Of a stretch of DNA of 64,000 bases, positions 1 through 64,000 are shown in pieces (the first letter of the stretch is position 1; each line of letters begins with the position of its first letter). The stretch covers positions 124,898-188,897 of the forward strand of contig NZ_SJPS01000002.1 of assembly GCF_007860015.1 (NCBI RefSeq). The letters run 5' to 3'. The translations under genes and the position numbers were made by a program. The notes beneath the pieces were generated by a model. It was not told where the DNA came from. It saw only the letters and a program-made list of their open reading frames with translations, and did not search any database. This DNA is from Bythopirellula polymerisocia. Its GTDB lineage: Bacteria; Planctomycetota; Planctomycetia; Pirellulales; Lacipirellulaceae.

Positions 1-1
1 G

Positions 2-679
2 CCGCCGCGTCCTGCATTAGTGCCGCTCTTGTCCGATGCCCGCTGGGTCCACGAACTAAGTGGCGTGACAATTGGAGATGTGCGGGTGGGGATCAAGAGT
101 GGCACGACGAAAAAGGCTTTGGCCGAGCGTCGGGGCTCATTTCTCTTTACGCACTTTGGCATTTCGGGTCCGGTGGTGATGGACCTAAGCCGGACTATCA
201 CTGCTCGTCCAGACGCTGAAGATTGGCAAGCGGTGTGCGATTTTCTGCCGGGGCATTCCCGTGAGCAATTTGCAGAGGCACTTGCCCAGAATGCGTCCGC
301 CGGGGGCAAACGAACCGTTCCGACAGTGGCCGCTCAATGGCTGCCTCAGCGGTTGTCCGAGGCACTCGTGGCAGAAGCGGGGTTGTCGAGCGACCAGCGG
401 ATTGCTGAACTCTCCAAAGCTGGCCGTAGCAAGCTGATAGACGCTATCAAGTGCCAACAGATCCCCATTCACGGATCACTCGGCTTCAAGAAGGCAGAAG
501 TGACCGCCGGTGGCATCGATCTAGCCGAAGTTGATTCACGTACCTTGCAAAGCAAACTTGTTCCCGGACTATTCCTCGCCGGGGAGATCCTCGACTTGGA
601 CGGCCCCATCGGCGGCTACAATTTCCAGGCAGCCTTTAGCACCGGGTGGCTAGCTGGGGAATCGGTGGGAGAGGGATAG
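2..679 (+). CDS. NAD(P)/FAD-dependent oxidoreductase, HI0933-like (C-terminal part)
   Basis: Only the last 225 codons are in the window; the frame is open from base 2, so the true start lies upstream and the GTG at 20 is internal. The C-terminal segment GPIGGYNFQAAFSTG, which closes the FAD site, and the middle segment FTHFGISGPVVMDLS are hallmarks of the HI0933/YhiN flavoprotein family (about 400 residues). These proteins bind FAD in a Rossmann fold; the substrate is generally not known. Followed by a three-copy CAACTGA repeat and then a convergent gene. Family assignment is secure, function is not. Confidence 0.85.
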   Translation, partial: PPRPALVPLLSDARWVHELSGVTIGDVRVGIKSGTTKKALAERRGSFLFTHFGISGPVVMDLSRTITARPDAEDWQAVCDFLPGHSREQFAEALAQNASAGGKRTVPTVAAQWLPQRLSEALVAEAGLSSDQRIAELSKAGRSKLIDAIKCQQIPIHGSLGFKKAEVTAGGIDLAEVDSRTLQSKLVPGLFLAGEILDLDGPIGGYNFQAAFSTGWLAGESVGEG

Positions 680-724
680 GTTAGTTCTCAATAGGCCGTT
701 GTTAGTTGGGTATTATTTCCTACG

Positions 725-745
725 CAACTGACAACTGACAACTGA
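725..745. repeat. Three tandem copies of CAACTGA
   Basis: Three head-to-tail copies of the heptamer CAACTGA lie between two convergent genes. A related GTTAGTTG segment just upstream could pair with it as a weak hairpin. Function unknown; it may be part of a termination region or a dispersed intergenic repeat. Confidence 0.5.
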
Positions 746-763
746 CCAAGGATAGCTGACTCC

Positions 764-1693
764 TCAGTCATTACTTTCTATGTCCACATCGACTAGAAAA
801 TCGTTCTTGAGAAAGTTCCGGCCCAGCAAGAGCGGGAATTCCATATGTTCGCGGTTGTTGAGGGTCACCAATACCGTCTTCTCAAAGTCTTTGTAGCGAA
901 ATGTCAGGGGCACTTTATAGCGTCGCTTACGATCATCGGAAGCGTTAGAGGTTTTAATGATCACATAGCCGGCAATCTTGGCTTCGAGCCAATGCGATTC
1001 CTTGTGACCATTCTTAATATTGAAGCGCACGACTTTACCGATGTTATCAGCCATGTTGTCCGATTCATTTTCAATCTTCATATCCTCGATATGCAAAGAG
1101 CATGATTTGGCTCCTGAGTCGACCCGTGCCCGAAAGAGCAGTTCGCTCTTTTTCTCCATGATTGTGGCAGTGGCGCCAATCACACGCTTTTCCACTTTGG
1201 GGGGTTCCTTTTCGGTTTCTTCTACAATGGGAGGTGCCTCCTCGATCGATTCCTCAGGCTCTTCTTCTTCCGAATCGTCAACTACTTCAACTTCTGCGCC
1301 TGCTGCTTCCTCAGCCTTGGCTTTTTCGTTTTCTATATCTTTCTTAATCGTTTCTTCATCCGAAGCCTTGGCTTTCTTGTCAGAGCCTTTCTCCGATTCA
1401 GATTTGGCATCATTAGATTTCTGAGGAGACTTCTTGTTGGAAGAAGATTTCTTGGACGACTCCGAAGGTTCGCTTGCATTCTTCTCGCTTTTGGACTCGT
1501 CTGCCGCTGGATCTTTTTGATCGGTCGAGGACTCCGATTCCTCTGAAGTTGGGGCCTTCTCGGTGGCACAAACTGCTTGCCGCACATTAAGATGTACGAC
1601 TCCATTGGCTAGCAATAAGGCAAGCACCAACAACCCAAGCCGCTGGAGCGGATAAGGGAATACGATGCATTTGGTAGATGATTTCGGTCTCAC
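764..1693 (-). CDS. Secreted or anchored retropepsin-like protease (ATP-dependent zinc protease family, PF05618)
   Basis: 309 residues from a GTG start. Residues 15-40 are hydrophobic (signal peptide or anchor), followed by about 120 residues very rich in Ser, Lys, Glu and Asp that look disordered. The C-terminal 140 residues match the retropepsin-like Zn_protease/RimB family: the segment RVDSGAKSCSLH carries the aspartyl-protease DSGA signature, and LLLGRNFL is the typical second half. Family members sit beside RimK-like ATP-grasp ligases and 7TM-transglutaminase proteins, as here (divergent, with 277 bp between starts). The zinc label is historical; the fold suggests an aspartic peptidase. 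Likely acts outside the cytoplasmic membrane. The long charged linker is unusual for the family. Confidence 0.8.
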   Translation of the reverse strand: MRPKSSTKCIVFPYPLQRLGLLVLALLLANGVVHLNVRQAVCATEKAPTSEESESSTDQKDPAADESKSEKNASEPSESSKKSSSNKKSPQKSNDAKSESEKGSDKKAKASDEETIKKDIENEKAKAEEAAGAEVEVVDDSEEEEPEESIEEAPPIVEETEKEPPKVEKRVIGATATIMEKKSELLFRARVDSGAKSCSLHIEDMKIENESDNMADNIGKVVRFNIKNGHKESHWLEAKIAGYVIIKTSNASDDRKRRYKVPLTFRYKDFEKTVLVTLNNREHMEFPLLLGRNFLKNDFLVDVDIESND

Positions 1694-1970
1694 AGACGAT
1701 TAGTCTCCACAGGGTGTATTCACTCAGGTTGAGAAATCGCTTCCGCATTTCCTCAAGTCACTTGAAGCCCCTTATTCTTGCATGTGGACCAGGGAAAGGG
1801 AACCGCCGGAATAACCCTTAGAAGTTTCAAAATCCTGCCTTTTGGGACATAAAATCAGCGCGAAATCGGGTAGCAAGTAAACTATAATACGGTAATTGGC
1901 CGCGCGACTGCGCCATGCCAGCTTACCCACTCGATTTTTCCAACCTCTGGCAGGTTAAAGGTTTAGCATC

Positions 1971-3536
1971 GTGAGTGCTCGTGTTTTGAGTCAGATTTGG
2001 GCAATCGCCTTTATTCTCCTGGGGATAGTGGCGTTCGGCCTGCGCTATCAAGCCAGGCACGAAGTCCGGGAGGGTTTACAGGACAGCTTGTGGCGGCTTA
2101 GCTACGACATCCAATTCGAGGTTGATAGCCCCGCAGCGGAAATCCGGGTGGGTTTGCCTGACCAATCCTCCTCGGCGGCGATCATTGAAGTAGAAGAAAA
2201 GACACACATTAATCTCAATGCAGAGGAGTATACCTCCCCATTAAACAAGAATCGTGAATTAATTCTGACAACCCAGCTCACTGGAAATTATCAAGTGGGA
2301 GCCGAATTTGAGATTCGGCTCAAACCCCGCAAATCCTGGGATGAACAGAATGAAGTCGCCGACTTGTCGTCCACTGCTAAGTCTCGATTCTTGCGCAGCG
2401 ATTCCACGATTGATACCGCAGGTGCCAATGTGCGGGAGGTCATGCAACAGATTCCTCGTGGCGATTTGACGGATAGCGAATTGGTCCAACAACTTTTCGA
2501 CTTTTGTTCGTTGAGTTTCAAACCGGGAAAGAGCGAAGAAGGATTCGATGCCGTCGGATACGCATTAGCCAATCATCAGGCCACCCCTTTAGGTCGTGCT
2601 CGCTCGATGGTAACGCTTTGCCGAGCATATAGAATCCCAGCAAGACTTGTGGCTGGATTCGAAGTTCGTCAATCCAAGTCGGCAACCCCCCATGTTTGGG
2701 TTGAAGCGTACTACGGCCATCACTGGGTTCCGTTTGATCCAACGTACGGCCATGCCCGTCAGATGCCATACAATTACCTTCCAATTCGGCGCGATGGTGA
2801 AGAAATTGTTCGTGGGGAGGGGATCAAAGACCTGATAGCCAAATACACCATCTTGCGGTTGCCCCCTCCGGCAAACGTGCTGCAAGCGGAAGTACGGCGC
2901 CCTTCGCAGGTGCTCGATCTGACACGTTTACCGGTCGAGATGCACGAAGTCATGTCGCTGATGTTATTGTTACCTTTAGGAGCACTCATCACCGCAATTT
3001 TCCGCAATATTATCGGACTGCGGACGTTGGGCACGTTTGCCCCCGCGCTGTTGGCAATGAGTTTTATTTACGCCGAATTGGCGACGGGAATTGTGATCTT
3101 GGTAGCGGTACTCACAGCCGGTTACTTCGGCCGCATCATGTTGGATCGACTCCATCTACTGATGGTGCCACGTTCCAGCATCGTACTGACGATGATTATC
3201 CTGCTCATCGTATTTGGCGTCTCGCTGATCGACTACGCTGATCCACTTTCAGGAGTGCGGGCCGTCTTGCTTCCTTTAGTCATTCTTACAACCTTGATCG
3301 AACGCTATTTCGTAACCACGGAAGAAGATGGGATGGCATTTGCCATGCAGCTCGTTGTTGGCACGGCCGTCGTGGCAGCCTGCTGCTACTTGATCTTGGG
3401 TTGGAATGAAATCGGCGATCTATTGCTGATTTATCCTGAATTGCATTTCTTCACGATTGCTGCCTTCATTTGGATAGGTCGTTACAGTGGCTATCGACTA
3501 GTGGAACTCTGGCGATTCCGTGACATGGTGAAATAG
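1971..3536 (+). CDS. 7TM protein with extracytoplasmic pseudo-transglutaminase domain
   Basis: 521 residues from a GTG start with an AAAGG element nearby. One N-terminal membrane helix (about 7-24), an extracytoplasmic region, a transglutaminase-like domain (about 165-275) and a C-terminal block of several membrane helices (about 325-515), the 7TM_transglut arrangement. The His and Asp of the triad are visible (H241 in HVWVEAYY, D256 in FDPTYG), but aligning on the IPAR motif (222-225) puts a non-Cys residue (near P206) where the nucleophile belongs, so the domain is probably not a transglutaminase. Cotranscribed with the ATP-grasp gene 64 bp downstream. The same trio occurs in other bacteria; its substrate is not established here. 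Confidence 0.82.
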   Translation: MSARVLSQIWAIAFILLGIVAFGLRYQARHEVREGLQDSLWRLSYDIQFEVDSPAAEIRVGLPDQSSSAAIIEVEEKTHINLNAEEYTSPLNKNRELILTTQLTGNYQVGAEFEIRLKPRKSWDEQNEVADLSSTAKSRFLRSDSTIDTAGANVREVMQQIPRGDLTDSELVQQLFDFCSLSFKPGKSEEGFDAVGYALANHQATPLGRARSMVTLCRAYRIPARLVAGFEVRQSKSATPHVWVEAYYGHHWVPFDPTYGHARQMPYNYLPIRRDGEEIVRGEGIKDLIAKYTILRLPPPANVLQAEVRRPSQVLDLTRLPVEMHEVMSLMLLLPLGALITAIFRNIIGLRTLGTFAPALLAMSFIYAELATGIVILVAVLTAGYFGRIMLDRLHLLMVPRSSIVLTMIILLIVFGVSLIDYADPLSGVRAVLLPLVILTTLIERYFVTTEEDGMAFAMQLVVGTAVVAACCYLILGWNEIGDLLLIYPELHFFTIAAFIWIGRYSGYRLVELWRFRDMVK

Positions 3537-3600
3537 ACTTCGTGAAACCAAAGAAATCGCAACTAGGACTACTTCGCGAATCATCGAAAGATTAACCATC

Positions 3601-4584
3601 ATGGATAATAACTCCCAACGATTTTGGGCTTGGCCTGATGAGCTAAAACGTCGCGGCATCCTCGGGATAAATCAGCGCAATCTCGATATTATTCTTGAGT
3701 GCAATCCCCGTGGGTTCTACCCACGTGTCGACAACAAACTGCTCACCAAGGAAATCTGTCAGGCCAATGGCATCCAGGTTCCCGAGACTTATTTCATCAT
3801 CAAAGAGCACAGCGAGTGCCACCGCTTCTTGGATCTGGTGGGCGATCGAACCGAATTTGTTGTGAAACCCTCCAGCGGAGCCGCCGGGCGTGGGATTGTG
3901 GTGGTTGCAGGGCGATTGGGGAACAACTTCTTTACCTCCTCGGGTCGCTTGATCGAGTGGACCGATCTCAGGCATCATCTCTCGACGATCATTTCAGGGT
4001 TGTACTCTCTGGGAGGCCAGGCAGATTCAGTCATCGTTGAGCGGCGAATAGTGAGTCACCCACTGCTAAAAAGCATCGCTGTCGAAGGAACACCTGATAT
4101 TCGCGTGATTCTTTATCGCGGAGTGCCGGTAATGGCCATGATTCGTCTGCCGACCAAGATGTCAGGCGGTCGGGCTAATCTGCATCAGGGAGCCATCGCC
4201 GCGGCCATTGAACTCAACACTGGTCGCACCTACGGCGGTGTATGCCGCGACCGTGCGATCAGCTTCCATCCTGATACAAGCTTCCCGATTGCTGGGATCG
4301 AACTTCCCAACTGGAAGGACGTGCTGGAAGGGTCGATGAAACTAAGCGACGCGCTCGAGATGGGTTACGTCGGGATTGATTTCGTAGTCGACGCCGATAC
4401 CGGGCCAGTGGTCTTGGAAGCGAACGCCCGCCCGGGATTAGCCATTCAGTTGGCCCATCGCGAGGGGATTTTGCCACGATTGAAGTTTGTTGATTCAATT
4501 CCTGTGTCTGATCGCACGGGAGAGAATCGCTGGAATGTGATCGAATCGATCGCCACCAAGAGCAGCGATTTCTGGCGGGTCTGA
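3601..4584 (+). CDS. ATP-grasp ligase, alpha-L-glutamate ligase-like (RimK-related)
   Basis: 327 residues. ATP-grasp features are clear: FVVKPSSGAAGRG (86-98) is the nucleotide-binding lysine/glycine loop and VVLEANARPG (270-279) the metal-binding Glu/Asn segment. The N-terminal GILGINQRNLDII is characteristic of the alpha-L-glutamate ligase-like family that accompanies 7TM-transglutaminase proteins. Such enzymes form amide or peptide bonds through acyl-phosphate intermediates. It has no signal or membrane segment, so it acts in the cytoplasm while its two partners appear to face outward. Substrate unknown; glutamate addition is only implied by the family name. Confidence 0.85.
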   Translation: MDNNSQRFWAWPDELKRRGILGINQRNLDIILECNPRGFYPRVDNKLLTKEICQANGIQVPETYFIIKEHSECHRFLDLVGDRTEFVVKPSSGAAGRGIVVVAGRLGNNFFTSSGRLIEWTDLRHHLSTIISGLYSLGGQADSVIVERRIVSHPLLKSIAVEGTPDIRVILYRGVPVMAMIRLPTKMSGGRANLHQGAIAAAIELNTGRTYGGVCRDRAISFHPDTSFPIAGIELPNWKDVLEGSMKLSDALEMGYVGIDFVVDADTGPVVLEANARPGLAIQLAHREGILPRLKFVDSIPVSDRTGENRWNVIESIATKSSDFWRV

Positions 4585-4659
4585 TTAGGCGGTGGCAGAT
4601 GACTTGCGGCTGGTGGTTGGAAAGTACCTGCCGGGCCTTGCCCGTCTTATGAGTCGCAT

Positions 4660-4902
4660 TTAAGCCCGCTTGATGACCCTTAGCAGGGCAATGAACAGGA
4701 TTGCCCCTACGGTGGCGGTGATTAAACTTCCTAGCATCCCCGTAGATTCGAATCCCAATAGCCTGAAAACAAATCCACCAAGTATGGCACCAATGATGCC
4801 TAGGATGAGGTCTCCCAGCAAGCCAAAGCCGCCCCCCTTCATAAGTACCCCGGCCAACCAGCCAGCCAGAACGCCAATCAGAATAAACCAGAGCAAACTC
4901 AT
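4660..4902 (-). CDS. GlsB/YeaQ/YmgE family stress-response membrane protein
   Basis: 80 residues starting MSLLWFILIGVLAGWLAG. I prefer the ATG at 4902 over an upstream in-frame start at 4947 because GGAGAG lies at good distance before it and because family members start at this point. Three glycine-rich membrane helices fill the protein, with a GGGFGLLGDLILG loop typical of the transglycosylase-associated family. Members are small inner-membrane proteins often linked to stress responses; no enzymatic activity is evident. Stands alone, convergent with the ATP-grasp gene. Confidence 0.88.
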   Translation of the reverse strand: MSLLWFILIGVLAGWLAGVLMKGGGFGLLGDLILGIIGAILGGFVFRLLGFESTGMLGSLITATVGAILFIALLRVIKRA

Positions 4903-5515
4903 GCGATCTCTCCGTGTGCCGCTTTGCAGCACCGTTGTGGGGAACATTGAAAAACCCCCGCTGCTCTGGGTCGAGTCAGCGAGGGCAAAAGGAAAAATTG
5001 ATTTGGGGAGGCTTGTAAACTTGAACAGGACCGTAAGTCATTGGCGTCATGACGCCGCAAACCCAATTGGGCCGACTCGGCGATCTCTCCTTATCGCTGA
5101 CATTGCTTGCTCATGGCAATAGCCCGTTATCGGGCCAATAGCAGATGGCAAAGGAATGATCGGACACGAGCCCTCGATATGCTGGCGCCTTCGGCTAGGC
5201 TCCGGAAACCTGATACACGTTTACAGCCGAGTTAGATGACACAAAAAAGGAATATTACAGAAAGAAAATCCCCGAGAGACGGCCACGCAGCCATCTCTCG
5301 CATCGACTGGTCTGGCGGATCTTGCATTGCTTGCCCTCCTATAACTACGCGTGAGAGAGAGGCCTGCAACCGATCGTCGATAAAAGACACGACCGCGTTG
5401 CCCTTGCACTTTGAATTATACACTGATGGAACAATAAACACGAGTCGAATTTCAAAGCAACAAGAAAAAAGTCCTAAATCGCTGTCAATTATGCAGTTAG
5501 CGCAATTCGGAGCCT
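4903..5515. other. Gene-free stretch with a palindrome and a hairpin
   Basis: No convincing gene in these 613 bases. A 14-base perfect palindrome GGCGTCATGACGCC lies at 5043-5056 and a strong hairpin at 5273-5300. The upstream part is the likely promoter region of the GlsB-like gene; the downstream part trails the metalloprotease gene. An open frame at 5236-5634 overlaps the metalloprotease and has no protein-like composition. Confidence 0.6.
5273..5300 (-). terminator. Hairpin, possible terminator of the metalloprotease gene
   Basis: CGAGAGA pairs with TCTCTCG and an inner GGC with GCC, with one mismatch and a six-base loop. Read on the minus strand it is followed by GGGGATTTTCTTTC, a fair U-rich tract. 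It is about 215 bases past the stop codon of the minus-strand gene, so assignment as its terminator is tentative. Confidence 0.45.
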
Positions 5516-6523
5516 TCAGCGAAGCTGTAGTGCCATGTCCTCCCGGTTCCGACAGATGCGTTGCAGCGCGACTATCAGGGCGATCACAGCAAGAAGAAGG
5601 ATACCCGATGTTGGCTCTGGAACTACTTGGCTAGTAGCACTGATACCTGAGCTACTACCGTATTGCTCCAGCCAGGCAAGAAAATCTCTCCCATCGCTGT
5701 CGCCATCCCCATCAGAATCCCCGTTGGCGTTGATGCCGAACGAGTTGCGCCAGACGGTCAAATCAGTCCCATTGACCATTCCATCGCCGGTGAAATCTCC
5801 CACAGGTGCAGCCGATTGCAGAAAAAAAGTATTCATCTGAAAGATCGCATCTATCTGAGACTGCGTGAGCTGATCGCTGGTGCCACTGCTACTCATGAGA
5901 TTGGCCATGCCCGATACAGGAGTATGAGTGAGCCCCAGATTGTGCCCGATTTCATGGGCGACTACCCCGGCCACGATGTCGCGGCCCACCTGCGAGCCGG
6001 GCAGAGAGCTCCCCACGTAAACGGCGATACCATTGGCACCAATTCTGGCGATGCCATTGACCGAATTGGAACCGAGTTTCATAAAACCCGGCACGATGTC
6101 CACAAAAAACATATTGATGACATGAGAATTCGAGCTCACAACTCCCGCGGCTTGTGCGGTATTAACGATCGTATAGAGATCAGCATTGGGCCGCGTTGAG
6201 GTTGGAGGCAACAACCCCTGGAAAGCAACAGTATCGGCATAGCTTTTTACGCTCGGCATGAAGTGAATATCGATTCCCGCCTGTGCCCAGATCATGTCAA
6301 TGCTCGCTTCGATGTTGGCACGCTGCACGGCACTGCCAAACAAATTGGCCTGTGGTGATCCACTAGAAAGAGAAGTTTGAATGATTTGGACGTCCACCCG
6401 GTGGGTTATGGGAAGCGCAGAATTGACAATGATGGTCGCATGAGCGACACCCACTAGATGGACTACAAACAAGAATGCCAGAGTCAGCGCAATTTGCGCA
6501 CGACGATCACGTAGTTTTGCCAT
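5516..6523 (-). CDS. Secreted matrixin-like metalloprotease with PEP-CTERM tail
   Basis: 335 residues. Signal peptide at 1-29. HEIGHNLGLTH at residues 190-200 is the HExxHxxGxxH zinc site of metzincins, followed a few residues later by GMANLM as a likely Met-turn. After the catalytic domain comes a dockerin-like segment with two calcium-type loops (GDFTGDGMVNGTD and GDSDGDGDSDGRDF), then VPEP, a hydrophobic helix and a basic tail, the PEP-CTERM sorting signal. Predicted to be exported, processed by an exosortase and held at the cell surface or released. Single gene; promoter presumably in the 222-bp gap upstream. Substrate unknown. Confidence 0.85.
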   Translation of the reverse strand: MAKLRDRRAQIALTLAFLFVVHLVGVAHATIIVNSALPITHRVDVQIIQTSLSSGSPQANLFGSAVQRANIEASIDMIWAQAGIDIHFMPSVKSYADTVAFQGLLPPTSTRPNADLYTIVNTAQAAGVVSSNSHVINMFFVDIVPGFMKLGSNSVNGIARIGANGIAVYVGSSLPGSQVGRDIVAGVVAHEIGHNLGLTHTPVSGMANLMSSSGTSDQLTQSQIDAIFQMNTFFLQSAAPVGDFTGDGMVNGTDLTVWRNSFGINANGDSDGDGDSDGRDFLAWLEQYGSSSGISATSQVVPEPTSGILLLAVIALIVALQRICRNREDMALQLR

Positions 6524-6745
6524 GGAGAGCCTCTCCTCTTAATCTGCTACTTGCAAAGCATTGGGTTCCGGCACCAATGCGGCGGACATGAGGCTCGAAT
6601 TATTCCAGAAAACTGAGGGTGTTGCAAGTTTTTTTCTCGCCAGCATTGCCAGCGTGGAGAATCCGTGGCAATCCTTATCAGGCGCAAACCTATGCGCTCA
6701 AAAAGGGATTTGCATTTGTTTTCGCTCTCACATCCATGCTAAGAG

Positions 6746-7981
6746 CTAGAACGATTCGTCCTGCGGCCGAGCACCTACTGTCACTCGGACGGTGAGTCTT
6801 TGTGCTCCGTCACGATACTGGCGGACTAGGTCCACTGGTACGCTCGAGCCAATCGGCGTGGCAGCAATTGCGCGGCTTAGCAATGTGGGATCCGAATATT
6901 CCGTGCCGTCCCAAGTTAGCAGCACGTCTCCCAATTCGATGCCGGCCTCTTGGGCAGGCGTATCCGCTCGGATGTCAGCGACTAGAACCCCTTGATCTTT
7001 TTCCAAGCCAAGCAAGCGTGCCACTGGATCGGGGACCTGTCGGGGACCTACGCCTAAGTAGCCCCTCTCCACATGCCCCACTTTGCGAAGCTGTTCGTAA
7101 CTAGCCCGCGCGATCGAGCTCGGAATCGAAAAGCTGATGCCTTGATAGGTGCTGCCGTAGATCGCCGTGTTGATGCCTATGATTTTACCCTCGACGTTTA
7201 CCAACGGACCACCACTATTGCCAGGATTAACGGCGGCATCGGTTTGCAAAAACTCTTGATAGATGGAACTTCGATCCGTAGAGACCCCTGGGTCGCGAGC
7301 AGTGGTAATCCCACGTCGATTCTTGGCACTGAGGATTCCAAAGGTAATGCTCTTCTGGAATCCAAAGGGGCTGCCGAGGGCCCATACCCATTCTCCAACA
7401 TTCAGGTTGTCGCTATCTCCCCACTGGGCGGCATGCAAATCATCAAGTTCTGTTTTTAGGACGGCAACGTCAACTAAAGGGTCACTACCGATGACGCTCG
7501 CCGGTCCGCGGCGGCCGTCGCTCAATTGGATCTCCAGCGAACCGACCCCTTCGACCACATGGTAGTTGGTAACAATGTAACCAGCCTCGTCAACAATCAC
7601 CCCAGCACCCTGCCCCATGTCTCGCCCACGATGGGTGCGAATATGGACAACGCTGGGGCTGACATAATCAAACAGCATCCGCGAAGCGTCGTTGAGTTGC
7701 ATCAGATCAAGCTGATGAATATTGTCGCTGGCGACATCAAACTTGGCTCGCTCCTCGGCCTCGACTAAGGCATATTGAATGCGTCCCACAAAAGAAGGCG
7801 CGATCAACAGTGCCAAGAGTACTCCAAATATCCACAGCAAGCGACGCAGTCGCTTGAGATCCTTCTGCGTAACCAGTTGATCGGCAGGCAGATCTCTTGG
7901 CTTTGTTGGGGAGGGGAGTTGCACGGCGAAGTCGGCTGCCGACACAACACCGATTTCATGATCAGACGGTTCTTGGTACAT
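6746..7981 (-). CDS. HtrA/DegP-type serine protease with PDZ domain, membrane-anchored
   Basis: 411 residues. A cytoplasmic N-terminus is followed by one membrane helix (about 48-64). The trypsin-like domain has all three catalytic residues: H141 (TNYHVVEG), D171 (DPLVDVAVLK) and S256 (NPGNSGGPL). One PDZ domain spans about 305-400 (RGYLGVG... GVLVADI). This is the layout of DegS/HtrA-type periplasmic quality-control or signalling proteases. It has no neighbour in an operon; the aat gene starts divergently 157 bp away. Which members of the stress response it serves cannot be told from sequence. Confidence 0.92.
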   Translation of the reverse strand: MYQEPSDHEIGVVSAADFAVQLPSPTKPRDLPADQLVTQKDLKRLRRLLWIFGVLLALLIAPSFVGRIQYALVEAEERAKFDVASDNIHQLDLMQLNDASRMLFDYVSPSVVHIRTHRGRDMGQGAGVIVDEAGYIVTNYHVVEGVGSLEIQLSDGRRGPASVIGSDPLVDVAVLKTELDDLHAAQWGDSDNLNVGEWVWALGSPFGFQKSITFGILSAKNRRGITTARDPGVSTDRSSIYQEFLQTDAAVNPGNSGGPLVNVEGKIIGINTAIYGSTYQGISFSIPSSIARASYEQLRKVGHVERGYLGVGPRQVPDPVARLLGLEKDQGVLVADIRADTPAQEAGIELGDVLLTWDGTEYSDPTLLSRAIAATPIGSSVPVDLVRQYRDGAQRLTVRVTVGARPQDESF

Positions 7982-8138
7982 AGAATAGGAACCTGTGGGT
8001 TGCTGCCTTAGTTACTGGATTGCATCTCAAGCACTCAGCAATGGGCTTAGAGATTTATTATACTAGTTTTTTTGAGTTTGTATCCCAGCCACGGACATTC
8101 AAGAGTTATCTTCCACCTTAGCTTGCTGCTTTTTTCCC

Positions 8139-8795
8139 ATGCCTTCGAAGTTTTTCCCAAATCCAGCAGAATCTTCCTCGGATGGCCTCGTTGCTGCCGG
8201 AGGTGAACTTACGCCAGATTGGCTGTTGGACGCTTATCGCCACGGGATTTTTCCTTGGCCGATGGAAGATTTTGAGCCCCATGTGTGGTGGTCGCCTGAT
8301 CCGCGGGCTGTGCTACCACTCGATGGATTTCGAGCCTCAAAGCGACTCCTGCGGCGAGTTCGCTCTGGGCAGTTTGCCGTCACCTTTGACAAGGCTTTTG
8401 GTGATGTGATGTCCGGCTGCGCATCAGGTCCCGGGCGTGAAGGAGGAACCTGGATTACGCCTATCATGATCGACAGTTATTGCGAAATCCATCAGCTCGG
8501 CCATGCACACAGTGTCGAAGTATGGCGGGCCGACCAACTTATTGGCGGCGTATATGGTGTGTCAATCGGAGGACTGTTTGCCGCCGAAAGCATGTTCCAT
8601 CGTGAACGGGATGCTTCAAAGGTCGCGCTCTACCATCTAGTCAAACATCTCAACGATCGCGGATATCAATTACTCGACGTCCAGCAGTGGACTCCTCACA
8701 CGGGCAGCCTGGGGGTCATTGAAATCCCGCGGCACGAATACTTGGGAAGGTTGGCGGAAGTTGTCGATTTACCTGTGACCTTTGTTGATACCTGA
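8139..8795 (+). CDS. aat: Leucyl/phenylalanyl-tRNA--protein transferase
   Basis: 218 residues, the normal length. Transfers Leu or Phe from aminoacyl-tRNA to N-terminal Arg or Lys of proteins, making N-degrons for the ClpS/ClpAP or ClpXP route. The diagnostic motifs are FPxPAESSSDGLVAAGG near the N-terminus, YRHGIFPWP, WWSPDPRAVLP, and later GGVYGVSIGGLFAAESMF and LLDVQQWTPHTGSLG. Monocistronic, ending 50 bp before a convergent gene with a hairpin between them. Confidence 0.96.
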   Translation: MPSKFFPNPAESSSDGLVAAGGELTPDWLLDAYRHGIFPWPMEDFEPHVWWSPDPRAVLPLDGFRASKRLLRRVRSGQFAVTFDKAFGDVMSGCASGPGREGGTWITPIMIDSYCEIHQLGHAHSVEVWRADQLIGGVYGVSIGGLFAAESMFHRERDASKVALYHLVKHLNDRGYQLLDVQQWTPHTGSLGVIEIPRHEYLGRLAEVVDLPVTFVDT

Positions 8796-8804
8796 AACCA
8801 TCAA

Positions 8805-8830
8805 GTCATTCCCGCGCAGGCGGGAATGAC
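8805..8830. terminator. Perfect hairpin between convergent genes
   Basis: GTCATTCCCGC pairs perfectly with GCGGGAATGAC around a four-base loop. It sits 10 bases after aat and 15 bases before the end of the minus-strand gene. No clear U tract, so it is either a factor-assisted bidirectional terminator or one copy of a dispersed extragenic palindrome; this core (ATTCCCGC...GCGGGAAT) is common in unrelated bacteria. Confidence 0.6.
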
Positions 8831-8844
8831 GGCAACGCACGTTC

Positions 8845-9756
8845 CTACGCGATCAACGGTCGCAGCACGTTGTGGCTAATCGCGAGCGATTGCAGGCGCC
8901 TCTCGACCGAGCCTTCAAAAGCTTCGTCTTCCACTTCCACACAGACGGCACCGTCGAAACCCACGTCGGTAAGCGCCGCGATCCACTTACCCCAATTAAT
9001 GTCCCCCAGTCCGGGGATTTTGGCCGTGCTCCGCTGCATGGGTACGACGAGCGAACCCATGTCGTTGAGCTCGTCGCGATTGACTCGCATGTCTTTGGCG
9101 TGGGTGTGAAAAATACGGCTGCCGAATTCTTGAATCGGGGCGATGGGGTCCATCAACTGCATCTCCAAATGCGAGGGATCGTAATTCAAGCCGAAGTTCG
9201 GCGACGGGATCACCTCAAACATCCGTCGCCAGATGGCGGGGGACCGTGCCAGGTTGAGTCCAGTTGGCCAGGAGTTCTCAAAAAGCATCGGGCAGTTCTC
9301 GATGCCGATGCGAATATTCTTATCCTCAGCATGCTTCACAAGTGCAGGCCACACTTCGGCAAACTTCTTGAAGTTTTCTTCCAACGAAAGTGTGTGATTC
9401 GCCCCGACAAAGGAATTCACATTGCCCAGCCCCAGTTTCACGGCAGCGTCAATCACTTTCGGAATATGTTCGCACGCTGCTTTGGCTTGCTCTACATCTG
9501 CGGACAGAGGCACCGAATAGTATCCCAGCGCAGAAATGCCGACGCGATACTTTTCGCAGAGTGCCAGTACATTATCCGCTTGAGCCTGAGAAAACTCCGT
9601 CACGTCGATGTGCATCACGCCACCGTGCTTGCGATCAGGGCCACCTGGTGGCCAGCACATGACTTCGACGCAGTCGTAGCCGATGTCGCTGGCATGGCGG
9701 AGGACCTGTTCGAGGGAAAGATCACCAAAAATTGCGCTAACGAATCCGAGTTGCAT
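8845..9756 (-). CDS. Sugar phosphate isomerase/epimerase (xylose isomerase-like TIM barrel)
   Basis: 303 residues. An AP_endonuc_2-type TIM barrel: starts MQLGFVSAIFGDLSLEQVL, with metal-ligand segments ENCPM (Glu), YDPSHLEMQ (Asp/His), HTHAKD (His) and VEVEDE (Glu). These residues coordinate a divalent metal in sugar isomerases and epimerases. Planctomycetes have many paralogs, generally tied to carbohydrate catabolism; the specific sugar cannot be read from sequence. No operon partners. Confidence 0.88.
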   Translation of the reverse strand: MQLGFVSAIFGDLSLEQVLRHASDIGYDCVEVMCWPPGGPDRKHGGVMHIDVTEFSQAQADNVLALCEKYRVGISALGYYSVPLSADVEQAKAACEHIPKVIDAAVKLGLGNVNSFVGANHTLSLEENFKKFAEVWPALVKHAEDKNIRIGIENCPMLFENSWPTGLNLARSPAIWRRMFEVIPSPNFGLNYDPSHLEMQLMDPIAPIQEFGSRIFHTHAKDMRVNRDELNDMGSLVVPMQRSTAKIPGLGDINWGKWIAALTDVGFDGAVCVEVEDEAFEGSVERRLQSLAISHNVLRPLIA

Positions 9757-9890
9757 GGCAGGATGTGGCTGGTGGTTTGTGATTGGTGATCTTTAAGAAA
9801 CTAGACTCAAGCGAGAAAAAGAGTTCACTTCTGACTAGCGACTAGCGCCTTACAGCTAGCTACTCTCTTCTCTCGACTCAAATCATAACA

Positions 9891-9930
9891 AATCGGGTGG
9901 CACGAGTTCTACAAGAATACTTGGGCCGAA
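9891..9930. repeat. 40-base dispersed direct repeat, copy 1
   Basis: Begins AATCGGGTGGCAC and ends TTGGGCCGAA. It matches copy 2 at 10250-10289 with about seven differences. The two copies bracket about 320 bases of hairpin-rich DNA. Confidence 0.7.
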
Positions 9931-10249
9931 TCGTTCCGTGTAATGATGTATTACGACGATACAGTCGGTGAGTTTTTTCCCGGCTGTTTTGTCGAAAACA
10001 TTTTTTACAAAACAAAACCTCGGAGCTTTTCCCTTGTTTTACAGTGTTTGTCAGAGAGTTTTGTAAAACAAAACCCTCGACTCCCCCCGACAAAATCCCC
10101 CAGGGCTCTGAGCCGCCTAGCGATAGCCCCCAGTTTTTTTACTGTCGGTGCAAAAGAACAGGTCGCTAGCGCGATGCGGCTGATTTGGCAGAAGATTTCC
10201 CGCCCGCTGAACGAGCGGACTACAATCTGCTGCAAACACTATTATCTCG

Positions 10250-10289
10250 AATCGGGTGGCACAATTTCTACAAGAATGTTTGGGCCAAA
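10250..10289. repeat. 40-base dispersed direct repeat, copy 2
   Basis: Second copy, same orientation as that at 9891-9930, with TTCTACAAGAAT conserved in the middle. Function unknown; could be the remains of a small mobile repeat. Confidence 0.7.
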
Positions 10290-10324
10290 AGCAATTTCGA
10301 GTGGCGAGTTCCGAGGCGCGAGAA

Positions 10325-10383
10325 GTAGGGTGGGCCTTGCCCACCGAAATGATTCGAGTGAATTTTGGTGGGCGGTGCCCACC
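10325..10383. repeat. Two GGTGGGC/GCCCACC palindromes at the end of the tandem-repeat gene
   Basis: GTAGGGTGGGC-CTT-GCCCACC at 10325-10345 and GGTGGGC-GGT-GCCCACC at 10367-10383, the latter touching the stop codon of the minus-strand gene. A longer copy of the same palindrome lies at 12272-12298, beyond the other end of that gene. Likely a REP-like dispersed palindrome that may also serve termination. Confidence 0.65.
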
Positions 10384-12072
10384 TTAATTTCTATTCCGCC
10401 GGCGGAGCAGGGTCGGCAGGCAGAGGGCGACAAGCGTCGGGGTGGCGGGCTCGGGAATAGCGACGCGGTTGGAGACGAACACTCCCGAAGTGCCATCGGT
10501 AAAGGTAGCCCCGAACGCGAGCTGGCCGCGGTCGTTGAAGCTCGACGGGCGACCGTCCTCGTTGCCGGTCTTGGAAACGAATCTTAGTTGAAAGATCGTC
10601 CTCAGGTCGTCAATCAGAGGGTCGTCGTTGACATCGATGAGGTCCCCCTCCCGCACGATCTCGACGAGCAGTCCGTCGAGGGTTGTGGCGTAGATGCCAA
10701 TGTCATCAGGAAAATTCACGCTCGAGATGGACGCACTGAAAGCGGTTTGCCCCATGGTGTTAAGTACGAGGGAGCCTAAGTCAAAACTTCTGAATACGAC
10801 TCCGGGGTTGGCGCCGGGGACCTGGTTGCCCTCACGGGCCACCTCGGCCAGATTGCCACTCCCCTCGCTGTAAATACCCTCGTCGTTAAAGGCTCCAGCA
10901 CCGATGAGGCGGCTGTGGAACGCGGTCTGCCCTGCAGAATTGATCACAGGGTCAAAGAAGTTGAAGAACACGACACCGGGGTTGGCGCCGGGGGCCTGGT
11001 TGCCCTCGCGAGCCACCTCAGCCAGTGTGCCACTCCCCTCGCTATAGATGCCAGTGTTGTTTAATCCGTTCACGCCCGGGCCAGTGAGGACGCCGAAGAA
11101 AGCAGATTATCCCGTGGCGTTGAGTACGGGAACGCTACTGATCCCGAGGTTACTGCCGAAGCCGCTGAACACGACGCCGGGGTCGGCGCCGGGGGCCTGG
11201 TTGCCCTTGCGGGCCACCTCGGACATTGTACCGCCCCCCATGCTGTAAATGCCGGAGTCGTTAGTCGAATTTACTCCCGAGCCGGTGAGGACGCCGCTGA
11301 ACAAGGTCTGTCCCGTGGCATTGATCACAGGGATGTTAAAGCTGCTGAACTCGACTCCGGGGTCGGCGCCAGGGGCCTGGTTGCCCTCGCGTGCCACCTC
11401 AGCCAGTGTGCCACTCCCCCCGCCGTAGATGCCAGAGTTATTCGCTGAATTCACTCCCGTACCACTGAGAGTGCCGATGAATGCAGTGTTTCCCGCGACG
11501 TTGAGCACGGAGAGGTTGAGGAAGCTGAGGCCGCTAAACACAACGCCGGGATCAGCTCCGGGGGCCTGGTTCCCTGCACGGGCCACCTCAGCCAATGTGC
11601 CACTCGCATCGCTATAGATGCCGATGCCATTCGTCGAGTTTACACCCGGACCAGTGAGGAAGCTACCAAACGCGGTCTGCCCAGCGGCGCTAAACACGGG
11701 GGAACGGAGGCTGCTGAACACGACGCCGGGATCAGCGCTGGGTGCCTGATTGCCCTCGCGAGCCACCTCGGCCAACGTGCCACCCCCCTCGCTGTAGATT
11801 CCGAAGTCGTTCGTCGAATTCACGCCCGCACCGGTAAGGAGGCTGAGGAAGGCGGTCCGACCCGAGGCGTCGATCATGGGGGCGCTTGCTTCTAAGACAG
11901 AGCTTCCGAAGCTGCTGAACATAACGCCAGGGTCAACGCCAGGGACCTGGTCCCCGGAGAGCGCGACGGTTCGTAGGTCGCCGTCGGCTTGGGCGGGCAG
12001 GGCCAGACATAGCAAACAAGCTAATTCGGTCGCTGTAAAGCAGACGCGGCAGGGGTGTGAACCGAAGAGCAT
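10384..12072 (-). pseudogene. NxxGxxAF tandem-repeat PEP-CTERM protein, interrupted by an in-frame stop
   Basis: One continuous 563-codon frame from ATG at 12072 to the stop at 10384, broken by a TAA at 11107-11109. Repeats of about 60-65 residues carry GNQAPGADPGVVFSSF and (N/S)AxGQTAF; about seven good copies are seen. In the other copies the broken position is Gln, so a CAA-to-TAA change explains it. N-terminal signal peptide; C-terminus has IPEPATPT, a short hydrophobic stretch and RRRNRN, a PEP-CTERM tail. The family is known as choice-of-anchor tandem repeat NxxGxxAF. As written only the signal peptide and about four repeats would be made, without the anchor. A sequencing error or recoding is the alternative. 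Confidence 0.75.
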
Positions 12073-12271
12073 TTCAAATTCTCTCTTGGATTTTCCCGCA
12101 TAGAAGCGGGGAGCTCAGGGCAAACGTCTGGTTGCTATTGTATCCGCTGGAGTTCACATTCGTGATTAGATTTTGGCCATTTTTGGCATATTTTCTCGTG
12201 TGTTGGTCCGGTGAGCGCTCCCCTGCGGGTTGCGGCTAAACTCGGGTGGGGCGGCGATGGACTCAAAGTGG

Positions 12272-12298
12272 CGTAGGGTGGGCAATGCCCACCCTACG
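12272..12298. repeat. Perfect 12-bp palindrome CGTAGGGTGGGC...
   Basis: CGTAGGGTGGGC pairs perfectly with GCCCACCCTACG around an AAT loop. It lies 4 bases from the end of the minus-strand PLP-enzyme gene (12303) and may act as its terminator. It belongs to the same repeat type as 10325-10383. Confidence 0.75.
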
Positions 12299-12302
12299 GG
12301 CG

Positions 12303-13451
12303 TCAATTAATCGTTTCAAAAGATTGCTGCAAGTCGGCTTGCAAATCTTCGAGCGCCTCTAATCCTACTGAGAGCCGAATTAGCCCATCGGTGATGCCGT
12401 GTTTGGCTCGGTCGGCGGGGTCGTAGCTGGCGTGGGACATCGAGGCGGGTTGTTCGATGAGGGATTCGACCGCGCCAAGGCTCACGGCGAGTTGGAATAG
12501 CTTGGTGGATTGGACGAACTGTTTGGTTTGCTGGAAATCGCCGTTGAGTTCGAAAGTGAGCATTGCCCCAAAGCCACCCGCCATCTGTTTCTTGGCAACT
12601 TCGTGACCCGGGTGATCTGGCAAACCAGAATACAAGACCCGTGTCACTTGAGCGTGAGACTTGAGCCACTCTGCCAATGCGAGGGCTGTGCGACTCTGCT
12701 CGCGGACTCGCAGCTCCAGTGTCTTCAAGCCGCGCGAACACAAAAAGCATTCGAGCGGCCCCATGATTGCCCCTGTGGCATTCTGCACAAAGTACAGCTC
12801 ATCGCGAAGCACTGAGTCCCGCATGACGAGTGCTCCCCCCATGAGATCGCTGTGTCCGCCCAGATACTTGGTCGCCGAGTGCATCACGATATCGGCGCCT
12901 AATTCTAAGGGTCGCGTCAGCACAGGAGTAGCGAAGGTGCTGTCGACTCCCAACAGTACGCCATGCTCGTGAGCGATCTCTGCACAAGCTGCGATGTCGG
13001 TAATAGACATACGCGGATTGCCGGGCGTTTCGATCCAGACCAATTTCGTGGCTGGAGTGATCGCGGCTGCGAGGTTTGTGGGATTGGTCGTATCAACCAA
13101 CGAAATGGTGACACCCGCTCGGTTGGCCACTTTGTGAAACAACCGGTAGCTACCGCCATAGATGTCGCTTCCTGCAACGATGTGATCTCCCGAGCGAAGC
13201 ATGGCAGTAACGCAGTGCGTGGCAGCCATGCCGCTGGCGAAAGCAAGTGCCCCGCTGCCTCCTTCGAGCGAGGCCAGCGTGGTTTCCAAAGCCTTGCGTG
13301 TGGGGTTACCACTGCGTGAATAGTCGAACTCGCCCCAGTCACCAGCGCCAGGTTGCACAAACGTCGAAGCAACATGAATAGGCGGCACCACCGCCCCAGT
13401 AGTGGGACAGCGTTCATTGCCGACGTGAATAGCGCGAGTTCTAAACTGCAT
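12303..13451 (-). CDS. Cys/Met metabolism PLP-dependent enzyme (cystathionine gamma-synthase/lyase type)
   Basis: 382 residues, normal length. The segment VMHSATKYLGGHSD holds the lysine that forms the Schiff base with pyridoxal phosphate; FASGMAATHCV and the early YSRSGNPTRKALE are further family marks. Members catalyse gamma-replacement or elimination in transsulfuration and methionine synthesis (gamma-synthase, gamma-lyase, O-succinylhomoserine sulfhydrylase); sequence alone does not separate these. A paralog lies upstream on the same strand, with a four-helix-bundle gene between them. They may divide the two directions of transsulfuration. Confidence 0.9.
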   Translation of the reverse strand: MQFRTRAIHVGNERCPTTGAVVPPIHVASTFVQPGAGDWGEFDYSRSGNPTRKALETTLASLEGGSGALAFASGMAATHCVTAMLRSGDHIVAGSDIYGGSYRLFHKVANRAGVTISLVDTTNPTNLAAAITPATKLVWIETPGNPRMSITDIAACAEIAHEHGVLLGVDSTFATPVLTRPLELGADIVMHSATKYLGGHSDLMGGALVMRDSVLRDELYFVQNATGAIMGPLECFLCSRGLKTLELRVREQSRTALALAEWLKSHAQVTRVLYSGLPDHPGHEVAKKQMAGGFGAMLTFELNGDFQQTKQFVQSTKLFQLAVSLGAVESLIEQPASMSHASYDPADRAKHGITDGLIRLSVGLEALEDLQADLQQSFETIN

Positions 13452-13460
13452 AGGGAGGAA

Positions 13461-13484
13461 GTGAGGGGTGATTAGTGATTGGTG
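13461..13484. repeat. TGATTAGTGATTGGTGA repeat, arm 1 flanking the S23-type gene
   Basis: GTGAGGGGTGATTAGTGATTGGTGA-like sequence, itself a tandem of GTGATTRG units, lies just past the end of the four-helix-bundle gene. An inverted counterpart is at 13888-13912, on the other side of the gene. Confidence 0.6.
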
Positions 13485-13493
13485 AAAAGAAGG

Positions 13494-13865
13494 TTAGCCT
13501 TCTGAGAGTTTTTTTCGCAGAGAACGCCGAAATCCGCTAAGCAGTCGCGCAACTGTTTCACTTAGTTTTAGGTTCTCGGTCGTCACCTCTTTCTTGACAT
13601 AGTTGCGCCTCTGAGTGATTAAGATCAGGGTCCTTAATTCGGATAAAGAGCCTTGAGCTATAGCAAGGTGTCGAAGTAGGTCTTTCGTGGATTCTCTTCC
13701 ACAACCTTCCGCAATATTTGCGGGAACCGAGACCGAAGCACGTTGCATCTGACTTACCAAGCCAAATCGCTCCGAATCAGGCAGTTGATTGGTGATACCA
13801 TAAATTGAGTCGACAAGATCCATTGCACGTTTCCAGACTTCCAAATCCTCGTGCGAGTGGACCAT
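13494..13865 (-). CDS. Four helix bundle protein (S23/23S rRNA intervening-sequence protein family)
   Basis: 123 residues. The motif series HEDLEVWKRAMDLVDSIY, QMQRASVSVPANIAEG and a final helix beginning near SLSELRTL define the S23/IVP family, which forms pentameric four-helix bundles. The family was first seen in intervening sequences of 23S rRNA genes, but here it sits between two paralogous PLP-enzyme genes and no rRNA is near. Flanked by inverted GTGATTGGTGA repeats. Cellular role not established. Confidence 0.88.
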   Translation of the reverse strand: MVHSHEDLEVWKRAMDLVDSIYGITNQLPDSERFGLVSQMQRASVSVPANIAEGCGRESTKDLLRHLAIAQGSLSELRTLILITQRRNYVKKEVTTENLKLSETVARLLSGFRRSLRKKLSEG

Positions 13866-13887
13866 GCCAGAAACCTCTTTGTCAATT

Positions 13888-13912
13888 CACTCCTCACCAA
13901 TCACCAATCACT
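13888..13912. repeat. TCACCAATCACCAATCACT repeat, arm 2 flanking the S23-type gene
   Basis: Inverted counterpart of 13461-13484, containing TCACCAATCACCAATCACT. It ends at the stop codon region of the upstream PLP-enzyme gene. Together the arms enclose the S23-type gene like the ends of a small cassette. Confidence 0.6.
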
Positions 13913-15161
13913 ACCGTTGCAACGCTTGCTTCAGATCCGCTATCAGATCCTCGCTGTTCTCGATGCCGCAGGAGAGGCGGATCATGTTGTCGTGGATGCC
14001 GAATTCGCGGCGTTCTTCGGGGGTGCATTGGTAGTAGCTCATCACCAAGGGTTGCTCGATGAGGGACTCAACACCGCCGAGACTCGGCGCGATTCGCGGG
14101 ATCTTCACCGCATCGACGATGTTGGCCGTCTCGCGCCAGTCGGCATCCTTCACGAAGAACGTAATCAGCCCGCCAAAACCGCGCATTGTCTCTTGAGCGA
14201 TTTCGTGATATGGGTGCGAGGGTAAACCGGGATACAAGACCCGCTCGATGCGAGGATGGTTCTCCAGGAACTCGGCAACTCGCTGGCCGTTCTCGTTGTG
14301 CCGCTGCATGCGAAGCTCAAAAGTTTTTAAGCCGCGCGAAAGCAGGTAAACATTTTGTGGACCGTTGATAGCACCCATGATGCCGCGGAGTTTGCGGACT
14401 GGTTCGAGTTTGTCCTTCTCACCGATCACGACACCTGCCAGCAGATCGTTATGACCTCCCAAATACTTCGTAGCCGAGTGCAGCACGTAGTCGATCCCCG
14501 CGGAGATGGGACGCAAGTTGTAGGGCGTGGCCAACGTGGCATCGATCAGTGTCTCGACCTTGTACTCCCTGCCTATCTGAGCGAATCGCTCCAGGTCGAC
14601 GCAGCTCATATGGGGATTCGTCGGGGATTCACTCACCAGCAATTTGGTATGCGGGTTAATGGCTGCCTCCATCGCCTCATAATCGCAGGCGCGAACCTGC
14701 CGTGTCACCACACCAAAACGCGAGAGGTGCTTGGTACAGAACTCACGACTGCGATGGTAACATTCGTCAAAGAAAATTACCTCGTCGCATGCGCTCAACT
14801 TCGTCATCAAGAGGCCGACCATCGCGGCCATGCCGCTGGAATACAACACAGCATCCTCGGCACCCTCGAGCGCGGCCAGTTTACGTTCGACCACCCGTTC
14901 GCCCGGATTGCCGTAGCGACCATATTCCTCCCGGGTCTGGTTTTGCTCGATGTAGTCGATTACCGCTTGAGTGTCGGTAAAGGTGTAGGTCGAGGCGCAG
15001 AAAATCGGATCGGTGATCGAGTCCCCTGGCTTTTGCCGAGCTTCGCCGGCATGAACGGAGAGAGTCGAGAAATCTTCGCCGAAACCTTCTAAGGGTTCGC
15101 GAGGTGTATCGTCCGATGATCCTGCACGCGTCGGAGGGATAGACATTTCAACGTGACTCAT
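13911..15161 (-). CDS. Second Cys/Met metabolism PLP-dependent enzyme
   Basis: 416 residues. PLP lysine in VLHSATKYLGGHND; other marks are YSSGMAAMVGLL, YGRYGNPGERVVE and GGVESLIEQP. It is clearly paralogous to the gene at 12303-13451 but carries an N-terminal extension of about 45 residues and differs throughout, so the duplication is old. Likely a cystathionine gamma-synthase, gamma-lyase or related sulfhydrylase. The leader contains a strong minus-strand terminator-like hairpin at 15245-15275, 84 bases before the start, suggesting transcript attenuation. Confidence 0.9.
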   Translation of the reverse strand: MSHVEMSIPPTRAGSSDDTPREPLEGFGEDFSTLSVHAGEARQKPGDSITDPIFCASTYTFTDTQAVIDYIEQNQTREEYGRYGNPGERVVERKLAALEGAEDAVLYSSGMAAMVGLLMTKLSACDEVIFFDECYHRSREFCTKHLSRFGVVTRQVRACDYEAMEAAINPHTKLLVSESPTNPHMSCVDLERFAQIGREYKVETLIDATLATPYNLRPISAGIDYVLHSATKYLGGHNDLLAGVVIGEKDKLEPVRKLRGIMGAINGPQNVYLLSRGLKTFELRMQRHNENGQRVAEFLENHPRIERVLYPGLPSHPYHEIAQETMRGFGGLITFFVKDADWRETANIVDAVKIPRIAPSLGGVESLIEQPLVMSYYQCTPEERREFGIHDNMIRLSCGIENSEDLIADLKQALQR

Positions 15162-15244
15162 GGTTTTCTTGTTGGGCTGGGGTTTGAATTATCCTCGCGG
15201 CCACTTTCAATTACGCACTGGCAATAACGCGCTGCCAATAAAAA

Positions 15245-15275
15245 AAGCCGCACATACTCTCGGTAAATGCGGCTT
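15245..15275 (-). terminator. Intrinsic terminator or attenuator upstream of the PLP-enzyme gene
   Basis: On the minus strand AAGCCGCA pairs with TGCGGCTT and is followed directly by a run of T ending TTTTATTGG. It is a textbook rho-independent terminator, but it lies upstream of the minus-strand gene starting at 15161 and no recognisable minus-strand gene precedes it. Attenuation of the downstream gene is the simplest reading. Confidence 0.7.
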
Positions 15276-15500
15276 GAAAAAGCAAGCTTCGTCAAATTGT
15301 TGCTACCGGCACCACAATCCAAGTTGGATATTCCCAAATTAGATATTCCATGTGCCAGCAGGCTTGTGTCACTGGCTCTTTAGCAGTTTCGGCTGCAAGC
15401 GGCCACAAATCCCGAGTTGATTTAAGTTTACGACTGGACGGCTTTGAATGCAAGCTGTTTTGACCATTGCAGGGAAAAACTGGGTACAAAGGAAGAAATA

Positions 15501-15585
15501 GAACACGGATCAACGCTGTTTGGGCGGATTTTCGCAGAACTAACTGAGAGCGTTGATCCGCGCTTCATCCGCTAAATCCGTGTTC
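15501..15585. repeat. Nested inverted repeat GAACACGGAT...ATCCGTGTTC
   Basis: Outer arms GAACACGGAT (15501-15510) and ATCCGTGTTC (15576-15585) are perfectly complementary; inner arms GGATCAACGCT (15507-15517) and AGCGTTGATCC (15549-15559) are too. The whole forms a long cruciform or hairpin. Confidence 0.75.
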
Positions 15586-15735
15586 TTCCGCGCCCTATTC
15601 CCTCTTCTTTGACTTTATTGCCGCAACAAAGCTGCTATCAATTATTCGCTGACCTTGACCGACTATCGGTAGCTTGAGACGATTCCCGCCCCGTGTTTCT
15701 GTCCCGTTTCTGGAACTACCACAATTGGTGTCGTC

Positions 15736-16377
15736 ATGCGTGAGCAAATTGCTTGTTGGCATTCGGTCGCAATATCTAGTTTAGCTTTTGCCTGCGTGTT
15801 CACACTCGGTTGTCGATCGCCTTACTATGCCGATCGTGGGGCCGGGCTCGGTGCTTTGGCCGGCGCGGGTGCTGGGGCGATAATCGGCGACGCCACTGGA
15901 GGCAACGCCGGAACTGGGGCATTGATCGGTGCCGGACTCGGTGCCGTCACCGGAGGTGTTGTGGGTTCCGAGATGGACGCCATGCAGGCGCAGAACCGCG
16001 CCGAGATCGCCGCTCAATTGGGACGCCAAGTGCCCGTTGGGGCTGCCTCGATCGATGAAGTGGTGTCCATGACACAGTCGGGAGTCGATCCATCGCTTAT
16101 TCAGAATTATGTTCGCACATCTGGCATGGCACGACCTTTGACTGCTGCGGATGTAATCTATCTCCACAATCAGGGAGTAGCCACGAACGTGATTCAAATC
16201 ATGCAAACTCCACCGGCACCGGTAGCCATGGCCCAAGGACAACCCGTGATTGTAGAAGAACATTATTATGGTGGCCCCGGTTGGGGACCACCACCCTGCT
16301 GGGGCCCCCGCTACGGTTATCACCACGGTCCTCGCTGCGGACCATCGACGAGCTTTGGGATCTCGGTGGTGAAGTAA
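15736..16377 (+). CDS. Glycine-zipper lipoprotein (YMGG-like)
   Basis: 213 residues. A signal peptide ends in the lipobox FTLGC, so Cys about 26 would be lipidated. A glycine-zipper region follows (GLGALAGAGAGAIIG, ALIGAGLGAVTGGVVG), then a helical part and a C-terminus rich in Gly, Pro, Tyr and His. Glycine-zipper lipoproteins insert into or span membranes and occur in envelopes; the exact role is unknown. Two genes of NAD metabolism follow 75 bp downstream and may be cotranscribed only by read-through. Confidence 0.85.
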   Translation: MREQIACWHSVAISSLAFACVFTLGCRSPYYADRGAGLGALAGAGAGAIIGDATGGNAGTGALIGAGLGAVTGGVVGSEMDAMQAQNRAEIAAQLGRQVPVGAASIDEVVSMTQSGVDPSLIQNYVRTSGMARPLTAADVIYLHNQGVATNVIQIMQTPPAPVAMAQGQPVIVEEHYYGGPGWGPPPCWGPRYGYHHGPRCGPSTSFGISVVK

Positions 16378-16452
16378 GGAAAGGAGTGGTTGCCATATCT
16401 GGCAACATGTCGCCCCTTCCCAATTCCTCTCTGACCCGCAACACTGCTCAGT

Positions 16453-17712
16453 ATGCGAGCAGAAGTCATTTCCATCGGCGACGAGATTACCACCGGCCAA
16501 CGGCTTGACACCAATAGCCAGTGGCTCAGTCAGCAACTTACTCTACTTGGCTGCGAGGTCGCATTTCATACGACAGTCGGCGACGAGCTTGAAGACAACA
16601 TCGCTGTGCTGTGTGTAGCCATTGAGCGGGTCGAGGTCGTGGTGATTACTGGAGGTCTAGGACCCACTGCTGATGATCTTACTCGCGAGGCGATCGCCGC
16701 TGCCACGGGAACCACGCTGGTTCGAGATGCCGCTTCGCTTGCCCACATCGAACATCTCTATGCCAGTCGCGGGCGTGAGATGCCGGAGCGAAACCAGGTG
16801 CAGGCAGATTTCCCCGAAGGTTCGCGACCGATCCCCAATTTCCACGGCACGGCCCCGGGAGTCGAGATGTTGGTCCCGCGTACAGGCCGCGAACCCTGCG
16901 CCCTATTCGCTTTGCCGGGGGTACCGGTTGAAATGCACGAAATGTGGTCGCATACGGTCGCTGAAAGAATCAGTCAACTTCAGCATGAGCTGACCGTAAT
17001 TCGACACCGCCGAATCAAGTGCTTTGGACTTGGAGAAAGCCAGCTTGAAGCGATGCTCCCGGATCTGATTCGTCGAGGCCGAGAGCCGAAGGTGGGAATT
17101 ACTGTCAGTGATGCGACGATCACACTGCGAATTACAGCTACCGCCGATCGTGAAGAGCACTGTTATGCTTTGATGGAACCCACAATTGAAGTGATTCGTC
17201 AGTCGCTGGGAATTGTTGTCTTTGGAGAGGAAGACGATGAACTCGAGCATGTCGTCTTGCGATTGTTAAAAGAACGAGGGAAGACCCTCGCTGTGGCTGA
17301 ATGGGCTACAGCAGGTCGAATATCGGAATGGCTCACCGCGGTAGACCAGCACGCCAATCATTTTGTCGGTGGAATGACGATTCGAGATCGTGCCGAGTTA
17401 GATTCATTGGTGGAATCGACGAATGTGGCAGCAGACGCCGAAGACTGCGATGCGACTGTCGCGTGTGCAATGGCTGAAGAGGTAAGGCACCGATTGCGCG
17501 CCGACTATGGATTGGCGGTTGCGGCGTACCCAACCGATCCCTATCAGGCTGATTCACACGTCTGTGTTGCACTCGCTTCGGCAGAGCGAACTCACAAATG
17601 GCGTTTTGGGTGCGCTAGTCACCCAGCAATTCTCCAAGCCCGCTCAGCTAAGCAGGCACTGAATGCCCTTCGGCTCGAGTTGCTCAAGGATGCCAGGGAT
17701 GACGCTTCATAG
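16453..17712 (+). CDS. CinA-family protein with decayed C-terminal deamidase domain
   Basis: 419 residues. The N-terminal MoCF_biosynth-like domain is intact: EITTGQRLDTNSQWLS and VVVITGGLGPTADDLTREA (about 62-80) are signatures of the CinA/COG1058 nucleotide-processing domain. The C-terminal PncC-like domain normally has AESCTGG; here the same place reads AEWATAG (282-288), losing the catalytic Ser. The later GGVVAYSNxxK segment reads GGMTIRDRAEL, losing the Tyr and Lys. NMN deamidation is therefore unlikely, though the fold may persist. It is followed 21 bp later by NAD synthetase, which supports a role in NAD salvage or ADP-ribose handling by the first domain. Confidence 0.88.
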   Translation: MRAEVISIGDEITTGQRLDTNSQWLSQQLTLLGCEVAFHTTVGDELEDNIAVLCVAIERVEVVVITGGLGPTADDLTREAIAAATGTTLVRDAASLAHIEHLYASRGREMPERNQVQADFPEGSRPIPNFHGTAPGVEMLVPRTGREPCALFALPGVPVEMHEMWSHTVAERISQLQHELTVIRHRRIKCFGLGESQLEAMLPDLIRRGREPKVGITVSDATITLRITATADREEHCYALMEPTIEVIRQSLGIVVFGEEDDELEHVVLRLLKERGKTLAVAEWATAGRISEWLTAVDQHANHFVGGMTIRDRAELDSLVESTNVAADAEDCDATVACAMAEEVRHRLRADYGLAVAAYPTDPYQADSHVCVALASAERTHKWRFGCASHPAILQARSAKQALNALRLELLKDARDDAS

Positions 17713-17733
17713 CCTGCCGCGTATATTTGAGAG

Positions 17734-19716
17734 ATGAATCAACTTCGCCTCGCTTCTGCCGCACTCAATCAAACCCCGCTCGCATGGGACTCTAACCTTG
17801 CGAATATCGTTGCCGCACTGGACGCCGCCAGGGCGTCGGAAGTAAGCCTGCTCTGTTTGCCCGAGTTGTGCATTAGTGGTTATGGCTGCGAGGACGCATT
17901 CTTTGCTCATGGTGTTCAACAAACGTCGCTCGATATCCTCGCCGAAATATTGCCAGCCACAAAGGGATTGGCCGTCGCACTTGGATTGCCGCTGGTTGTC
18001 GAGGAGCAACTATTCAATGCCTGCGCCTTTGTCTGCAATGGACTTCTGATCGGCTTCGTGGCCAAGCAGTGCCTCGCTGGTGATGGCATCCACTACGAAC
18101 CCCGCTGGTTTAAGCCCTGGCCAGCCGGCAAAGTGGGCGAGGTGACTTGCTTCGGCGAATCATTTTCGGTCGGTGATGTGATGTTCGACTGCGGTGGCGT
18201 AAAGATCGGCATGGAAGTCTGCCGTGACGCCTGGGTGGTAGAGCGAACTGGCAAGAGGCTCGCAGCGCGAGGCGCAGATGTCATCCTCAATCCCAGCGGA
18301 AGCCACTTTGCTTTTGCCAAGCAAGAAATCCGCCGTGACATAGTGCTAAGAGGTAGTCGTGATTTTCACGTCAGCTACGCCTATACAAACTTGCTGGGAA
18401 ATGAAGCGGGCAACGTGGTTTACGACGGAGGGACCCTGATTGCCACTCGGGGAGAGTTGGTCGCGGTCGGCCCGCGGTTCTCATTCGCTGATTATATTCT
18501 GGTCCATGCGGATGTCGACGTGGACGCTACTCGCGCGGATCGTGCAGAGGCGAATCTTCCGATCATTGAACTGGATGGGGCGACTCTCGACTGTGGCTTC
18601 CAATTACCGTCAGCGACAAAAACGATAGCACCGACTCAACCGAGTCCCTGGGACACATCTCCCCCGTCGAAAGAAGAAGAATTCGCACGGGCGGTCTCCC
18701 TGGGGTTGTTCGATTACCTGCGAAAAAGTCGGGCGGGAGGTCTTGTGATCTCACTCAGCGGCGGTGCCGACTCCGCTACCGTCGCCACGATGGTGTGGCT
18801 CATGACCAAATTCGGAGTGGCGGAGTTGGGCTACGAAGGACTTGCGCGAAAACTTGCTCAGATTCCACAGCTCGCTGAAGCGAGCAGTGCCGAAGAGATT
18901 GTCGGTGCACTGCTCACATGTGTTTATCAAGCGACCCGTAATAGCGGTGAGACGACCCTCAAAGCAGCTTGCACGATTGCCTCGGCTATCGGAGCCAATT
19001 TTCTTGAGTGGAACATCGACGCAATGGTGGATGGTTACGTCGACACCGTTTCTAAAGCTATTGGAAGAAGCATAACTTGGAAGGGGGATGACACGGCTCT
19101 GCAAAACATCCAGGCTCGCGCCCGCGCACCGGGGGCCTGGCTGCTGGCGAATCTCAGTGGTTCCCTTTTGCTGACCACGAGTAACCGCAGCGAGGCTGCC
19201 GTCGGTTACGCTACGATGGACGGTGATACTGCTGGCGGTCTGGCACCTATTGCAGGAATTGACAAGGCTTATTTGCTCGAGTGGCTCAAATGGATGGAGC
19301 GCACGGGTCCTGAAGGAATCGGCCCCCTGCCTGAACTGGCGGTCATCAATGCTCAAACGCCAACTGCTGAGTTGCGTCCTGTATCGGAAAGCCAAACCGA
19401 CGAAGGGGACCTGATGCCGTACCGCGTTCTCGATGCAGTCGAGCGGGCAGCGATCCGCGACAAGCTCATGCCCGTCGAAGTGTTTCAGGCGGTGCAAGAT
19501 CGCTTCCCGGAATACTCGAAGGAGCAACTCGGCATCTGGATCGAGCGATTCTTCCGCCTCTGGTGCCGCAACCAATGGAAGCGAGAACGCTACGCCCCTT
19601 CGTTCCATCTGGATGACGAGAACCTGGACCCAAAGAGCTGGTGTCGGTTTCCGATCCTCTCCGGCGGTTTTGAGCGCGAGCTCGCTGAGCTGCGCGAACT
19701 GTTGACTGATGGTTAG
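17734..19716 (+). CDS. nadE: Glutamine-dependent NAD(+) synthetase
   Basis: 660 residues, in the range for two-domain NadE. The N-terminal nitrilase-like glutaminase has its triad: Glu in LCLPELCISGYGCED, Lys in FVAKQCLAGDG and the nucleophile Cys in GMEVCRDAWV. The C-terminal ATP-PPase domain has the P-loop SLSGGADSA and a further TTSNRSEAAVGY segment that binds NaAD. It converts nicotinate adenine dinucleotide, ATP and glutamine to NAD. Probably cotranscribed with the CinA-family gene. Confidence 0.95.
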   Translation: MNQLRLASAALNQTPLAWDSNLANIVAALDAARASEVSLLCLPELCISGYGCEDAFFAHGVQQTSLDILAEILPATKGLAVALGLPLVVEEQLFNACAFVCNGLLIGFVAKQCLAGDGIHYEPRWFKPWPAGKVGEVTCFGESFSVGDVMFDCGGVKIGMEVCRDAWVVERTGKRLAARGADVILNPSGSHFAFAKQEIRRDIVLRGSRDFHVSYAYTNLLGNEAGNVVYDGGTLIATRGELVAVGPRFSFADYILVHADVDVDATRADRAEANLPIIELDGATLDCGFQLPSATKTIAPTQPSPWDTSPPSKEEEFARAVSLGLFDYLRKSRAGGLVISLSGGADSATVATMVWLMTKFGVAELGYEGLARKLAQIPQLAEASSAEEIVGALLTCVYQATRNSGETTLKAACTIASAIGANFLEWNIDAMVDGYVDTVSKAIGRSITWKGDDTALQNIQARARAPGAWLLANLSGSLLLTTSNRSEAAVGYATMDGDTAGGLAPIAGIDKAYLLEWLKWMERTGPEGIGPLPELAVINAQTPTAELRPVSESQTDEGDLMPYRVLDAVERAAIRDKLMPVEVFQAVQDRFPEYSKEQLGIWIERFFRLWCRNQWKRERYAPSFHLDDENLDPKSWCRFPILSGGFERELAELRELLTDG

Positions 19717-19745
19717 CCGCGACGCGGCAGGCGAGTCCTGCTCAC

Positions 19746-22673
19746 CTAAGCGGAGCGTTCCCTAAAGTTCATCACAACCAGACCCAAAGCAATTAACACA
19801 ACTGCGCCAGGCTCCGGCACGACTCGCCCGATATTATCTTGTTGAAGGCTCTGCGCAAGCGGTGGTGGATTTCCATACTGCGCCTGCCATAACGCCAGAT
19901 CGCCGCTATTGATGCCATTAGGTGATCCCCCTCGCTGCCAGACGAGAAAATCTCGCCCATCGACGTCGCCGTCCAGGTCGAAGTCTCCTGGGAGTGTTGC
20001 AAACAAAGTCACGTCGTTGCCATCGCCACCGGCGTAAGAAACGAACAAATTCGTGCCGCCGAAATTTCCGAGCAAGCTTCCTTCGGGGAGACCGGCAAAG
20101 TTACCTGTCAGCGAGCCTTCGACATCAAGAATTTCAAACTGCTGACCAGCAGCGAGCGTGAACCCTTCGAACAGCGAGACGTCGAGTGTGCCAGCGAGGG
20201 TAGCGTCCCCTGCGATGACGAGTTGGTCGAACAGGGAGCCGGCAGTGAGGCCACCCAGCTCGATTACGAGATTGCCGAGAGATCCCAAATTCAGATCGCC
20301 ACCAAAACTCATCATGCCGAGGCTTGTGCCGGGTGTTAGTTCGCCAAGTATCTGGATCTCGCCGCTGCCTTCGCTGCCATTGCCAGAAAGCGAACCGGCA
20401 AAGACGGCTGTCGATCCGCTCGCCACGTTGATTGTTCCATTGTTAGTGACATCGTCGAAAAAGGTTGTGGTGCTATCTCCCACGATCGAAATTGTACCGC
20501 TAGCGCTGTTGACCACATCTCCTCGGATTTCGGTCGCGTCGAAGCTCAAAGGTGCTGTGCTGTCGTGGGAAAGGCCTCCGTCGAATCGCAAGAGGGCGTT
20601 AGTAGCGAAGATCCTGCCGGTTGTGGCGTTATTGGTTGCTGCGCCCTCGAACCAAATCTCTGCCGGATCGACGGTCGTGCCGATCGCTTCCACGAGGCCG
20701 GCATTGGATACACTCGTGCCTCGGACGTTTAACTGCTCACTTGAGCCGGCGCGGATTACTCCACCGGCGGCGATGAGAAGATCGGCCACCAACACTCCGT
20801 CGCCGCGAAAAACGCCTCCCGCATTGATCGTCGCCCCGTGCAGCGAAGTAATCTCCGCACCGGCAGACAACGCGAGCGTGGAAGCCTCCGTGCCACCTCC
20901 TACGAATAACTCGTTAACGATGCGCGTTACGTCGCCGGACGCGGTTACGGTTCCCGCCGCATCGACGAAAATCTGCATGGCTTCGTCTGGCTCGCCCCCA
21001 TGGTTCCAAGCCGTACCCGAGTCCCAAGCCCCTTCACCTCCATTAGCATGCTGACGGACGATACGTACGAAGATTTCGTTGACGTTGTCCACATTCTGAT
21101 CGGCTAGGTATAAGACCAGGCTGCCATCGGGGCTGAGCTGATGTGACAACACATTGCCACCTGCCCCCAGTGGGCCGTTAAGCTTGACTGCAGTTCCCCC
21201 CGCGCTAGGAACGATAAAGATTTCATTGACATTGTCCGTCGATTGATCGGCCATATAGATCACGCGGCTGGAGTCGGGGCTGAATTCCAGGCCTTCTGAT
21301 ACCACATTGCCGCCGGCCACCAGCGTGCCACTAAGCTTCGTCGCCATTCCTCCTGCACTCGGAACGATGTAGAGTTCATTCACGTCGTTAGTCGTCTGGT
21401 CAGCCAGGTAGAGGACGCGCGTGGAGTCGGGGCTGAACTGCAGGCCGGCGGAATCGACGTTGCCACCGGAAACCAACGCACCATTGAGCTTTGTGGCTGT
21501 TCCTCCCAAACTGGGGACACTGAAGATTTCAAACACATCGTTGGTCGTCTGGTCAGCCAGATAGAGGACGCGCGTAGAATCGGGGCTGAACTGCAGGCCG
21601 TTGGGATCGACGTTGCCGCCAGGTGCGAGCATGCCGTTGAGCTTGATAGCGAAACCGCCTCCGCTGGGGACACTAAATATTTCATCTACGTCGTTGGTTA
21701 TTTGATCCGCCAGATAAAGTACGCGTGAGGAATCAGGGCTGAATTGCAGGCCAGCCGAAGAGACATCGCCATTGGGAGTGAGTGGTCCGTTGAGCTTAGT
21801 AGCAATGCCGCCTCCGCTGGGGACGCTGAAGATTTCAGCTACGCCGTTGGTCACTTGATCGGCCAGATAGAGTACACGGCTGGAATCAGGACTGAACTGC
21901 ACGCCCGCCGCAGAGACATCGCCATTGGGAGCGAGTGGTCCGTTGAGCTTGGTGGCAAAGCCGCCTGTGCTGGGGACGCTGAAGACTTCATTCACATTGC
22001 TCGTTGTCTGGTCTGCCAGATAGAGAACACGGCTCGAATCGGGGCTGAACTGCAAGCCGCTTGAGGAGACATCGCCATTCAAGACGAGCTGACCATTGAG
22101 TTTGGTCGTGAATCCCCCAGCGCTCGGGACAATGAAAATCTCATTCACAGTGTCGGTCACCTGGTCAGCTCGATAAAGTACTCGACTGGAATCGGGACTG
22201 AATTGCAATCCAGTGGAAAATACATCGCCATTAGCCACTAGTGAGCCGTTGAGCCTAATGATGATGCCTCCCCCACTGGGGACGCTGAAGAGTTCATTCA
22301 CATTGTTAGTCAATTGATCGGCCAGATAGAGCACGCGGCTGGAATTGGGGCTGAATTGCAGGCCCTCGGAAAACACATTCCCACCTGGTGGGAGCAAGCC
22401 GTTGAGCTTTATTGCCAGGCCCCCCGTGCTGGAGACGCTGAAGATTTCATTGACGTTGTCGGTCGTCTGGTCTGCCAGGTAGAGTACGCGGCTAGAATCG
22501 GGACTGAACTGCAGGCCTTCGGGAATCACACTACCGCCCGTCACGAGCGGACCGTTGAGCTTGATCGGCGATGCGGCCAAAGCCGATGTACCTATCCAAA
22601 GTGCGGCCGCAATCAAGTGAAGAACTTTACAAGAAATCGGCAAAGCGCCGCAGCGGCGAACGCATCCAGTCAT
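19746..22673 (-). CDS. PEP-CTERM surface protein with ten TolB/PD40-like repeats
   Basis: About 975 residues from ATG 22673, preferred over a TTG 18 bases upstream because AAAGGA is well placed before the ATG. After a signal peptide come ten 51-residue repeats (DNA about 21040-22562) built on KLNGPL and QFSPDSSRVLYLADQ, the latter a PD40/WD40-like beta-propeller blade. Then a beta-strand-rich region, a dockerin-like segment (GDFDLDGDVDGRDFLVW) and VPEP, a hydrophobic helix and RERSA: a PEP-CTERM tail. Near identity of the repeats points to recent tandem duplication. Exported; likely a surface scaffold or ligand binder, no enzyme motif seen. Confidence 0.85.
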   Translation of the reverse strand: MTGCVRRCGALPISCKVLHLIAAALWIGTSALAASPIKLNGPLVTGGSVIPEGLQFSPDSSRVLYLADQTTDNVNEIFSVSSTGGLAIKLNGLLPPGGNVFSEGLQFSPNSSRVLYLADQLTNNVNELFSVPSGGGIIIRLNGSLVANGDVFSTGLQFSPDSSRVLYRADQVTDTVNEIFIVPSAGGFTTKLNGQLVLNGDVSSSGLQFSPDSSRVLYLADQTTSNVNEVFSVPSTGGFATKLNGPLAPNGDVSAAGVQFSPDSSRVLYLADQVTNGVAEIFSVPSGGGIATKLNGPLTPNGDVSSAGLQFSPDSSRVLYLADQITNDVDEIFSVPSGGGFAIKLNGMLAPGGNVDPNGLQFSPDSTRVLYLADQTTNDVFEIFSVPSLGGTATKLNGALVSGGNVDSAGLQFSPDSTRVLYLADQTTNDVNELYIVPSAGGMATKLSGTLVAGGNVVSEGLEFSPDSSRVIYMADQSTDNVNEIFIVPSAGGTAVKLNGPLGAGGNVLSHQLSPDGSLVLYLADQNVDNVNEIFVRIVRQHANGGEGAWDSGTAWNHGGEPDEAMQIFVDAAGTVTASGDVTRIVNELFVGGGTEASTLALSAGAEITSLHGATINAGGVFRGDGVLVADLLIAAGGVIRAGSSEQLNVRGTSVSNAGLVEAIGTTVDPAEIWFEGAATNNATTGRIFATNALLRFDGGLSHDSTAPLSFDATEIRGDVVNSASGTISIVGDSTTTFFDDVTNNGTINVASGSTAVFAGSLSGNGSEGSGEIQILGELTPGTSLGMMSFGGDLNLGSLGNLVIELGGLTAGSLFDQLVIAGDATLAGTLDVSLFEGFTLAAGQQFEILDVEGSLTGNFAGLPEGSLLGNFGGTNLFVSYAGGDGNDVTLFATLPGDFDLDGDVDGRDFLVWQRGGSPNGINSGDLALWQAQYGNPPPLAQSLQQDNIGRVVPEPGAVVLIALGLVVMNFRERSA
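21040..22562 (-). repeat. Ten 153-bp tandem coding repeats
   Basis: Each unit encodes 51 residues and carries QFSPDSSRVLYLADQ or a close variant; unit ten is diverged and a little shorter. The DNA is similar enough that slippage or recombination could change the copy number. It is coding, not a CRISPR array. Confidence 0.85.
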
Positions 22674-23001
22674 GGGGTGAATCCTTTCCAAGTTGTGGTA
22701 CGTGGGCGATCCACCGTCTCTCGAGTGCGTCCTCTTGCAACTCTATCAAGCCAGGCCGCTGATCTTCGCCAAGTCCAAAGTTACCGCCAACACGATCTCC
22801 TGCAAACACTGAAATCGGAGTTTTCTTGAATCATATCGCCGGCCCAGTAGAAAGCATCTTGCCAGTATCCGGACAATGATATCCAGAGCGGTTCCAGCTC
22901 TGGCATAGCATTGCTAGCAGTTAAAATTGGCGGCGGTGACCACGCGTAAAAGCGAATAGATGACTTTGCAGCTTACGGCTCACTTGAACAGTGGGACTTC
23001 A
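22674..23001. other. 328-base gap between two PEP-CTERM genes
   Basis: Both neighbours are on the minus strand. I see no gene; the part next to 22673 presumably holds the promoter and leader of the ten-repeat gene. GAGCGGTTCCAGCTC near 22887 is a weak imperfect dyad; no convincing terminator was found for the upstream gene. Confidence 0.45.
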
Positions 23002-26000
23002 CTATTCGCCAGTAGCCGAAGTGGGTCGTGGCATGCAAATCAACGCCATGATCCCTACACAAAGTATGATGCCAGCGCCCGGCTCCGGTACGACAGCACT
23101 CGCCGCCGCCAAGGGTGGGTTTCCATACTGTGCCTGCCACACTGCCAGATCACCGCTATTGATGCCATTAGGCGATCCCCCTCGCTGCCACACAAGAAAA
23201 TCGCGGCCATCGACGTCGCCATCTCCATCGAAGTCACCGGTTGCGCCACTTGATACCACATTGAGAGACACGGTGATCCCACCGGGATTCACTAACCAGG
23301 CAAGTCCTGGATTGAGCGCAGGAAGATTGAGCGTGTCAAACATTCCAGCAAAGCCGGCTTCGCCGCGCAAGATTCCGAATGAATCGCCCAACTGCGGTTG
23401 AAAACCGCCTTCAAGGGATACATTCAGCGTGCCATCAATTGAGAGAAACTCGCTTGTGGTCAAAGCATCAAACTCATCTGGGGCTGTACCTCCGATATCG
23501 ATCCCCAACGAACCGAGGGATGCAAGTGATACGTTACCTGTAAATGTATTGCTGCCGACTAGTTCAAGGTTGCCATTGTTGATAACATCGCCGTTTATGG
23601 TCGAATCAATCACCACCAGCGTGTTGTTATTGGTCAGACTCGTACCAAAAGAAGCGGTCCCTTCGGCGACGACGGTTGTACCGGAGTTGACTGCAACACC
23701 AGCCGACACGGTCCCGCGCGCGACGTTGAGCAGTCCATCGGATTGCACGAACAGCGAGGTAGTTACATTGACGGTCTGGTTCTCATCGACAACGAGGTTT
23801 GAGCCGAACAGGCCGGCATCGGTGACCACCAAGCCGGTATTTGTGAGATTAAATATGCCTGCGTCGAAATCGAGATTGTCGGCGCTCGCCTTCGCCATTG
23901 AGCCAACCGAGAGAGTTCCTCCGTAGAGCCGAAGAGGTGTACTTAGCACGGCCGTGTTGTTGACGGCGAGATGCTGGTCTGCAGCTAAGGTCGGTGACGG
24001 ACCAAGTGTTCGGTCGAGGAGAGTCGAGGTCAATTCGTAGCTGGGTCCAGCGGTAAAACGAAGCGTGCCCGAGTTGAAATTGAATGTCGAACCTGCGTCA
24101 GTAAAGAGAATTGTGTCGCCGATTGAAATTTCGCCTCCGTTGAGGTTGGCATCGCCAAGATTACGGATGCGCAGGTTGGAGGCGATCGTTACAAGGCCTC
24201 CGGTGTTCACATTCAGGGTACCAGAGCCGCTTAATTGGGAACTCGTCTCGGTACCGGCAATCGTGAGTTCTCCATCGCCAACGCCACTAGCGTTAGTAAT
24301 GGTCCAGCTAGACACGTCGGTCGTGGTACTGCCGAGTGTCGCAGTGCCAAAGCTTCCGGTGAAGTGGCCTATGTATGCCTGACCACCGTTGGTAACCGTA
24401 CCGCCGTCAGAGACGTTTAACATGCCGTTAGCGCCGTTGGTGGCGCCACCCAAAGTATCATCACCGAGGGAGAAGGTGGTCCCGACGTCGAGCAAAGAAG
24501 TTGGTCCGTCGACGTTGACAGTCCCGACGCCGCTGCCGAAAGAGCCGGCTTGGAATTCGTCAGTGAGTTCGACAACGCCCCCGTTGGAGATATCGAGAAT
24601 GCCCGATGAACTGCTGTCGCCATCTCCGACGTACATTGCCTCAGCTTCGACTCGGGAACCTGGGTTCATGACGATTACGTGTCCGTTGCCACCTGTAACA
24701 TCGCCGACAATGATGCGGGCCTCAGAGAGGATAACGTTGCTGTCGTTGGGGTCACGCTGGACGGCAGAGAAGACGCCACCATCAGTGACTTCAAGCGTGG
24801 CCCGGTCGCTAGTGCTGCCGCCCGCGTTGCCAACGCTGACATCGCCTGTGCCAAAGTAATCGACGCGCGAACCAGTTCCTGTGATCGTGAGCTTGGAGCC
24901 ATCGGCGGCGGCATTGTCGCCTATGAAGATGCGCTGCGACGGGTCAGTGGTGGCTGCCCGAACTTCGGCACCCTGTTCGACCGTCATTGTGCCCTTACGA
25001 GCGTCACCAACATAGAGATATCCATTGATATCGACCGTGGAAGGAGTACCACTATTAGAGCCTGTTACGAGCAGATTAGCCTGAGCACTACCTGCCAGGC
25101 TCCCGACAACGATGCCTTCGGCATCGATGCGTCCGCCATCTCTGACCTCGGCAGTGCCGTCACCGCCGTAACCAATGCGGAGTATATCATTGATACCAGT
25201 ATCATCATGAAAGTAGGTCGAGCCAGGGCCCGTCACGATGAGCTTTCCGCTGGCCGTGGAATTGCCGCCGATGTAGGTCTCGTCTAGGACGTTCAGCGTG
25301 CCGCCGTTTTGGATGGTGACCAACCCAGTCCCGCCACTTCCGTCGGTGCGGCCACCGATCTGCACATTGCCAGTGTTACTGGTGGTAGCGTTCACGATGG
25401 CATTGTCGATGGTAATAGAACCGTCCGCGTTGCCCTGATAACCAATCCAGAAGTCGCCGGAATTATTGAGAATGGCCCCGTCGCTGACGGTGGCAATGCC
25501 TGTGCCGTCGGTGGCGACGACAAAGTTATTGGTCGCAGTCAAAGTAGTGCCCGTGCCGGTGACTTCAAGCGTCCCATTGGATGAGGCACCAGAGCCGACC
25601 CGAGGAGATGCAGCAGAAAGTGTTGCTCCGTCACGGAGTTCAAGAGTTCCCTTGCCACTATCACCTACGTAGAGGACATTGCCGACGGTGACCATGGTGT
25701 TAGGCCCACTGACGTAAGCGATATTGTCGAGTTGGTTCGTGGAAGCGGAGCCGATGCGTAGGTCGCCGCCGACGCTAATATCTGCATGACCAACGCCGAG
25801 GGGATCGGCATTGAGGTTGGCGGCAAGATCCACGCCGACGCGGAGTTCGCCAAGCCCGAGGTTGCCGACATAAAGATCGTTGGTAACGTCAAGAGTGGAG
25901 ATGTTGGCCCCCGAGCCCGTGTCGGGAGTTCCGAAAACTGCGACTCTGCCTGAGCCGCCTGCATCGGCGAGGGTCATGTCGTTGCTGTTACTGCGAACGA

Positions 26001-26961
26001 GGCCACCATCTTCGACTGAAAGCGTGGCGTCTCCCAAGTTGCCAATTTCCAATCGTGCCATATCCCACTGCGAGCCGACGCCATTGACCGTAACGTCGCC
26101 ACTGGAACCGGCGTTCAGTGCTACGAAGGCGTAGGGGGAGGTGCCGATGTTTTGGTTAAGGACGCCCCCATTGGTGATGTTCAGATGGCCCGTTCCAGAT
26201 ACGCCGATTGACATATCCTCGGCAATCACACTAGAGCCAGAGCCGTCAATATTCAGCGTCCCTTCACCGTCCGCTGTGAGGCCAAGATTGAAGTCAGCAA
26301 TGCCGCCACTGGTGTCGTTGACGATCCGAGCGAGCCCTCCCCCGGTAACGTTGAGGGTTCCCATGCCTGCGTTGCCTATAATAAAACCATCGCCACTTGC
26401 AGGGCCATCGGTCTGAAGTGTTGTGCCAGATCCATCGACATTCACAACACCGACCGATCCCAATTGATTACCGATGAACACATTCCGTCCGCGGAAGTCG
26501 GCGTCAGCATCGAGATTCAGAGTGCCGTAACCCGCATCGCCAACGATCAAGTCCAGGACGGTATCCCAATTGACTGCGGCGTTGACAGTGAGAATCGAGC
26601 CATTCGCCAGTGCAGTGCCAAGCGCGTCGTCGATGGTGACGGTTCCCTCGGTATCGAGGTTCGAGCCGCCGGCACTCGTGAAGACCCAGTCGTTGTCTAG
26701 CACGTTGAGATTCAATCCGTTGCTCAGCGCTGCAATAAAGACAAGAGGCGTACCTGGGATATCGACTGCGAAGGTCACATTATCGTTGTCATCGGGAATT
26801 TTTCCCAGGCCGCCTCCACTCTCCGTCCAACTGGTAGCATCGTTGTAGATGAAGACTGGGCCGCCGGTCGTCTTTGACCATTCCAGGTCGACCGAATGAG
26901 CCGAGTTGAGTGCTAACAGACCCAGAACGATAGCAACGAAAAACCGAGATGTGAAACGCAT
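23002..26961 (-). CDS. Giant beta-strand-repeat protein with dockerin-like and PEP-CTERM C-terminus
   Basis: 1319 residues from ATG 26961; the frame opens 46 codons earlier but MRFTSRFFVAIVLGLLAL is a standard signal peptide and GGGGGA precedes this ATG. The body is short repeats of the type IGNAGMGTLNVTGGG and YVGDSGKGTLELRDGA, characteristic of autotransporter-passenger-like beta-helix proteins common in planctomycetes. It ends with GDFDGDGDVDGRDFLVW, then VVPEPGAG, a hydrophobic helix and a short tail: exosortase signal. No catalytic motif. Probably an extended, surface-held beta-solenoid. The last 60 codons before the tail are nearly the same as in the gene at 19746. Confidence 0.88.
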   Translation of the reverse strand: MRFTSRFFVAIVLGLLALNSAHSVDLEWSKTTGGPVFIYNDATSWTESGGGLGKIPDDNDNVTFAVDIPGTPLVFIAALSNGLNLNVLDNDWVFTSAGGSNLDTEGTVTIDDALGTALANGSILTVNAAVNWDTVLDLIVGDAGYGTLNLDADADFRGRNVFIGNQLGSVGVVNVDGSGTTLQTDGPASGDGFIIGNAGMGTLNVTGGGLARIVNDTSGGIADFNLGLTADGEGTLNIDGSGSSVIAEDMSIGVSGTGHLNITNGGVLNQNIGTSPYAFVALNAGSSGDVTVNGVGSQWDMARLEIGNLGDATLSVEDGGLVRSNSNDMTLADAGGSGRVAVFGTPDTGSGANISTLDVTNDLYVGNLGLGELRVGVDLAANLNADPLGVGHADISVGGDLRIGSASTNQLDNIAYVSGPNTMVTVGNVLYVGDSGKGTLELRDGATLSAASPRVGSGASSNGTLEVTGTGTTLTATNNFVVATDGTGIATVSDGAILNNSGDFWIGYQGNADGSITIDNAIVNATTSNTGNVQIGGRTDGSGGTGLVTIQNGGTLNVLDETYIGGNSTASGKLIVTGPGSTYFHDDTGINDILRIGYGGDGTAEVRDGGRIDAEGIVVGSLAGSAQANLLVTGSNSGTPSTVDINGYLYVGDARKGTMTVEQGAEVRAATTDPSQRIFIGDNAAADGSKLTITGTGSRVDYFGTGDVSVGNAGGSTSDRATLEVTDGGVFSAVQRDPNDSNVILSEARIIVGDVTGGNGHVIVMNPGSRVEAEAMYVGDGDSSSSGILDISNGGVVELTDEFQAGSFGSGVGTVNVDGPTSLLDVGTTFSLGDDTLGGATNGANGMLNVSDGGTVTNGGQAYIGHFTGSFGTATLGSTTTDVSSWTITNASGVGDGELTIAGTETSSQLSGSGTLNVNTGGLVTIASNLRIRNLGDANLNGGEISIGDTILFTDAGSTFNFNSGTLRFTAGPSYELTSTLLDRTLGPSPTLAADQHLAVNNTAVLSTPLRLYGGTLSVGSMAKASADNLDFDAGIFNLTNTGLVVTDAGLFGSNLVVDENQTVNVTTSLFVQSDGLLNVARGTVSAGVAVNSGTTVVAEGTASFGTSLTNNNTLVVIDSTINGDVINNGNLELVGSNTFTGNVSLASLGSLGIDIGGTAPDEFDALTTSEFLSIDGTLNVSLEGGFQPQLGDSFGILRGEAGFAGMFDTLNLPALNPGLAWLVNPGGITVSLNVVSSGATGDFDGDGDVDGRDFLVWQRGGSPNGINSGDLAVWQAQYGNPPLAAASAVVPEPGAGIILCVGIMALICMPRPTSATGE

Positions 26962-27289
26962 CGTGAGAATCCCCCTTTGAGTGTGGCCCAAGCAAAGCAG
27001 AGGCTTTGCTTGCACACAGATTGTCAAACAATAACGAAGGAGACGGTCAAGCCGTACGACAATTATTTTTGCGTAAAGTGAAAACCGCAGAGCAGGCAAT
27101 TCTGGTACTCTACCAGGGATCGCGACTCGATCAACCCTAAAACATCGTTTGTTAACATTGCGTGTAGATCATCAAAGGCACGCCAATAAGTACTTCTTGA
27201 TGCTTTTCGAAATGAAACAATTCTTCTCAAATGCTCGCGTGTGAATATCGCATTTGCGCATAGAACGCGATGTTTAGACTTCTCTTCCT
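26962..27289. other. 328-base gap upstream of the giant repeat gene
   Basis: Contains the 5' region of the minus-strand repeat gene. A minus-strand frame of 85 codons at 27063-27320 runs 31 bases into the rlmKL gene, has no start signal and no protein features I recognise, so it is left out. Nothing else seen. Confidence 0.5.
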
Positions 27290-29446
27290 TCACTCTCCAT
27301 TTAACACCAATCGCCAGCAACGGTGAATTCGCTTATTACGAAAGTCTTCAGGCACCGTCTGTTTGCTGATCTCGCGAATGTTCACGTTTTTGAGAGCCGC
27401 TTCGTTGAGTTTGAACCGCCGTGAGTTGGTCGAAAAATAAATTACACCCTCCGGTGCCATGTGCTCGATGAGATGATTGAGCAGCGGAACGTGCCCGAGC
27501 TGCACGTCCCAGTCATGTTCCAGTCGTTTACTGTTGGAGAACGTTGGCGGATCAACTACAGCCAGATCAAACTTTTCGTCGGCATTGAGATCTGCCAAAA
27601 ACTCTTCGGCATCGGCACGGACAAACCGATTTTGCGGTCCTGCCAATCCGTTGAGTAGCAGATTCTCTACGGCCCAGTCGAGATAGTTGGCCGACAGATC
27701 GACCGAAGTCGTCGAGGCCGCTCCACCCGCCGCGGCATAAACTGTAAACGCACCGGTGTAGCAAAACAGATTGAGAAACTTCTTTCCCTCCGCAGCCTTT
27801 TGAACCATCGAACGCGTAAGGCGGTGATCGAGAAACAGTCCCGTGTCGAGATAGTCCGACAGGTTTACTTTGAACTTGAGGCCTCCTTCGGTGACAGTGT
27901 GAGTTACCTGACGGTCGCTTACACGTTCGTACTGAGATGTTCCCCTTTGCCGGGCACGGTGCTTCAAGAAGACAGCGTCGCGCGGTATTTCTAGTGCCCC
28001 GGCAGCAGTCGCACACATGAGGTCAAGCCAATCGGCGTGCTCGGCCGCCGTGCGGTCGTGGGGCCGCTCGATCTCTGCGATATGCAGCGCGTCTTCGTAA
28101 CGGTCGACAATCAACGGGACCTCAGGAATATCGCGCTCGTAGATACGGTAGCAAGTGATCCCTCGCTTGGTGGGCCAGCGCCGGAGATGCCGCGCGAGCT
28201 TCTTGAGTCGGTTGGAGAATTCTTCTGCTTGGCGGTTGGCCTCATCCCGCAGACCGCCGAATGCCGGAGGAGTCCGGACGATTGGTTTCTTGTTTACAAC
28301 CGGAGGATCATCGTTTGACCCCTCGCGGGGTGGGCGTGGTCCGTAGAACTGATAGAAGGTACAAGCGATCCGAGCGTTGTATAATTTGCGGCGACGATCT
28401 GCCCCTTGGCCGACGAGTTGTTCCAGGTCCTCGCGGGCTGAGAGGATGTAGTGTGACCACGACTTCAATCGCCGCAGCACTTCGGGAAACGTGCGATAGA
28501 GTTCCGCGATCTCGCGTTCTTCTCCCATCCGAAATCCGTAGGGAGGATTCATGATTGTGCAACCGAACGATCGCTTGCTCGTGAGATCGGCAAAGGCCCG
28601 TTGCTGAAAATGCACGTCCTCGGCAACTCCCGCCTGCTCGGCATGATAGCGAGCCAGACTCAACGCTTCTGGGTCAATATCGGTCCCCATAGGTCGCTCT
28701 TCGAGTTGCGGCAGTACTAGGTCCGCAGCTTCTTCACGAGCTTGGTTCCACGGTTCGCGGGGGAACGTCGGCCACAGTTCAGCGGCGAACTCGCGATTGC
28801 GCCCCGGTGCCAGGCGCCTCGCGAGCATGGCCGCCTCGATGATAATCGTCCCCGTGCCACAGAAGGGATCGACCAGGGGTCGGTCAGGTTTCCAGTAGCT
28901 CAATTGCACTAAAGCAGCGGCCAAGGTCTCGCGGAGCTGCGCAAGTCCTGCCAACTTGCGATACCCCCGCTTGTGTAACCCGTCGCCCGAGGTATCAATC
29001 GACAAGGTCGCTTCGTCATCCAAAATCGCAATTTCCACCGGGACCGGTGGGCCCGTCTCAGGAAGTTCAGGCACCTGCTTGAGCAAGCGCTGGACAATTG
29101 CCTTTTTCACGGCGCGCTGCACTGCCGGCACGCTTGATAGTTGAGACTTGTGTGAACGCCCCCGCACGGGAATAGCTGATTCGTGGTCAATCCACTCTTC
29201 CCAGGGAAGATCCATAGCTGTATCAAACAAGGCATCGAAGTCAGGCGCGGGAAACTTTGCCAATTGCAAGAGCACCCGGTCTGCCGAGCGGAGCCACAGG
29301 TTCGTGCGACAGATCGCAGAATCATCTCCGGTGAATTCGATCCGCCCTGGTCTCGCAACGCGGCCCTCGTAACCTAGCGCAGCCAATTCCCGCACCACAA
29401 CGGCTTCAAGCCCAAAGGCAGCAGTGGCGACTAATTGATGCGGCAT
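27290..29446 (-). CDS. rlmKL: Bifunctional 23S rRNA methyltransferase RlmKL
   Basis: 718 residues from ATG 29446 (MPHQLVATAAFGLEAVV), the family start; the frame extends 38 codons further but that part looks non-coding. N-terminal THUMP domain, then an RlmL-type N2-methyltransferase with DPFCGTGTIIIEAA and the catalytic NPPYG motif, then an RlmK-type N7-methyltransferase with FLNLFCYTGAFTVYAA and VVDPPTFSNSK. It methylates G2445 and G2069 (E. coli numbers) of 23S rRNA. Length and order match the E. coli enzyme. Confidence 0.94.
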   Translation of the reverse strand: MPHQLVATAAFGLEAVVVRELAALGYEGRVARPGRIEFTGDDSAICRTNLWLRSADRVLLQLAKFPAPDFDALFDTAMDLPWEEWIDHESAIPVRGRSHKSQLSSVPAVQRAVKKAIVQRLLKQVPELPETGPPVPVEIAILDDEATLSIDTSGDGLHKRGYRKLAGLAQLRETLAAALVQLSYWKPDRPLVDPFCGTGTIIIEAAMLARRLAPGRNREFAAELWPTFPREPWNQAREEAADLVLPQLEERPMGTDIDPEALSLARYHAEQAGVAEDVHFQQRAFADLTSKRSFGCTIMNPPYGFRMGEEREIAELYRTFPEVLRRLKSWSHYILSAREDLEQLVGQGADRRRKLYNARIACTFYQFYGPRPPREGSNDDPPVVNKKPIVRTPPAFGGLRDEANRQAEEFSNRLKKLARHLRRWPTKRGITCYRIYERDIPEVPLIVDRYEDALHIAEIERPHDRTAAEHADWLDLMCATAAGALEIPRDAVFLKHRARQRGTSQYERVSDRQVTHTVTEGGLKFKVNLSDYLDTGLFLDHRLTRSMVQKAAEGKKFLNLFCYTGAFTVYAAAGGAASTTSVDLSANYLDWAVENLLLNGLAGPQNRFVRADAEEFLADLNADEKFDLAVVDPPTFSNSKRLEHDWDVQLGHVPLLNHLIEHMAPEGVIYFSTNSRRFKLNEAALKNVNIREISKQTVPEDFRNKRIHRCWRLVLNGE

Positions 29447-29546
29447 TAGAGAATAAAAGTAATCCGAATTGCAGAAGGGGAATGCCAATAATGACAGACC
29501 TTCACCACATCGACTAGAGGTGAAATATTGCTGCGAAGGGAAAAGA

Positions 29547-29601
29547 ACACTAATCTCCACTAATCTTCGCTAACAAGAATTGTATTAGTGGAGATTAGTG
29601 T
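29547..29601. repeat. Perfect 18-bp inverted repeat beside the GxxExxY gene
   Basis: ACACTAATCTCCACTAAT (29547-29564) and ATTAGTGGAGATTAGTGT (29584-29601) are perfectly complementary around a 19-base loop. The left arm is also a short tandem array of CTAATCTNC units continuing into the loop. It lies 16 bases past the end of the GxxExxY gene and may work as a terminator, but there is no T tract. Confidence 0.85.
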
Positions 29602-29616
29602 CGATTAGTGTTCCTG

Positions 29617-30000
29617 CTATTGTGGGTGGAGATCTGACAAAATAAATCGCTTCCACTCAAGATCCCCCTTTCTTCCGAAATTTATCAAGTAACCTACTTT
29701 CTGACGCGCGATCCGCATGTAGTTGAATAGTTGCGCCTCATGATCGGCTGTCACCGCAGTTAACGCTTTGATTTCCACTATGATTCCACTGCAGACGAGC
29801 ATGTCGGGCTTGTAGCAAGTGTCAAGCAGATGATCTTTGTAATACGCAGCGAGCACACACTTCGATTGAAAAGGGATTCCGCGTCTCGAAAGTTCAATTT
29901 CAAGACTCTGTTGATAAATCTCCTCTGCCATTCCATAGCCAAGTTCATTGTAAACCTCGAACGCGGCACCCATGAGTTGGTAACCTTCGTCTTCAAACAT
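29617..30000 (-). CDS. GxxExxY protein (PD-(D/E)XK-like)
   Basis: 127 residues. The name motif is GMAEEIYQQSLEIEL, where G-x-x-E-x-x-Y is seen, followed by the nuclease-like core: PDMLVCSGIIVEIKAL supplies Asp and Glu-x-Lys of a PD-(D/E)XK fold. The family (PF13366) is widespread, small and usually single; no biochemical role is established. Ends near a perfect hairpin and has no operon partner, a pattern suggesting an independently spreading cassette. Confidence 0.88.
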   Translation of the reverse strand: MFEDEGYQLMGAAFEVYNELGYGMAEEIYQQSLEIELSRRGIPFQSKCVLAAYYKDHLLDTCYKPDMLVCSGIIVEIKALTAVTADHEAQLFNYMRIARQKVGYLINFGRKGDLEWKRFILSDLHPQ

Positions 30001-30131
30001 CTACTATTCCTCTGCCTGATTATTCTTGATTAGTAGCGTATCACAATTCTGTTGAGACCGTCATAAGCCTATGATCAACGATTGGCATGAAGGTGGCATT
30101 ACTAGATAATGACAAACCCGCTTCTCACCAA

Positions 30132-30620
30132 CTAGAGGCGACAAGCAGGTTGTCCTGTGCAGAACTGCTTATAGCGTGTGATGCCACCAGCACTGCTCAC
30201 ACGCATCTCCAAGAGCGCACCGCATTTGGTGCAGTATTCCACAGCGAGGGGTTCTGCACCGCGATCTGCCGCATCTTGGCAGGCGACGCAGCGACGAGCC
30301 GTGGGAAAGATATCTAGACGTTCAGGCGGAACCGGTTTGTGGCAGATTTCGCAGAGAATGGCCTGCTGCCAGTCGTCTTGCTCAGAGCGATTACTAAGGC
30401 TGGCATCGTCCGCTTCGACGATCAAGAGCCCTGTGGCATGACAGCTGTCACAGGTAAGTCTCTGCGCGTTGACTTGCAGAACCTCATCCACCAAGTCAGC
30501 CGGCGGATTGGAAGCTCGACGAAACAGGCCCAGTTTTCGCAGCCTGCTGGCCAGTTCTTCGTGGCCACAAACAGTTCGCCAGCCACATTGGGAGCATAGC
30601 AAAGCTTTGCCGAAGAACAT
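30132..30620 (-). CDS. Multi-zinc-ribbon protein with DksA-like C4 finger
   Basis: 162 residues with several CxxC pairs: C9/C12, C57/C60, C90/C93 with C111/C114, and C130/C133 with C154. The segment CEICHKPVPPERLDIF followed by CVAC is the DksA/TraR-type C4 finger. No coiled coil typical of DksA precedes it, so an RNA-polymerase secondary-channel role is not supported. Probably a cytoplasmic metal-binding or nucleic-acid-binding protein of unknown function. It is 29 bases from the end of the gene at 30650-34972 and on the same strand, so read-through is possible. Confidence 0.65.
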   Translation of the reverse strand: MFFGKALLCSQCGWRTVCGHEELASRLRKLGLFRRASNPPADLVDEVLQVNAQRLTCDSCHATGLLIVEADDASLSNRSEQDDWQQAILCEICHKPVPPERLDIFPTARRCVACQDAADRGAEPLAVEYCTKCGALLEMRVSSAGGITRYKQFCTGQPACRL

Positions 30621-30649
30621 TCCAGTTTCCTACCAGGAAGGTGAACGCC

Positions 30650-33600
30650 TTACGGAGTCGGCTGCAAGACAGGCGGATTGATGTTGTTGATTGTGCCGGC
30701 CGTGTTTACGGTGCCTACATTGTTGTCGCCAGCAATCGTGTCCACAGAGTCAACTAGATTGAATGTACCCGCAGTCTGAGTAAGTTCATAGGAAACCGTA
30801 CCACCTGCCGCAGTGTTGTCGCGCAGGTCGAGGTTGATCGTGGCTCCAGCATTGTTGACTTCGATGGCGAAGGGATTTCCGGTTGAGGTGTTCACGAAAC
30901 GATTGTTGTCTCCAATTGGAGCTGGTGGCGGATCGTTGCTGTTCGACGAGAAGCCAATCGTCCCACTAAACGTGGTTCCTCCAGCGACAACAATGTCCGC
31001 TGTGGCGTCAGTGCTGTTGCTATTGAATACGTTGTCTTGAACTAAGAACCGTACATCGCCGACTGCGGCACCGAGATTTACTTCCAAGGCTTGGTCAGCT
31101 CCGGCCACGACGTTGCTATTCCTCATGGTGAAGTCAACGCGATTCGCGTTGCCAGCGGTGTCAAAGAAGACACCTTCCTGGCTAATACCACTGATGTCGA
31201 CGTTATTCATGGTCAGATCGAACTGGCCGGAGCCAGAGGCTGACACATTCACGCCGCGGTTGCCGGACTCTACCGTCACGTTATTCAACGTCACATTGGC
31301 GACAGACGTATTCCCGTGTGTGACGTTTACGGCATTGTTACCAGCCGTGTTGACCGTTACGCCGTTAACCGTCGTGCTCCGAGCGTTGGAGATTTCGATA
31401 CCGACACCAGTTCCTGTGTCGACGGTATGTGTCCCGTTGATAATTGTCGTGCCATTGCCACTGATCACCATACCACGTCCGGCAGTCGTATCGATGTCGA
31501 GTTGACTACCTGGCCCGAAGTTGACGGTGTTACCTGCGCTGTTTCCAGTGATCGTTAAGGCGTCGTTGCCTCCCGTATCAAGTTTGGTCATACCATTAAC
31601 ATTGACCGTGCCACCGGTATTGGTGTCGATCGAGATACCTGTGCCGGTGTCTTCGACTTCCCCGTTGATATTTACTGTGCCGGCCGTGAGATTGTGAACT
31701 TGGAGCGAGCGGCCCGCAGTATTGGTAATTTTACCGTTGACGCTTGCTGTGGCATTGCCCTCGATATCGACCGAGGTGCCGGTGCCGCCGGTGATGTCCG
31801 CACTGACTATGACGTTGGAATTCTGTCCCGTCAGGTGAACGCCGCTGCCGGTTGAGGTGCCGAGGTCGATGCTGCCTGCGTTCGTGAAGTTTACCGTGGC
31901 ACCGTTGTTGCCCGTGATCGCTATCGAATCGTTGGCACCAGTGTTGAATGTCAAGTCATCGGTCACGTTGACCGAGCCACCGGTATTGTTGGCAATCCGC
32001 ATACCAGTGCCATTGTCAGTGGTTGTACTGTTGTAATTGACAACACCACCAGTGCGGTCCACTACTTCCAGAGAACGACCGGCCCCGTTGGCTGTCACCT
32101 CCGTATTGACCGTGATCGTGTTCGTGCCATTATCAATGAACACGCCACGGCTTGCAGTTGTAATGGAACCAGCATCGGTGGTATCAGCACCGACCACTAC
32201 TGCACCGGTGCCTGTCAGATCGACGAGAGAGATACTATCTACGGTACCGCCAGTTACGGTCGCCTTGTCGATAGAAACACCTGCGGCATCCACCTCCACA
32301 TCGTTCATAGTCAATGCAGCACCACTTACAGTACTAATCTCAGTAGCACCCGTTACAGCGACGGCTCCCTTGTTCGTGGCGACGAAACCGTTGCCTGTGC
32401 CAGTTGCGGTGAGATTCATTTCGTTGATTGTGGTGGTAGAGCCGTCGTTCGAGTCGATGAAGACTGCATCTCCAGTTCCCGAGGTCGTAGCCGTCAAATC
32501 GTTAAAGATGTTTGTGCCACCAGTGTTGTTTTCTACGTTGACCGCGTTGCCATTGACCGAGGTAGCTACGAGTTCTGTAAAGGTTATCGTACCGTCGGAA
32601 TTTCCATCAGCAGGAACAGTCGCCGAGCCAATCACCACACCATTCGCAGCACCCGAAGTAGTCACTTGAACGCCGTTAAACGACGCAGCATCGGTCGTGG
32701 CGTCCTGGTTGATAATTCTCACGCCGTCACCAGTGTTGGCAGAGTTATCAATGGTGACATTGTTGACGACCACGTTGTTCGCATTGTCGATGCTAATACC
32801 GGTACCATTGGACTTGATGATGCCACCATCACCCGGATCGGTACCGCTGCCTATGCGTACTTGAGCGGTGCCGTCCAGATTAGCCAACTTGACACCTTCG
32901 GCTGCTGCACCCGCGGTGTTGACCGTATCGAAGTTCGCACCACCGGTACCAATTAACATCCCATCGATGTCGATGGCCGTTCCAGTGCCGGTGGCTGTAA
33001 CCGCGTTGGTACCATTGGCACTCGTCACAATGAGTGTGCCGTCGCCCGCAGCTTTGAAGCCTGTACCATCGACTGAATTGATTACAATGTCGGCAAACCG
33101 GTACGTCACATCCTCATCGGTGCCGCTAATATCTACACCATTGCCAGTTCCCGTCGTGTTGGTGGTCAGCAGTCCATTAAATCGAATCGTCGAAGGCGTA
33201 GCCGTATCGGCACTATTATTCATGATCGTAAGGGCAGCCGCGTCGACATCCGTGGTGAGAGCGATCTCATCTGTGAATGTAATGTTGGCGTCGGTGTTGT
33301 CATGAATATACACGCCCGTGCCACCGGTGGTGGTGATCATACCACCGTAGGCAATGGTGCCCCCGGTGCGATCGCGAATCTCTAGGGCACGACCTACGGA
33401 AGTGTTGATGATCGGATTGAGGTTCATTCCATCTTCACCACCGACGATCAAGAACGAAGTGTCGGCGGCATCATCGATCGTGACGGTGTTTTCGACCACG
33501 GGGGTCCCCGTGATATCCGTGAATGAAATACCGATGCCGGTAGGTGCATTAATGTCTAGGTTCGCCAATCGCGGCGAATTCACTGCATTACCCACGACAG

Positions 33601-34972
33601 CGTTGGTGCCGCCGTTGATTGTGAAGTTGTTGATCTGGTTGTCGTTGGCCAAGGTGAAGACGTCGCCAACTCCGTTGATGATCGGCGCGGGGAGACTGCC
33701 AGCGCCCATGGATGTCTCTGGCAAGGTTAATGTGCCGAGTTCCACGCTGTCGACAATGTGGTTTACCATGTCGCCGTCTTGATTCACGCCTTCGCCGAGT
33801 ACCTTGACGTTGTCGACCGCTGTGAAATTCCCGCTGAGCACCGAATCGGAGTACACATAGACATAGGAGCCGTCTTGCTGTGCGGCTTCAGCCTGAGCCA
33901 ACGTGGTATAGGGATTCTCAAAGGTACCATCCCCACCCAACGGTGCATTACTGTTGACGTGGATGAAGTTGAACAATTCGTTATTGTCAGCATCAGTCAG
34001 CGGATTGCCAGCAGCACGGGTGGTAGCCACGGAGGATGTCGCGATGAAATCATTCCGCCAGACTGGGTCACGGAAGCGATCGGCCAGCACACCACATGGC
34101 GCATTGCCACTATGCGTGCGACCTACGAACCACGTGATGCCAAACATCACATTCGTGTGATAGATGTCGTCGTCAGTCACTTGCAAACTGACCGCCAGGT
34201 CGGGGAGTGCATAGCCTCGCATCCCGGCGCGAACCCCAGCATCGTCGGCACCACCGCCACCGAGATAGTACGCACCCAAGATAGCCCAGGCGTCGAGGTC
34301 GCCGATTCGCTTGGCAGCCTCGGCGTCGACGACCGAGTAGGCGGTGTCGGTAGTGATCGATTCTAGGCCGGCAAATAGCTCGTTACCTGAAAAACTCGGT
34401 GTGTCGAAATCAATCAGCGTGGGGTCCCCAATTTGGGTGCGATCCAGCGGAAAGTAGCCATTGAGTCGCAAATCGTAGGACTCGCCCAACGACTCAAGTC
34501 CGAAACCGAGCTGGGTGAAAAAGTTATCAGCCTTGGTACTCTGCCCATCCGTCCAGAAGCTCATTCCTAAGATGCGTTCGGAATCGAAGCCGCGGTTGAA
34601 ATCGACCATCTCGCGATAACCGACACCCAGATTGAAGCCACCTCCAAAGTCTTCGCTAAGCGTACCGGCGGCATCCACAAACCAAACAGCGTTGTCGAGA
34701 GGGAAGACCGGCATGGTTCCCAAACTTACGACCCCCGTTTCGGTGCCGTACCCTTCGGTGTGATAGCCAAAACGCAAAGGTGTCCCCAGCTCGCGACTAA
34801 AATAGTTACCCGAACTTGTGTAGCTGACCGGAAGCACTGATTCACTCCCGGAGGAAGTTGCGAGGGCCTGGTCGACCTGCGCATAAAGTCCTCCGTGGGG
34901 GATGCTCAGCGAAAGCAGTGCCACGATGATTGTAGGCCAGTAACTTAGCAAGAGGCGAATTGTATTCCTCAT
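30650..34972 (-). CDS. Giant surface protein: N-terminal beta-barrel then beta-helix passenger (inverse autotransporter-like)
   Basis: 1440 residues; GGAGAAG stands six bases before the ATG. Signal peptide 1-31. Residues about 50-300 are alternating amphipathic strands with many Tyr, Phe and Gly (GGGFNLGVGYREMVDF, GLESLGESYDLRLNGYF, MFGITWFVG), the look of an outer-membrane barrel such as inverse autotransporter beta-domains. A linker and LGGDGTFENPYTTLAQA start a right-handed beta-helix that fills the remaining 1000 residues, with motifs like GTGNGVDISG, NNTGGT and ITGNNGATV. No PEP-CTERM tail, consistent with anchoring by the barrel. Barrel-first order is that of intimin/invasin type Ve secretion. 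Function of the passenger unknown; adhesion is plausible. Confidence 0.75.
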   Translation of the reverse strand: MRNTIRLLLSYWPTIIVALLSLSIPHGGLYAQVDQALATSSGSESVLPVSYTSSGNYFSRELGTPLRFGYHTEGYGTETGVVSLGTMPVFPLDNAVWFVDAAGTLSEDFGGGFNLGVGYREMVDFNRGFDSERILGMSFWTDGQSTKADNFFTQLGFGLESLGESYDLRLNGYFPLDRTQIGDPTLIDFDTPSFSGNELFAGLESITTDTAYSVVDAEAAKRIGDLDAWAILGAYYLGGGGADDAGVRAGMRGYALPDLAVSLQVTDDDIYHTNVMFGITWFVGRTHSGNAPCGVLADRFRDPVWRNDFIATSSVATTRAAGNPLTDADNNELFNFIHVNSNAPLGGDGTFENPYTTLAQAEAAQQDGSYVYVYSDSVLSGNFTAVDNVKVLGEGVNQDGDMVNHIVDSVELGTLTLPETSMGAGSLPAPIINGVGDVFTLANDNQINNFTINGGTNAVVGNAVNSPRLANLDINAPTGIGISFTDITGTPVVENTVTIDDAADTSFLIVGGEDGMNLNPIINTSVGRALEIRDRTGGTIAYGGMITTTGGTGVYIHDNTDANITFTDEIALTTDVDAAALTIMNNSADTATPSTIRFNGLLTTNTTGTGNGVDISGTDEDVTYRFADIVINSVDGTGFKAAGDGTLIVTSANGTNAVTATGTGTAIDIDGMLIGTGGANFDTVNTAGAAAEGVKLANLDGTAQVRIGSGTDPGDGGIIKSNGTGISIDNANNVVVNNVTIDNSANTGDGVRIINQDATTDAASFNGVQVTTSGAANGVVIGSATVPADGNSDGTITFTELVATSVNGNAVNVENNTGGTNIFNDLTATTSGTGDAVFIDSNDGSTTTINEMNLTATGTGNGFVATNKGAVAVTGATEISTVSGAALTMNDVEVDAAGVSIDKATVTGGTVDSISLVDLTGTGAVVVGADTTDAGSITTASRGVFIDNGTNTITVNTEVTANGAGRSLEVVDRTGGVVNYNSTTTDNGTGMRIANNTGGSVNVTDDLTFNTGANDSIAITGNNGATVNFTNAGSIDLGTSTGSGVHLTGQNSNVIVSADITGGTGTSVDIEGNATASVNGKITNTAGRSLQVHNLTAGTVNINGEVEDTGTGISIDTNTGGTVNVNGMTKLDTGGNDALTITGNSAGNTVNFGPGSQLDIDTTAGRGMVISGNGTTIINGTHTVDTGTGVGIEISNARSTTVNGVTVNTAGNNAVNVTHGNTSVANVTLNNVTVESGNRGVNVSASGSGQFDLTMNNVDISGISQEGVFFDTAGNANRVDFTMRNSNVVAGADQALEVNLGAAVGDVRFLVQDNVFNSNSTDATADIVVAGGTTFSGTIGFSSNSNDPPPAPIGDNNRFVNTSTGNPFAIEVNNAGATINLDLRDNTAAGGTVSYELTQTAGTFNLVDSVDTIAGDNNVGTVNTAGTINNINPPVLQPTP

Positions 34973-35045
34973 GCGATGCTTCTCCTGTCAGGCGTCGCGA
35001 CGGTCGGCTGCTTCGTGTGGCATTGCAGCGCGCGAATCCCCTGCG

Positions 35046-35067
35046 GAGAAGTGATAAAACACTTCTC
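35046..35067. promoter_or_regulatory. 8-bp perfect hairpin in the leader of the giant surface protein
   Basis: GAGAAGTG and CACTTCTC are separated by ATAAAA. The element is 74 bases upstream of the minus-strand start codon at 34972. It could be an operator or a leader stem. Confidence 0.35.
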
Positions 35068-35251
35068 GCGGCAATTGTGCGCGAAAGTTCCCCACGAGTA
35101 GTCACCCATCGAGACAAAAATCTTGCGAAGATAAGTTGGTAGTAGAAGAGATTCACGCCTCGGACGATTCGAGGCGGGCGGAATCGTAGAAAGTGCCTCC
35201 CGGCGTCGCAAGAGCAGTTTTTGAGAGGGTGTCAGAAAACCATCTCGCGCA

Positions 35252-35287
35252 AGAAAAACGCCCAGGGAATACAATCCTTGGGCGTTG
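35252..35287 (-). terminator. Intrinsic terminator of the cyclophilin gene
   Basis: On the minus strand AACGCCCAAGG pairs with CCCTGGGCGTT (one mismatch) and is followed by TTTCTT. It begins about 25 bases after the stop codon of the minus-strand gene. Confidence 0.8.
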
Positions 35288-35312
35288 AGTTATCTATAGA
35301 TTCGGGCTGCTA

Positions 35313-36116
35313 TCATGCAAACTGCCCGCGTTTTCGCAGGGCTAGAAACACTAGTGCCCCTGCTGCTAGCAATACGGTGGAGGGTTCGGGCACCGATAGC
35401 ACAGCGGCACTAGGCAGCGTCGGACCGACAGTGTTCCCTGGCACTAGATTCGCTTGCACCATTGCCTGCGGAGTCGGGACGACAAACGCGCGTTCGATAA
35501 TCACCAAGTGGTTGTCTTCCAACACAGGAATATTAATCGCCGCGAGGTTACCGCCGTTCGGATCGAGATTCTGCTGCGGAAGCGACGTGATTAGATCGAT
35601 GGTCGCCATGTTCACAATTTCAGCAAAAGGAACGAAGCCCGAAGCATCCAGGAAGTCGTTGTCATCGCTCAGATTGATGAAGAAACTACTTGTACCTGAG
35701 TTGGGATTTGTTGGACTTCCACTCAATGCCAGTGATACTGTTTTCCGAGTGTTGGAGAGACCTCCCAGATCAAAGTCAACTTGTCCATCACCGTCTTCGT
35801 CGACAACTACCGGGTCAAATGACGCCACGGCAGGAAAAGCATTGAAATTACCAGGCAAAGAAAGAAAGGGAGCCTGAAAGCCACCCATTTGGAGGACAAA
35901 GTTGGTGGCTGCCCGATTGATCACGGTCGTGTTGTAACGGCCGGCTTCCACGTAGGCGAGCAAATTGTCCACATGACCCTGCAGGAACGGATTCCCGGTG
36001 GGGTTGAGCAACATGTCAAACGTGCCGACATTCGTATCAAAGCGAACTGTCTGTGCAGAAAGATTGGGGGTTGCGATTAAGACTAGGGCAATGGCGCAAA
36101 GAAATAGTCGATTCAT
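35313..36116 (-). CDS. Secreted cyclophilin-type peptidyl-prolyl isomerase with PEP-CTERM tail
   Basis: 267 residues. Signal peptide 1-21, then a cyclophilin core starting VRFDTNVGTFDMLL and NPFLQGHVDNLLAYVEAGRY; YNTTVINRAATNFVLQMGG corresponds to the catalytic YxxxxFHR...QGG segment, with Arg kept and FH changed to IN. The C-terminus has SVPEPSTV, a hydrophobic helix and RKRGQFA. The enzyme would help prolines isomerise in exported proteins, at the surface. Whether it is active with the changed FH pair is open. Single gene with its own terminator. Confidence 0.82.
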   Translation of the reverse strand: MNRLFLCAIALVLIATPNLSAQTVRFDTNVGTFDMLLNPTGNPFLQGHVDNLLAYVEAGRYNTTVINRAATNFVLQMGGFQAPFLSLPGNFNAFPAVASFDPVVVDEDGDGQVDFDLGGLSNTRKTVSLALSGSPTNPNSGTSSFFINLSDDNDFLDASGFVPFAEIVNMATIDLITSLPQQNLDPNGGNLAAINIPVLEDNHLVIIERAFVVPTPQAMVQANLVPGNTVGPTLPSAAVLSVPEPSTVLLAAGALVFLALRKRGQFA

Positions 36117-36279
36117 GGGGGGTTCACCGGGGGTGATGGAAGAGGCCTCTGTTCAATTCCGATATCTCCACCCTATTCAGGGACAACGCAATCGTCAAGA
36201 AATTAGCGAGCCGGGTAGTCCCTGGCCCCGTACTTTTCGGGACTTGGGACGCCCCAACTCGCGGGAGGACTCGCACAAT

Positions 36280-37134
36280 TCATGCTGTCGCTACAATCCG
36301 ATTGAAGTGGAGCCTTACTTCGCCAGCGACTACCCGGCGGACCCCCTCGACGAGACACGCCGGCTCATTTTCTTCCTGCCCGCGACGGACAATTGCGTCG
36401 ATCGGAGTGCCGGGCGGGACACTGAAAGTCGACTGATTGATGATCTGATTGCCCGCATCTAATTCCGGAACAATGAAGTGGCAAGTTGCCCCGTAAGTGA
36501 GCATTCGCACGGCAAAAGCATCGTGGTAAGGCCGCATGCCCGGAAAGCTCGGGAGGAGCCCGTGATGCAGATTGATGATTCTCCCACCGGCATATTTCCA
36601 GACACTCGAAGGGGGAAGAATCCGCATATAGCGGGCGAGCACTATGTAATCGATTTGATGCTCGTCGCAGATGTTTATCAGTTGGTCGTCGTCAGCTTTG
36701 CCTTCGGCATCTCCTATCGTGAACCAGGGCACGTCGTACTCTTCGGCAAGTGATCGGCATGCCTGCCGATTACTGATCATCACCGCCGCTTCGGCTGCTA
36801 TTTGCCCGTCCTGAACTGCTTGCAGCACAGCACGCGGCGTTTCCGTACGGTACGTCGCACAAATAGCCAGCCTTGGCTTTCGATCCACAATATCCGGTGA
36901 CCAGGTCCGGATTGAAAGTCCCGTGCGGACGCTGATTTCATTCGCCGCCTCGCTGAGATCACGCACTCGGTTTGGAGCCAATTCGACCCGCGTGAGCATC
37001 GAGAAGAGCGACTCTTCGTCGTGGTCGAACATCTGGATTTCTGAGATGTTGGCACCCAGTTCCGTCACACAGTGGACGATTGGGTCAGCCAATCCACGAT
37101 GGTCAGGTCCAACGGCAGTAATAATAAATTGCAT
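36280..37134 (-). CDS. purU: Formyltetrahydrofolate deformylase
   Basis: 284 residues from ATG 37134 (MQFIITAVGPDHRGLAD); the frame runs 39 codons further upstream but family members begin here. An N-terminal ACT domain (GANISEIQMFDHD) precedes a formyl-transferase fold with IDYIVLARYMRIL, the NLHHGLLPSFPGMRPYHDA segment containing the catalytic Asn-His, and GATCHFIVPELDAG with the Asp. It hydrolyses 10-formyl-THF to THF and formate, balancing one-carbon pools for purine synthesis. Divergent from the AAA ATPase gene. Confidence 0.94.
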   Translation of the reverse strand: MQFIITAVGPDHRGLADPIVHCVTELGANISEIQMFDHDEESLFSMLTRVELAPNRVRDLSEAANEISVRTGLSIRTWSPDIVDRKPRLAICATYRTETPRAVLQAVQDGQIAAEAAVMISNRQACRSLAEEYDVPWFTIGDAEGKADDDQLINICDEHQIDYIVLARYMRILPPSSVWKYAGGRIINLHHGLLPSFPGMRPYHDAFAVRMLTYGATCHFIVPELDAGNQIINQSTFSVPPGTPIDAIVRRGQEENEPACLVEGVRRVVAGEVRLHFNRIVATA

Positions 37135-37348
37135 GGAATAGCATAATTCTTGAGGGTTTGGATCAGGTTTCTGCAGAAAGACAGCATAGATCATCGTCTC
37201 GGGCCTGTCAGCGGGATTCCAGGTAAAGTCCGTCGGCCTGGAATTGTCCACACAGTCGCTACCATTGGCATGAGCGACAGGCGATTCATTTGCATGTGGT
37301 CATTTTGCAACCTAAATTTGTGTGGGTTTTTTCCCGCCGCTGCTACGG

Positions 37349-37364
37349 ACATCGCTAGCGATGT
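37349..37364. promoter_or_regulatory. 16-bp perfect palindrome, candidate operator
   Basis: ACATCGCTAGCGATGT is perfectly self-complementary. It sits in the 289-bp divergent space, 60 bases before the AAA ATPase start and 215 from purU. The size suits a dimeric DNA-binding protein. Confidence 0.4.
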
Positions 37365-37423
37365 TCCCCCACCTATGGCAACGGTGCCCCGCCAGTCCTC
37401 CCCCGCCAAGAACCAATCCTCCC

Positions 37424-38923
37424 ATGAACACACGACCCGACACTCTCGAAGATATTGTCTCGGAAGATGCAAATTGCGAAACACCCAGCAATGATCTCGA
37501 AGCATTGTTAGAGCGCATCAATCGGCTCGCGAGTGGTGAGGAACCACTCGAAGAGCGTCCCGCTCAACAGATCGTTGCTGAGAAACCGGCACCCGCCCCC
37601 GCTCGACCGCGACCCTCAGCAGCTCTTCCCTTCCGCGAGCCCGAAGAAGCAGGCAAAGACCGCAAAGAATGGTGTCCAGTTGAGCCAAAAACACTCGCCG
37701 AAGCGGGAATCACCGATGGCCAGCTCGAACACTTGGCCTTGAAGTGCTTAGGAGCTTGTGGTGATCTAACAGGGCATGAACTCGCCGAGAACCACTGCGT
37801 ACCGTTCCGCTTGATCGAGCCTATTTTGGCTAACCTGAAACAGGCCCAATTCGTTGCCTATCGTGGCTCGGCACCGATGAACGACTACGTCTATCAACTC
37901 ACTGACCTGGGACGCGAGCAGTCAAAAAAGTTAACGGAATATTGCAGCTACTTCGGTTCCGCGCCGGTCCCCCTGGAGACCTACATCGACAGTGTCTCCG
38001 AGCAAACGTTGACCAAAGTTCATCCTACCAAAGCAGATCTGGAGCGTGCCTTCTCGGATCTACTGGTAAATCAAAACATGCTACGGCGCCTTGGTCCTGC
38101 GGTTAACTCTGGTCGTGGACTCTTCCTGTTTGGATTTCCTGGTAATGGAAAAACGAGCATTGCCGAGCGGATTACGAAGGCCTTTGGTGACTCGGTATGG
38201 ATCCCACGTGCCATCGGTATCCAGGGCGAGATCATGAGGGTGTTTGACCCGGCGCTTCACGAAGAGATGCCCTTGGAGATGCCTTCCGGTCCTTTGCATT
38301 CGCGGGCCTTTGACAAACGCTGGGTCCGTATTCGTCGTCCTACGATCGTCGTCGGTGGCGAATTAACCATGGATTTTCTGGAAGTCACCGCAGGCACTGG
38401 CAACAATGTCAGTGAAGCTCCGCTTCAACTCAAAAGCAACTGCGGCACGTTGGTAATTGACGACTTCGGTCGCCAACGCATGACGACCGATGTGTTGTTG
38501 AATCGCTGGATTGTGCCGCTGGAAAAGCGGTACGACTTCTTGCGACTAGTGAACGGAAAGAAGATTCAAGTCCCTTTCGATCAGTTGATCATCTTCTCAA
38601 CGAATCTGGAACCAAAAGATCTGGTCGACGACGCCTTCCTCCGACGTATTCCCTACAAGATCGAAGTCCCGGATCCGAGCGAGGAAGAGTTTCGCAAGCT
38701 CTTCACGATCATGGCGCCAATCCTTGGCATGGAATACAATCAGGATTCGGTCGACTACTTGATCGACACGCATTACAAGCCCATCAATCGTCCGTTTCGC
38801 TGTTGCCAACCTCGCGACCTGTTGTTGCAGATTCGCAATTACTGCAACTACCTGGACACCACTCCGACGATGTGCCGAGAGTATTTTGACTACGCCATCG
38901 AAAACTACTTCGCCATCATGTAA
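37424..38923 (+). CDS. AAA-family ATPase with winged-helix-like N-terminus, role unknown
   Basis: 499 residues from ATG 37424; the frame opens upstream but that part is low-complexity. Residues 1-90 are acidic/proline-rich linker; 91-175 look like a winged helix (AGITDGQLEHLALKCLGACG, then VYQLTDLGREQ); the ATPase core follows with Walker A GFPGNGKT (237-244), Walker B GTLVIDDFG (341-349) and a sensor-1/arginine-finger region (FSTNLEP, DAFLRRIPYKIEV). It resembles ATPases found next to type IV pilus or secretion genes in planctomycetes, but none is here. Function not assigned. Has a strong terminator after it. Confidence 0.75.
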   Translation: MNTRPDTLEDIVSEDANCETPSNDLEALLERINRLASGEEPLEERPAQQIVAEKPAPAPARPRPSAALPFREPEEAGKDRKEWCPVEPKTLAEAGITDGQLEHLALKCLGACGDLTGHELAENHCVPFRLIEPILANLKQAQFVAYRGSAPMNDYVYQLTDLGREQSKKLTEYCSYFGSAPVPLETYIDSVSEQTLTKVHPTKADLERAFSDLLVNQNMLRRLGPAVNSGRGLFLFGFPGNGKTSIAERITKAFGDSVWIPRAIGIQGEIMRVFDPALHEEMPLEMPSGPLHSRAFDKRWVRIRRPTIVVGGELTMDFLEVTAGTGNNVSEAPLQLKSNCGTLVIDDFGRQRMTTDVLLNRWIVPLEKRYDFLRLVNGKKIQVPFDQLIIFSTNLEPKDLVDDAFLRRIPYKIEVPDPSEEEFRKLFTIMAPILGMEYNQDSVDYLIDTHYKPINRPFRCCQPRDLLLQIRNYCNYLDTTPTMCREYFDYAIENYFAIM

Positions 38924-38963
38924 GCTGCCAATAGCGGCTTGGCGTTACCCAACAGCGCAAAGA

Positions 38964-39002
38964 AAAACCCTCGCCAGTCAACCGACCAGCGAGGGTTTCT
39001 TG
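38964..39002. terminator. Bidirectional intrinsic terminator
   Basis: AAACCCTCGC (38965-38974) pairs with GCGAGGGTTT (38989-38998); the stem is flanked by A-rich sequence on the left and TTTCTTG on the right, so it can end the plus-strand AAA ATPase and the convergent minus-strand gene. Confidence 0.85.
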
Positions 39003-39022
39003 TTTGGCATGTGTAATGTTGC

Positions 39023-39973
39023 CTACCGGTCAGCAGGAAGCGAGTGCCAGCCAGCGGCATCGATTTCCGCCTGGCTACGGGGTGCTGTCGTCGTGCTGAT
39101 GTTGTCCGTCGCTACTCGCTTGCTGTAGACGGCGGTCCAGACGTCAACGCTTGGAGAGCGATTGATAGGCTTTGCTGTTTCATGTTGGGCTGTCCGATCC
39201 TGGGGATTGAACAATTTCGGAGCCTCGAAGTAAGTACTCGATTCCGAGCCTGCAGGACCCGGATCGCTCGAAGGAGTCACATCGTCGCTTTCCGGTGGAT
39301 AGTCAGACCGCAAGGGGGCAGCCTCTTGAGGGGTCAGCGAGGGAGCAGACATTTGAGAGGATGACATTGGAGCGGAAGAACTCGGACTTGCATATGTGAT
39401 CGAACTCCCCCCGGCACAACTCGAACATGCTGGTGCCGCCTGAACGAAGCTGGCTTGAGAAACTGCTGGAGCACAGCTCGAACAAGGATTGCAGCTGGAG
39501 CAGGCCGAGCAAGGCGCGGGTGCAGCACAGGTCGAACAGCCACTGGTGATTACGGGGCTCCCCACGATGACCGGTCGCATGAGCACTTGGCGTTGGCCTA
39601 GTGGCGCAAAAGCAGTCACATGATTGACCGAGGTTGCCATGGGAGCGAATCCAACCGTCGTAGGAACGAAGCTGGACGCTGTCGGTGCAAACCCAACGGT
39701 CGTTGGTGCGAAACCAACGGTGGTCGGTGCGACAGTGGTTACTGCAACAGGAGCAGAAAAACCCCAACGACGCATTCGCCAGTTGTCGAGCATTTTACCA
39801 GGATACCAACCTCTGGCAGGTGTAAAGGTCACCGTAGTTGGTTGCACTACTGGTGAAAAAGCCACAACAGGAGTTGGACAGGTACTGCATTGAGCACTGA
39901 CGGAGTTCATCCCCATAAGAGTCAGCGCCACAAGACAACAACCTGTAGTCACCGATTTCCAAGAGCATTTCAT
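39023..39973 (-). CDS. Secreted Cys-rich, low-complexity protein, function unknown
   Basis: 316 residues. Signal peptide 1-27 (LVALTLMGMNSVSAQ). Next a GWYPGKMLDNWRMRRWGF motif, then several copies of TTVGFAP (about 85-130), then a Cys-rich block with CSTC, CSACSSC, CSSC, CSSCAGG (about 145-195), then a Ser/Pro/Asp-rich tail. The Cys pairs suggest metal binding or disulfide cross-linking in the envelope. Start context: ATG. No homolog recognised beyond the secreted repeat style. Confidence 0.6.
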   Translation of the reverse strand: MKCSWKSVTTGCCLVALTLMGMNSVSAQCSTCPTPVVAFSPVVQPTTVTFTPARGWYPGKMLDNWRMRRWGFSAPVAVTTVAPTTVGFAPTTVGFAPTASSFVPTTVGFAPMATSVNHVTAFAPLGQRQVLMRPVIVGSPVITSGCSTCAAPAPCSACSSCNPCSSCAPAVSQASFVQAAPACSSCAGGSSITYASPSSSAPMSSSQMSAPSLTPQEAAPLRSDYPPESDDVTPSSDPGPAGSESSTYFEAPKLFNPQDRTAQHETAKPINRSPSVDVWTAVYSKRVATDNISTTTAPRSQAEIDAAGWHSLPADR

Positions 39974-40269
39974 GTTAATCTCACATAAAAAAGGTACAGG
40001 GGGATAGTTGCCCCCCTACGAAATAGTTTAATCTCCGAGATCTCCGCTTGGCAATCATTTCTTGCCATCGATCCCCAATTTGGCGAGGAATTCAAGTTAG
40101 GGCGACTTTACGACCTGGGATAAGTTGGCCGGAGGAGTAGCTTTTTTGCCTGCCATTAGTGCTATCGCTCGAGTCAGCTTCTAACTGCAGCCACTAAAGT
40201 TAAACAACTCTAACCTACAGTTTGCTCGGCGGTAGCAATAATTAGTAAATGGTGAAAAGGAGCAACCTG
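39974..40269. other. Intergenic stretch upstream of the small ORF
   Basis: No gene seen. Near 39994-40019 the sequence GGGGGATAGTTGCCCCC can form a short hairpin just upstream of the Cys-rich minus-strand gene, in its leader. Confidence 0.4.
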
Positions 40270-40386
40270 ATGTCGAAAAAAAACAACCTGCTGCAAGCCC
40301 GGATGTTGCAACTTTTCTACGTAATAGCCTGCCAGTTCGTTCAATTGGTTTTATTCACTGCCAGCATAAGACACTTGGATGGCTGA
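40270..40386 (+). CDS. Candidate 38-residue membrane peptide
   Basis: Small frame with an unusually good ribosome-binding site, AAAAGGAGCAACCTG before ATG. The peptide has a basic, polar start (MSKKNNLLQAR) and then a hydrophobic stretch (LQLFYVIACQFVQLVLFTA) long enough to cross a membrane, ending IRHLDG. Not similar to anything I recognise. Located 76 bases before the bestrophin gene on the same strand, so it might be cotranscribed. Coding status rests on the RBS and the helix only. Confidence 0.35.
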   Translation: MSKKNNLLQARMLQLFYVIACQFVQLVLFTASIRHLDG

Positions 40387-40462
40387 GAGCCGAGGGCCAG
40401 AAAACTCTGTCAGGCTTTCGACACTCGACTTTTAGCTCTCGACTTTTGCGAAAGGCTCCGAA

Positions 40463-41293
40463 GTGATCGGTGACAACCATTTTCTGCCCGCATTCAACGT
40501 GCGACATCACGTGATCCGCTGGCTTGCCATTGCAGCCGTGTATGAGCTTGGCGTTGCCGTTCTCAGTAGATTTGTGGACTTTCCCGTTTGGCAGGAGGGG
40601 GATGAGGCGGCGACATTGTTGACCTTTGCGCTCGGCATCCTGTTGGTCTATCGCACCAATGCGGCGAATGACCGTTGGTGGGAAGGTCGCAAACTGTGGG
40701 GGCAATTAGTCAACGATTGTAGAAATCTTGCGCTCAAAGCAAGAGCCCATGCGGATGTCGATGCAGGCGAGTTGCAAAAACTCGGACGCTTGCTGGCCGC
40801 CTATCCTCACGCGTTGCGTCAGCACCTTCGCGATGAGGCATACATTGAGCCGCTTCCTGGCTTTGATAACGAAACACTACCCGGATCACATCTACCAGGT
40901 TATCTCGCCGGTCAGATCCATGAATTGCTCAACCGTTGGAACCGTGCAGGGTCCCTGAAGGAGACGGTTTGGATTCTGGATAAGCATGCCCGTGCCTTGT
41001 TGGAAATCTGCGGCGGCTGCGAGCGCATCAAGTCCACGCCACTCGCCTCGTCCTATCGATCCCTGCTGCGGTGGAGCACAGTGGCATTTATCGTCATCTC
41101 CCCCTGGACCGTGACATTTGATCGGGGGATCACGGCATTGCCAATTCTACTATTGGCCATTGCCTTCTTACTTGCCATGGAAGTCACCGCCGAGGTTATT
41201 GAAGAGCCATTCGGCAAAGAGGCGGATGACTTACCGCTGGACCAGATCTGCAACTCTATCTCGGGCTTTGTCGAGGAAACCCTCATTCCGTAG
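40463..41293 (+). CDS. Bestrophin family ion channel (UPF0187)
   Basis: 276 residues from a GTG start with AAAGG seven bases upstream. The diagnostic segment YRTNAANDRWWEGRKLWG is the conserved bestrophin/RFP-TM motif; two hydrophobic segments near the N-terminus and two near 205-250 make the channel helices. Bacterial homologs are pentameric anion or cation channels in the inner membrane. No partner genes. The C-terminal third has ISSFGFVEE-like bestrophin ending with intact PF-type residues. Selectivity cannot be told. Confidence 0.88.
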   Translation: MIGDNHFLPAFNVRHHVIRWLAIAAVYELGVAVLSRFVDFPVWQEGDEAATLLTFALGILLVYRTNAANDRWWEGRKLWGQLVNDCRNLALKARAHADVDAGELQKLGRLLAAYPHALRQHLRDEAYIEPLPGFDNETLPGSHLPGYLAGQIHELLNRWNRAGSLKETVWILDKHARALLEICGGCERIKSTPLASSYRSLLRWSTVAFIVISPWTVTFDRGITALPILLLAIAFLLAMEVTAEVIEEPFGKEADDLPLDQICNSISGFVEETLIP

Positions 41294-41368
41294 CCGATGT
41301 CACTCCGTGACATGGAATTCTGCGCCGAGGTCCCGAATGTCTGCCTCGGTGAGGAGGACCTACTATAC

Positions 41369-41629
41369 TCACCTCGGCGCCTGCGGCCGACGGAAGCCAA
41401 TTTCCTCCAATGCTTTGTAAACTTCGTCGAGGGTCTTCTCGCCGAAGTTGGAAATGCTCAGCAGGTCTTCCCGCGTGCAATGGAGTAGGTCGTCGACCGT
41501 GAAGACGCCTTTTTCTTCAAGGCAGTTGGTCGTGCGTACGGCGAGGCCGATTTCGGCCGTGCTCATCTCGAGGCGATCTTTCATGCCCTGGTTGGCAAGT
41601 TCGGCATGATTCAGTGGGACACGTGTCAT
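41369..41629 (-). CDS. Stand-alone RNA polymerase alpha subunit C-terminal domain protein
   Basis: 86 residues and only one domain: the alpha-CTD with two helix-hairpin-helix motifs. Aligned to E. coli RpoA, the DNA-contact residues R265, N268 and C269 are kept (VRTTNC, R32, N35, C36), as are the Gly and Lys of the second HhH (NFGEKTL). The N-terminal domain needed for polymerase assembly is absent. GGGAGGGAA six bases before the ATG is a strong RBS. Likely binds UP-like DNA or competes with polymerase alpha at promoters; could act as a regulator. Function inferred, fold secure. Confidence 0.85.
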   Translation of the reverse strand: MTRVPLNHAELANQGMKDRLEMSTAEIGLAVRTTNCLEEKGVFTVDDLLHCTREDLLSISNFGEKTLDEVYKALEEIGFRRPQAPR

Positions 41630-41975
41630 CGTGGGTTCCCTCCCTGGGTCTAGATGTCTGGTAAATTATGCGGGGCCGAAAAGCTTGCCGCAATGCTCGG
41701 CGATTCACTCGAAGATTCGTCGAACAATTACTCCGTATGGCCGGAAGTATAGCAATTAGTTGGCAATGAACGCTAGAAAAAACCTCTCTGAGCAGAAAAT
41801 TTCTCGACTTCCTTCAGAGATGCTGTCATTGGCGCGAGTAAACTGCACGGCGTAGGATAGAGATGTTGCCTCAGCCGGGCCAACAGTTTTTTACTGGAAC
41901 AAACGATTGTTAGAACCGCACACTTTGCTCTTGGAGGAAGGCGAGCGTCCGGCTGGGAGAAGTAAAAGGAATCTT
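41630..41975. other. Divergent 346-base intergenic stretch
   Basis: Lies between the alpha-CTD gene (minus) and the helicase gene (plus), so both promoters are expected here. No coding frame or repeat of note. A frame from 41907 continues into the helicase but starts before its likely RBS. Confidence 0.4.
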
Positions 41976-44300
41976 GTGGACCCATTATTCGAAGCACTTA
42001 ACCCTGCCCAATGCGAGGCGGTACGCCATGTCGAGGGACCAATGCTCGTTCTGGCGGGCCCGGGCAGCGGGAAGACTCGCGTCGTCACCCACCGCATTGC
42101 CCACCTGCTGCGGGAAGGGATCCCTGCGTCTCAATTGCTAGCTTTGACATTTACTAACAAGGCATCCGCCGAGATGCACCAGCGGGTTGAGGAATTGGCC
42201 CCCGGTGAGCGAGTCTGGGTCAGCACCTTTCACCGGTTCGGGGCTCGACTTCTGAGGCACTATTCTGAGCTGGTGGGACTGACTCCCAATTTTACGATCT
42301 ACGACACGGCCGACGCCAAGCAGACGCTCTCCCGAGTGATCGACGCCGGCCGAGTCAATACGCTCCATTACACTCCTGACCGGATAGCCCACGCTATCAG
42401 CGATGCCAAGAACAAGCTCATCACAGCCGACAAGTTCGAGCCGCGTCCTGGGAGTCCGCTAAGCCAGATCGTGGCCGAGGTTTATCCGGCCTACCAAAAG
42501 CGGCTGATCGCTTCGTCAGCGGTCGATTTTGACGATCTCTTGCTCCACGTCGCGCAGCTTCTTTACCAGAGCCCCGAGGTCCGTGCGGAGCTCGACGAAC
42601 GGTTCCGATACCTGCTGGTAGACGAGTATCAAGACACCAATCATGTTCAATATGTCATGCTCCGGGCCCTGTCGGTGGACTATCCTAACCTGGCAGTAAC
42701 CGGCGACCCCGACCAATCGATCTACGGCTGGCGCGGTGCCGACATCAAGAACATTCTGCAGTTCGAGAACGACTTCCCCCAAGTCAAAGTGGTCCGTTTG
42801 GAGCAGAACTATCGCAGCAGCAAGAGAATCCTGCGCGTGGCCGACGATCTAATCCAACATAATCTGCGACGCAAACAGAAATCATTGTTTACGGACAATG
42901 CCGAAGGTCCCGCCGTCCGACTAGTGGAATTCGCGAGCCAAGACGCCGAGTCCACTGGCATCGCGGCTTCTATCGCCGAAGCCATTGAGGCAGGCCAGCG
43001 CCGCGCCTCAGATTTCGCCATCCTCTACCGAGTCAACGCTCTTTCGCGCTCGCTTGAACGGGGACTACGCGAGGCGGGGGTACCGTATCAAATCATCCGA
43101 GGTCAGGAGTTCTATGGTCGCAAAGAGATCAAAGATGTGCTGGCCTACTGCCAACTCATCAACAATCCACGCGACGATCAGGCAGTCCTCCGCACGATCA
43201 ATACCCCGACGCGTGGCATTGGCCGCAAGACGGTCGATCTCTTGAGCGATCATGCCTACCGAGAGGGGATTCCCCTACTGGACGCAGCCCGCGAAGCATC
43301 ATCGATTGCTGGAATCGCGGCCCGTTCTGCCAAGAAAGTTGCCGTTTATGTGGCTCTGATGGACCACCTTTGTGAACTTGCGAATGGTGACCTGGAAGAA
43401 ATCCTTGGCACGGTTTTGGAGGAATCCGGCTACCGGGCCTCCCTGAGTGAAAGCGACAGCGAGGAAGACCTCAACCGTCTGGCCAACATCGAGGAACTGC
43501 TCACCGATGCCCGTCAATTCGACGAGCAGAATCCTGGCGGCGGTCAGTTGGAAACCTACCTGGAAAACGCCTGGTTAGTGAACGAGACCGATGATTGGGA
43601 GAGCGAAACCGATAAGGTCACGCTAATGACGCTCCACGCCGCCAAGGGACTTGAGTTCCCCGTGGTGTTCATCATCGCGATCGAACATGGCCTCCTCCCA
43701 CACGAACGCAGCACCAGCGACGAAGCACAACTGGAGGAGGAACGACGCCTGGCTTTCGTAGGAATCACCCGGGCCAAGGAAGAACTCCAGTTGAGCTACG
43801 CCATCGAGCGAGACTTCCGCGGCCAGCGGCGCCATACGGTCCCCAGTTCATTTCTGATGGAGATTCCTCGCGATGCTCTTGAGCTTGTCACGTCCTCGCC
43901 AGACATGGAAAACTGGCACGACGAATCCTGGCTCGATGAAGAACAAGAATACGCGGAAGAAGATCAATCGGACGAGTTCGCTGATGTTTCGTTCGATTTC
44001 GGTGCAGCTGCGGAGCCAAAAGCTGAGTCCCCCGCAGAGAAATCTGCAGATTGGCCGACGGTGGCAGGACAGATTACCACAGCGGCAGCGCTCGCCGGCG
44101 TGGTGCAAGACTCCGAGCCCCGCGTTTCTCCCGATGCATTTGCCCAAGGAATGACGGTGGTTCATCCGAAACATGGCGTGGGCAAGATCGTGGCACTCTC
44201 CGGCTCAGGAAAAAACCGCCGAGCGACGGTCCGCTTTGTCACGGTTGGCGAGAAACGTTTTATCCTTGCTTATAGCCCCCTGCGACCTGCGGGGAAGTAA
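41976..44300 (+). CDS. UvrD/PcrA-type ATP-dependent DNA helicase
   Basis: 774 residues from the GTG at 41976 with AAAAGGA at the right distance; the family starts VDPLFEALNPAQ as here. All SF1A motifs are present: I AGPGSGKTRVV, Ia ALTFTNKASAEM, II LLVDEYQDTNHVQY, III VTGDPDQSIYGWRGA, IV LEQNYRSSKRIL, V LMTLHAAKGLEFPVVF, VI EERRLAFVGITRAKEEL. The end carries a tudor-like GMTVVHPKHGVGKIVAL module typical of PcrA/UvrD. Acts in nucleotide excision repair, mismatch repair and replication restart. An acidic linker lies between the helicase core and the tudor-like end. Confidence 0.92.
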   Translation: MDPLFEALNPAQCEAVRHVEGPMLVLAGPGSGKTRVVTHRIAHLLREGIPASQLLALTFTNKASAEMHQRVEELAPGERVWVSTFHRFGARLLRHYSELVGLTPNFTIYDTADAKQTLSRVIDAGRVNTLHYTPDRIAHAISDAKNKLITADKFEPRPGSPLSQIVAEVYPAYQKRLIASSAVDFDDLLLHVAQLLYQSPEVRAELDERFRYLLVDEYQDTNHVQYVMLRALSVDYPNLAVTGDPDQSIYGWRGADIKNILQFENDFPQVKVVRLEQNYRSSKRILRVADDLIQHNLRRKQKSLFTDNAEGPAVRLVEFASQDAESTGIAASIAEAIEAGQRRASDFAILYRVNALSRSLERGLREAGVPYQIIRGQEFYGRKEIKDVLAYCQLINNPRDDQAVLRTINTPTRGIGRKTVDLLSDHAYREGIPLLDAAREASSIAGIAARSAKKVAVYVALMDHLCELANGDLEEILGTVLEESGYRASLSESDSEEDLNRLANIEELLTDARQFDEQNPGGGQLETYLENAWLVNETDDWESETDKVTLMTLHAAKGLEFPVVFIIAIEHGLLPHERSTSDEAQLEEERRLAFVGITRAKEELQLSYAIERDFRGQRRHTVPSSFLMEIPRDALELVTSSPDMENWHDESWLDEEQEYAEEDQSDEFADVSFDFGAAAEPKAESPAEKSADWPTVAGQITTAAALAGVVQDSEPRVSPDAFAQGMTVVHPKHGVGKIVALSGSGKNRRATVRFVTVGEKRFILAYSPLRPAGK

Positions 44301-44378
44301 CGACAGTTCTACACGTATCGTTACTACGCTATACTCAGCCTTTGAATCAAATAGTCGATTCTCAAAGGAGATCATTCA

Positions 44379-45179
44379 TTGAATGCATTGGTTGGCGTTT
44401 TCTCTCTCTTGGTTGCCCTGGCCTTATCGCTAATGGTCACGCGGGTCGCAGCTTTGGCACTCATGTTTACGGGACTCTCTCGTGAGTCGGCCAAGTTTCA
44501 GGCCCGTTCTGCATTCACTGGGGTGGGATATACCACCACCGAAGCAGAAACGACGGTGAATCACCCGGTGCGACGACAGATTATCATGCTGCTTATGCTG
44601 ATGGGTAATGTCGGTGTGGCCACGGTCATCGCTACGATCATGGTTTCAGTCAGCGGAACTGTGGGTTCCACTTGGCAGCAAAAACTCCTGATCGCTGCTT
44701 CGCTCTGCGGAGGGCTGATCACGCTCTGGTTTTTCTTCTCCAGTCGCTGGGTCGAGCGGCACATGAACCGTGTGATTGCGTGGGCCCTCAAAACTTTTAC
44801 CGACCTCGATGTCCGCGATTATGTGGCCTTGCTGGAACTCTCCGGGGGGTATGCCGTAAGCGAAATGATCGTTGAGCCGCAAGACTGGTTGGCCAATAAA
44901 CCGCTGATGGAGTTGCGATTGTCCGACGAAGGAATTCTCATCCTCGGCATTCGCTCTCCCGAGGGCATATTCCATGGCACCCCACGCGGCGATGATAGTA
45001 TCCATGCCGGTGATACCTTGATCGTTTATGGAAATATTGAGGACATCGAACAGCTTGACCGCCGCCGAGCAGGGTGGAGTGGAGATCGTGAACATCGCGA
45101 AGCCGTCGTAGAACAGGAAGAGCTGGAACAGGAAGACGCCGAGTGGCGAGAGAAGGAAGACAGCAGGGAAAGTAGTTAG
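44379..45179 (+). CDS. Membrane protein with TrkA C-terminal (RCK_C) domain
   Basis: 266 residues from a TTG start with AAAGGAG eight bases before. N-terminal helices at about 5-30, 66-90 and 103-118; between the first two, QARSAFTGVGYTTTEAE resembles the K+ transporter pore sequence style. The C-terminal 75 residues (DEGILILGIRS... DTLIVYGNIEDIEQ) match TrkA_C. The family likely senses or moves ions, but it lacks the rest of a Trk channel. Downstream 76 bp lies a DinB-like gene on the same strand. Confidence 0.75.
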   Translation: MNALVGVFSLLVALALSLMVTRVAALALMFTGLSRESAKFQARSAFTGVGYTTTEAETTVNHPVRRQIIMLLMLMGNVGVATVIATIMVSVSGTVGSTWQQKLLIAASLCGGLITLWFFFSSRWVERHMNRVIAWALKTFTDLDVRDYVALLELSGGYAVSEMIVEPQDWLANKPLMELRLSDEGILILGIRSPEGIFHGTPRGDDSIHAGDTLIVYGNIEDIEQLDRRRAGWSGDREHREAVVEQEELEQEDAEWREKEDSRESS

Positions 45180-45255
45180 TAGGATTTGTCCGTAGTTTGT
45201 AGTCCCTGATCATCACTTAACCCTCGAGATTCAACCCCCAATCCAAAGGAACATA

Positions 45256-45747
45256 ATGAACGACTATCTCCGACAAGTATATGCTTTTAATCTTGGCTAC
45301 TGCGAAGCACTGCTCAAGGATATTCCCGAAGCAGAAATGCGGGCTCAACCATCGCCCGGGATTAATCCGCCAGCGTGGCTCTTGGGTCATCTGGCGATCT
45401 GTACGGATTTCGCACTCGAACTCATGGGAGGCATGAAGCAACTACCTGAAAACTGGCACAAAGAATTTGCCCCTCAGTCGTTACCCCTTTCGAAAGAATT
45501 TCCGTATCCGACTAAAGGCGAACTATGGCATGCCTATTCAGCCGGCCACGCTGCCGTGACGGCACTCAGCACCGAAGTCCCTACCGATCTCTTGGAGCGT
45601 CCCAATCCGCTTCCCTTCGAGTTTCTCAAAGCTATGCTGCCTACAGCTGGAGACCTGATGGCACATCTGATGAGCACCCACGAGGCATCTCACTTGGGAC
45701 ATCTCTCGAACTGGCGCCGCCAGATGGGCCATCCGCCACTATTTTAA
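45256..45747 (+). CDS. DinB superfamily protein
   Basis: 163 residues. A four-helix DinB/YfiT fold is indicated by LLGHLAICTDFALELMGG near the N-terminus (His of the metal site) and HEASHLGHLSNWRR near the end (two His). The three His positions would hold a nickel or zinc ion. Many members are thiol-dependent transferases (bacillithiol, mycothiol) of unknown substrate. No SOS box seen. Confidence 0.8.
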   Translation: MNDYLRQVYAFNLGYCEALLKDIPEAEMRAQPSPGINPPAWLLGHLAICTDFALELMGGMKQLPENWHKEFAPQSLPLSKEFPYPTKGELWHAYSAGHAAVTALSTEVPTDLLERPNPLPFEFLKAMLPTAGDLMAHLMSTHEASHLGHLSNWRRQMGHPPLF

Positions 45748-45909
45748 ATAATGAGGATCCAAGCCAGTTTCGATTCAGTTTCCCTCGGTAACTTGCGGGA
45801 TTCTCAAGTTCAAGCCCCTACAATTTTCGAGACAATTTTCGTAGACTCCTTGTCAGCAAACTAAGCTAGTTGCTCAGTCAATATGCCACCAAACCCGAAG
45901 GGATTCATC

Positions 45910-46530
45910 ATGCCAACCGTTGCCGAAGAACGTGTTCTTGTCCTGCCTACCAGCGAGTTTCACACGCTGGGCCATTTTCAAGGTTTTTCGCGGGACCTGA
46001 GCACCTACTTGCCGGCACTGCTCGAAAGCCAGCAACTCAGCTACCGACCACGCAGCGAGATGGAGCAGGACCCCAGCTTCAAGCAATTGATCCCCTACAT
46101 GGTCTTTCGTCATACGGATGCCGACGGGATCCCCTGCCTGTTCCAATACACTCGAGGCGGAGGACAAGGCGAGAAACGACTCCATGCCAAACGGAGCGTC
46201 GGCATTGGCGGGCACATTTCAACCGACGATGCCGACGCCGGCACGATCGCTGATGTTTACCGCGTCGGCATGCAGCGGGAACTGGCCGAGGAAGTCGCCC
46301 TCGAAACGGCCTACACCGAAGAGTGCGTCGGCCTGATCAACGACGACGAAACTCCGGTAGGAGAGGTTCATCTGGGAGTCGTGCATCTCTTCGACCTTGC
46401 CGAGCCGCTCGTATCACCCCGCGAAGCAGAAATCCTCAACGCCGGCTTTCGACCCATATGCGAGTTGCTAAACGAATTGGACGACTTCGAGTCCTGGTCC
46501 CAGATCGTCGTGCGTGCGCTATTTGGGTGA
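45910..46530 (+). CDS. Nudix-fold protein, possible phosphohydrolase
   Basis: 206 residues from ATG 45910, chosen because AAGGG precedes it while the upstream ATG at 45883 has no RBS. GIGGHIS ... MQRELAEEVAL gives a G...REL-x-EEV pattern that resembles a Nudix box with an insertion between the Gly and the REL segment. This family, often labelled phosphoesterase, would cleave nucleoside-diphosphate-X compounds if active; the insertion makes this uncertain. Single gene, downstream of dinB-like. Confidence 0.65.
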   Translation: MPTVAEERVLVLPTSEFHTLGHFQGFSRDLSTYLPALLESQQLSYRPRSEMEQDPSFKQLIPYMVFRHTDADGIPCLFQYTRGGGQGEKRLHAKRSVGIGGHISTDDADAGTIADVYRVGMQRELAEEVALETAYTEECVGLINDDETPVGEVHLGVVHLFDLAEPLVSPREAEILNAGFRPICELLNELDDFESWSQIVVRALFG

Positions 46531-46603
46531 GAACGGTTGAGAGCCCTCTATCCGACTTAGGAAGCTGACCAGCTATCTGTCAGTCAGCTAGCTAGTCGTG
46601 GAT

Positions 46604-46703
46604 ATGGCCACAATCGATTTCTTGACTTTTTTGGGTATTAAGTCGGCGCCACCATATCCAGCTACGAGGAAGAAAGAAGAGTCGGAGAAGCCAATCCACC
46701 TAA
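46604..46703 (+). pseudogene. Left part of a possible small ORF broken by the IS element
   Basis: From ATG 46604 the frame reads 33 codons into the IS border. If the IS and one copy of the TAA duplication are removed, it joins in frame with 47601-47683 to give a 60-residue protein. No homology recognised; a 60-codon frame can arise by chance, so this is a weak call. Confidence 0.25.
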
Positions 46704-47597
46704 GAACGTGTTTTGAAATTCAATAATTGGTTTTCGCGAGTCTTTTTGACATGAGTCTAATCATGGCGATATAGGTGATCGCCTCGCTGGAGGCGGCTGT
46801 TTTTTCGTAGTCTTTACTTTGACGTCGATGGCGTGCCAACCAAGCGAAGGTCCGTTCGACAATCCAGCGTTTGGGCAACACGTCAAAGCCCTGAGCACCA
46901 ACCGGCCGCAACACCGTTTGCAGAATCCAACCGAACGTTTCCATTACCCATTCGGGCAAACCTCCACGACCGTAAGCAAGATCTCCAAAGACCACCTTGA
47001 TCCGCTTGTATTGTTCTCCCAGCTTTTCCATGACCCATTCCGCGCCGTCTTGATCTTGCCAGTCTGCCGCATGAACCACGATCGTCAGTAACAATCCCAG
47101 CGTATCGACGGCCACATGTCGCTTGCGGCCCGTGATTTTCTTGGCCGCGTCGTAGCCTCTTTCCTCACCTCCCTCAGCCGTGCGGATCGACTGACTGTCA
47201 ACAATTGCTACCGTAGGCGTCGATTTCTTGCCAGCAGCCTTCCGCGTCTTCGCTCGCAAAGCATCATGAATCTTTTGCCAAATTCCGTCATTTCGCCACC
47301 TCCAAAAGACATTGTAGACGGTGCTCCAATTCGGAAAGTTCCTCGGCAGCATTCGCCACTGGCAACCAGTTCGTACGACATACAAAACCGCGTTGATAAT
47401 CCGTCGGCGGTCTATCGGACGACGCCCCAGCCGCGAGGGCCGTGGCAGCAGTTGGCAAATCAATTGCCATTGTCGGCTAGTCAAATCGCTGGAATACTTT
47501 ATCTCCGTCTTCATGCTGCGGCTCCTTCCAAAGGCTGCTTACCAAAAGAGGGAGCCGTAGCTGTTTTTTACAATGCAGGCAATTTCAAAACACGTTC
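46704..47597. mobile_element. Complete IS5-family insertion sequence (894 bp)
   Basis: Terminal 17-bp inverted repeats GAACGTGTTTTGAAATT (46704-46720) and its exact complement (47581-47597) are perfect. They are flanked by a TAA target duplication (46701-46703 and 47598-47600), as expected of the IS1031/IS427-like groups of IS5. The element contains one intact transposase gene on the minus strand. Both ends and the target duplication are clean, so the insertion is recent. Confidence 0.9.
46720..47514 (-). CDS. IS5-family transposase
   Basis: 264 residues, full length. DDE residues are visible: Asp in VAIVDSQSIRT, Asp in VVFGDLAYGRGG and Glu in RWIVERTFAWLARHRR. The N-terminal segment RQWQLICQLLP and GCQWRMLPRNFPNWSTVYN are typical of the IS5/DUF4096-type transposases. 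Its stop codon overlaps the terminal inverted repeat, as in compact IS elements. No frameshift, so it may be active. Confidence 0.95.
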   Translation of the reverse strand: MKTEIKYSSDLTSRQWQLICQLLPRPSRLGRRPIDRRRIINAVLYVVRTGCQWRMLPRNFPNWSTVYNVFWRWRNDGIWQKIHDALRAKTRKAAGKKSTPTVAIVDSQSIRTAEGGEERGYDAAKKITGRKRHVAVDTLGLLLTIVVHAADWQDQDGAEWVMEKLGEQYKRIKVVFGDLAYGRGGLPEWVMETFGWILQTVLRPVGAQGFDVLPKRWIVERTFAWLARHRRQSKDYEKTAASSEAITYIAMIRLMSKRLAKTNY

Positions 47598-47729
47598 TAA
47601 GAACATCTTTGGTCAGGCCAGTCCGCGACCACGGCGAGCCGGGAAAGTTAATGATCGGAGTCTACTCGGTGGCTTGCCGGTGATCGCTCCACTCAGCCCT
47701 ACCTACGTGAAACTGGCCCACTTATGGTG

Positions 47730-48647
47730 TCAGGCAGCATCTGCCAGTTGGAAACGCTCGCAGATTAATGCGGCGCATCTATTGGCTTCGTGGAGAGGGT
47801 GTGCTGGCGCAGGGAGCGATCTGCTGCGATCCCAATCGGAAAATCGTGTGACCCAGCCCTGGGCACGAAGTTCTTGTACTCCGCGGGCGACGCGGCCGAC
47901 TTGCTTCTGGGGAACTTCCAACAAGCCTACCGAGGCACCGCTGGTGAGTGCCTCGTAGACCATCGAGACGCTGTCTTCGCTGACCCATACCTGTGAGGAT
48001 CGGGAAAGTTCGGACGGCACCCAGTCGGGGTCGGTTTCTTCGTGGGGGACAATCGTAAGATTCGCCAACTGGTGAGTGCGTAGCAAACCGAGGAAATCTG
48101 GTGGTGTTCTTCGCGAGGTGGTGAGCTTCCACGTGAACTTTGGTTGATCGGTAACGATCGTCGTAATCTGCTCGACGATCGCGAGACTGTTCCATCCATG
48201 TGCTGCGGATGGGCCTCCGACGAGCAAGAGTCCCCGCCCAGCTTCCTTCATGAACGACGGGGAAACGAGATTGAGTACACCACGCGAGAGGACCACATGC
48301 GGCGCAGCAGCCAACCCATCGTGCTCGGGGACGATGCAGAGATCAAACAGCCTAGGAGGCAGGGAAGGTTTCATCAATACGATGGCCTTGCCACCATAGC
48401 AGCGGCGGGCGGCGAGCATAGCTAGATGAGTAGAGTGACCTGCTCCGAGAATCAGTTGCGGCCGAGGGAGAGTCTTTCCTGGGGGAAATTGTTTGGCAAA
48501 CCACCACTTCAAGCTCTGGGTCCGTGCGGGTGCCAGCAAGTCGTGACATTGCACTGGCAGGATGTCGCTCAAGGCATTGACCAGCCCTCGTGTCTGGTTG
48601 GCATGGCCCGGCTTGCCGTCGTGCATTCGCCAGATAACAGTGTTCAT
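47730..48647 (-). CDS. ELM1/GtrOC1 family protein (GT-like, PF06258)
   Basis: 305 residues. The start MNTVIWRMHDGKPGHANQTRG and the middle LLVGGPSAAHGW are characteristic of the mitochondrial fission ELM1 family, which has a GT-B-like fold. Bacterial members sit in lipopolysaccharide or polysaccharide loci, as here. WVSEDSVSMVYEALTSGA corresponds to the C-terminal nucleotide-sugar-like site. Function not established; probable glycan-related. Followed in an apparent operon on the minus strand by no further gene; upstream neighbour is the SGNH-like gene 14 bp away. Confidence 0.8.
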   Translation of the reverse strand: MNTVIWRMHDGKPGHANQTRGLVNALSDILPVQCHDLLAPARTQSLKWWFAKQFPPGKTLPRPQLILGAGHSTHLAMLAARRCYGGKAIVLMKPSLPPRLFDLCIVPEHDGLAAAPHVVLSRGVLNLVSPSFMKEAGRGLLLVGGPSAAHGWNSLAIVEQITTIVTDQPKFTWKLTTSRRTPPDFLGLLRTHQLANLTIVPHEETDPDWVPSELSRSSQVWVSEDSVSMVYEALTSGASVGLLEVPQKQVGRVARGVQELRAQGWVTRFSDWDRSRSLPAPAHPLHEANRCAALICERFQLADAA

Positions 48648-48661
48648 GGGCGAGGCAAATC

Positions 48662-49405
48662 CTAGGCGGCGGTTCGTTGCCTTTGTGAGAGAAACGCGTG
48701 GGCCATTTCCGCAGCAATGGAAGTCGTCGCGGCTTCATTCAGGTGGACGTTATCCAAGAACGCCTCTGCCGAAGGGAGGTTGTCGATGATGGGCTTAGTG
48801 GGGAGATACATTGCCCTCTTGCGCGTGGCTACGTCGTGTAGCTCGGCATTGTATTGGAGCAGGTGCCCATTGCGTTCCGCGTCATACTGAACGGGGGGAC
48901 TGCCCCACAGAAGAACCCAGACGGATGGATTTGCCTGACGTGCCAGCGAGATAATTTGCTCAATGTTGGCTCGGAATTCAGCAAGTGGAACCACATTACC
49001 GCTGGGAATCACTCGGCGCAGCAAGGGAGCACGCAATCTCCGTTTGGTAAATTTCAGTAATTTACGCCTGACTTTTTTCGCTCTAGAATCGGGGAAATAG
49101 GGAACATAGACCCGCGGAATGGAAGTGATCCATGAGTCCACAAGCCCAAAGTTCAACAGCAAAATATCTGCCCTCGCTGCCTTCGCTTCCATCAGGGCGA
49201 TTCCTTCGCGAGAGGTGCCCATCCCGAAACCGAGATTCTGGCTGCTGGCTGGATAGCCGGCTTGCTCCAGACATCGGCAGAACTTATCGAGGATCGTGTT
49301 GCCGATGGGAGGTTCTTGGATGCCGTAGGTATTGCAATCCCCGACGGCAAGCACTTGCAATTTGTGCTCTTGGGCAGGAGTAGATCTTTTATTAATTGTA
49401 GTCAT
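48662..49405 (-). CDS. SGNH-like protein with Cys in place of the catalytic Ser
   Basis: 247 residues. Block I of SGNH/GDSL hydrolases reads AVGDCNTYG (20-28), where the usual GDS Ser is C24; block V keeps DNVH (D218, H221). The block III GxND motif is changed (NFGLVDSW). A Cys nucleophile could work, or the protein may be a non-catalytic acyl binder. In polysaccharide clusters such proteins often modify sugars with acyl groups. Ends 14 bases before the ELM1-type gene on the same strand, so an operon is likely. Confidence 0.7.
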   Translation of the reverse strand: MTTINKRSTPAQEHKLQVLAVGDCNTYGIQEPPIGNTILDKFCRCLEQAGYPASSQNLGFGMGTSREGIALMEAKAARADILLLNFGLVDSWITSIPRVYVPYFPDSRAKKVRRKLLKFTKRRLRAPLLRRVIPSGNVVPLAEFRANIEQIISLARQANPSVWVLLWGSPPVQYDAERNGHLLQYNAELHDVATRKRAMYLPTKPIIDNLPSAEAFLDNVHLNEAATTSIAAEMAHAFLSQRQRTAA

Positions 49406-49456
49406 TTTTCGTAGATCAGGATTGAGTCGTTGGGATGTCTGTTGGTCAATGGTTGG

Positions 49457-50272
49457 CTAGGCGGCCTTGGCGGGCGAGAAGTGTTCTTCGGCATATTTCA
49501 CGGCGAGTGTTGGCTTCAACGGCTTCGACATCACCCCGCAGATCGTTTCTCTCATTCTAGGGAGGCCTGCCGTAACAACTCGCCAGGCGAATCCGCTGGA
49601 CTTGGAATAGACATTAGCTGTCCACACATCGATCGAACTGTAACCACAAGCTTCGAAGAACATCTCGATCTCGCGGGGAGTATACTCGCGAACGTGGCCC
49701 ATGTAGCCCAGTTCTTTGAGGTTGCGGTATTCTGCATGGAGATTGTTGATATATCCCTTGCGAGCGATTTTGCTGAGCTTCCTCAACGAAAACAGATTGG
49801 GCGTCGTGAGATAAAGGATGCCTCCAGGCCGCAGCACACGGAGGATCTCCTGGGCGGTGAAGATCAAGTCCTGACGCAAATGCTCAAAGACTTCAGTCAT
49901 GATGATGACGTCAAACTCAGAGTCTGGGAGATCAAAGCGTTTTCCGTCGCAATCCAACGAAACGATGGGACATGACAACTGGTCACGAAATTTCCATTGG
50001 GTGGGATCGTAGTCGGCTGCCGTGGTGTCGACTCCCATGCGAGTCAAACACTCGGAGAGGAAGAATGGGGCCGCTCCCAGGTCCAGTACCTTGCCTTGCA
50101 AGGCCCCTCGCTTGCAAAGTGTTTCGAGCGTGTGTAGGTGTCGTCCGGCATGGACCCTGATGTAGTTCGAGAGCCGCTGATCCCCGTCGGTCAGTTTGAT
50201 CATCGTAGCCAAGGTCTGCTCGTAAGAAGTTTCCAGGGCTTCGGTCATATTCTTTGCCGCGTGAATTTGCAT
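49457..50272 (-). CDS. Class I SAM-dependent methyltransferase
   Basis: 271 residues. Motif I is KVLDLGAAPFFLSE with the acidic loop AADYDP after it; motif of the middle strand is FDVIIMTEVFEHL and ILRVLRPGGILYLTTPN. Long N- and C-terminal segments around the core fit methyltransferases acting on glycans or lipids. Lies in the surface-glycan cluster, 8 bp from the FkbM gene upstream; probable operon. Confidence 0.85.
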   Translation of the reverse strand: MQIHAAKNMTEALETSYEQTLATMIKLTDGDQRLSNYIRVHAGRHLHTLETLCKRGALQGKVLDLGAAPFFLSECLTRMGVDTTAADYDPTQWKFRDQLSCPIVSLDCDGKRFDLPDSEFDVIIMTEVFEHLRQDLIFTAQEILRVLRPGGILYLTTPNLFSLRKLSKIARKGYINNLHAEYRNLKELGYMGHVREYTPREIEMFFEACGYSSIDVWTANVYSKSSGFAWRVVTAGLPRMRETICGVMSKPLKPTLAVKYAEEHFSPAKAA

Positions 50273-50280
50273 GATTTTTT

Positions 50281-51009
50281 TCAGGCTGCTCGGGAGAAGA
50301 AAAGTACGTCTTGCTTGCTTTCGCGAAGCTGCCAGGTAAACCCTTGCTCGACAAGGCGGGCTACAACCCGTGTGATTGCTTCATTGCCAACGATTTGTGG
50401 ATGCATCTCAATGCAGAGCTTGCGTACGGTGCTGAGATTCAGGCTCGAATCCGCCAGATCCACCTCTGCCCCTTCGATGTCCATGATGAGAAACGTGGGG
50501 CGAATCGAATCAAGCAGTTTTTGCAGCGAGACTGCCGGGACCTTTTGTTGCTGTCGACCTACATCTTCGTCGCTGCCAAAGCGGCTGGATGTGACAAACT
50601 TCTCATCGACATAGAAGTCCTCTTCCCCTTCCTCTAAGGCAACCAGTTTGATCTGCAAATCGGGCGAGACATGGTTCAAAGCAAAGTTTTTTCGCAACAC
50701 GCTTTCCAAGGCTGGGTTCGCTTCCAGGGTGTGAACTCGGTCAGAGCCAATCTTGCGGCAACAAAGAATGGTGACCAGCCCCAAGCCTGCCCCACATTCC
50801 AGCACAGTATCGTCGTCCGCAAGATTGCGTAGCACGATCTCGCGTTCTTCGGCTTCGTGGGAATCACGATAAATCGACCGAGCGTAGGTCGATGAGGCGT
50901 GGTCGCCAAGAAATATCCGCAATCCTCGATTCGTGACCGTCCGCGGTCTGAATATTTTTCGCGATTGATACCGCATCCAAATGGCAGATCTTATGAAAAA
51001 ATTGCTCAT
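50281..51009 (-). CDS. FkbM family methyltransferase
   Basis: 242 residues. The SAM site is VLECGAGLGLVTILCC, followed by RVHTLEANPALESVLRKNF and later ILMDIEGAEVDL-type segment (FLIMDIEGAEVDL), which is the FkbM signature. It transfers a methyl group from SAM, probably to a sugar hydroxyl. Eight bases from the start of the next methyltransferase gene downstream; same strand as its neighbour at 51018-51905. Confidence 0.85.
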   Translation of the reverse strand: MSNFFIRSAIWMRYQSRKIFRPRTVTNRGLRIFLGDHASSTYARSIYRDSHEAEEREIVLRNLADDDTVLECGAGLGLVTILCCRKIGSDRVHTLEANPALESVLRKNFALNHVSPDLQIKLVALEEGEEDFYVDEKFVTSSRFGSDEDVGRQQQKVPAVSLQKLLDSIRPTFLIMDIEGAEVDLADSSLNLSTVRKLCIEMHPQIVGNEAITRVVARLVEQGFTWQLRESKQDVLFFSRAA

Positions 51010-51017
51010 GGCAAGGG

Positions 51018-51905
51018 CTACTTATGGAGGATGGCGGCGCGGCTCTGATACTGCCACTTCTTGAATCGCGAATGGAGCGGAAAGCCGGTGAAAATTTCGC
51101 TGGGCGAGTAATGGTCGTGGACCACTTTATTGACAATCGACATGTCCGAATTTACCAGATCGGACTGCTCGCTGATGCAATCTATGATGCGGTCCAAGAG
51201 TTTGATGACTTCGGTTCGTTGGCCACCCAGAATACCGGGATTGATGACCTGGCGTTCGGCATGAAGAAGCATACCGAACTGTTTGGCAACCTCCTGACTT
51301 AAGCAACGACTTGAGCCGACCGTCTTTTCCTCGGACCCGAGAAAGAGTCGATGTTTTCCCGAGTCTTGCTCGATCAATGCGAAGGGGTCTCGCTTGAATG
51401 CCACATCGGAAATGTCCGTCAAAATTACATGGGGTTCGTCGGTCGTTCGCAGATAGTCGCGGCAGAGTCGGTGGCGATCGTGGAGGATAGGCCACTCGCC
51501 CGGTTCGACGCGGTGGAAGCGGACATGCTCAGTAGTGGCCGAGGCGATGAAGTCTGCGGGCAATCCATCGTGCAACACGACGCCGTTGAGACCCACTCGA
51601 TTCACTGTGGTCCACCAAGGGCGTAAATATGCTGCATAGTTGGTACTGATCTTTTCCCCGCGTTGGGGATCGGGCTTTGTGGTCAGCATGATCGACAGCA
51701 CCAATCCAGTGGACCGTTGGGTTGGCGTTGTCTCTACTTCTGCCAGGCGCGCGAGTCGCTCTCGAGTGAGTCGATTGCGCCAAGCTTTGCGCTGCTGTTT
51801 GGTGAGTAAGAACATGGGTCGAGATTTTGTGGGCGGGATGGGGTGCGGGGAGGATACGGGCCAGGTGATGCTGCGCCAACAGGAGAGATCGAGCAAATCA
51901 AGCAT
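51018..51905 (-). CDS. Putative glycosyltransferase with DISD motif
   Basis: 295 residues by the upstream start; ATG 51815 (MFLLTKQQRKAW) is equally possible and neither has a clear RBS. HVILTDISDVAFKRDPF has a DxD-like site preceded by hydrophobic strand, as in nucleotide-sugar transferases of the GMA12/MNN10-like type. INPGILGGQ and GFPLHSRFKKWQ resemble acceptor-loop segments. No standard family is certain. Placed between glycan genes, with FkbM 8 bp downstream, so a glycan role is likely. Confidence 0.6.
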   Translation of the reverse strand: MLDLLDLSCWRSITWPVSSPHPIPPTKSRPMFLLTKQQRKAWRNRLTRERLARLAEVETTPTQRSTGLVLSIMLTTKPDPQRGEKISTNYAAYLRPWWTTVNRVGLNGVVLHDGLPADFIASATTEHVRFHRVEPGEWPILHDRHRLCRDYLRTTDEPHVILTDISDVAFKRDPFALIEQDSGKHRLFLGSEEKTVGSSRCLSQEVAKQFGMLLHAERQVINPGILGGQRTEVIKLLDRIIDCISEQSDLVNSDMSIVNKVVHDHYSPSEIFTGFPLHSRFKKWQYQSRAAILHK

Positions 51906-52020
51906 GCACCGCTAGCAAGTGCCTCGGTGAATTGACCTTGAGGGCGGGGTTGTTCGTTGTTGGCCGATTCACTAAGGTTCGCCAAGCGCAACCACCACTT
52001 TTTCCCTGCATGGATGAAAC

Positions 52021-53055
52021 ATGCCACCGCTTCGCATAGCTCAAATCATGGCCAGCGGTCCAGTAATGGGTGGGCTTGAGAAGCATTTTGCTGACCTATG
52101 TGGCGGTCTATCGGTCGAGCACCAAGTTCTGGCGATTGCCGATCCCGCCCAAGCAAGTCATCTCTCTGCAAGTGTTCAATTCTGCCCGTTAGAATTTGCA
52201 GGCAGCCGGCGCAATCCATTCACTCTCTTGCGTCTCCATCGCGTGTTGAAATCGTTTCGTCCTGATGTGGTCCACACCCATGCAAACAAAGCTTCCCAGA
52301 TGGTGGCCAATCTTCGTTTGTTTCAAGGGGCTACTCGAGTGGCGACTGTGCATGGCTTCAAGACAAACAATCGTGTGTTTCGCCATTTTGATACGGTGAT
52401 CTGCGTGAGCCCCGCCATCCGTGATCAAGTCGATTTGCCACAGGCAGTGGTAATCCCGAACGGGATTGAACCACTCTCGATTCCAGAAACAGACAGGGAT
52501 TATCTCAAGCGCGAGCTTGGCCTTCATGACAACCGACCCATAGCAATTGCCGCCGGAAGGTTGGCAGCCGTCAAAGGTTACGCGGGACTCATTCGTGCCT
52601 GGCAAGGGATCGATGCCCACTTGGTAATTGCCGGGGAGGGTCCGGAGCGATTTGCACTGGAAACCTTGATTCAGAGAATCAATCTACGCGGCTCAGTACA
52701 CCTTATCGGGTTCCGTCGCGATGTACCTAGATTAATGTCCCAAAGTGATCTGGTGGTAATCTCCTCTGAGCGCGAAGGTTTCCCCTATGCGATGGTGGAA
52801 GCCTTGCACCTGGAGAAGGTGATCGTTTCGACGCACTTTCCTGGCGCACATGGATTCTTGCCAAACAATTTCCTGGTCAACTACGGAGATGAAGCTGGCT
52901 TACACCGCTTAATTCATCGCACGCTCAGCTCTCTAGAAAATTCCCGTCAGGCCTACCTTCCAACCTGGCAGTGGGCCAAATCCGAATTAACTGTCCAGTA
53001 TATGACTGCCGCCACGGCCCAGGTCTACTCCAAACTCATTCCACAAGCTGCGTAA
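52021..53055 (+). CDS. Glycosyltransferase family 4
   Basis: 344 residues. GT-B fold marks: the N-terminal GPVMGGLEKHFADLC loop, the middle IAIAAGRLAAVKGYAGLI and the nucleotide-sugar site SDLVVISSEREGFPYAMVEAL, where the EGFPYAMVEA replaces the usual EGFGxxxxEA. Retaining enzyme that builds an exported polysaccharide. Divergent from the minus-strand glycan genes; the first of three plus-strand genes with 34- and 3-bp gaps. Confidence 0.88.
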   Translation: MPPLRIAQIMASGPVMGGLEKHFADLCGGLSVEHQVLAIADPAQASHLSASVQFCPLEFAGSRRNPFTLLRLHRVLKSFRPDVVHTHANKASQMVANLRLFQGATRVATVHGFKTNNRVFRHFDTVICVSPAIRDQVDLPQAVVIPNGIEPLSIPETDRDYLKRELGLHDNRPIAIAAGRLAAVKGYAGLIRAWQGIDAHLVIAGEGPERFALETLIQRINLRGSVHLIGFRRDVPRLMSQSDLVVISSEREGFPYAMVEALHLEKVIVSTHFPGAHGFLPNNFLVNYGDEAGLHRLIHRTLSSLENSRQAYLPTWQWAKSELTVQYMTAATAQVYSKLIPQAA

Positions 53056-53089
53056 TCAAATTCTGAGATAGCGACCGAGGCAACCAGAC

Positions 53090-53875
53090 ATGAACGATAT
53101 ACCAGACCTCCTGACTGCAACGCAGAAGCTCTGCTATCGAATTCTGCCGATGAAGCTTTATGCAGCGATAAAGGCACGGCGCAATCTACGTCGCTACGAA
53201 CCAGAACTAAGCATTCTGCCGCTGCTAGTTGATCCCAATCGAACCAGTGTCGATGCAGGCGCCAATCGTGGGAGCTACACTTATTTTCTCTCCCGCTTGT
53301 CGCAGCACGTCTACGCCTACGAACCCAATCCCGCGATGAGGTGGATTCTCAAACGTGTGGCCGCTGAGAACGTGACTGTCTCCAAAGCGGCCTTGTCGGA
53401 TGAAAGCGGCATAGCTGAATTTGCAGTCCCCAAATCAAAGACATTCTTTCGCAATAATGCCGGCAGCCTGGAGGTTGATCAACTCGCCGAAGCAAGTCCA
53501 GATCTTGTGCGGTTTCAGGTACCGACAGCGAGGCTCGACGATCTTGGCGTTTCCAATGTGGGGTTTATGAAAATCGACGTCGAGGGACATGAACGCAAGG
53601 TCTTGCTAGGTGCACAGCGAGTGATCGAGCGCGATCACCCAGTCCTACTGATCGAAATGATGGACTCACTGACCCAAGGGGAGCTGCGCGAGTCGGTTGA
53701 ATTCGTCGAGCGAAGAGGGTATCGCAGCTTCCTTATTGTTGACAAGCGAATCATCGACTATCGCCTTGCCGTCCGCATGAACCACCTGACGGAAGTCTGG
53801 GACAGACACAATCCTCATGTCCGCTCCAATAACATTCTATTCCTGCCCATCGAACGGCAGAAAGCAGCCGCCTAA
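53090..53875 (+). CDS. FkbM family methyltransferase (second copy)
   Basis: 261 residues. SVDAGANRGSYTYFLSRL is the SAM-binding glycine loop and VYAYEPNPAMRWIL follows as usual; GFMKIDVEGHERKVLLGAQ is the FkbM signature. N-terminus is hydrophobic only at SAM site, so cytoplasmic. Operon partner of the flanking glycosyltransferases; likely caps or decorates the same glycan. Differs much from the copy at 50281. Confidence 0.88.
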   Translation: MNDIPDLLTATQKLCYRILPMKLYAAIKARRNLRRYEPELSILPLLVDPNRTSVDAGANRGSYTYFLSRLSQHVYAYEPNPAMRWILKRVAAENVTVSKAALSDESGIAEFAVPKSKTFFRNNAGSLEVDQLAEASPDLVRFQVPTARLDDLGVSNVGFMKIDVEGHERKVLLGAQRVIERDHPVLLIEMMDSLTQGELRESVEFVERRGYRSFLIVDKRIIDYRLAVRMNHLTEVWDRHNPHVRSNNILFLPIERQKAAA

Positions 53876-53878
53876 ATC

Positions 53879-54700
53879 ATGACAGAATCCAGCCGCATAC
53901 CAGTCTCAGTCTACATTATTGCGAAAAACGAAGCGGATCGCATTGGTCGGGCGATTCGCTCTGTATGCGATTGGGTCGATGAAGTGATCGTGGTTGAATC
54001 CGGGAGCGATGACGACACCGCGCAAGTCGCCGAGCAGGCCGGGGCGCGGGTGATGCACAATCCATGGTCCGGCTATGGCCCGCAGAAACGATTCGCCGAG
54101 GATCAATGCCGCAACGGTTGGCTGTTGATGCTCGATGCCGACGAAGAGGTAAGCCCTGCGTTGGCGAGCGAAATTCAGGAGATATTTCGCCTGCCGGTGA
54201 ACGTCGACGCCTTCTGGATGCAGGTGACGGATATGCTGCCCGGAGAAGATCGTCCCAAGTGGTTTGCTTACAGCTACACGATCCTGAGGCTCTACAACCG
54301 GCAGCGGGGAAGGTGCTCCAACCACGCGTATCAAGACCGTGTCGAGATAGCAGGCAATAATCTGGGCGAATTGTCCGGACGCATCTGGCACCATTCTTTC
54401 CGGAGTTGGGAAGCGACGGTCGCGAAGCTCAATTTTTATTCTTCGCAAGTTGCCCGCGACCGTGTCCATCGGCGGATGCCGATGCTGGGACTCAGGCTTT
54501 TTACAGAATTTCCCCTCCAATTCTTGAAATGCTATTTTGGGCGGCGATTCTGCTTGCGAGGTTCCATGGGACTGGCGATGAGTATCACGGTTGCCTATTT
54601 GAATCTGCTGCGGCTCTTAAAAACCGCAGAAGCCAAACGGCAACTCACTCGCGAGGAGAGTGCGACCCAATCCTCAAGCGACCTCACGGCAGCAGCTTGA
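53879..54700 (+). CDS. Glycosyltransferase family 2 (WaaE/KdtX-like)
   Basis: 273 residues starting 3 bases after the FkbM gene. SVYIIAKNEADRIGRAI, VVESGSDDDTAQVAEQAGA and LLMLDADEEV (DxD site) are GT-A marks of the beta-1,4-glucosyltransferase/WaaE-like type. YNRQRGRCSNHAYQDRV and IWHHSFRSWEATVAKLNFYSS continue the family pattern. Probable cytoplasmic enzyme acting at the membrane on lipid-linked sugars. Its end overlaps the next convergent gene by 17 bases. Confidence 0.88.
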   Translation: MTESSRIPVSVYIIAKNEADRIGRAIRSVCDWVDEVIVVESGSDDDTAQVAEQAGARVMHNPWSGYGPQKRFAEDQCRNGWLLMLDADEEVSPALASEIQEIFRLPVNVDAFWMQVTDMLPGEDRPKWFAYSYTILRLYNRQRGRCSNHAYQDRVEIAGNNLGELSGRIWHHSFRSWEATVAKLNFYSSQVARDRVHRRMPMLGLRLFTEFPLQFLKCYFGRRFCLRGSMGLAMSITVAYLNLLRLLKTAEAKRQLTREESATQSSSDLTAAA

Positions 54701-55235
54701 ACGAGTCGATGACTTCAGTTGCTTGTTCTGCATTCACAAAGTCGGGTGCGCCTATTACCAAAATTTGGTACAGTCTCGTCCCGACCATATAGAAGCGACA
54801 TCGTGCCTCCCCCTGAGCGCGTGGAATGGTCAATCGAAAGTTGAGGCCGGGATGGACTTCATTTAACTTGAGACTCTTACTCTCAAGAAGCTCCCCTTCA
54901 AACGCACCTAGAAGTCGATCGCGGCCAGATTCAAGGGCGAGCTCCATTTCTTTCGGCGGCTTTCCCTTCAAGTTCGGATTATCTTGGTAGGAAACAAGAT
55001 AGACTCCTTGTGCCGCTGGAGTCGAGAACTGGTGCTGCGTCTCCTTGGCGTCACCCACCTCAGTAGTCTCGTGAACCGGCTCCCCTAGCAGGTGAACACT
55101 GAATTTCCCCTCTTTCGACCTGAATTCAGTTAATTGGGCAGCAGACTGCGGTTCAGCCGCTTGCGACGTAGCGATCGGCAGCAAGAGGAAGACGGCAGTA
55201 GCAATTACGGATCGCATAGGAAAAGAGTTGAACAT
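54684..55235 (-). CDS. Secreted protein of unknown function
   Basis: 183 residues. Signal peptide 1-26 (MFNSFPMRSVIATAVFLLLP then AAEPQ). The rest is a small alpha/beta domain with FRSKEGKFSVHLLGEP and QFSTPAAQGVYLVSYQD and a closing region (YQILVIGAP, SFKLLP). No catalytic residues recognised. The end overlaps by 17 bases the glycosyltransferase gene on the other strand. Probably periplasmic or lipoprotein-like without a lipobox. Confidence 0.65.
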   Translation of the reverse strand: MFNSFPMRSVIATAVFLLLPIATSQAAEPQSAAQLTEFRSKEGKFSVHLLGEPVHETTEVGDAKETQHQFSTPAAQGVYLVSYQDNPNLKGKPPKEMELALESGRDRLLGAFEGELLESKSLKLNEVHPGLNFRLTIPRAQGEARCRFYMVGTRLYQILVIGAPDFVNAEQATEVIDSFKLLP

Positions 55236-55505
55236 TAAGTCCCCCAGCTAGAATCGAGCACTTTCGTAAGTTGTTCTACAAAAGTGAATCCTTGTCGCAA
55301 AGTAACAACTAAAGATCGTACATTTTCTCCTGAGTGCATCAAGGGGACTCTTTTCGCCCCGTTCCGATGCACGTCCAGACGCAGGTTCGCATTCTGCGTT
55401 GATGGCTGTAGTGATCATTTTCTTGCTCCTGAGAAATCAAGTACTGCACACCGATATGCGGGGCAGGTAAAAGAGATGCGGGCACCGACTTCTTTCGCCG
55501 ATGCA

Positions 55506-57275
55506 TCAGTGGATTTGGGCGTTTTCGATTTCGTCGAGAGCGAGATACGCGGCGGCAATGCTCTCACCAGCTAGTTTCCTTCTCCACGATTCAGCGGACG
55601 CGTTGCCAGTTCTCAGTGCGCGCCAGTACAGCCAAACCGAGACAACTAAGCCGATAATCCCGATAACCAACGACGGAACAAGCGAATTTCGGTAGACCAC
55701 CACGGCGTCGAAGCCCAAGGCAACGGCCACGGGAATCCACATCAGCCACCACACAAATCCAATGACGACGCCGGCACGCAGATAGCCAGATCGCAGGCTG
55801 TCGAGCTTATTGCGGATTTCGACAACCGATTTGGAGTAGTCGATTTTTCGGATTCTAGTACAGACGAGCAACCCTTGCGCTATCACGATCACACCATACA
55901 CGTGCAAAATGACTCCGCTCACAACTCGATGCGGAATCTCCGTATTGCGAGCCCAGCACTGTACTCCTAGCACGATCAGTGCAATGCCGAACAGCACCTG
56001 CAGCACCTGTCCGCGGAAGAGTGGTTGCAGTGATTTCTCGACTCTTTCCAACAGTTGGCGTCGGGTCAATAACATCCGCCCGGCGAGTTCCTGATGTGCC
56101 AAACTTGCGGTTGCGGATTCTTGGTCGTCTTGAGGTTTCGCCTCGTAGACAACGGTACGCGCAAGCGCTGAATTGCTAGTCGAAGTAATCGATTGCACGT
56201 CAGATTTAACCTGGCTGGCGTGCTGATAGCGGAGCTGCGGCTCTTTCTCAAGCGTGCGTAGTACGACTTCATCAAGTCGTACGTCGATTTCGACTTTCTT
56301 CGACGGGGCTGCGAAACGTCCAATCGGGAGTTCGCCGGTCAGCATTTCGTAAAAGACCACACCTAGCGAATAGATGTCCGCACGGTGATCGACGTTGTGA
56401 GAGCCTTCCAACTGTTCGGGCGCCATGTACCGAGGTGTGCCCATGACTTGATGCGTTCCTGTGAGCATCTCCTGTTGACTCTCGTTTCCGAGTATCCGCG
56501 AGAGACCGAAATCGGCGATCTTCACGACGCCGTCAACGGCAACCAGGATGTTCTCGGGCTTGATGTCGCGGTGGACAATACCCTTGTCGTGTGCGAACTG
56601 CAGTGCATCGCAGAGGTGCGGCACAATGGCTAGCGCGTGTTCGGGCGCCAGTTGTCCTGCTTTAACAATATCTCGGAGCGTTGAACCATCCACAAATTCC
56701 ATGAGAAAGTAGTAGGTGTCTTCGACATTTCCGAATTCATAGACGGACACGATATTGGGGTGACTCAGTTTTGCCAAAGTCCGTGCTTCCCGCGTGAAAC
56801 GTAGTGCAAACTTAACGTCGTGACCAAATTCTTCCGGCAGAATCTTCAGCGCAACCAGGCGGTCGAGCCCCGATTGACGCGCCTTGTACACGGCGCCCAT
56901 GCCGCCTGCGCCAATGAGCTCAATGATTTCCAGCGCCGGAAAAAGTTCAGCTAGTCGGCCCACAGTCGGTGGTTCGAAAGCGCCTATCCGTCGGTCACCT
57001 TCGTTGAGAACGTCATTGATTACTTTTGATTTTTCCTGAAATCGATCGAGGTATTCCTGCTTAGTCGGCGTTTCACCGCGACGTCGCCGGTAGTCGATGT
57101 CCAGAACGATAAGTTCAGCCAGCAAGACGTCTTGCTCGACGGGTGAGATATCCTTAGCAAGCATGGATTCGATCGTCGGCGGCTCGTTGGACTGCCACTT
57201 TCGTTCAAATTCTGCGCAGAGATCATCAATGCGTTCCAGGGCTGCAATCGGTAGTTTTTTCTTACGGATGCTCAT
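55506..57275 (-). CDS. Membrane serine/threonine protein kinase
   Basis: 589 residues. The kinase domain (about 117-375) is complete: GAGGMGAVY (122-130), K144 in VALKIL, HRDIKPEN (235-242), DFGLS (255-259) and MAPEQLEG (284-291). The C-terminus from about 435 has four hydrophobic helices and a short tail. Directly downstream of, and overlapping by 14 bases, the ECF sigma gene, so translation is probably coupled. The pair matches the planctomycete ECF-STK pattern, in which the kinase is thought to control the sigma factor. Confidence 0.92.
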   Translation of the reverse strand: MSIRKKKLPIAALERIDDLCAEFERKWQSNEPPTIESMLAKDISPVEQDVLLAELIVLDIDYRRRRGETPTKQEYLDRFQEKSKVINDVLNEGDRRIGAFEPPTVGRLAELFPALEIIELIGAGGMGAVYKARQSGLDRLVALKILPEEFGHDVKFALRFTREARTLAKLSHPNIVSVYEFGNVEDTYYFLMEFVDGSTLRDIVKAGQLAPEHALAIVPHLCDALQFAHDKGIVHRDIKPENILVAVDGVVKIADFGLSRILGNESQQEMLTGTHQVMGTPRYMAPEQLEGSHNVDHRADIYSLGVVFYEMLTGELPIGRFAAPSKKVEIDVRLDEVVLRTLEKEPQLRYQHASQVKSDVQSITSTSNSALARTVVYEAKPQDDQESATASLAHQELAGRMLLTRRQLLERVEKSLQPLFRGQVLQVLFGIALIVLGVQCWARNTEIPHRVVSGVILHVYGVIVIAQGLLVCTRIRKIDYSKSVVEIRNKLDSLRSGYLRAGVVIGFVWWLMWIPVAVALGFDAVVVYRNSLVPSLVIGIIGLVVSVWLYWRALRTGNASAESWRRKLAGESIAAAYLALDEIENAQIH

Positions 57276-57873
57276 GGGGGTCGACCAATTCCTGCTGACA
57301 TTTTTCTCGAATTAGGTTCAGACGACGTTCTATCGTCCGTTCAGAGCATCCAAAACGCTGTGCAATTTCCGCGTTTGTATACCCCTCTAACTTGGCAACC
57401 GCTAAATCCCTAATCTGCCCGACACCTAAATGAGAAAAAAGTTGTTCCACAGATTCCTGCATCATCAGCTCCATTTCCGGAGAGGGTTCGTCGCCGATCG
57501 CTTCGATAACTTGCTTATCTTCACCAGCGTGGTCCAATGAATGGAGTCGTACGTTGCCGCCACGTCGCTGCCGCAAATCGTGTCTTCGCTTGTCGACCAC
57601 CTTCCTAGCTGCCATTCGAAGTAAAAGCCGCCACAGATCGTCTCGATCGGACAAGTCGGGAAAACGCCCGTTTTCAGCCGCGTTGTAGAAACTGTCGAAG
57701 ACGCTCAACACGATATCGTCCTCGTCCGAGACGGCTCGATTTTGCCCATTCAGCCGGGCTCGAACTGAACGCACAAGTCGGTCAAAGTAGTGCTGCCAAA
57801 TGCGAGTCGCGGCGGCCGAATCACCAGCCTTCACTAATTCAATCCAGTGGCTGATATTCGTGCTTTTGGACAT
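57262..57873 (-). CDS. ECF-type RNA polymerase sigma factor (planctomycete STK-linked type)
   Basis: 203 residues. Sigma region 2 is in the middle of the N-terminal half (DEDDIVLSVFDSFYNAA, FPDLSDRDDLWRLLLRMA) and region 4 at the end (IRDLAVAKLEGYTNAEIAQRFGCSERTIERRL), a clear helix-turn-helix. No anti-sigma factor is nearby; instead a kinase gene overlaps its 3' end. Probably directs transcription of a stress or envelope set; the target promoters are unknown. Its promoter lies in the 406-bp gap upstream. Confidence 0.9.
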   Translation of the reverse strand: MSKSTNISHWIELVKAGDSAAATRIWQHYFDRLVRSVRARLNGQNRAVSDEDDIVLSVFDSFYNAAENGRFPDLSDRDDLWRLLLRMAARKVVDKRRHDLRQRRGGNVRLHSLDHAGEDKQVIEAIGDEPSPEMELMMQESVEQLFSHLGVGQIRDLAVAKLEGYTNAEIAQRFGCSERTIERRLNLIREKCQQELVDPHEHP

Positions 57874-58279
57874 ACAGGAAGGCCGACAGATGAAAAAATG
57901 GAAGGAGGAACAGAGGCACGTAAGTCAATGGTACCACATCTTCCCTCATCATCGAACTCGGATGTTGCCTGGCCAGATGGAGTTTCAAAACAGTCCGCCC
58001 AATAACTACTTCTAAATTCGAGGTCTCATACCATCCAGACGGGAACTAGATCAGAGGATAATGTTGCTTCCGTCTGGCTTTGGAACGCCCCACGGAACTT
58101 CGCCGGTAGAGACACCTTCTGGCCGAATGCAAAAATCACGAATCTGTGTCGGCTGGACAAACACCAGCCAGCTTGCTTGCTCACGAACTGCACGAAGTCG
58201 GATTCACCTCTGCGGCAATCAACGTTCAGCTACGTGCGGGTGGCCCAATTAGGATGACCTTGCCCTGCATACATTGCAG
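57874..58279. other. 406-base gap, promoter region of the sigma factor
   Basis: Minus-strand genes on both sides. I see no gene of quality; frames here are short and lack RBS. The part next to 57873 is the likely promoter and leader for the sigma-kinase pair. No strong terminator for the glycosyltransferase gene that ends at 58280 is apparent. Confidence 0.45.
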
Positions 58280-59428
58280 TCACACCTGCTCAACTAACTC
58301 TTCATACAAGTCAATTTCTTTGGCGAGCAGCGTTGGTAGGTCGAATTCATTCGTGGGTTCGGGTGGGGGAAGTTCTCCTCGATAAACGGCACTGATTTTC
58401 TCCGCCATGGCATCGGTGTCTTCCAGCGGCACGCGACCCTGGGGATAGACCTTGCCAAGGACCTCGCCGACCCCGCCGTGATCGTATCCCAAAGTGGGCC
58501 GGCCGAGTTTCACTGCCTCCAGCACCGTACGACCAAAACTTTCGGGGGGCTTGATTGAAGTGGAAACGACGACATCGCTGACGCACATGATTTCACGTAA
58601 GTCGGAACGATGCCCAGTGAACGTGACGCTATCCAGCAACCCAAGTCGCGTGACCTCAGAGTGAAGGCTTTCAGCATACTGTCGGCGTCGCGGGTCAACG
58701 CCTCCTACGATCAAGCCATGTACGGGTATCTTGGATGGCCGGAGTTTACTAATCGCCTGGAGAAAATCAAAGTGCCCCTTGAATCGAGTTAGCCTGCCAG
58801 GCAGGAGGACGACGAACTTCCCCGCAAGTTGAGGAAACTCTACATTCCATTGAGAAGTCCAGGCTTCATCGGGGCGATAGTCGTAGGGAAAGTCCTGCGC
58901 ATCGACCCCGCGATGAATAACCAACACCTTGCTCGGATCAGTATTGGGATAGTTTTTGAGGATGTAGTCGCGACAGCAATTTGATACAGCGATCACCAGC
59001 TCGCCATAGGTCATCACTTTGCTGTACCAGTTCACAGAGTTGAGCCCATGTACTGTGGTCACCAGCCGGGGGCGCGATTCAGGTCGCATACGCTTCCAAG
59101 CCAGTAGCGTCACCCACGCGGGCATCCGCGAGCGTACGTGGACCAAATCAGCCTGAGTATGTTGCAAAACCCGACGTAGTTTGCCAGCCTGCAAGAGTGT
59201 GAGTGGGGACTTCTTGCCCAGATCGAGCATGATATGCTCCCCGCCGGCACTTTGCAGCTTTTCGACCAACCTTCCCCCCGCAGAGACTACGATGCTGCGG
59301 TGCCCCCGTTCGACAAGAGCGGCAGATACTTCCAGCGTGCCCCGCTCCACTCCCCCACTCTCCAGCGCAGGCAGAATTTGCACAACTGTCAGCGGGCGAT
59401 CATGTTTAATTGCTTCGAGATGATTCAA
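58280..59428 (-). CDS. Glycosyltransferase family 4 (WaaG-like)
   Basis: 382 residues. GT-B fold marks: VVQILPALESGGVERGTLEV at the N-terminus, VVLLPGRLTRFKGHFDFLQA in the middle and SDVVVSTSIKPPESFGRTVLEAV at the nucleotide-sugar site. ESFGRTVLEA is the retaining GT4 motif. Function: adds a hexose to lipid-linked or lipid A-linked glycan. Stands away from the main glycan cluster, after the kinase pair; ends of the neighbours leave 14 bases to the PIN-TRAM gene. Confidence 0.88.
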   Translation of the reverse strand: MNHLEAIKHDRPLTVVQILPALESGGVERGTLEVSAALVERGHRSIVVSAGGRLVEKLQSAGGEHIMLDLGKKSPLTLLQAGKLRRVLQHTQADLVHVRSRMPAWVTLLAWKRMRPESRPRLVTTVHGLNSVNWYSKVMTYGELVIAVSNCCRDYILKNYPNTDPSKVLVIHRGVDAQDFPYDYRPDEAWTSQWNVEFPQLAGKFVVLLPGRLTRFKGHFDFLQAISKLRPSKIPVHGLIVGGVDPRRRQYAESLHSEVTRLGLLDSVTFTGHRSDLREIMCVSDVVVSTSIKPPESFGRTVLEAVKLGRPTLGYDHGGVGEVLGKVYPQGRVPLEDTDAMAEKISAVYRGELPPPEPTNEFDLPTLLAKEIDLYEELVEQV

Positions 59429-59442
59429 GTGGCATAAAGCCT

Positions 59443-60465
59443 TTAACCGTCATAGTTCTCAACTTTTCCAAAGATCATGCGCCCGGCGCTGGTTTGCAGG
59501 ACGCTGGTTACGTTGACCCCCACATTCTGACCTACGTATTCGCGGCCTCCTTCGACGACAATCATGGTGCCATCTTCCAGGTAGCCTACCCCCTGGCCCG
59601 CCTCTTCGCCCGTTTTGATGATTCGAACTTCTAGCTGTTCGCCAGGTAGGAAGATCGGCTTCAGGGCATTAGAAAGGTCGTTGAGATTGATCACACCAAC
59701 GCTGTGCAGTTTGGCCACCTTGTTGAGATTGTAGTCGTTGGTTACGACCTTCCCTTCGAGGTGTTTGGCCAATAGCACCAGTTTCTGGTCGACAGTGTGG
59801 CCGGCAAACTGGGGCAACTCGCGATCGAAGATTTGCAGGTCGACCTTGGGGTCTGAGCGAAGTCGATTGAGGATATCCAAGCCTCGACGTCCACGGGCGC
59901 GGCGGAGTCGATCGCTCGAGTCGGCGATTGCCTGCAACTCGGCCACCACAAATTGCGGCATGATCAATTGATTATCGATGATGTGAGTCTCGACCACGTC
60001 GGCGATGCGACCATCGATTACCACGCTCGTGTCGAGCACGTAAGGTTTGAGACCTTTGATTTCCTTCGCAAATTCCACATAGGGAATTATGAAGCGGAAG
60101 TCATCCTTCGTTTGTAACAGCACGCTAATGCACAAGTAGCAGACGACCGTAGCTAATGCAAGCCTTATCCAGTCAGGCAACCACGTAGGTTGTGTTGGCA
60201 AGAGAGGCTGGAGTGCGATTTGCAGGACGTAAGTAAGGAACAAGCCAATGATCATGCCAAAATAAACGGCTGTGATCGTGTTGAGTTGTTTTCGCCGGAT
60301 ACGAGCGTCAGCTACAAGAACCCCGATCGCTACGAGTAAGACTCCCAGGAAGGCCCCCCAGGGTAGCAAAGCATTATCACTTCTGAGCGAATCGGTTTGC
60401 AGAAGCTGAAACCCCAAAGTGATGGCCAACATGAGGAACAAACAACGCAGAATCAGGAGGGCCAT
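59443..60465 (-). CDS. PIN-TRAM membrane protein (YacL-like)
   Basis: 340 residues. Four hydrophobic segments up to about 115 (e.g. LLILRCLFLMLAITLGF, FGMIIGLFLTYVLQIAL), then a PIN domain from YVLDTSVVIDGRIADV with acidic residues for metal binding, and a C-terminal TRAM domain (YLEDGTMIVVEGGREYVGQ). B. subtilis YacL has the same layout. A nuclease or RNA-binding role is likely but not shown. Upstream 117 bp of dgt-like gene on the same strand. Confidence 0.9.
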   Translation of the reverse strand: MALLILRCLFLMLAITLGFQLLQTDSLRSDNALLPWGAFLGVLLVAIGVLVADARIRRKQLNTITAVYFGMIIGLFLTYVLQIALQPLLPTQPTWLPDWIRLALATVVCYLCISVLLQTKDDFRFIIPYVEFAKEIKGLKPYVLDTSVVIDGRIADVVETHIIDNQLIMPQFVVAELQAIADSSDRLRRARGRRGLDILNRLRSDPKVDLQIFDRELPQFAGHTVDQKLVLLAKHLEGKVVTNDYNLNKVAKLHSVGVINLNDLSNALKPIFLPGEQLEVRIIKTGEEAGQGVGYLEDGTMIVVEGGREYVGQNVGVNVTSVLQTSAGRMIFGKVENYDG

Positions 60466-60582
60466 AGAATTATGCAGGGGAGAGATAATGGGTTGGGTCA
60501 GAGCCGTATTGACTATCTCGCGGCACTGGATATGAACTCTTCATTCTACCACCAGGCCGCTGGCGAGTCAGCCCATTTATCG

Positions 60583-61668
60583 CTACCTTCCTCGAAAGCG
60601 GCTTAGGGCAAAGCGGTCGGTCATACTTGCCAGATAGTCGCATACTGATCGACTTTCCCCATCTTGTGGTAGCCGCGAATGGAAGCGAGCAGGCAATTGG
60701 TCGGGGTCCTGTCGATACTTGGCGAACAAGGCCCGAACCGCATCGGCAGCGATCGCCCGTTCGGCCAGCACCGTGGGATGGCGATAAACACGCTCAAAGA
60801 GGAACGATTCAAGTTCGCTCTTCTTGGCGGCGACCTCCGAAGAGGGGGCGACCAATGAGGTTCCGTAATTTAGCGCGTCATCGAGGCTGGCGACGTTGGA
60901 GAGTCGATCTCGGGTGGATTCTACCAGATCGCTAACTAGAGTCTCGATCAGGTGGTGAATGACCGTGCGACGAAAGGCTTCAGGTTCCAGGTTGGCGTAA
61001 CGGAGTCGAACCTGTTGGGCTGCTTCCTTCCACAACGGCACTGAGAGGAGGTCGTCGAAATCAAGGAGGCTCAATTCCAACGCATCGTCGGCGTCGTGGG
61101 TGTCGTAGGCAATGCTATCGGCGGCGTCGACGACCTGCACTTCCAGCAGCGGCTGAGCGGACGCCGAAGCGGTGTGTTTCTCGGCACGGACTTGTTGGCC
61201 CGAGAGGACTTCTTCAGTGAGATTGAGACCGGCGAATTCGGGGTATCGATTCTCCAAGAGCGTGACAATTCGCAGCGCGTGGCGATTGTGATTGAAACCA
61301 CCGCAGTCGCGGCAACACTCGTCGAGGATTTTTTCTCCCGCGTGGCCGAAGGGGGGATGACCGATATCGTGCATCAAGGCCAGTGCTTCGATAAGATCTT
61401 CGTTAAGTCGTAGCACGCGACCAATCGTGCGGGCAATCGAGGCCACTTCGAGTGTATGGGTGAGTCTGGAACGGTGGTAGTCCCCTAGTTCGCCGGTGAA
61501 GACTTGGGTCTTGTGTGCCAGACGGCGGAATGCACTGGAATGGACGATACGATCTCTATCACGCTGGAATGGGCCGCGATAGGGATGAGGCGGCTCGGGA
61601 TGCTCACGACCAGCAGATTTTTCGCTGTGCATCGCATAGGGTGCTAACAAAGCCTGCTCACGATCCAT
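60583..61668 (-). CDS. dgt: Deoxyguanosinetriphosphate triphosphohydrolase-like protein
   Basis: 361 residues from ATG 61668, with GAGGG seven bases before; an in-frame start at 61710 lies deep in the HIT gene and is less likely. HD-domain residues: H71 (SRLTHTLEVA), HD at 100-101 (LALMHDIGHPPFGHAGE) and a downstream Asp. Family members hydrolyse dNTPs to deoxynucleoside and triphosphate. FQRDRDRIVHSSAFRRLAHK is the usual N-terminal signature. Overlaps the HIT gene by 11 bases, suggesting coupled translation. Confidence 0.9.
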   Translation of the reverse strand: MDREQALLAPYAMHSEKSAGREHPEPPHPYRGPFQRDRDRIVHSSAFRRLAHKTQVFTGELGDYHRSRLTHTLEVASIARTIGRVLRLNEDLIEALALMHDIGHPPFGHAGEKILDECCRDCGGFNHNRHALRIVTLLENRYPEFAGLNLTEEVLSGQQVRAEKHTASASAQPLLEVQVVDAADSIAYDTHDADDALELSLLDFDDLLSVPLWKEAAQQVRLRYANLEPEAFRRTVIHHLIETLVSDLVESTRDRLSNVASLDDALNYGTSLVAPSSEVAAKKSELESFLFERVYRHPTVLAERAIAADAVRALFAKYRQDPDQLPARFHSRLPQDGESRSVCDYLASMTDRFALSRFRGR

Positions 61669-62218
61669 TTTCACCCTCACTGGCGTTTCGCAGGACTTCC
61701 CACACCGCATCGAGTGACTGAGGAATCACGCGTGTTCCTGCCACGGTTGGCATGAAATTGTTGTCGCCTGACCAGCGTGGGACCAGATGCCAATGAAGAT
61801 GACCGGGTACTCCCGCCCCAGCTACACGGCCCAGATTGAGTCCAATATTGAATCCCGCGGCAGAGAGATGTGCGCTAATGAGCTCAGTAAATGTGGAAAG
61901 TGCTTTCATCGCGGCGAGATGTTCCTCGCTGGTCAACTCGTGCAGTTGGCCGACATGTCGCAAGGGGGCAACTAACAAGTGGCCGTTGGTGTAGGGATAG
62001 CGATTGAGAAGTGTCACGGTTTGCTCACCGCGGGCGACAACGAGATTGAGCCGATCTGCGCCAGTTGGGTCTGCATATTCTGCAGCTGCCCGGCAGAGGA
62101 AACAGTCTTCTTCTGCCCCGGGACTCCATCGCTGGGGAACCAGCGTCTGCTCTTTGAGAGATTCATCACCGGCAACATAGCCAATTCTCCAAGGTGCCCA
62201 GATTCGCTGTTCGTCCAT
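61658..62218 (-). CDS. HIT family protein
   Basis: 186 residues. The triad is GHLHWHLVP (H140, H142, H144). CFLC at 39-42 gives a zinc-binding pair, and YPYTNGHLLVAPLRHVG is the conserved strand. This FHIT/AP4A-hydrolase-like subtype cleaves dinucleoside polyphosphates or adenylyl conjugates. Upstream in an operon with dgt-like on the minus strand; divergent from scpA. Confidence 0.93.
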   Translation of the reverse strand: MDEQRIWAPWRIGYVAGDESLKEQTLVPQRWSPGAEEDCFLCRAAAEYADPTGADRLNLVVARGEQTVTLLNRYPYTNGHLLVAPLRHVGQLHELTSEEHLAAMKALSTFTELISAHLSAAGFNIGLNLGRVAGAGVPGHLHWHLVPRWSGDNNFMPTVAGTRVIPQSLDAVWEVLRNASEGENGS

Positions 62219-62386
62219 GGGTGGATTTCTTTTTTAGGGGGAAACTGTATATCTTCCGAGGAATTTAGGCCCCTGCACTGCTTGCAGCAATACCGCCTTG
62301 GCCAACGAGGCCAACGTGGACTGGTGTCCGGGGGGTGGAATCGGCATAATCCCCGCCCAGTCCCCTCCTTTCATTGTAGGAAATTC

Positions 62387-63139
62387 ATGCGATTTCGCGT
62401 CGAGCTAGAACTGTTTGCCGGTCCCTTGGACCTCCTGTGGTATCTGGTCCGCAAACAGGAACTGGACATCATGGACATTCCCATTGCCCGGGTGACCGAG
62501 CAATACCTGGAATTGATCGAGGTGATAGAGCAGATCGACGTCAATGCGGTGGGTGATTTTCTGGAGCTGGCAACCCGGCTGATGGAGATTAAGAGCCGGA
62601 TGATCCTGCCCCGTCACGAAGAGGATGAGAAAGAGGAAAGCGAAGTCGAAGACCCTCGGCAAGACATCGTACAGCGACTGCTGGAATACAAGAAATACAA
62701 GGATGCTGCCAGCATGCTAGCCGAGCGGGGCCAACTCTGGCAGCGACGTTTTGCACGGCGGGTGAACGATCTGCCCACCGGCGGGGCAGATCCCTCGGAG
62801 CAGCCCATCCATGAAATCGAGATGTGGGACCTCGTGAGTGCATTCGCTCGAGTGGTGCGTGACAATGCGACCGCCAGACCCTCAGCGATTCGGTACGACG
62901 ATACGCCTATCGAGGTCTACATGGACCGCATCCGCGAACGTTTGGCGACAGAATCGTCACTCTCATTTAAGAGTTTATTCCAAGCCGACATGCATCGCTC
63001 GCAACTGATCGGCATCTTTCTGGCTGTGTTAGAGCTGATTCGCCACCACAATATCCGAGCCGAACAGCAGGAACTTTTCGGTGAGATCTGGATCTCGGCG
63101 ATGGCTGGCGAAGACAAAGACGCTCAGGTCGCAGCTTAG
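62387..63139 (+). CDS. scpA: Segregation and condensation protein A
   Basis: 250 residues from ATG 62387, with TAGGA seven bases upstream; the frame extends further but the family starts FRVELELFAGPLDLLWYLVRK. This is kleisin: the N-terminal ScpA block binds the SMC head-neck, and the C-terminal winged helix (FLAVLELIRHHNIRAEQQELFGEI) binds the other head. With SMC and ScpB it condenses and segregates chromosomes. scpB is not adjacent in this window. Confidence 0.93.
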   Translation: MRFRVELELFAGPLDLLWYLVRKQELDIMDIPIARVTEQYLELIEVIEQIDVNAVGDFLELATRLMEIKSRMILPRHEEDEKEESEVEDPRQDIVQRLLEYKKYKDAASMLAERGQLWQRRFARRVNDLPTGGADPSEQPIHEIEMWDLVSAFARVVRDNATARPSAIRYDDTPIEVYMDRIRERLATESSLSFKSLFQADMHRSQLIGIFLAVLELIRHHNIRAEQQELFGEIWISAMAGEDKDAQVAA

Positions 63140-63197
63140 AGCACTCACTGAAAGCAATCTCTCAGCAAAACTGCAAATTCAGAAAACCCAAAGATAG

Positions 63198-63292
63198 CAT
63201 AGCCACAGAGGACACCGAGAGCACAGAGAAAACCTTGTTTTCTGTGCTCTGAGATCTCTGTGAGCTCTGTGGCCATTTTTTGATTGGCTATG
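63198..63292. terminator. Long imperfect hairpin after scpA
   Basis: CATAGCCACAGAG pairs with CTCTGTGG and GGCTATG with loops, and AGAGCACAG pairs with CTGTGCTCT inside. Followed by runs of T. A CACAGAG-rich hairpin of this kind recurs in intergenic DNA; it may end scpA. Confidence 0.5.
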
Positions 63293-63399
63293 TTTTCGAC
63301 TTTGCAATTCTGCTGAGCAATATCTACTGCTGCCTTCCCTGAATCTACTTACCTGTTTACGATGGGGGATTCTGCCTTTCGCCCCGCAATAAATCCCCC

Positions 63400-64000
63400 A
63401 TGATTGATAACGCCCCCGTACAGACTCTGGTCCATGATGGACTCACGATTGAGGGGTATTCGAGGGCTGCCGTGCAGACCTATTGGCGGATACCCGAATT
63501 GAAGATCGGGTTCGATCTGGGTGCCCAGCCGTGGTCGTTTATGGGGACTGAGACGTGGTTCGTCTCCCATGGGCATCTGGATCACATCGCTGCTTTGCCG
63601 GTGTATGTGGCCCGACGGCGGATGATGAAGATGGAGCCTCCACGGATTTACATGCCCGAAGAAACCATCGATCCGATGCAGCGGATCATGCGGCAATTCA
63701 CGCGATTGGATCGGGGTCGCATGCCGTGTGAATTGCTACCCGTTAGCCCAGGGGATGAGATTCCTCTTAGCCGCGAGTTGGTCGTCACCGTATCGGCTAC
63801 TAAGCATACGCTGCCGTCTCTAGGATTCATCGTGTGGGATCGCCGCCACAAACTCAAGCCCGAGTATCAAGGTTTGGCCGGCAACGAGATTCGCGACATT
63901 CGACTCAGTGGTAAAGATGTGACCGAAGAGCAGCGAACCCCACTCGTAGGCTATCTGGGCGACACGGCCCCGCAAGGTCTCGACAACTGCCCCGCGATGT
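63400..64000 (+). CDS. MBL-fold metallo-hydrolase (ribonuclease Z-like), 5' part
   Basis: First 200 codons; the gene runs off the window. Starts ATG 63400 ([14 protein letters not shown]); no other start in frame upstream. [13 protein letters not shown] is the HxHxDH metal site of metallo-beta-lactamase folds, and later [10 protein letters not shown] and GYLGDTA provide a further His and the Asp. LGAQPWSF and FVSHGHLDH are in the layout of RNase Z-like or AtsA-like hydrolases. The substrate cannot be told from this half. Confidence 0.85.

What the first reader, a model, noticed from the sequence alone, without database searches (positions are those of the whole stretch)
41369..41629. Free-standing alpha-CTD with intact DNA-contact residues
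An 86-residue protein is only the RNA polymerase alpha C-terminal domain and retains the equivalents of R265, N268, C269 and the second HhH. Without the assembly domain it cannot join polymerase in the normal way, so it could compete for UP elements or tether other factors. A strong RBS suggests it is well expressed.
Basis: partly seen in the sequence, partly recalled or inferred. Interest (0 to 1): 0.6.

Follow-up and report, generated by a model that had tools for sequence, protein, structure and literature searches.

The report
Stand-alone polymerase alpha tail protein
A tiny protein that is nothing but the DNA-gripping tail of bacterial RNA polymerase's alpha subunit has been kept, almost unchanged, across a whole order of planctomycete bacteria, and its own gene has just the kind of spaced A/T-rich control region that such tails bind, which makes a free-acting, possibly self-regulating gene regulator a testable idea.

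Summary
An 86-residue ORF (41369-41629, minus strand) is a complete RNA polymerase alpha C-terminal domain (aCTD) without the assembly domain; the same genome has a normal, intact rpoA. It is not a relic. One copy occurs in 279 of 296 Pirellulales genomes sampled and in none of ~215 other Planctomycetia genomes. It is monophyletic, dN/dS is about 0.04, and its core (83% mean identity) is more conserved than the aCTD (72%) or NTD (74%) of rpoA in the same genomes. The E. coli '265' DNA-contact set is kept (R265, N268, C269, N294, G296, K298, T299, E302), including K298, which every Planctomycetota rpoA sampled has lost. New here: its gene has an order-wide conserved promoter, an extended -10 (TGnTATACT) plus A/T tracts near -41, -51 and -61 with 10.5-bp phasing, the geometry of a UP element; control promoters lack this. 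The gene is usually divergent from a PcrA/UvrD helicase gene carrying the RNAP-binding Tudor domain. Best reading: a trans-acting UP-element/A-T minor-groove binder, probably acting on its own promoter. Protein identity and constraint are shown; DNA binding and regulation are inferred.

The parts
41369..41629 (-). ORF of 86 aa, stand-alone aCTD protein (stop included)
   Evidence: orthologs
41393..41584 (-). aCTD domain, residues 16-79
   Evidence: PF03118 and aCTD structures of the PDB
41522..41536 (-). first DNA-contact cluster R32 T33 T34 N35 C36 (= E. coli R265..C269)
   Evidence: invariant in 54 orthologs
41423..41443 (-). second HhH, G63 E64 K65 T66 L67 D68 E69 (= E. coli G296..E302; K65 = K298)
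   Evidence: K298 replaced by T in the genome's rpoA
41638..41644 (-). Shine-Dalgarno GGGAGGG
   Evidence: conserved in orthologs
41746..41754 (-). extended -10 TGCTATACT of the aCTD gene
   Evidence: TATANT in 93/104 orthologous upstream regions; 12 of 104 expected by shuffling; TATA[ACT]T before 32/499 control genes
41777..41782 (-). A/T tract at about -38 to -43 (proximal UP position)
41796..41802 (-). A/T tract at about -57 to -63 (third UP position)
41829..41858 (+). candidate promoter of the divergent pcrA/uvrD gene, TTGGCG-N18-TAGGAT
   Evidence: conserved in near relatives only
41907..44300 (+). divergent PcrA/UvrD helicase with C-terminal Tudor domain (true start probably GTG 41976)
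   Evidence: TIGR01073 747 bits (below cut-off 911), PF21196 Tudor 27.2 bits over cut-off 23.9; divergent neighbour in 78 loci

Best explanation
It is a dedicated paralog of the RNA polymerase alpha C-terminal domain that works in trans as a small A/T-tract (UP-element) minor-groove binder. Shown: identity of the domain, order-wide constraint, conserved DNA-contact set, single origin, and a conserved own promoter with phased A/T tracts at aCTD-binding positions. Inferred: the protein occupies such tracts next to RNA polymerase, competing with or adding to the polymerase's own two aCTDs (which lack K298 in these bacteria), and thereby tunes UP-element promoters, first of all its own. Because the tracts lie between its promoter and that of pcrA/uvrD, the helicase gene may be co-regulated.
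For: aCTD by sequence and model (rmsd 1.1 over 61 columns to a solved aCTD). One copy in 279/296 Pirellulales genomes, none in ~215 other Planctomycetia genomes. Core identity 83% against 72% for rpoA aCTD over 105 genome pairs, higher in 100 of them. dN/dS median 0.040. The contact residues given for E. coli in PMC7822876 (R265 and N294 in the minor groove, K298 on the backbone) are kept. A/T blocks at -62..-59, -53..-48 and -42..-39, period 10.5 bp, power 0.155 against a null maximum of 0.043, 0/2000; control promoters show none; the pattern is kept where pcrA is absent (0.234 vs 0.243). Isolated aCTD binds a UP-like promoter in gel shifts (PMC2801614).
Against: No binding, expression or knockout data. 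The phased tracts could simply serve the polymerase's own aCTDs to give strong expression. E. coli K291, also a backbone contact, is S here. No dimerisation element was identified, and a lone aCTD may bind DNA weakly. In the window species only the -41 and -61 tracts are clear. The block boundaries used for the comparison with controls were set after seeing the profile, and only 32 control promoters were available.
Confidence: 0.45

Rival explanations
1. The protein acts through protein contacts: it is a decoy or adaptor that binds partners of the polymerase's aCTD (activators, sigma region 4, NusA, Spx-like factors) and titrates or bridges them; DNA contact is secondary.
For: Residues outside the DNA face are also invariant (S23, A25, E26, I27, G28 in the 261-determinant region, Y71 nearly, R81). 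The N-terminal MTRIPL motif is conserved.
Against: The 287 determinant is partly lost (no R317 equivalent, E286 to R/P), and E261 is G. The full DNA-contact set would not need to be frozen.
Confidence: 0.25
2. It is an HhH DNA-binding accessory of the divergent PcrA/UvrD helicase, working at transcription-replication conflicts or R-loops, not at promoters.
For: Divergent PcrA/UvrD in 78 of 98 informative loci across the order; the helicase has the Tudor domain that binds RNAP in B. subtilis PcrA (PMC8318588). Other neighbours of either gene are less conserved.
Against: 20 loci with upstream sequence available lack the helicase nearby, yet keep the protein and its promoter pattern. Divergence suggests co-regulation, not a complex.
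Confidence: 0.15
3. The phased A/T tracts are an ordinary UP element used by RNAP itself; the protein is just highly expressed and its target is elsewhere.
For: Positions -41/-51/-61 are where RNAP aCTDs bind (established knowledge; for -60 to -40); strong RBS and near-consensus -10.
Against: Does not explain why this gene, out of those scanned, has such a promoter (no other site in 864 kb reaches the window site's score; that site was in the training set), nor the frozen DNA-contact set.
Confidence: 0.14
4. It is a remnant of a broken or duplicated rpoA without function.
For: It is homologous to the rpoA tail and nests weakly among Planctomycetia rpoA aCTDs.
Against: Intact rpoA of 348 aa elsewhere; order-wide orthologs with dN/dS 0.04; conserved promoter and RBS.
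Confidence: 0.01

Closest known systems
RpoA aCTD (PF03118; E. coli residues ~250-329)
   Same: Same fold and 265 DNA-contact set; about 40-46% identity to the best-matching solved aCTDs
   Different: No NTD, no linker; R317/LGMR tail absent; E261 to G; invariant R81 and an N-terminal MTRIPL motif
TPR + two aCTD protein of planctomycetes (here C6:343255-343707, beside tgt)
   Same: aCTDs outside RpoA in the same genome
   Different: About 440 aa with TPR repeats; separate clade; lacks K298
NF005841 / PRK07758, 95-aa hypothetical protein
   Same: A small aCTD-like protein family already in NCBIfam
   Different: Only 19 bits against a cut-off of 115: not the same family
aCTD-bearing phage proteins (Bacillus phage Goe8, 210 aa; IMG/VR contig L266, 113 aa)
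   Same: aCTD-like domain in a protein too short to be a whole alpha subunit, about 43% identity
   Different: Viral, different flanks, not orthologous

Membership tests
RNA polymerase alpha subunit (RpoA) | N-terminal assembly/dimerisation domain | tested here: not met
   86 aa, only the CTD; rpoA equivalogs match only their last ~70 positions
RNA polymerase alpha subunit (RpoA) | C-terminal domain with the 265 determinant | tested here: met
aCTD domain family PF03118 | score over the curated cut-off, HhH fold | tested here: met
   66.2 vs 23.8 bits; model matches solved aCTDs, though mean pLDDT is only 70
NF005841 small aCTD-like protein | score over cut-off 115 | tested here: not met
   19 bits
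UP-element binding protein | residues R265, N268, C269, N294, G296, K298, S299, E302 | tested here: met
   R, N, C, N, G, K, T, E; invariant but for one E302Q in 54 orthologs; S299 is conservatively T
UP-element binding protein | binds A/T-rich promoter DNA | not testable with these tools
   needs gel shift or footprint

The most novel reading that the evidence does not exclude
Pirellulales possess a dedicated, trans-acting 'third aCTD': a self-regulated small protein that occupies UP-element subsites alongside RNA polymerase and sets promoter strength genome-wide, compensating for a polymerase whose own aCTDs lost the K298 contact.
Probability: 0.3. Interest if true: 0.82.

Novelty: new variant of a known kind. 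Interest (0 to 1): 0.62.

Why it matters
The aCTD is known as a tethered part of polymerase. A free one that a whole order keeps under stronger constraint than polymerase's own, with a UP-element-like promoter of its own, suggests promoter strength can be set by a soluble UP-element binder. It can be tested directly with one small protein and one 120-bp DNA.

Tried and rejected
First AlphaFold job with only orthologs gave pLDDT 56 and was dropped. A first control with too strict a gene filter gave only 20 sites and was replaced. An rRNA promoter comparison found no TATA[ACT]T or TA[ACT]AAT site in the ~1.5 kb before 16S, so nothing can be said. GCTAGC as a specific operator: strongly enriched here (77/104 regions) but also mildly enriched in intergenic DNA generally (51 vs 30 expected), so not specific. 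The two plasmid hits looked at were full-length rpoA. Literature searches found no paper on a free-standing aCTD in planctomycetes.

Full report
OBSERVATION. The ORF lies on the minus strand, ATG 41629 to stop 41369, 86 residues. It is an RNA polymerase alpha C-terminal domain by Pfam (66.2 bits, cut-off 23.8) and by comparison with solved aCTDs (8e-13). An AlphaFold model made with a mixed aCTD alignment (mean pLDDT 70, modest) superposes on a solved aCTD with 1.1 A over 61 columns. Residues R32, N35, C36, N61, G63, K65, T66 and E69 correspond to E. coli R265, N268, C269, N294, G296, K298, S299 and E302. In 54 orthologs all are invariant, except one E302Q. A strong Shine-Dalgarno is conserved.

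NOT A REMNANT. The genome has an intact rpoA (348 aa) on another contig and a TPR protein with two aCTDs beside tgt. Orthologs occur, one per genome with a single exception (two matches in G424), in 279 of 296 Pirellulales genomes; the genomes without a match are drafts. None occurs in about 215 other Planctomycetia genomes (the one hit there, G575, is a 340-aa rpoA-length frame). A profile search confirms this and leaves a clear gap between orthologs (E below 1e-37) and rpoA-length hits (1e-22 and weaker). In a phylum-wide sample the best hits outside the order are longer frames, mostly of rpoA length. The group is monophyletic (100/100) on a long stem, weakly nested among Planctomycetia rpoA aCTDs (63 columns, so placement is unsure). 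This fits one duplication in the ancestor of the order. dN/dS between near relatives is 0.04. Over 105 genome pairs the core is 83% identical, against 72% for the aCTD and 74% for the NTD of rpoA; it is the more conserved in 100 pairs against the rpoA aCTD.

A DETAIL OF INTEREST. All rpoA aCTDs sampled from this phylum have T where E. coli has K298, while the stand-alone protein always has K. K298 makes a backbone salt bridge, and R265 and N294 enter the minor groove, in the E. coli rrnBP1 closed complex (PMC7822876).

PROMOTER. Upstream regions of 104 orthologous genes contain TATANT within 220 nt in 93 cases (12 expected from shuffles) and an extended -10 in 58 (7 expected). TATA[ACT]T occurs before only 32 of 499 control genes. 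Anchored on this -10, A/T content peaks at about -62..-59, -53..-48 and -42..-39, within and just beyond the UP-element region (-60 to -40) where aCTDs bind. After thinning to 72 sequences below 45% identity, periodicity peaks at 10.5 bp with power 0.155; 2000 randomised registers never exceed 0.043. Control promoters show no such pattern (score -0.005 against 0.242). The block score was defined after seeing the profile, so the periodicity test is the fairer one. The pattern is the same in loci that lack the helicase neighbour (0.234), so it belongs to this gene. In the window species the -41 and -61 tracts are present and the -51 tract is weak.

NEIGHBOURHOOD. A PcrA/UvrD helicase is divergent in 78 of 98 informative loci, some being the same genome from two collections. 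It carries the Tudor domain that binds RNAP in B. subtilis PcrA (PMC8318588). The other neighbours of the two genes are less conserved. Co-regulation from shared upstream DNA is plausible; a physical link is not shown.

MECHANISM. The best-supported reading is a trans-acting binder of A/T tracts, acting at UP-element positions and probably on its own promoter. Isolated aCTD does bind a UP-like promoter in vitro (PMC2801614). Adaptor, helicase-accessory and 'ordinary strong promoter' readings remain open. Identity, constraint and promoter pattern are shown; binding and regulation are inferred.

NOVELTY. aCTD domains outside rpoA are known from annotation and phages. I found no described function for a free-standing one. 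It is a new variant of a known kind.

Noticed in passing
G000:C6:343255-343707 (L002 658-1980): TPR protein with two tandem aCTDs next to tgt, seen widely among the planctomycete genomes sampled; also without described function that I know of.
   Followed up: partly
upstream of the aCTD gene, 53-79 nt before its -10 in many orthologs: Palindrome (T)GCTAGC(A) in 77 of 104 upstream regions (about 8 expected); mildly enriched in Pirellulales intergenic DNA in general (51 vs 30).
   Followed up: partly
L266 2887-3228: 208-kb IMG/VR viral contig encodes a 113-aa aCTD protein with NFGEKTL but diverged first contact cluster (RIVNT).
   Followed up: no
L264 154-786: Bacillus phage Goe8 protein of 210 aa with a C-terminal aCTD, annotated as RNA polymerase subunit alpha.
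   Followed up: no
L122: A C. difficile record filed as plasmid carries rpoA-rplQ and an ECF transporter gene: probably chromosomal DNA labelled as plasmid.
   Followed up: no
L164, L192: Contigs titled Nealsonbacteria and Alphaproteobacteria carry this Pirellulales gene: probably mislabelled or mis-binned MAGs.
   Followed up: no
46720-47514: Minus-strand ORF that reads like an IS5-type transposase (by eye, not searched).
   Followed up: no
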